Positions 1 through 17,274 of a stretch of 17,274 nt of DNA are shown here, in pieces (position 1 is the first letter of the stretch; the number at the start of each line of letters is the position of its first letter). Source of the DNA: Chitinophagaceae bacterium (GTDB lineage: Bacteria; Bacteroidota; Bacteroidia; Chitinophagales; Chitinophagaceae). Below the pieces are notes generated by a model. The model saw only the letters and a program-made list of their open reading frames with translations. It did not search any database and was not told where the DNA came from. The stretch lies in the NCBI GenBank assembly GCA_003455235.1, contig DMRT01000276.1:1-17274 (forward strand), given 5' to 3'. Made by a program: the position numbers and the translations under genes.

Positions 1-339
1 CAGAGCCGCAAAAGCACACACGACACAACGTACAACTACCTGTTGCGCCGCCCCAAAAGCAGCTTCAACCTGGATGCAGGCTACCGGTTCAGTAACGCCT
101 TTTTTGCCGGCATCAGTGCAAGGGCAGTAAGCGACCGGTATGATGTGGGTGGTTACCAGAAGAACGATGTGTTGCTGGACAGCTATTTCCTGCTGGGCGC
201 CTATGCCGAATACAAATGGAAAGACCGGTTGAAGTTTTTCGTGGATGCACAGAACATTGGTAATAAAAAATTCTTCGACCTGCGTGGATACAATTCCATC
301 CCTTTCCTGCTAAGCGGCGGTGTTACATTCACCTGGTAA
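1..339 (+). CDS. TonB-dependent receptor, C-terminal fragment (5' end outside window)
   Basis: The frame is open from base 1 and 112 residues are visible before the stop at 337-339, so only the end of the protein is present. Alternating polar/hydrophobic strands rich in Tyr, Phe and Gly, the phrase DAQNIGNKKFFD typical of the last strands of TonB-dependent receptors, and a final aromatic residue (VTFTW) show an outer-membrane beta barrel ending in a BAM recognition signal. Such receptors import cobalamin, iron chelates or glycans using TonB energy. The substrate cannot be told from this fragment; a BtuB-like vitamin B12 receptor is one possibility but only a guess. An ATG-like start inside the fragment is not the real start. 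A hairpin terminator follows directly. Confidence 0.8.
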   Translation, partial: QSRKSTHDTTYNYLLRRPKSSFNLDAGYRFSNAFFAGISARAVSDRYDVGGYQKNDVLLDSYFLLGAYAEYKWKDRLKFFVDAQNIGNKKFFDLRGYNSIPFLLSGGVTFTW

Positions 340-347
340 GTAAGTAT

Positions 348-378
348 GAGGGAACCGTTTTGCATGGTTCCCTCCTTT
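348..378 (+). terminator. Rho-independent terminator after the receptor
   Basis: A perfect 9-bp stem, GAGGGAACC (348-356) with GGTTCCCTC (366-374), closes a 9-base loop and is followed by CTTTAATTT. It sits 8 bases past the receptor stop. The U tract is short and interrupted, so efficiency is uncertain, but stem and placement fit a terminator. Confidence 0.75.
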
Positions 379-388
379 AATTTATGGT

Positions 389-610
389 ATGCATAAACAC
401 GAAGTAAAAAACTGTCCCCGCTGCCACGCTGCCTTCGAGTGCAAGGCCGGCAGCATCACGCAATGCCAGTGCAGCAGCATCCGGTTGGTAGACGAAGAAC
501 GGATTTATGTTGAATCCAGGTACGAAGACTGCCTCTGCATCAACTGCCTTGTTTTTTTGCAGCAGGAATACGCCGTATTCAAAGAGCTCCATATTTATAA
601 ACAACCATAG
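389..610 (+). CDS. Small cysteine-rich CWC-family protein
   Basis: A 73-residue protein with eight cysteines at residues 9, 12, 18, 26, 28, 48, 50 and 53. They are arranged as C-x2-C-x5-C-x7-C-x-C in the first half and C-x-C-x2-C in the second. The opening CPRC and the paired CxC motifs match the small 'cysteine-rich CWC' family of Bacteroidota and Proteobacteria, probably a cytoplasmic zinc- or metal-binding protein. There is no signal peptide or membrane segment. The biochemical function of this family is not established. The gene lies between a terminator and a separate promoter for the next gene, so it may be its own short transcription unit, although I see no clear promoter for it. The start ATG at 389 is the first in frame. 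Confidence 0.75.
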   Translation: MHKHEVKNCPRCHAAFECKAGSITQCQCSSIRLVDEERIYVESRYEDCLCINCLVFLQQEYAVFKELHIYKQP

Positions 611-629
611 CCCTTTATGCCGGGCTGAT

Positions 630-637
630 TATCTTTG
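630..637 (+). promoter_or_regulatory. Bacteroidota -7 box (TATCTTTG) for the MarC-family gene
   Basis: TATCTTTG matches the Bacteroidota TAnnTTTG -7 consensus exactly. It begins 22 bases before the ATG at 652, giving a predicted leader of about 10 bases. No convincing -33 element was identified. Confidence 0.6.
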
Positions 638-651
638 CAAAAAAAAACCGG

Positions 652-1242
652 ATGACATTCGACAATCTCTCTGCCAAAGAGATACTTACCATTTCTTTCA
701 CCCTTTTTGCGGTGATTGATATGGTGGGTAATATTCCCGTGCTGGCCGCCCTGCGTGCCAAAATGGGAGGGGAGATCCGGTCTACCCAGGCCACGCTGGC
801 ATCGGGCGGACTGATGGTGCTTTTCCTGCTGGTAGGTCAGCAGTTCCTGAATATCCTGGGGCTGGATGTACAATCCTTTGCCGTGGCCGGCAGCATTGTC
901 ATCTTCATCATCGGACTGGAGATGGTGCTGGGCATCGAATTTTTTAAGCAGGACAACAACCCCAAAAGCGGCAGCGTGGTTCCCATTGCCTTTCCGCTGA
1001 TTGCAGGGTCGGGTACACTTACCACCATCATGAGTCTGAAGGCCAATTATAATGATATTAATATCCTGATCGGTATCCTGGTGAACTGTATTTTCATCTA
1101 TCTGGTGCTGAAATCACTGAAATGGATAGAAAAAATGCTGGGTCCCAACGGAATGGTGGTCATCAGAAAATTTTTTGGCGTAATATTGCTCGCCATTGCG
1201 GTAAAGATATTCGGCAGTAACTTTTCGCACCTGGGAAAATAA
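652..1242 (+). CDS. MarC-family integral inner-membrane protein
   Basis: 196 residues, the usual length of the MarC/YchE family (about 200). About six hydrophobic segments are visible, among them residues 10-30, 50-70, 75-95, 110-127, 137-157 and 173-190. The first segment carries the family-typical FAVIDMVGNIPV phrase, and IAFPLIAGSGTLTTIM resembles the conserved central P-x-x-AGPG-type loop. MarC was named from the multiple-antibiotic-resistance locus of E. coli, but a direct resistance role was later not supported. Some members are described as amino-acid exporters. The function here is therefore 'putative transporter' only. It has its own -7 box and is followed by a long palindrome. Confidence 0.85.
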   Translation: MTFDNLSAKEILTISFTLFAVIDMVGNIPVLAALRAKMGGEIRSTQATLASGGLMVLFLLVGQQFLNILGLDVQSFAVAGSIVIFIIGLEMVLGIEFFKQDNNPKSGSVVPIAFPLIAGSGTLTTIMSLKANYNDINILIGILVNCIFIYLVLKSLKWIEKMLGPNGMVVIRKFFGVILLAIAVKIFGSNFSHLGK

Positions 1243-1246
1243 GAGG

Positions 1247-1320
1247 TAATTGGATTATTAGTTTACCGGTTTATTGGTAGAGCTGCCTGGTTTTACACCA
1301 ATAAACTAATAAACAATTAA
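1247..1320. repeat. Long imperfect palindrome between marC-like gene and tRNA
   Basis: The right arm at 1297-1320 is the reverse complement of the left arm at 1247-1278, apart from an 8-base insertion (ccggttta) and a two-base mismatch. The perfect inner part is GTTTATTGGT (1269-1278) with ACCAATAAAC (1297-1306), closing an 18-base loop. The outer part is TTATTAGTTTA (1255-1265) with TAAACTAATAA (1302-1312), and TAATTG pairs with CAATTA beyond it. Because the insertion duplicates GTTTA, two alternative stems are possible. It is AT-rich and starts 5 bases past the stop codon, so it may be a 3'-end or terminator structure, or an intergenic repeat of the genome. No long U tract follows. Confidence 0.55.
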
Positions 1321-1335
1321 ACCAACAGCCCAACC

Positions 1336-1407
1336 GGCCTTGTAGTACAATGGATAGTATAAGAGTTTCCGAAGCTCCAGATCCAGGTTCGATTCCTGGC
1401 GAGGCCA
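1336..1407 (+). tRNA. tRNA-Arg (anticodon CCG)
   Basis: A complete 72-base cloverleaf folds by eye. The acceptor stem is GGCCTTG (1336-1342) with CGAGGCC (1400-1406), containing one G-U pair. The D arm is GTAC/GTAT with an 8-base loop. The anticodon loop TTCCGAA gives anticodon CCG, reading CGG (Arg). The T arm is CCAGG-TTCGATT-CCTGG with a 4-base variable loop. The discriminator base is A. CCA is not encoded (CTA follows), so CCA must be added enzymatically. The outermost anticodon-stem pair is an A·C mismatch. Confidence 0.88.
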
Positions 1408-1456
1408 CTACCAACCTCCTTCCTTACCCACTCCCCTGATTAAGATCATACCCCGG

Positions 1457-1501
1457 TGTTACTTATGTTACCAAATTCCACCAGCCGGTTAGCGAGATTT
1501 G
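1457..1501 (+). promoter_or_regulatory. Class II Crp/Fnr-type promoter 1 (operator plus -7 box)
   Basis: The operator TGTTACTTATGTTACC lies at 1457-1472, an imperfect version of TGTAAC-N4-GTTACA. Exactly 21 bases later is GAGATTTG (1494-1501), a weak match to TAnnTTTG. The start codon of the persulfide dioxygenase gene follows 14 bases after the box. The same operator-to-box distance recurs at 2938-2982 and 3348-3392. The right half-site lies where a -33 box would be, as expected of an activator-dependent promoter. Confidence 0.6.
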
Positions 1502-1515
1502 CCTAAAAAATAATC

Positions 1516-2931
1516 ATGAAAGTAGTACAGATCTACACAGGCTGTATAGCCCATGCTGCGTATTATATTGAAAGCAATGGCGAAGCCGCCATTTTTGACC
1601 CCCTGCGGGAAGTACAGCCATACATTGACCGGGCTGCCAAAGACAATGCAACGATCAAATATGTTTTTGAAACACACTTTCATGCCGACTTTGTAAGCGG
1701 GCACCTCGACCTGGTTAAAAAAGCCGGCGCCCAGGTGGTGTTTGGTCCAACTGCCAAACCCGGCTACCCGGCCATCGTTGCCAAAGACGGAGAACTGTTT
1801 AAAGTGGGCCATGCATCGGTAAAAGTGATCCATACACCTGGTCATACCATGGAAAGCACCACTTACCTGCTCATTGATGAAAACGGGAAAGAACATGGCC
1901 TCATCACCGGCGACACCCTCTTCATTGGAGATGTAGGCCGGCCCGACCTGGCCCAGCATGTGGTGGCGGAACTCACACAGGAAAAGCTGGCGGGACATTT
2001 ATATGAATCGCTCCGCAATAAGATCATGCCGCTGAACGATGACCTCATCGTGTATCCCAACCACGGAGCCGGAAGTGCCTGCGGTAAAATGATGAGCAAA
2101 GAAACCACCGACACGCTGGGTCACCAGAAACAGGTGAACTATGCATTGAATCCTTCCCTTAGCAAAGAAGAATTTATTAAACAGCTGCTCACCGGGCTTA
2201 CCACGCCACCGGTTTATTTTCCGCAGAATGTACTGATGAACATCAAAGGTTATGAAAGCCTGGACACCATTCTGCAGCGGGGCAAAAAACCAATGGCCGT
2301 TCCGGAATTTGAAGCTGTGGCCAATGAAAGCCGTGCCCTGATACTCGATACAAGGAATGCAAGCGATTTTGCAAAAGCATATATTCCCAACAGCATCAAT
2401 ATCGGGATCGACGGAAACTTTGCCCAATGGGTGGGTGAAATGATCCCCGACGTTAAGCAGCAGATTTTGCTGGTTACCGATCCCGGCCGTGAAGAAGAAT
2501 CCATCATCCGGCTGTCGAGGGTTGGATACGATAACACACTGGGTTACCTCGAAGGCGGTTTTGAAAGCTGGAAAAAAGCCGGTATGGAAACAGAATCCAT
2601 TAAACGCATCAGCGCCGGGGAATTTGCCCGGCTATACGAAGAAGAAAAGCCACTGGTGATTGATGTGCGCAAAAAAAGTGAATTCGATTCGGAACACGTG
2701 GTGGATGCCATCAATATCCCCCTGAACCAGATCAACGATCACCTAGCTGAATTTCCAAAAGAAAAACACTTTGTACTGCATTGTGCAGGTGGTTACCGCA
2801 GCATGATTGCCGCATCGATCCTGAAGCAACGGGGCTGGGATAATTTTTCCGATGTGAGCGGCGGATTCAGCGAGATGATTAAAACACCGGTTCCCCGGAC
2901 AGACTATGTTTGTCCGACCAGCATGTTATAA
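1516..2931 (+). CDS. Persulfide dioxygenase-rhodanese fusion (MBL fold plus two rhodanese domains)
   Basis: 471 residues, cytoplasmic, no signal peptide. The N-terminal ETHE1-like metallo-beta-lactamase domain spans about residues 1-245. It carries H54-F-H56-A-D58, H110 in HTPGH, D133 in TGDTLF and H183 in PNHG. By family knowledge, ETHE1-type enzymes bind one iron through two His and one Asp, here H54, H110 and D133, and oxidise glutathione- or other low-molecular-weight persulfide to sulfite. Residue 59 is Phe where a classical HxHxDH motif has His. Rhodanese domain 1 (about 264-358) lacks the catalytic Cys: the loop reads TDPGREEE. Rhodanese domain 2 (about 363-458) keeps it as C423 in CAGGYRS, so it could join sulfite and sulfane sulfur to or from thiosulfate. 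A further Cys, C466, sits near the C terminus. The architecture resembles CstB-type enzymes. The ATG at 1516 is preceded by an A-rich leader, not a Shine-Dalgarno. The gene opens the sulfur block and has its own operator. Confidence 0.88.
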   Translation: MKVVQIYTGCIAHAAYYIESNGEAAIFDPLREVQPYIDRAAKDNATIKYVFETHFHADFVSGHLDLVKKAGAQVVFGPTAKPGYPAIVAKDGELFKVGHASVKVIHTPGHTMESTTYLLIDENGKEHGLITGDTLFIGDVGRPDLAQHVVAELTQEKLAGHLYESLRNKIMPLNDDLIVYPNHGAGSACGKMMSKETTDTLGHQKQVNYALNPSLSKEEFIKQLLTGLTTPPVYFPQNVLMNIKGYESLDTILQRGKKPMAVPEFEAVANESRALILDTRNASDFAKAYIPNSINIGIDGNFAQWVGEMIPDVKQQILLVTDPGREEESIIRLSRVGYDNTLGYLEGGFESWKKAGMETESIKRISAGEFARLYEEEKPLVIDVRKKSEFDSEHVVDAINIPLNQINDHLAEFPKEKHFVLHCAGGYRSMIAASILKQRGWDNFSDVSGGFSEMIKTPVPRTDYVCPTSML

Positions 2932-2937
2932 CGGATA

Positions 2938-2982
2938 TGTAACATTTGTTACCGCAGGCATGCTCTGCCTGCTCTACCTTTC
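2938..2982 (+). promoter_or_regulatory. Class II Crp/Fnr-type promoter 2 (operator plus -7 box)
   Basis: The operator TGTAACATTTGTTACC at 2938-2953 has perfect GTAAC/GTTAC half-sites around a 4-base spacer. It begins 6 bases past the stop of the preceding gene. After exactly 21 bases comes TACCTTTC (2975-2982), one mismatch from TAnnTTTG. The DUF2892 gene starts 15 bases after the box. The 21-base spacer is itself a hairpin, GCAGGCA (2954-2960) with TGCCTGC (2966-2972), which might also end the upstream transcript although no U tract follows. Confidence 0.7.
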
Positions 2983-2997
2983 GTAAAATTTATCTAT

Positions 2998-3204
2998 ATG
3001 AAAAAGAATATGGGAAATGCCGACAGAATCATCCGCATACTGGTGGCTGCTGCCGTAGCAATCTTGTACTTCACCAACATCATTACCGGTACGCTGGGTA
3101 TTGTGTTGCTGGCCATTGCCGCTGTATTTATTCTTACCAGCCTGGTTGGTTTTTGCCCGCTGTATAAACTGGTTGGACTGAACACCTGCCCGGCAAAGAA
3201 ATAA
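2998..3204 (+). CDS. DUF2892 (YgaP-type transmembrane domain) protein
   Basis: 68 residues. The opening NADRIIRI and the closing GFCPLYKLVGLNTCP match the DUF2892 family closely. The same domain forms the membrane part of the E. coli rhodanese YgaP. Two hydrophobic segments, about residues 11-27 and 31-50, make a membrane hairpin, followed by C53 and C64. Members often sit beside rhodanese or persulfide genes, and a role in sulfur handling at the membrane is likely but unproven. Here it is a stand-alone single-domain protein with its own operator upstream and an intrinsic terminator downstream, so it is probably transcribed alone. Confidence 0.85.
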   Translation: MKKNMGNADRIIRILVAAAVAILYFTNIITGTLGIVLLAIAAVFILTSLVGFCPLYKLVGLNTCPAKK

Positions 3205-3325
3205 AGCAGTGGTTGTTTGGAAAACCAGCCCGCTTTGGCCGGCCGGCAAATGAACTGTTTGTTGCAGGAATGGATGTATTCAGCATTTTTAAAGAAATAA
3301 TTCCCGGAAAACCTATACTATGCAG

Positions 3326-3346
3326 GCAGCCATTGGCTGCTTTTTT
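3326..3346 (+). terminator. Rho-independent terminator after the DUF2892 gene
   Basis: GCAGCC (3326-3331) pairs with GGCTGC (3335-3340) around the loop ATT, followed by six T residues (3341-3346). The next operator begins two bases later, so the terminator separates the DUF2892 transcript from the following operon. The 120 bases between the DUF2892 stop and this hairpin hold no gene I can support. Confidence 0.75.
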
Positions 3347-3347
3347 G

Positions 3348-3392
3348 TGTAACCTTTGTTACGGAGTGCCGGTACAGCGCACGTTATCTTTG
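3348..3392 (+). promoter_or_regulatory. Class II Crp/Fnr-type promoter 3 (operator plus -7 box)
   Basis: The operator TGTAACCTTTGTTACG at 3348-3363 has perfect GTAAC/GTTAC half-sites. After 21 bases comes TATCTTTG (3385-3392), an exact TAnnTTTG -7 box, and the ATG at 3409 follows 16 bases later. The predicted leader is about 10 bases. The operator centre would lie about 42 bases upstream of the transcription start, the class II activator position. This promoter should drive the four-gene operon 3409-4462. Confidence 0.72.
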
Positions 3393-3408
3393 CAAATAAA
3401 TAATCAAC

Positions 3409-3642
3409 ATGAAACAGGCGATCTTCCGCAACTGGAACCTGGTAAGACTATTGAGACTGATCATGGGTATTGCCATTACGGTGCAGGCGGTGATGATGAA
3501 GGATGTGTTGTTCGGGATTGCCGGCATTTTATTTACCATCATGCCCCTGTTCAATATAGGATGTGCAGCCGGTAACTGTGCAGTACCTCCTGTAAAAGAA
3601 AAATCGTTCACCAAAGAAACCGTGTATGAAGAAGTGGTTTAA
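3409..3642 (+). CDS. Small membrane protein with GCxxGxC motif (DUF2892-like)
   Basis: 77 residues. The opening RNWNLVRLLRLIMGIAI resembles the start of DUF2892 proteins. Two hydrophobic stretches (about 12-29 and 33-50) are followed by G51-C52-A-A-G-N-C57 and a charged tail. I do not recognise a characterised family beyond this likeness. The Cys pair at a membrane edge recurs in both neighbouring small membrane proteins, suggesting a shared sulfane-sulfur or redox role (inference). It is the first gene of the operon; the next ORF starts inside it with a 17-base overlap, implying translational coupling. Confidence 0.75.
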   Translation: MKQAIFRNWNLVRLLRLIMGIAITVQAVMMKDVLFGIAGILFTIMPLFNIGCAAGNCAVPPVKEKSFTKETVYEEVV

Positions 3643-3847
3643 AAGCAACCTGCTTTATTTTATTGGTGCAATCGTGGGCGCCCTTGCCGGTTTCATCTAC
3701 TGGCAACAAGTGGGCTGCGCCTCGGGCACCTGTGCCATTACTTCAAAGCCGCTGAACAGTACCTTGTACGGGGCGCTGATGGGGGCACTGCTGTTTGGCC
3801 TGTTCCGGAAAGAAAAACCAGCCACGGATAAAAAAATACAGGAATGA
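3626..3847 (+). CDS. Small membrane protein with GCASGTC motif (DUF6132-like)
   Basis: 73 residues with two membrane segments, about 9-26 and 44-60. The conserved G30-C31-A-S-G-T-C36-A-I-T-S lies between them, followed by PLNSTLYGALMGALL. I recall this pattern as the DUF6132 family of Bacteroidota, but cannot check that here. The function is unknown. The Cys-x4-Cys loop would sit at the membrane surface between the two helices. It overlaps the gene before it by 17 bases, and the next by the ATGA junction at 3844-3847, so it is a tightly coupled operon member between a Cys-pair membrane protein and thioredoxin. Confidence 0.75.
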   Translation: MKKWFKSNLLYFIGAIVGALAGFIYWQQVGCASGTCAITSKPLNSTLYGALMGALLFGLFRKEKPATDKKIQE

Positions 3848-4140
3848 CGTTTAACGAGATAATCGATTCTGAACAACCGGTGCTGGTTGATTTCTTTGCT
3901 GAATGGTGCGGCCCCTGTAAAATGATGTCACCCATTCTTAAAGAAGTAAAAGCAGCAATGGGCAATGCCGTTACCATCATCAAGGTAGATGTGGACAAAA
4001 GCCCGCAGGCTGCCCACCACTACCAGGTGCAGGGTGTGCCCACCCTCATTCTGTTTAAGAAAGGCAAACCAGTATGGCGGCAAAGCGGGGTGGTGCCTAA
4101 GAACGGGCTGATAAGCGTACTGAAGAATTTTACTACATAA
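3844..4140 (+). CDS. Thioredoxin
   Basis: 98 residues, a compact cytoplasmic thioredoxin without a signal peptide. The active site W21-C22-G-P-C25-K is preceded by VLVDFFAEW, and the cis-proline loop is GVP66T. Both are canonical. It would reduce disulfides or persulfides, for example on rhodanese cysteines or the small Cys-pair membrane proteins encoded beside it. Translation probably couples to the gene before through the ATGA overlap. The next gene, a rhodanese, starts 10 bases after the stop. It is shorter than E. coli TrxA (109) because it lacks the N-terminal strand-helix extension. Being in a sulfur operon suggests a dedicated rather than housekeeping role (inference). Confidence 0.9.
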   Translation: MTFNEIIDSEQPVLVDFFAEWCGPCKMMSPILKEVKAAMGNAVTIIKVDVDKSPQAAHHYQVQGVPTLILFKKGKPVWRQSGVVPKNGLISVLKNFTT

Positions 4141-4150
4141 AACAATCATC

Positions 4151-4462
4151 ATGGGTTTATTTCAAATGTTGTTTGGCGGCAAACCATCCGCTGAGCTGAA
4201 AGAAGTGATCGGCAAAAATGCTTTCCTCGTAGACGTGCGCACACCGGGCGAATTTGCCGGTGGCAGCGTGCCAGGTGCGGTGAACATTCCGCTCGACAGG
4301 GTGCCGTCGCAATTGGCAAAATTCAAAGGAAAAGAAAACATCGTCGTGTTTTGCCGCAGTGGCATGAGGAGTGGGCAGGCCAAAGCCATCCTGGAGCAGA
4401 ACGGGTTTAAGAACGTAATCAACGGCGGTACCTGGGAAACCGTGAACCAGCTGGTGAAATAA
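4151..4462 (+). CDS. Single-domain rhodanese
   Basis: 103 residues. FLVDVRTPGEFAGG and GAVNIPLDRV are the standard CH2A-like rhodanese elements, and the active loop C68-R-S-G-M-R-S carries the persulfide-forming cysteine. The short hydrophobic N terminus MGLFQMLFGG is not a convincing signal peptide, so a cytoplasmic location is likely. It is the last gene of the operon led from 3409, after thioredoxin. The likely job is to carry or transfer sulfane sulfur between thiosulfate, persulfides and sulfite. A weak 5-bp hairpin (AAGCC 4464-4468 with GGCTT 4479-4483) follows but lacks a good U tract. Confidence 0.9.
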   Translation: MGLFQMLFGGKPSAELKEVIGKNAFLVDVRTPGEFAGGSVPGAVNIPLDRVPSQLAKFKGKENIVVFCRSGMRSGQAKAILEQNGFKNVINGGTWETVNQLVK

Positions 4463-4498
4463 TAAGCCGTTTCGCTATGGCTTCTTAATCCGGTCCAG

Positions 4499-4506
4499 TA
4501 TATTTG
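4499..4506 (+). promoter_or_regulatory. Candidate -7 box (TATATTTG) for the TsdA-like gene
   Basis: TATATTTG matches TAnnTTTG exactly and begins 52 bases before the ATG at 4551. Unlike the three sulfur promoters upstream, there is no GTAAC-N4-GTTAC dyad 37 bases before it. The leader holds a perfect 10-base palindrome CCGGATCCGG (4530-4539) of unknown meaning. Confidence 0.45.
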
Positions 4507-4550
4507 TTTGGCACGCTGGTAGGCTCTGCCCGGATCCGGCGGTCATTAAT

Positions 4551-5630
4551 ATGCCAAACACCGAACAGGATAAACTGGTACGAAGTCTTCTGAACATCAT
4601 CAATATTTTGCTGCTTGTCGTTGGTGTGCTGGTGGCTACCATCATTATTCTTCCCTTTCTTCTTCCTACCGGTCAAAACCAGTCAAACGGGAAACAACCC
4701 ACGGTTGATTCTGCCGCAGGCATTGACCATACGGTTTACTGGACTCCCCCGGATATCGGCAGCATTGCGGATCCCAAACAAAAGCAACTGGTGGAGTACG
4801 GCAAGGAACTGGTAACGCATACGTCGGTATACCTGGGTCCACATGGTTCGGTATTGAAAATAAGCAATGGCATGAACTGCCAGAACTGTCACCTGCAGGC
4901 GGGCACCGTGGTATTCGGTAATAACTATGGCTCGGTGGCGTCGCTCTATCCCAAATTCAGACCCAGAAGCGGCACCGTGGAAACCATTTTCAAACGCATC
5001 AATGATTGCTTTGAACGAAGCCTGAATGGGAAAGCACCCGACAGCACCGGAAAAGAAATGCAGGCCATCAGGGCCTATATTGAGTTTATCGGAAGCAATG
5101 TGCTTAAGGGACAAAAGGCTGCCGGCTCGGGATTTAAAGACCTGGCCTACCTCAACCGGGCCGCCGATTCTGCCAACGGTCAACAGGTGTATATCAGTAA
5201 ATGCCAGAGTTGTCACCAGGCAAATGGAGAGGGAACACTAAGCCAGGATAAAACAGAATTCACATATCCGCCGCTCTGGGGCAACAGCAGTTTCAACGAT
5301 GGAGCCGGTCTATACCGCATCAGCAGTTTTGCAAAATATGTGAAATACAATATGCCGTTCGGCACCCGCTATCAGAATCCGCAGCTCACCGATGAAGAAG
5401 CCTGGGATGTATCAGCATTCATATTATCTCAACCCCGGCCGCACCTGGCCGTACCCCGTGACTGGCCCAACCTCTCATTAAAACCTGTTGACCATCCCTT
5501 TGGTCCCTATATCGATTCATTTTCCGAAAAGCAGCACAAGTACGGGCCTTTTCCGCCGGTGCTGGCAGTACAGAAAAAGCAGGAAGCTGGCGGTAAAAAA
5601 GCCTCTTCCAAAGCAGGCAATGGCGGTTGA
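4551..5630 (+). CDS. tsdA: TsdA-like dihaem c-type cytochrome (thiosulfate dehydrogenase / tetrathionate reductase)
   Basis: 359 residues. An N-terminal membrane anchor (about 13-38) is followed by a periplasmic part. Haem site 1 is C110-Q-N-C113-H114 in NGMNCQNCHLQAGT; haem site 2 is C218-Q-S-C221-H222. Between them RINDC153FERSLNG matches the TsdA-family GCFxxSxNG segment, whose Cys is the unusual distal haem ligand in characterised TsdA enzymes. M268 in YNMPFG is a candidate distal ligand of haem 2. TsdA couples two thiosulfates into tetrathionate, or runs in reverse. The direction here cannot be told from sequence. The membrane anchor and a Lys/Ala/Gly-rich tail after about residue 340 are additions to the core. 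Thiosulfate made by the persulfide dioxygenase/rhodanese system would be a natural substrate. The family call rests on motifs read by eye. Confidence 0.8.
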   Translation: MPNTEQDKLVRSLLNIINILLLVVGVLVATIIILPFLLPTGQNQSNGKQPTVDSAAGIDHTVYWTPPDIGSIADPKQKQLVEYGKELVTHTSVYLGPHGSVLKISNGMNCQNCHLQAGTVVFGNNYGSVASLYPKFRPRSGTVETIFKRINDCFERSLNGKAPDSTGKEMQAIRAYIEFIGSNVLKGQKAAGSGFKDLAYLNRAADSANGQQVYISKCQSCHQANGEGTLSQDKTEFTYPPLWGNSSFNDGAGLYRISSFAKYVKYNMPFGTRYQNPQLTDEEAWDVSAFILSQPRPHLAVPRDWPNLSLKPVDHPFGPYIDSFSEKQHKYGPFPPVLAVQKKQEAGGKKASSKAGNGG

Positions 5631-5641
5631 TCGATTCTGTA

Positions 5642-5649
5642 TATTTTTG
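5642..5649 (+). promoter_or_regulatory. Candidate -7 box (TATTTTTG) for the Crp/Fnr gene
   Basis: TATTTTTG fits TAnnTTTG exactly and starts 33 bases before the ATG at 5675. A transcription start near 5656 would exclude the upstream TTG at 5627 as the translation start. No copy of the GTAAC dyad is seen at the expected distance, so autoregulation through that site is not evident. Confidence 0.5.
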
Positions 5650-5674
5650 TGACGAAACATCCGCACACAACATC

Positions 5675-6307
5675 ATGCAGCAAGAACCTGTATTTACTAA
5701 CCTGTTTGAACCGGAACTGGTAAAGGAAATTTACCGCTACGGTGAAATAAAGCAATTCAAGGAAGGCGACATCATCATCGATTATGGAAAATACATCCGC
5801 ATGATGCCCATTGTGCTGAAAGGAACCATCAAAGTGTTCCGCATGGATGAAACCGGGAACGAAATATTGCTCTACTACCTGTCGAGCAGCGAAAGCTGTT
5901 CCATGGCATACAGCTGCTGCATGGAGGCCAAGAAGAGCGAGGTGAAGGCCATTGCCGAAGACGAGGTGGAACTGATTGCCATCCCGTATGAAAAGCTGGA
6001 GGAATGGCTTTGCCGCTATACCAGCTGGAAGAATTACATCATGCGCAGTTTCAATGAACGCTTCCTGGAACTGCTCCGCTCCATCGAAAGCATCGCTTTT
6101 CATAAGCTGGATGAACGCCTCATTGCTTACCTGAAAGAAAAGCAACGGCTTTCGGGCTCCAGCGTGGTAAAAGCATCACATTACCAGGTGGCCGATGACC
6201 TGGCCACATCGAGAGTGGTGATCTCCCGCCTGCTGAAACAGCTGGAAAACGAAAAGAAGATCATTCTTTACCGCAACGAAATAAAACTGCTTCCCGCACT
6301 GGCATAA
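5675..6307 (+). CDS. Crp/Fnr-family transcriptional regulator with C-x5-CC sensory cysteines
   Basis: 210 residues from the ATG at 5675. A TTG at 5627 would add 16 residues, but it lies upstream of the likely -7 box and is less probable. The N-terminal cyclic-nucleotide-binding-type beta barrel (about 20-110) carries no obvious cAMP-pocket RE motif. It has C75-S-M-A-Y-S-C81-C82, plus C113. A long dimerisation helix (about 112-140) leads to a winged HTH (about 140-205) with recognition helix T178-S-R180-V-V-I-S-R185-L-L. Relative to E. coli Crp, R180 and R185 match but E181 is Val. The spacing of cysteines is unlike the FNR [4Fe-4S] set, so thiol or persulfide chemistry is a more likely signal (inference). 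It follows the TsdA-like gene by 44 bases and is the only regulator in the sulfur block, so it is the prime candidate to bind the three dyads upstream. Confidence 0.85.
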   Translation: MQQEPVFTNLFEPELVKEIYRYGEIKQFKEGDIIIDYGKYIRMMPIVLKGTIKVFRMDETGNEILLYYLSSSESCSMAYSCCMEAKKSEVKAIAEDEVELIAIPYEKLEEWLCRYTSWKNYIMRSFNERFLELLRSIESIAFHKLDERLIAYLKEKQRLSGSSVVKASHYQVADDLATSRVVISRLLKQLENEKKIILYRNEIKLLPALA

Positions 6308-6312
6308 AAAAA

Positions 6313-6335
6313 CTCCCGCAGGGCGGGAGCCTTTT
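6313..6335. terminator. Bidirectional terminator between convergent genes
   Basis: CTCCCGC (6313-6319) pairs with GCGGGAG (6323-6329) around a 3-base loop. On the plus strand CCTTTTATTT follows; on the minus strand the arm is followed by seven T residues (the A run 6306-6312). It therefore can end both the Crp/Fnr transcript and the minus-strand T9SS-protein transcript, which converge here. Confidence 0.88.
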
Positions 6336-6351
6336 ATTTGAGAAGGAACGA

Positions 6352-7770
6352 TTACTGTTTTATGATCAGTTTCTGCAAACTGATGCTATTGCTCTTCATC
6401 TCCAGCACATACGACCCCGCAGACATAGACGGTGGCAGACTGATGGAATGAACACCGGGCTGACCGATGTTAAGTGTCCCTGTCTGTATAACCTGTCCGT
6501 TGGTGGCGGTAATGCGGTACATGTACGTGCCCGTTGCAGAAGTGCCTGCATACAGGTCAATACGATCACTTACCGGGTTCCTCACTATGTACAGTTCTTT
6601 TGAATGATCGGCCACCGAAACAATGGCGGAGTAAGTTACCCGGTTGCTCAGCTCGGTCATTTTTAAACGGTAGTAAGCAGTGCCCCGTAAGGCGCTGTTG
6701 TCGGTATAACTGTAAAACTCGGTGTTGTTCCGGTTGTTGGCATTTTGTGTGTGGATGGTGCGGAAGCTGATGCCGTCATCGCTTTTTTCCAGTTCATACC
6801 GGTCAACATTCAGCTCGTTGCCGATGCTGTAATTGACCCGGGTGGCTCCGTTGCTGCGGTCTGCGGTAAATGTTATGATCTTTGCCTGCAGTACAAATGA
6901 TACGCTGGCAATTACAAAATTGGTGTTGAAAATATTGGTGCTGCCGGAAGTAACGGAACCTGATGTTGCCACCACACCGGTAGCGGAACCGCCGATGTTT
7001 GTCCATAAACTTCCGTTATAGTACGAAGCCCGTATGCCGCTCAGCATTACATTGGGAAAGGGAACCTTGGCCTGGTCCCAGTTCATCGTAACCTGGGCGC
7101 TGCCGCCGCTGATTCGGTTGATGGTCCAGTATTCAAAGGTATCCACCAGTACCAGCGGGGTGTTCAGGTTGGTACGGTTGGGTGTGGGATTTACATTGTA
7201 CCGTACATTGTATTCGCCGGAAGCGCTCAATGATGATAAGGTTACAGGCCGTTCGTAGGTGTCATTGCCCACCGGGAAGATGAAGTTGCTGTTCCCGAAT
7301 TTTTTTACCCATCCATTCACGTGGCGGGCATCGCTGCTTCCCGAATAGGAAGAGCCCGCTTCGTAGATCATATAATTGGGTGTTGCCGATGTGGTGATTA
7401 AACCAGCAGTATAGGTATGCACCCCGCTTACACTCAGGTTATTGTTTACCAGGAAACCGGCAACATTATCCGTAACCAGGTCGTAGGTTTTAAATGGTTG
7501 TGAACCGGTGATGGTCTGAAGCCCGGTTCCGTTCAGGTACAAACGGCCGGTGCCTGCTGCCATGGCCGACTGGCTGTTGCTGAGGTCCTGGCTTACGTAC
7601 AGCATTCCGTTATTGGTGAATGCAGCACCCGAAGCATTGGTGAAGCCACCGTTTATATAGATGGTATCTGCGGTGTTGCTTACATACAGGGTACCATTGT
7701 TACGCACAGATACCTGTGCCATGGATACAGCCGGCAGGGCAAACAACAGTATGAGGATGATTCTTGTCAT
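6352..7770 (-). CDS. Secreted protein with T9SS type A (Por) sorting domain
   Basis: 472 residues. A Sec signal peptide spans residues 1-18 (hydrophobic IILILLFAL, cleavage near SMA-Q). The mature part is rich in Asn, Ser, Thr and Gly with short beta repeats, such as NGTLYVSNTADTIYINGGF and NNGMLYVSQDL, suggesting a beta-helix or adhesin-like fold. A region around FIFPVGNDTYERPVTLS resembles segments in other Bacteroidota surface proteins. The last 80 or so residues (about 390-472), from LYIVRNPVSDRIDLYAG through GSYVLEM to QKLIIKQ, match the Por C-terminal sorting domain. The protein should cross the outer membrane by the type IX system and be released or anchored at the surface. Its specific function is unknown. 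It ends at the shared terminator and lies downstream of another secreted repeat protein on the same strand. Confidence 0.85.
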   Translation of the reverse strand: MTRIILILLFALPAVSMAQVSVRNNGTLYVSNTADTIYINGGFTNASGAAFTNNGMLYVSQDLSNSQSAMAAGTGRLYLNGTGLQTITGSQPFKTYDLVTDNVAGFLVNNNLSVSGVHTYTAGLITTSATPNYMIYEAGSSYSGSSDARHVNGWVKKFGNSNFIFPVGNDTYERPVTLSSLSASGEYNVRYNVNPTPNRTNLNTPLVLVDTFEYWTINRISGGSAQVTMNWDQAKVPFPNVMLSGIRASYYNGSLWTNIGGSATGVVATSGSVTSGSTNIFNTNFVIASVSFVLQAKIITFTADRSNGATRVNYSIGNELNVDRYELEKSDDGISFRTIHTQNANNRNNTEFYSYTDNSALRGTAYYRLKMTELSNRVTYSAIVSVADHSKELYIVRNPVSDRIDLYAGTSATGTYMYRITATNGQVIQTGTLNIGQPGVHSISLPPSMSAGSYVLEMKSNSISLQKLIIKQ

Positions 7771-7896
7771 GGTGTTTTGGTTGGTACTGCGCTTTTATAA
7801 AACATGTCTTTAAAGCTTCGTAAAAACAGTATGAACAGCAGCAGTATTTTTAAAATTGTTTTCATGATTCTGCAAACAATGGTTGATAATAACAGG
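7771..7896. other. Short intergenic region, no gene seen
   Basis: This gap lies between two minus-strand secreted-protein genes. It is AT-rich and presumably holds the 5' leader of the T9SS gene. I find no minus-strand TAnnTTTG box (CAAAnnTA on the plus strand) and no strong hairpin with a U tract, so the two genes may be cotranscribed. Confidence 0.4.
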
Positions 7897-9942
7897 TTAC
7901 AGCTTCGCCAGAATAAACCAGTTGGAGCCATCGCTCTGGATCAGCACACTTTCATACTGAGCCGTCAGAGTGCGGGTAGAGGCGCCGTCAATGTTTTCAG
8001 AGGCATTCGGATCAATTACCACGTTGTTGGATGCACCGGATATTTTTTTGATCACATAGGTTCTTCCGGCACATCCGGAAGCGGCTGGTAAACTGATGGT
8101 GATGGCACCCGATGTATTATTGCAGATGATGGAATAATCCGATGCGGTTGCTGTATAGTTGGCTGTTTTTGCCGTGGTTGAATAAGCGGTGGACCCGGTT
8201 ACATGCAGGGTGGAGGTGGGGGCTGTTAACCCGATTCCTACTTTACCGGTTCCGTCAATGCGCATTCTTTCATTGGAGCCCTGGGCAGTACCACCGGTCA
8301 TAAACACGAGTGATTTGTTTGCTGTACCGGTTCCGATCAGCAGGTTTTGACCCATATTATAGATATAGCCGTCATTGGCTGCACCCATCACCCCGCCGGA
8401 GTAGTTACCGCCGTTGATACCCATATCAATATAGTTGGTGGTTTCGCTTCCGTTGTTGGCCGTGGCCACCACGTCGGAAGAGGCACTGGTTCCGGATGAG
8501 TTGTTCTGGATATTCAGCTGCAGGTAACTGTCGATGGAACCTTTACCCACAATGGCATTTACAGAACTGGTTGTTCCGGCGTCTACCAGTAATTTCTCGG
8601 GGTTGGTGGCATTAAATGTGGCGGTACCCATACCTACGTTGCCACTTGTATTAAGCGCAATACCATTGTTCCAGGTGATGGCCGATCCCTGTGTGTTGGT
8701 GTTGCCATACTGCAAAAGAAATTTTCCGGCTTCTTTACCCAATACAAAGTTTCCGCCGGCGGTGGTACCGCTTCTCCATGCGCCGTCGAAATACGCATCA
8801 TAGGCATTGTATACATAGTCGTGCGACCAGTTCAGGTTTTGCAGCAACGGGTAGTTATCCGTTGAAGTGGTGAACTGCTGGTGCGGTCCGCTGGTGGATG
8901 CATTGGTTCCTTCCAGGGCGAACTTGGCAATGCCGGTTGCTCCTTTCGGAATGGCATTGGTGCCGATACCCACTTTGCCGTTTCCATCAACACGCATCCT
9001 TTCATTGCTGCTCTGGGTGGTGCCGCCGGTCATAAACACCAGCGATTTGGCTGCGGTACCGGTACCGATGAGCAGGTTCTGCCCTATATTATATAAGTAT
9101 GCATCATTGGCTGAACCCATCACCCCGCTGGTATTGCTGCCGCCGTTGATGCCCATATCCACGTAGTTGGTGGTTTCACTTCCGTTGTTGGCGGTGGCTA
9201 CCACGTCTGACGATGAGTTGGCACCGGCCGAGTTGTTCTGAATATTCAGCTGCAGGTAACTATCGATGGATCCTTTACCCACGATGGCATTCACCGACGT
9301 GGTGGTACCGGCATCCACCAGTAATTTTTCCGGGTTGGTTCCATTGAATGAAGAAGTACCAATGCCCAGGTTACCCGAAGTGGTAAGGCGCATTTTTTCG
9401 GTATTGTTGGTAATGAAGGGAAGAGCATGGTTACTGATGGTTCCCAGGTTACGGATAGAAGCCAGGCTGTTTCCGCCCTGCGTCCAGTCGGTACCCGATC
9501 CGGCCGACAGGCTTTGTGCAGAAATGCTCCAGTTGACGCCATTGCTGATCAGCGTAACGGTTTCATAACTTTCATCCAGTACCCACGATGCGATACCATC
9601 AATGGTTTGCGATGCCGTGGTGGCAATGGTTAGCACAGGCACCGGGCCGGTGGTGCTGGCATTCTTGATTACGTACGACCGTCCATCGCAGCCCACGGCC
9701 GTAGGAAGCGTCAGCGTAGCAGCACTGCTGCCGGTAAACACAAGTACGTTATCGGTTGAGCCAGCCGATGTGTTGGCTGTGAAGGCCCGGTAGTTGGTAG
9801 ACACGGAACCCCGCACATCCAAGGTGGAATTGGGGGCAGTGGTGCCCACACCTACCTGGGCAGATACGGCCATGGCCAGCAATGATACCATGATCAAAAG
9901 GAAAATTCTTTTCATAGACTTGGTTTGGATTTGGTTTTTCAT
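7897..9942 (-). CDS. Secreted repeat protein with duplicated beta-rich modules
   Basis: 681 residues from the upstream ATG. A second ATG 27 bases in, at 9915, gives a more compact signal peptide (MKRIFLLIMVSLLAMAVSAQ) and may be the true start. After cleavage the protein opens with VGVGTTAPNSTLDVRG, a motif common at the start of Bacteroidota surface and tail-fibre-like proteins. Two long near-identical modules follow at about residues 191-327 and 435-571, at an exact 244-residue offset; both contain LLVDAGTT, VGKGSIDSYLQLNIQNN and GQNLLIGTGTA. A second pair of related modules lies at the ends (about 62-145 and 600-681), sharing GR[ST]YVIK and an ESV/ETV...NW element. The protein has no T9SS tail and no peptidase S74 chaperone at the C terminus. 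The likely role is structural or adhesive at the cell surface; it is not otherwise recognised. Confidence 0.75.
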   Translation of the reverse strand: MKNQIQTKSMKRIFLLIMVSLLAMAVSAQVGVGTTAPNSTLDVRGSVSTNYRAFTANTSAGSTDNVLVFTGSSAATLTLPTAVGCDGRSYVIKNASTTGPVPVLTIATTASQTIDGIASWVLDESYETVTLISNGVNWSISAQSLSAGSGTDWTQGGNSLASIRNLGTISNHALPFITNNTEKMRLTTSGNLGIGTSSFNGTNPEKLLVDAGTTTSVNAIVGKGSIDSYLQLNIQNNSAGANSSSDVVATANNGSETTNYVDMGINGGSNTSGVMGSANDAYLYNIGQNLLIGTGTAAKSLVFMTGGTTQSSNERMRVDGNGKVGIGTNAIPKGATGIAKFALEGTNASTSGPHQQFTTSTDNYPLLQNLNWSHDYVYNAYDAYFDGAWRSGTTAGGNFVLGKEAGKFLLQYGNTNTQGSAITWNNGIALNTSGNVGMGTATFNATNPEKLLVDAGTTSSVNAIVGKGSIDSYLQLNIQNNSSGTSASSDVVATANNGSETTNYIDMGINGGNYSGGVMGAANDGYIYNMGQNLLIGTGTANKSLVFMTGGTAQGSNERMRIDGTGKVGIGLTAPTSTLHVTGSTAYSTTAKTANYTATASDYSIICNNTSGAITISLPAASGCAGRTYVIKKISGASNNVVIDPNASENIDGASTRTLTAQYESVLIQSDGSNWFILAKL
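8231..8640 (-). repeat. Internal duplication, copy nearer the C terminus
   Basis: This stretch of the repeat-protein gene aligns with 8963-9372 at a constant offset of 732 bases (244 codons) without visible indels at the places compared. For example, CTTTACCCAC occurs at 8541 and 9273, and the flanking text is highly similar. Differences are mostly third-position changes, so the duplication is recent or maintained by gene conversion. Confidence 0.8.
8963..9372 (-). repeat. Internal duplication, copy nearer the N terminus
   Basis: This is the partner of 8231-8640 at +732 bases. It encodes about residues 191-327 of the repeat protein. The roughly 320 bases between the two copies encode a non-duplicated segment containing the NYPLLQNLNWSHDYVYNAYD and DGAWRSGTTAGG region. 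Confidence 0.8.
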
Positions 9943-9988
9943 ATTGGTTGTTGCCGGCAGTGGTTGCTGCCGTTTTAATTTTTATTGG

Positions 9989-10600
9989 TTACCATTCTGC
10001 ATTGATGCCGATGATGTAATTTTTATTTTTTCCCAGCGGATCAAATACATAGACCGGGATGGTGATTTTGCTAAATACCAGTCCCAGCATCAACCCATAT
10101 TCAGCCACCGGTTTTCCGCGGTACAGCTTTGTAAGCTGGGTGCTTGCACCTGCATAAAACCATTTCAGGGGCTGGTAACCCAGTTCCGACCAGTTGAAGA
10201 AAAAATTCTCCGCCCGGTCGTTTTTGTTTAGGGTGTATTGGGTCTGGCTCGAAAAAAAGACCTTCTTATATTCCAGTTCCATGTTTACGGCTGCTGATCC
10301 CCCGGTATATTCCCCCAGTACCAGTCCGGCCATGGGCGTGATGTCGTACGAAAGAGCCGCATCCCTGCTGAAACTTTTGCCGGCATACACCGAGGCGGTT
10401 TTCGCTGCCTCGTAGTTATACCGCATTTCTGTATAAAAACCTTTCCTGCCTTTGTGATGCACCACGGGCATCCATACATAGGCTTCACCGGCACTGAGCA
10501 TATTGTAATTCTCGATTCCGGTTTTTGACTGCGCAATTCCGTCAGGCTGCATCATAATGCTCCAGGTGATAATTAATAAGCTCTTCTTCACTTTCGACAA
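9989..10600 (-). CDS. Predicted outer-membrane beta-barrel protein, uncharacterised
   Basis: 203 residues. A signal peptide (about 1-24, hydrophobic SLLIITWSIMM, then GIAQ) is followed by alternating aromatic/polar strands such as YTEMRYNYEAAKTASVYAG, VNMELEYKKVFFSSQTQYTL and WFYAGASTQLTKLY. The terminal Trp (IIGINAEW) fits a small outer-membrane barrel with a C-terminal BAM signal. I do not recognise a named family. The ATG at 10600 lies 59 bases inside the upstream gene. The in-frame ATGs at 10555 and 10552 would shorten the overlap to 14 or 11 bases but remove the signal peptide, so the longer start is preferred. The two genes are probably translationally coupled. Confidence 0.65.
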   Translation of the reverse strand: MSKVKKSLLIITWSIMMQPDGIAQSKTGIENYNMLSAGEAYVWMPVVHHKGRKGFYTEMRYNYEAAKTASVYAGKSFSRDAALSYDITPMAGLVLGEYTGGSAAVNMELEYKKVFFSSQTQYTLNKNDRAENFFFNWSELGYQPLKWFYAGASTQLTKLYRGKPVAEYGLMLGLVFSKITIPVYVFDPLGKNKNYIIGINAEW

Positions 10601-11132
10601 TATTTACTTTGGCATGCTGCATTTTAGTAAACAGCAGTATTTCTTTCAGGAACGGATTCCAGTAAAATATCAACCGCTCGATGGGTTTCCATAAAATAAC
10701 CCAGCTGAATACGTCGATGGCATTGCTGAACATGGAATGGATGCGGTGATCCTGTCCGAATACCAGGGGAACCACGCCCTGGAAAAGCATCACCACCAGT
10801 ATGCTGATCATCAGCAGGGTATAATTCTTTTTTTTAAACTTCCTGAACTCCGCTTCCTTCAGCATTTTGCGTATCTGGAAATGGCGGCGGATGGTGCGTA
10901 TCAGCGGATCCACCATGAACCGCATATTGCCCGAATCGCAGCAGAACACTTTAAAGTCGATCATGGTATGTCTGCCCGCTCCGGCCAGTGAGTTATTTAA
11001 GTATTCCTGGAAATCGTGTCCAAGCTGACGCTTATCCAAACGTGCCGGGTCGTGCGGATTGAAATACGCATTGATGCTGTTGGAATCTATTTTCAGATAG
11101 ATGCTGATCTTGCGGGCGGCTGTTGTACGCAT
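10542..11132 (-). CDS. Uncharacterised two-TM membrane protein
   Basis: 196 residues. An N-terminal soluble part (1-100) includes a short C64-C65 pair and a basic stretch, RKMLKEAEFRKFKKKN, just before the first membrane segment (about 104-126). A second segment is at about 137-157, and an acidic C-terminal tail (ESEEELINYHLEHYD) follows. I do not recognise a family. The frame is fully open and the start ATG at 11132 opens onto a gene-free region. It is the first gene of the minus-strand group 11132 to 6352 and overlaps the next gene by 59 bases. No clear minus-strand -7 box was found upstream. Confidence 0.65.
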   Translation of the reverse strand: MRTTAARKISIYLKIDSNSINAYFNPHDPARLDKRQLGHDFQEYLNNSLAGAGRHTMIDFKVFCCDSGNMRFMVDPLIRTIRRHFQIRKMLKEAEFRKFKKKNYTLLMISILVVMLFQGVVPLVFGQDHRIHSMFSNAIDVFSWVILWKPIERLIFYWNPFLKEILLFTKMQHAKVNIVESEEELINYHLEHYDAA

Positions 11133-11401
11133 GACAGGCGTTTTAGGATATTGTCAGGATTTATAGGTTGATCAGAATGAGAAACGGGAATCGGAAAATA
11201 ATAGTGTCGGGAAGGTCATAGTAAGAATCTTAATTTTGTTGTAGAAAAATCACGACTTGGGTAAGAATTAAGCTAACTTTATTTCGCAGAACATTCTATC
11301 AGCGATGGAATGCATCGGTGCTGCCGAGTGGTTAATTTTGTAACCCATAATGATTACGTCCTCATTTAAAATCCAGTGATTCTGTAAGTCTTTATCAAAC
11401 C
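11133..11401. promoter_or_regulatory. Divergent intergenic region with candidate -7 boxes for the sensor kinase
   Basis: This is the 269-base gap between the divergent two-TM gene and the giant kinase. On the plus strand there are two identical TAATTTTG boxes (11231-11238 and 11333-11340), each an exact TAnnTTTG match. The second lies 69 bases before the kinase ATG and sits within a 5-bp inverted repeat, GGTTA (11330-11334) with TAACC (11341-11345). This dyad differs in order and spacing from the GTAAC-N4-GTTAC operators of the sulfur block. No gene is seen here. Confidence 0.4.
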
Positions 11402-14400
11402 ATGTCAGCTAAACAGTCATCCCGCAAACCATTTGCAAAAAAACAGGCAACTCCTGCCGGTAGCCCGTTTAATCTGCTGAACAAACCGGCCGTACTGGGG
11501 CTTCTTTCCTTCATAATTCTGGCTCTTTTATTATCCGTGCTTATCTACCAGCGTTATCTTATTTTAAAGGAGTCGCAGAAAAAAGATGTATATGATGTGG
11601 CCAATGCAGCTACTGATAAACTGCAGCAGTCGCTCGCTTATAGCCTCTCGGCCACGAAAATACTTTCCTTCTTTGTTGACAACAACGGGCAGGTGAACAA
11701 CTTCGATTCGGTAGCCAGCCAGATCCTGGTATCCGGAAACGAAGTGGATGCCCTGCAGCTGGTTCCGGGCGGTGTAATCAGGTATGTATACCCACTCCAG
11801 GGAAATGAAGCAGTGCTCGGCTATGACATCTTAAAAGACCCTAGCCGGAACAAAGAAGCTTATAAAGCCATTGAGAAAAAGGAACTCTACTTTGCCGGCC
11901 CTTTCAACCTGCGCCAGGGAGGTATCGGCGTGGTGGGCCGGTTGCCCCTGTTCCGAAATGGAAAATTCTGGGGATTTTCTGCCGTGGTAATTAAAATGCC
12001 CACCCTGCTGAAAGCGGCGGGCATCGATACCACCGGAACAGGCGGATATTATTTCCAGCTTTCCAAAATCAACCCGGATACACAGGAGGAAGAATTCTTT
12101 ATCCGCCATAATAAAGACATAGCCGTGGGTCAATCTGTGTCGGTGAATGTACCCAACGGGGAATGGAAATTATCGGTGGCCAAAGAAACATCGCTGAATG
12201 ACCTGGCCGATATCCTGTTGTTCATTTTTTTCGGATTGCTGTTTTCCCTCCTGGGCGCCCTGTTCATTTACCATGTTGCCCGGCGTCCCCGAAAACTGGA
12301 TGAACTGGTACGGTTGCGTACCCGCCAGCTGAAACAAAGCGAAGAAAAATTTTCCAAAGCCTTTCATTCAAACCTGCTTGGCCTGGCTATATACGATACC
12401 GCCTGGCGCATTGTGGATGTAAATGAAACATATGCTTCCCTGCTTGAAGCACCGCGGGAGCAATTACTGGGAAAGCCATCGGAAGAAGCAGGCCTGCTCA
12501 GTAAAACAGACAGTGAAAAAAGAGAGCTCATCAGCACCGAACTGGATCAGCTGCTGGTTGTGGATGGCTACGTAGCCAATTATGAGGCCCATATTAAAAC
12601 CCGGGACGGGGAGCAACACAGCATCCTGCTCTCGATTGAAGAACTGGAATTCGGCAATGAACAATACTGGCTCACTTCGGCCATCGACATTACCGGCAAT
12701 AAAAAAGCCGAACTGCTGATGCAGGAAAGCGAAGAGAAATACCGTACCCTGGTGGAGCAGGCCAGCGACGGCATTGTGATCACCGACCTGGATGGATATA
12801 TTATTGAAGTAAACAAAAGCATTTGCCTGCTGAGCGGCTACCCGGAGAATGAAATGCTGGGACAGCACCTTTATAAATTTGTACCCGCCGATGACGTGGA
12901 TACCAACCCGCTGCGTATTAATGAACTGATGCAGGGCAAAGCACTGCTGTATGAGCGACGGCTGTTACGCAAAGACGGCAGCACCCTGGATATTGAAGTG
13001 AACTCCAAGATGGCCAGCTCGCATACACTGATCGGTTTTATACGGGATATTACGGAACGGAAAAAAAATGAACGGGAATCGCAGTACCAGGCACGCCTGC
13101 TGGAGAGTGTATCGGATGCCATCACATCGCTCGACATGAACCGCTGCATCGTAAGCTGGAACAAAGCCTGCGAAGACCTGTACGGACTTACTTCCGGAGA
13201 AGTGATCGGCAAACGCATTCCCGAACTGGTTACATTCGATTTTCCCGGCACCAGCACCGAAGAGGTATTTAAAAAAGTATACAGTGAAGGGCACTGGCGT
13301 GGCGAATTCAATTTCATACACCCCCATACACAGGTAAAAACCTATTTACATAGCGGCCTCAGCCTGCTGAAAACAAAAGAAGGTGATCCCAGTGGATTTA
13401 TCATCACCAGCCGCGACATCACCGAGCAGAAAAAAGCACAGCTGCTCATTGAGGAAAGCGAAGAAAAATACCGCACCCTGGTAGAGCAGGCAAACGACGG
13501 GATTTTTATTGCTGACAAGCAAGGGCGATTCCTGGTCGTAAACTCAAGTGGCTATAAAATGTCACAGTATTCCCCGGAAGAAATGAGTGCATTAAATATA
13601 TACGACCTGGTGGTGCCCGAAGACCTGGCAGCAAACCCGTTCCAGTTTTCCGAAATGATGAATGCCGGCGGTGCCCGTGCCGAGCGACGCATGAAACGGA
13701 AAGACGGTACACTGCTGGATGTGGAGGTAAGCGCCAAATTCATTTCGGGCGAGCGATTCCTGGCTTTTGTACGGGATATATCCGAACGGAAAAAAGCCGA
13801 AGAAAAAGTGCGGATATCCAACGAGCGTTTTGCCATCATTGCACAGGCCACCAACGATGCCGTGTGGGATCATGATTTCCGTAACAACGAAACCTGGGGA
13901 AACAAAAAACTGTACAGCCTGTATGGTTTTGATTCATTAGATGAAAAGATCGACTTTGAAATGTTCCTCGACCGGATCCATCCCGACGAACAGCAGGGCA
14001 TTGTGGAGCGGCTGAACCAGGCCATTGAACGATCGGAGAATTCCATTGCCGAAGAATTCCATTTTAAAACAGCCGGTGGAGAATACCGCACTTTTTACGA
14101 CCGGGCCTACATTAAATACGATGAACAGGGTAAACCCCAGCGCATACTGGGCGCCATGCAGGATGTTACCGACCGGGAAAAAACAGAGAAGCAGATCCTG
14201 AAAGAAAAAGAATTGTCTGATTCAATCATCAACAGCCTGCCCGGCGTTTTCTACCTGTATACCCGGGAAGGAAAATTCCTTCGCTGGAATAAAAACTTCG
14301 AAACCATAACCGGCTATACCGGGGAAGAAATAAGTGGTATGCACCCGCTGGATTTTTTTGATGAGCCTGAAAAACAGTTGCTGCAGGAAAAGATCGCCAA

Positions 14401-17113
14401 TGTTTTTGTGACCGGCCAAGACCAGGTGGAAGCGGGGTTCCTGACTAAGAAGGGGGAAAAGATCATGCATTATTTCACCGGACAGGCCATTCAATACGAA
14501 GGCCAGGGCTGCCTGATGGGTGTGGGGTTTGATATTTCAGAAAAGGAAAAAGCAGCAAAAAAAATACAGGAAAGCGAAGAGAAATTCCGCACCATCATTG
14601 AACAGGCCTCAGATGGAATATTCATTGCCGGGGAAGATACCGTCTTTCTGGATGTAAATGGAGCCGGTTGCCGGATGTTGGGTTATACCCGGGAAGAGCT
14701 CACGAAAATGAGATTTATGTCCCTGGTGCCGCCGGAGGATCTTGCTAATAACCCGGTTAAAGTTTCGCAACTGGAGTCAGGAAATACGGTGATCAATGAA
14801 CACCGGCTGATGCGCAAAGATGGTTCCATTATTGACGTGGAAATAAGTGCCAAAAAACTTCAGGATGGCCGCTATCAATCCTTTGTGCGTGACATCACCG
14901 AGCGCAAGCAGGCTGAAAAAGCCTTACTGGAAAGCCAGGGAAATTACAAGGCCCTGGTGGAGCATGCACCCGAAGCGTTGGTGGTTTTTGATGTAGACCA
15001 GCAGAAATTTGTAAGTGTAAGTACCAGCGCCAGCCGTCTGTTTAAAATGACAGAAGAAGAATTATTAAAGACCGGCCCGGTGTCGGTAAGTCCCCCATAC
15101 CAGGCAGACGGCCGCTCATCGCAGGAAGCAGCAGCTGAATATATCCGCCAGGCATTGGAAGGTGATAAACCCGTCTTTGAATGGACTCACTGTGATAAGG
15201 AAGGCAATACCATTCCCTGCGAAGTATGGCTGGTGCGGTTGCCTGCCGAAAACAAGATGCTGATACGCGGAAGCATCATCGACATTACCGAACGGAAGAA
15301 AGCCGACAATAAATTCAGAACCCTGCTTGAATCAGCAGCTGATGCCATGGTGATTGTAAATGAAGACGGACAGGTTCAGCTCAGCAATACACAAACCGAA
15401 AAAGTGTTTGGGTATACCAAACAGGAGCTGATTGGTCAGCATGTGTCCATCCTGATGCCCGCCCGTTATAAAGACATTCATACCGGGCACCACCTGAAGG
15501 AATTTTTCAAAAATCCCAAAACAAGACCGATGGGCGAAGGACTGGTACTGTACGGCATGCGCAAGAACGGCGAAGAGTTTCCCATCGAGATCAGCCTGAG
15601 TCCGCTGGAAGCAACAGAGGGGTTGCTGGTATCAGCCAGTATCCGCGACATCACCGAACGCAAACGGAATGAAGAAGAGATTTTAAAATCGAAGATGCAG
15701 TTCCAAAGCCTGGTGGAAAATATCTCCGGGGTATACTGGGTAAATAATCTCGACAGTTTTGAAACGCTGTACATCAGTCCTTCTTACGAAACCATATGGG
15801 GCCGGAAAGCAGACGAATTGTATAAGAATCCCGCAGGTTTTATCGATGCGGTTCATCCGGATGACAAACAATTACTGGCGGAAGCATTTAAGAACCTCCC
15901 CGTCACCAGGCAGTCGAGTTTATCGTACCGCATCATACGTCCCGATGGCGAAACCAGGTGGATCCATGCCAATACCAATGTGGTAACCGATACAAAGGGA
16001 GCCAACATCGAATATGGATATGCCGAAGACATCACCGACCGGAAGAACTCGGAGGAAAAACTGCAGTTGTCTGAACAGAAATACCGTCTCCTGTTTTATA
16101 ACAACCCGCTGCCCATGTGGATGGTTACCATCCCCGACCTGATGATCATTGATGTAAATGATGCGGCGATTAAACAGTACGGATACAGCCGGGAAGAATT
16201 TTTAAGGCTCAGCACCAGAGACCTGCGTCCGCCGGAAGACATCGATAACTTCCTGAAGGAAGTGGATACCATGAAACCCGGCATCATCAACGTACGTGCC
16301 TGGCGGCATAAAAAGAAAGACGGTACCATCATCCATGTGGAAACCTACAGTCACCAGATCATGTACGAAGGCCGGATGGTATGGCTTGGCCTGTCGCACG
16401 ATGTAACGGAAGAATACAAAGCAAAAGAGCTGTTGCAGAAATCGTACGAAGACATCCGCATGCTGGTGTCGAACCTGCAAAGCATCCGGGAAGATGAGCG
16501 TACCAATATTGCCCGTGAAATACATGATGAACTGGGTCAGCAGCTCACGGGACTTAAAATGGATATGCACTGGCTTTCCAGGAAGATAAGCAGTACGGAT
16601 GAAGAAGTAACCCGTAAAATGAAAGACGGCATTGAGCTGGTGAATTCCACCATTGCCACGGTCCGGAAAATTGCCACAGACCTGCGTCCAAGCATTTTGG
16701 ACGACCTCGGGTTACTGGCGGCGCTGGAATGGCAGAGTGAGGAATTTGAACGACGGTCTGGAACACATGTAGTATTCACCAATAAAGCGGGGGAAATATC
16801 GGTGAAGCCGGCTACGGCCACCGCCTTATTCCGCATTTACCAGGAAGTGCTTACCAATGTGGCCCGTCACGCCAATGCCAGCCAGGTGGAAGCCACGCTT
16901 GACAGCGATGATAAAAGTTTGTACATTAGTATCAAAGACAACGGTGTCGGTTTCGACGTGGATGCCATCAAGGGCAAAAAGACACTGGGCCTCCTTGGTA
17001 TTAAAGAACGCAGCCTGCTTATCGGCGGAACCTATGAAATAAAAAGCAAACCAGGCCATGGGTCGGAGATCCTGATCTCCCTTCCGCTGGAACCGGTAAA
17101 AACCTCTGATTAA
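11402..17113 (+). CDS. Giant CHASE/multi-PAS sensor histidine kinase (NarX/HisKA_3 type)
   Basis: 1903 residues. TM1 (about 30-50) and TM2 (about 268-291) flank an extracytoplasmic CHASE-like domain, recognisable from VLGYDILKDPSRN and YFAGPFNLRQGGIGVVGRLPLF. Then come eleven PAS/PAC units by my count, starting near residues 314, 443, 563, 686, 806, 938, 1059, 1179, 1304, 1432 and 1557. Most close with a D[IV][TS]E/DRK-type PAC ending. The kinase core is HisKA_3 with phospho-acceptor H1708 in IAREIHDELGQQL, and a HATPase with N1819 (NVARHA) and DNGVGFD (1846-1852). There is no receiver domain. The partner is the NarL-type regulator starting 9 bases after the stop. The ligand of the CHASE domain and any PAS cofactors are unknown. 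PAS units 2, 4 and 7 are close copies of each other. Confidence 0.9.
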   Translation: MSAKQSSRKPFAKKQATPAGSPFNLLNKPAVLGLLSFIILALLLSVLIYQRYLILKESQKKDVYDVANAATDKLQQSLAYSLSATKILSFFVDNNGQVNNFDSVASQILVSGNEVDALQLVPGGVIRYVYPLQGNEAVLGYDILKDPSRNKEAYKAIEKKELYFAGPFNLRQGGIGVVGRLPLFRNGKFWGFSAVVIKMPTLLKAAGIDTTGTGGYYFQLSKINPDTQEEEFFIRHNKDIAVGQSVSVNVPNGEWKLSVAKETSLNDLADILLFIFFGLLFSLLGALFIYHVARRPRKLDELVRLRTRQLKQSEEKFSKAFHSNLLGLAIYDTAWRIVDVNETYASLLEAPREQLLGKPSEEAGLLSKTDSEKRELISTELDQLLVVDGYVANYEAHIKTRDGEQHSILLSIEELEFGNEQYWLTSAIDITGNKKAELLMQESEEKYRTLVEQASDGIVITDLDGYIIEVNKSICLLSGYPENEMLGQHLYKFVPADDVDTNPLRINELMQGKALLYERRLLRKDGSTLDIEVNSKMASSHTLIGFIRDITERKKNERESQYQARLLESVSDAITSLDMNRCIVSWNKACEDLYGLTSGEVIGKRIPELVTFDFPGTSTEEVFKKVYSEGHWRGEFNFIHPHTQVKTYLHSGLSLLKTKEGDPSGFIITSRDITEQKKAQLLIEESEEKYRTLVEQANDGIFIADKQGRFLVVNSSGYKMSQYSPEEMSALNIYDLVVPEDLAANPFQFSEMMNAGGARAERRMKRKDGTLLDVEVSAKFISGERFLAFVRDISERKKAEEKVRISNERFAIIAQATNDAVWDHDFRNNETWGNKKLYSLYGFDSLDEKIDFEMFLDRIHPDEQQGIVERLNQAIERSENSIAEEFHFKTAGGEYRTFYDRAYIKYDEQGKPQRILGAMQDVTDREKTEKQILKEKELSDSIINSLPGVFYLYTREGKFLRWNKNFETITGYTGEEISGMHPLDFFDEPEKQLLQEKIANVFVTGQDQVEAGFLTKKGEKIMHYFTGQAIQYEGQGCLMGVGFDISEKEKAAKKIQESEEKFRTIIEQASDGIFIAGEDTVFLDVNGAGCRMLGYTREELTKMRFMSLVPPEDLANNPVKVSQLESGNTVINEHRLMRKDGSIIDVEISAKKLQDGRYQSFVRDITERKQAEKALLESQGNYKALVEHAPEALVVFDVDQQKFVSVSTSASRLFKMTEEELLKTGPVSVSPPYQADGRSSQEAAAEYIRQALEGDKPVFEWTHCDKEGNTIPCEVWLVRLPAENKMLIRGSIIDITERKKADNKFRTLLESAADAMVIVNEDGQVQLSNTQTEKVFGYTKQELIGQHVSILMPARYKDIHTGHHLKEFFKNPKTRPMGEGLVLYGMRKNGEEFPIEISLSPLEATEGLLVSASIRDITERKRNEEEILKSKMQFQSLVENISGVYWVNNLDSFETLYISPSYETIWGRKADELYKNPAGFIDAVHPDDKQLLAEAFKNLPVTRQSSLSYRIIRPDGETRWIHANTNVVTDTKGANIEYGYAEDITDRKNSEEKLQLSEQKYRLLFYNNPLPMWMVTIPDLMIIDVNDAAIKQYGYSREEFLRLSTRDLRPPEDIDNFLKEVDTMKPGIINVRAWRHKKKDGTIIHVETYSHQIMYEGRMVWLGLSHDVTEEYKAKELLQKSYEDIRMLVSNLQSIREDERTNIAREIHDELGQQLTGLKMDMHWLSRKISSTDEEVTRKMKDGIELVNSTIATVRKIATDLRPSILDDLGLLAALEWQSEEFERRSGTHVVFTNKAGEISVKPATATALFRIYQEVLTNVARHANASQVEATLDSDDKSLYISIKDNGVGFDVDAIKGKKTLGLLGIKERSLLIGGTYEIKSKPGHGSEILISLPLEPVKTSD

Positions 17114-17122
17114 ATTTTTTTT

Positions 17123-17274
17123 ATGTTGCGTATCTTAATTGCAGATGATCATACCATTGTTCGCAAGGGACTGAAACAGATCCTGCTGGAAGAATTTTCC
17201 AATGCAGTGATTGATGAAGTGCCCGATGCGGAAGAACTGATTAAAAAAGTAATGGCCGAAAAATGGGACGTGGT
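17123..17274 (+). CDS. NarL/FixJ-family response regulator, 5' part (3' end outside window)
   Basis: Fifty codons are visible before the window ends. The opening MLRILIADDHTIVRKGLKQIL is the standard receiver start of NarL-type regulators, with the acidic pair D8-D9 and the following His. The phospho-acceptor Asp (expected near residue 55) and the HTH lie outside the window. The sequence VMAEKWDV leads into the strand that normally carries the Asp. Spacing of 9 bases after the HisKA_3 kinase marks them as a cognate two-component pair in one operon. Confidence 0.88.
   Translation, partial: MLRILIADDHTIVRKGLKQILLEEFSNAVIDEVPDAEELIKKVMAEKWDV

Follow-up and report, generated by a model that had tools for sequence, protein, structure and literature searches.

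The window, the whole 17,274-nucleotide stretch analysed here, constitutes contig 106 of a draft Chitinophagaceae genome (2.6 Mb in 346 contigs, 68% complete). All genes of the locus lie on its forward strand. The first (1516..2931) combines a metallo-beta-lactamase fold (PF00753) with two rhodanese domains (PF00581 in two stretches), and we take its product to be of the persulfide dioxygenase-rhodanese type. A YgaP-like transmembrane protein follows (2998..3204; PF11127, 6.6e-24), and then a gene run that opens with a small membrane-type protein without a match in a Pfam search (3409..3642) and continues with a DUF6132 protein (3626..3847; PF19628), a thioredoxin (3844..4140; PF00085, with TIGR01068 over its cut-off) and a single-domain rhodanese (4151..4462; PF00581). 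The small protein was considered as a second YgaP-type protein and rejected, as the two share no detectable likeness (E 0.31). Downstream lie a SoxA/TsdA-like c-type cytochrome (4551..5630; PF21342, PF00034), a putative regulon member and candidate thiosulfate dehydrogenase, and a regulator of the Crp/Fnr family (5675..6307), assigned by its domains, by alignment and by a structure model.

Three operator-promoter units on the forward strand precede these genes, and they share one architecture. The operators, TGTTACTTATGTTACC (1457..1472), TGTAACATTTGTTACC (2938..2953) and TGTAACCTTTGTTACG (3348..3363), were found by sequence reading and pattern search and share the dyad TGTwAC-N4-GTTAC. Each is paired with a −7 box: GAGATTTG (1494..1501) and TACCTTTC (2975..2982) each differ from TAnnTTTG at one position, and TATCTTTG (3385..3392) matches it exactly. 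The spacer between GTTAC and box is 22 bases at all three sites, which is the same distance as a 21-base gap counted from the end of the 16-base dyad, and the spacer of box 1 is also that of relatives. The ATGs at 1516, 2998 and 3409 begin 14, 15 and 16 bases past boxes 1, 2 and 3, respectively. The initial annotation had given these dyads, 21-base gaps, boxes and ATG distances, and they hold to the base. It had also seen no copy at the other promoters of the window, in agreement with a pattern search of the whole window in which exact TGTWACNNNNGTTAC matches fall at the three operators only. No dyad lies directly upstream of the regulator gene within the window.

CRP and FNR, when they occupy the class II position, bind operators centred at −41.5. 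The available portion of PMC9723704 assigns the TAnnTTTG box of Flavobacterium psychrophilum to positions −12 to −5. With the box at this position and a spacer of 22, the 14-base dyad extends from −48 to −35, its phase relative to the −7 box is constant, and its centre falls at −41.5, a placement that borrows a box position published for another genus and relates to predicted start sites. This value bears out the earlier estimate of about 42 bases between operator centre and expected start. The companion claim, that the right half-site occupies the −33 position, is only partly right: the half-site spans −39 to −35, abutting the −33 element but not covering it. A matrix of relatives' sites shows the interval between dyad and box to be low in information, which implies that a conserved −33 element is absent. 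This geometry fits activator-dependent promoters and suggests that the regulator activates. The opposite arrangement would have it repress, its operator beside the −7 box blocking polymerase until an inducer releases it, in the manner of ArsR/CsoR-type persulfide sensors. Precedent for this exists in CstR, SqrR and BigR, which are repressors, though FisR is an activator (PMC9774590, in the part available). A fixed-phase centre at −41.5 without a conserved −33 element is nonetheless the geometry of class II activators, and repression appears unlikely.

The dyad taken without its box is not distinctive. Allowing up to two mismatches, the window contains an unremarkable 10 matches (including reverse readings of the three sites) versus 6.2 expected, and 23 of 200 shuffled windows contain at least 10. 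Nor is the exact bare dyad enriched in the window's genome, where it is no commoner than its reversed control (12 versus 16 matches), as would be expected if the three dyads were a coincidence within a short window. The spacing between dyad and box argues otherwise. In 80 named regulator loci (1.09 Mb, gathered through alignment of regulator orthologues and not phylogenetically independent), GTAAC-N4-GTTAC yields 138 both-strand counts, or 69 places, versus 0 to 8 strand counts for each of six permuted control dyads. Exact dyads paired with TAnnTTTG at spacers of 5 to 45 in these loci have a spacer of 22 in 38 of 44 cases. A search of 195 whole genomes that was not regulator-centred and covered spacers of 17 to 24 places 53 of 76 matches at 22, with 9 at 21, 11 at 23 and 3 elsewhere. 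Since the reversed control of the exact phased pattern gives 45 matches in the same genomes, the total excess is modest, and it is the spacing peak that carries the argument. Both spacing counts are free of tie-breaking bias; another count, 67 of 73 at 22, is biased, as ties between spacers were resolved towards 22. When up to two mismatches are tolerated, the phased pattern shows no enrichment in six genomes (65 matches versus 119 for the reversed control), and therefore only matches with at most one mismatch are used.

A 48-column matrix was built from 67 training sites of relatives, which are not phylogenetically independent, with the window excluded. Applied to the window, it ranks operators 3, 2 and 1 first, second and third (30.9, 25.9 and 13.7 bits), the next score being −4.1, and 2 of 200 shuffled windows contain a site that scores at least as high as the weakest operator. 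The initial annotation had named random scatter without promoter phasing as evidence that would tell against its reading. The bare dyad is indeed scattered, but with its −7 box it peaks at a spacing of 22. Given this peak, the held-out matrix and the conservation described below, coincidence has a negligible chance; spacing and conservation already refute it.

Loci were given for 30 of the 76 phased matches. Half of these (15 of 30) lead a homologue of the small 3409..3642 gene, in the window and in 14 further genomes, every one of them from the same genus as the window, and this homologue usually precedes DUF6132, thioredoxin and rhodanese genes. The sites are thus conserved before the same genes in relatives, as the earlier reading demanded, in the case of site 3 and within one genus. 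A wider count of 22 of 30 is partly circular, its reference set having come in part from gene clusters found through the dyad; the count of 15 is not. Elsewhere in the Bacteroidota, similar dyads stand before dioxygenase-rhodanese and YgaP-type genes. The targets there include dioxygenase-rhodanese, TauE/SafE sulfite exporter, Sulf_transp, SulP and oxidoreductase-rhodanese genes, along with OsmC, peroxiredoxin, cytochrome bd and a DUF983 protein. Two more targets in relatives score below the cut-offs of their models: a SorA-like sulfite dehydrogenase reaches 240 bits where the cut-off is 600, and a protein resembling quinone reductase scores 211 bits with the model for type III sulfide:quinone reductase, whose cut-off is 525. 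A clear type III sulfide:quinone reductase (652.7 bits) adjoins the dyad at L182:3512, on the side away from the −7 box.

The window's genome contains eight phased matches at up to two mismatches and four at no more than one, namely the three of the window and a site on contig 157. This fourth site leads genes for an outer-membrane efflux protein (OMF), a membrane-fusion protein (MFP) and an RND pump cut by the contig end. The pump is 56% identical to that of relatives over its first 293 residues and the two shorter genes are 36-44% identical to relatives' efflux genes, values that make the contig-157 genes homologous, orthology not being provable. In four relatives (G126, G045, G028 and G122) the homologous OMF-MFP-RND genes are preceded by a dyad and end beside the regulator gene; a P-II-like gene follows them in all four and a YgaP-like small protein in three, both assignments having been made by Pfam in G126 only. 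Six genomes together contain 19 matches that deviate at one position or none, and 13 of these are no more than 25 kb away from the regulator gene. Regulator loci with no core sulfur gene in the available DNA number 19 of 80, 6 of 30 and 13 of 30 in three locus sets, the two sets of 30 covering about 3.6 kb per locus; the oxidoreductase-rhodanese query, one of the core set, may also pick up oxidoreductases that are unrelated, which makes the sulfur-gene positives upper bounds.

Several observations tie these operators to the regulator at 5675..6307. Its gene adjoins the three-operator locus. The stop codon of the regulator gene shares bases with an exact GTRAC-N4-GTYAC dyad in 27 of 130 distinct loci of the orthologue set, and with a looser dyad in 42 of 130, as in gat-TTG-TAA-C. 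Among the 59 genomes with a close orthologue (E up to 5e-60), 29 contain an exact phased site, compared with 13 of the 69 whose nearest match is a more distant member and 4 of the 67 without a regulator match at 1e-30; the first and last groups differ with a Fisher p of 3e-8, uncorrected for kinship. The cut at 5e-60 was set after the data had been seen, and a strict 1e-60 drops one genome (G292) to give 28 of 58. An exact phased site of the GTAAC type is absent from the remaining 30 of the 59 close-orthologue genomes. The dyads could instead be bound by a different Crp/Fnr protein encoded in the genome: the regulator query returned five first-look candidates there, one above threshold, and distant family members elsewhere also adjoin sulfur genes and similar dyads. 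Because the dyads co-occur with close orthologues and overlap the orthologue's stop codon in relatives, we regard this as very unlikely.

The recognition helix of the regulator reads R180-V181-x3-R185, and residue 181 is V or E across the family. V181 accompanies an A/T-type operator (GTAAC/GTTAC) in 42 of 44 cases, and E181 accompanies at least one G/C-type half-site (GTGAC/GTCAC) in 20 of 23. The exceptions are the E181 proteins L023, L024 and L118, which keep GTAAC sites, and two V181 proteins with a mixed site; the V181 genomes L133, L144 and L152 also contain a phased GTGAC/GTCAC site. From 160 loci, 150 regulators were retained after removal of identical proteins, those containing stops or shorter than 171 residues, and those whose residue 181 is not V, E or A; 81 of these 150 distinct regulators lack a phased site close to the stop codon and, like two A181 rows, are excluded from the two-by-two table. 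On the regulator tree residue 181 changes three times, so the pattern consists of two E/GC groups and one E/AT exception group and not of many independent events. With one to three independent pairs, the independent-pairs test of residue 181 against operator type is not significant, there being too few independent changes. Adjacency, co-occurrence and the agreement between residue 181 and operator together support this regulator as the probable binder of the dyads.

Membership of the regulator in the Crp/Fnr superfamily follows from PF00027 and PF13545, both above cut-off. Its model (mean pLDDT 89.8) shows a beta domain, a long helix at 116-160 and a helix-turn-helix at 169-192, and its fold matches in the PDB are CAP/CRP and NtcA. 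Known members of the superfamily were rejected as equivalents. The cAMP-CRP equivalog gives 43 bits against a cut-off of 266, the cassette reading ESCAMTFTCCM in the family consensus, and the NtcA equivalog gives 47.3 bits against 244.95. FNR senses oxygen through a [4Fe-4S] cluster held by an N-terminal cysteine cluster; its model yields 19 bits against 228, and the window protein has no cysteine before residue 75.

Three cysteines at and beyond that residue are conserved. Cys75, Cys81 and Cys82 are present in 130, 129 and 127 of the 130 members of the orthologue set, and all three together in 127, a degree of sequence conservation in keeping with persulfide-sensing regulators. In the predicted model they lie just before and within a short helix at 76-84. 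The sequence alignment sets them against the CRP-type nucleotide-binding cassette, which is presumably also their place in the fold. Cys75 occurs in all 150 compared sequences. Among 20 distant members it is kept in 20, Cys81 in 14 and Cys82 in none, and Cys75 is therefore the residue to test. The loci of these distant members had been tried as a negative control, which was rejected: 18 of 20 have a core sulfur gene, and they belong to the same wider sulfur family.

Considering the targets, sulfane-sulfur sensing is the most economical reading of these cysteines. A serious possibility is that the same regulator and operators respond to oxygen, redox state, an anion or a small metabolite, the sulfur genes being one output of several. 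The cytochrome bd, peroxiredoxin, RND efflux system and DUF983 protein among relatives' targets would suit such a signal, and the distant members, with Cys82 lost and Cys81 partly so, show that the trio is not needed family-wide. The invariance of Cys75 in every sequence compared and the sulfide-oxidation type genes that adjoin even the distant members speak against it.

Phasing and conservation also support the overall view of the initial annotation, a class II Crp/Fnr-type sulfur regulon. Combining these lines of evidence, we estimate a probability of roughly four in five that the 5675..6307 regulator switches on a sulfide/sulfane-sulfur detoxification regulon through the three operators. 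A Crp/Fnr dimer of this protein would bind TGTAAC-N4-GTTAC centred at −41.5 and would recruit RNA polymerase in class II fashion to promoters that possess a TAnnTTTG −7 box and lack a conserved −33 element, activating rather than repressing them. The regulon would include the dioxygenase-rhodanese, the YgaP-type membrane protein, the thioredoxin and the rhodanese at this locus, plus the efflux operon elsewhere in the genome. Induction may occur when persulfide or polysulfide acts on the conserved cysteines found in place of the nucleotide-binding cassette. The regulator is found widely in Bacteroidota and probably turns on sulfide/sulfane-sulfur detoxification there. A more tentative generalization is that Crp/Fnr activators throughout the phylum sense sulfane sulfur directly, via a Cys-x5-Cys-Cys switch derived from the cyclic-nucleotide cassette, that their operator is often the regulator's own stop codon, and that a V/E exchange at residue 181 re-tuned recognition between TGTAAC and TGTGAC during diversification of the family. 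Were the reading correct, the Bacteroidota, a large phylum with members in gut, soil and sea, would have a sulfide-response regulator of its own with a readable operator (TGTAAC-N4-GTTAC, 22 bases, TAnnTTTG). New candidate sulfide genes would follow from it, among them the small membrane proteins, DUF6132, DUF983 and the RND pump with its P-II-like protein, and the family would let the specificity rule for CRP residue 181 be tested on natural variation.

The CstR, SqrR/BigR and FisR regulons resemble the present one in controlling sulfide/persulfide oxidation genes, whereas their regulators are CsoR, ArsR and Fis-type proteins, with no Crp/Fnr member named in the part of the review available (PMC9774590). 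The reactive-sulfur regulators that it covers there (CstR, SqrR, BigR, PigP and FisR) include none labelled Crp/Fnr, nor does that label appear in titles on OxyR, AdpA, HlyU and YgaV. Among the papers listed by a literature search with few subscription papers, none has a title or abstract opening that points to a Crp/Fnr sulfur regulon or to this operator in Bacteroidota. The CRP/FNR meta-regulon study in PMC8510549 describes MalR-like proteins from Ignavibacteria, Flavobacteriales and Saprospiraceae MAGs that share the superfamily and partly the phylum and are predicted to sense carbon; its main text, as available, has no word starting GTTAC or TGTAAC and no sulfur regulon. The best PDB sequence match, 3dv8 from Eubacterium rectale (profile E 1.3e-27), has cysteines at the Cys75 and Cys81 positions. 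It differs in the absence of Cys82, and its record says only that it is a putative Crp/Fnr regulator.

Cyanobacterial NtcA is both a structural relative and the best-scoring NCBIfam family (47 bits), and it likewise has a V after the helix arginine. The NtcA site is GTA-N8-TAC, a pattern that the operator here shares. The differences are sulfur genes in place of nitrogen genes, the cysteine motif, and a score far below the NtcA cut-off. The accessible text of PMC2633013 contains nothing on CRP residue 181 or on NtcA recognition. E. coli CRP and FNR in their class II mode have the same Crp/Fnr fold and symmetric operator at −41.5. Unlike them, the system here pairs V181 with TGTAAC rather than E181 with TGTGA, uses the Bacteroidota −7 box, and has a cysteine motif in place of the CRP nucleotide cassette. 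Recognition-helix arginines at the R180 and R185 positions are common to both, and Arg185 and Glu181 of E. coli CRP read the G4:C4 pair of TGTGA (PMC11253593, available portion). The G4:C4 pair corresponds exactly to the base that differs between the two operator types, and the residue number 181 coincides with E. coli CRP numbering.

Dyads of the kind seen in the window (TGTwAC-N4-GTTAC there) that are phased with a TAnnTTTG −7 box are most densely packed, among those found in the analysis, around one gene for the Crp/Fnr-family regulator in another genome, where 26 kb (G022:C1:2653669-2679504) hold seven exact dyad and box pairs on six dyads. A different arrangement is seen downstream of the regulator gene at loci L032, L036 and L208 of other genomes, where two dyads are spaced exactly 22 bases apart, as if for tandem binding by two dimers.

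Phased dyads also precede genes for small CxxC proteins in regulator loci L144 (dyad at 7520), L043, L044, L045, L048 and L072, making these proteins a recurrent target. The L144 protein is a DUF983 protein, and the others resemble it by eye.

At L182, the regulator locus of a relative, the score of the protein encoded at 3650-4906 against the selenoprotein-subtype model for type III sulfide:quinone reductase exceeds that model's cut-off, and its open reading frame has no internal stop. An RND efflux operon adjoining the regulator gene of this locus encodes a P-II-like small protein (13746-14051; PF00543, 5e-07). Loci L100 and L134 are titled Bifidobacterium breve and Fibrobacteres; these MAG labels may be wrong, because the regulators encoded there belong to this Bacteroidota family.

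Within the window, operator 1, the dyad at 1457-1472, begins about 50 bases past the end of a tRNA-Arg (ccg) gene (1336-1408). A SoxA/TsdA-type cytochrome c gene (4551-5630) lies between the rhodanese and regulator genes, and the string TATATTTG at 4499-4506, with no dyad beside it, may serve the cytochrome gene as a promoter of its own. The 1903-aa open frame at 11402-17113 looks by eye like a candidate multi-PAS sensor histidine kinase.
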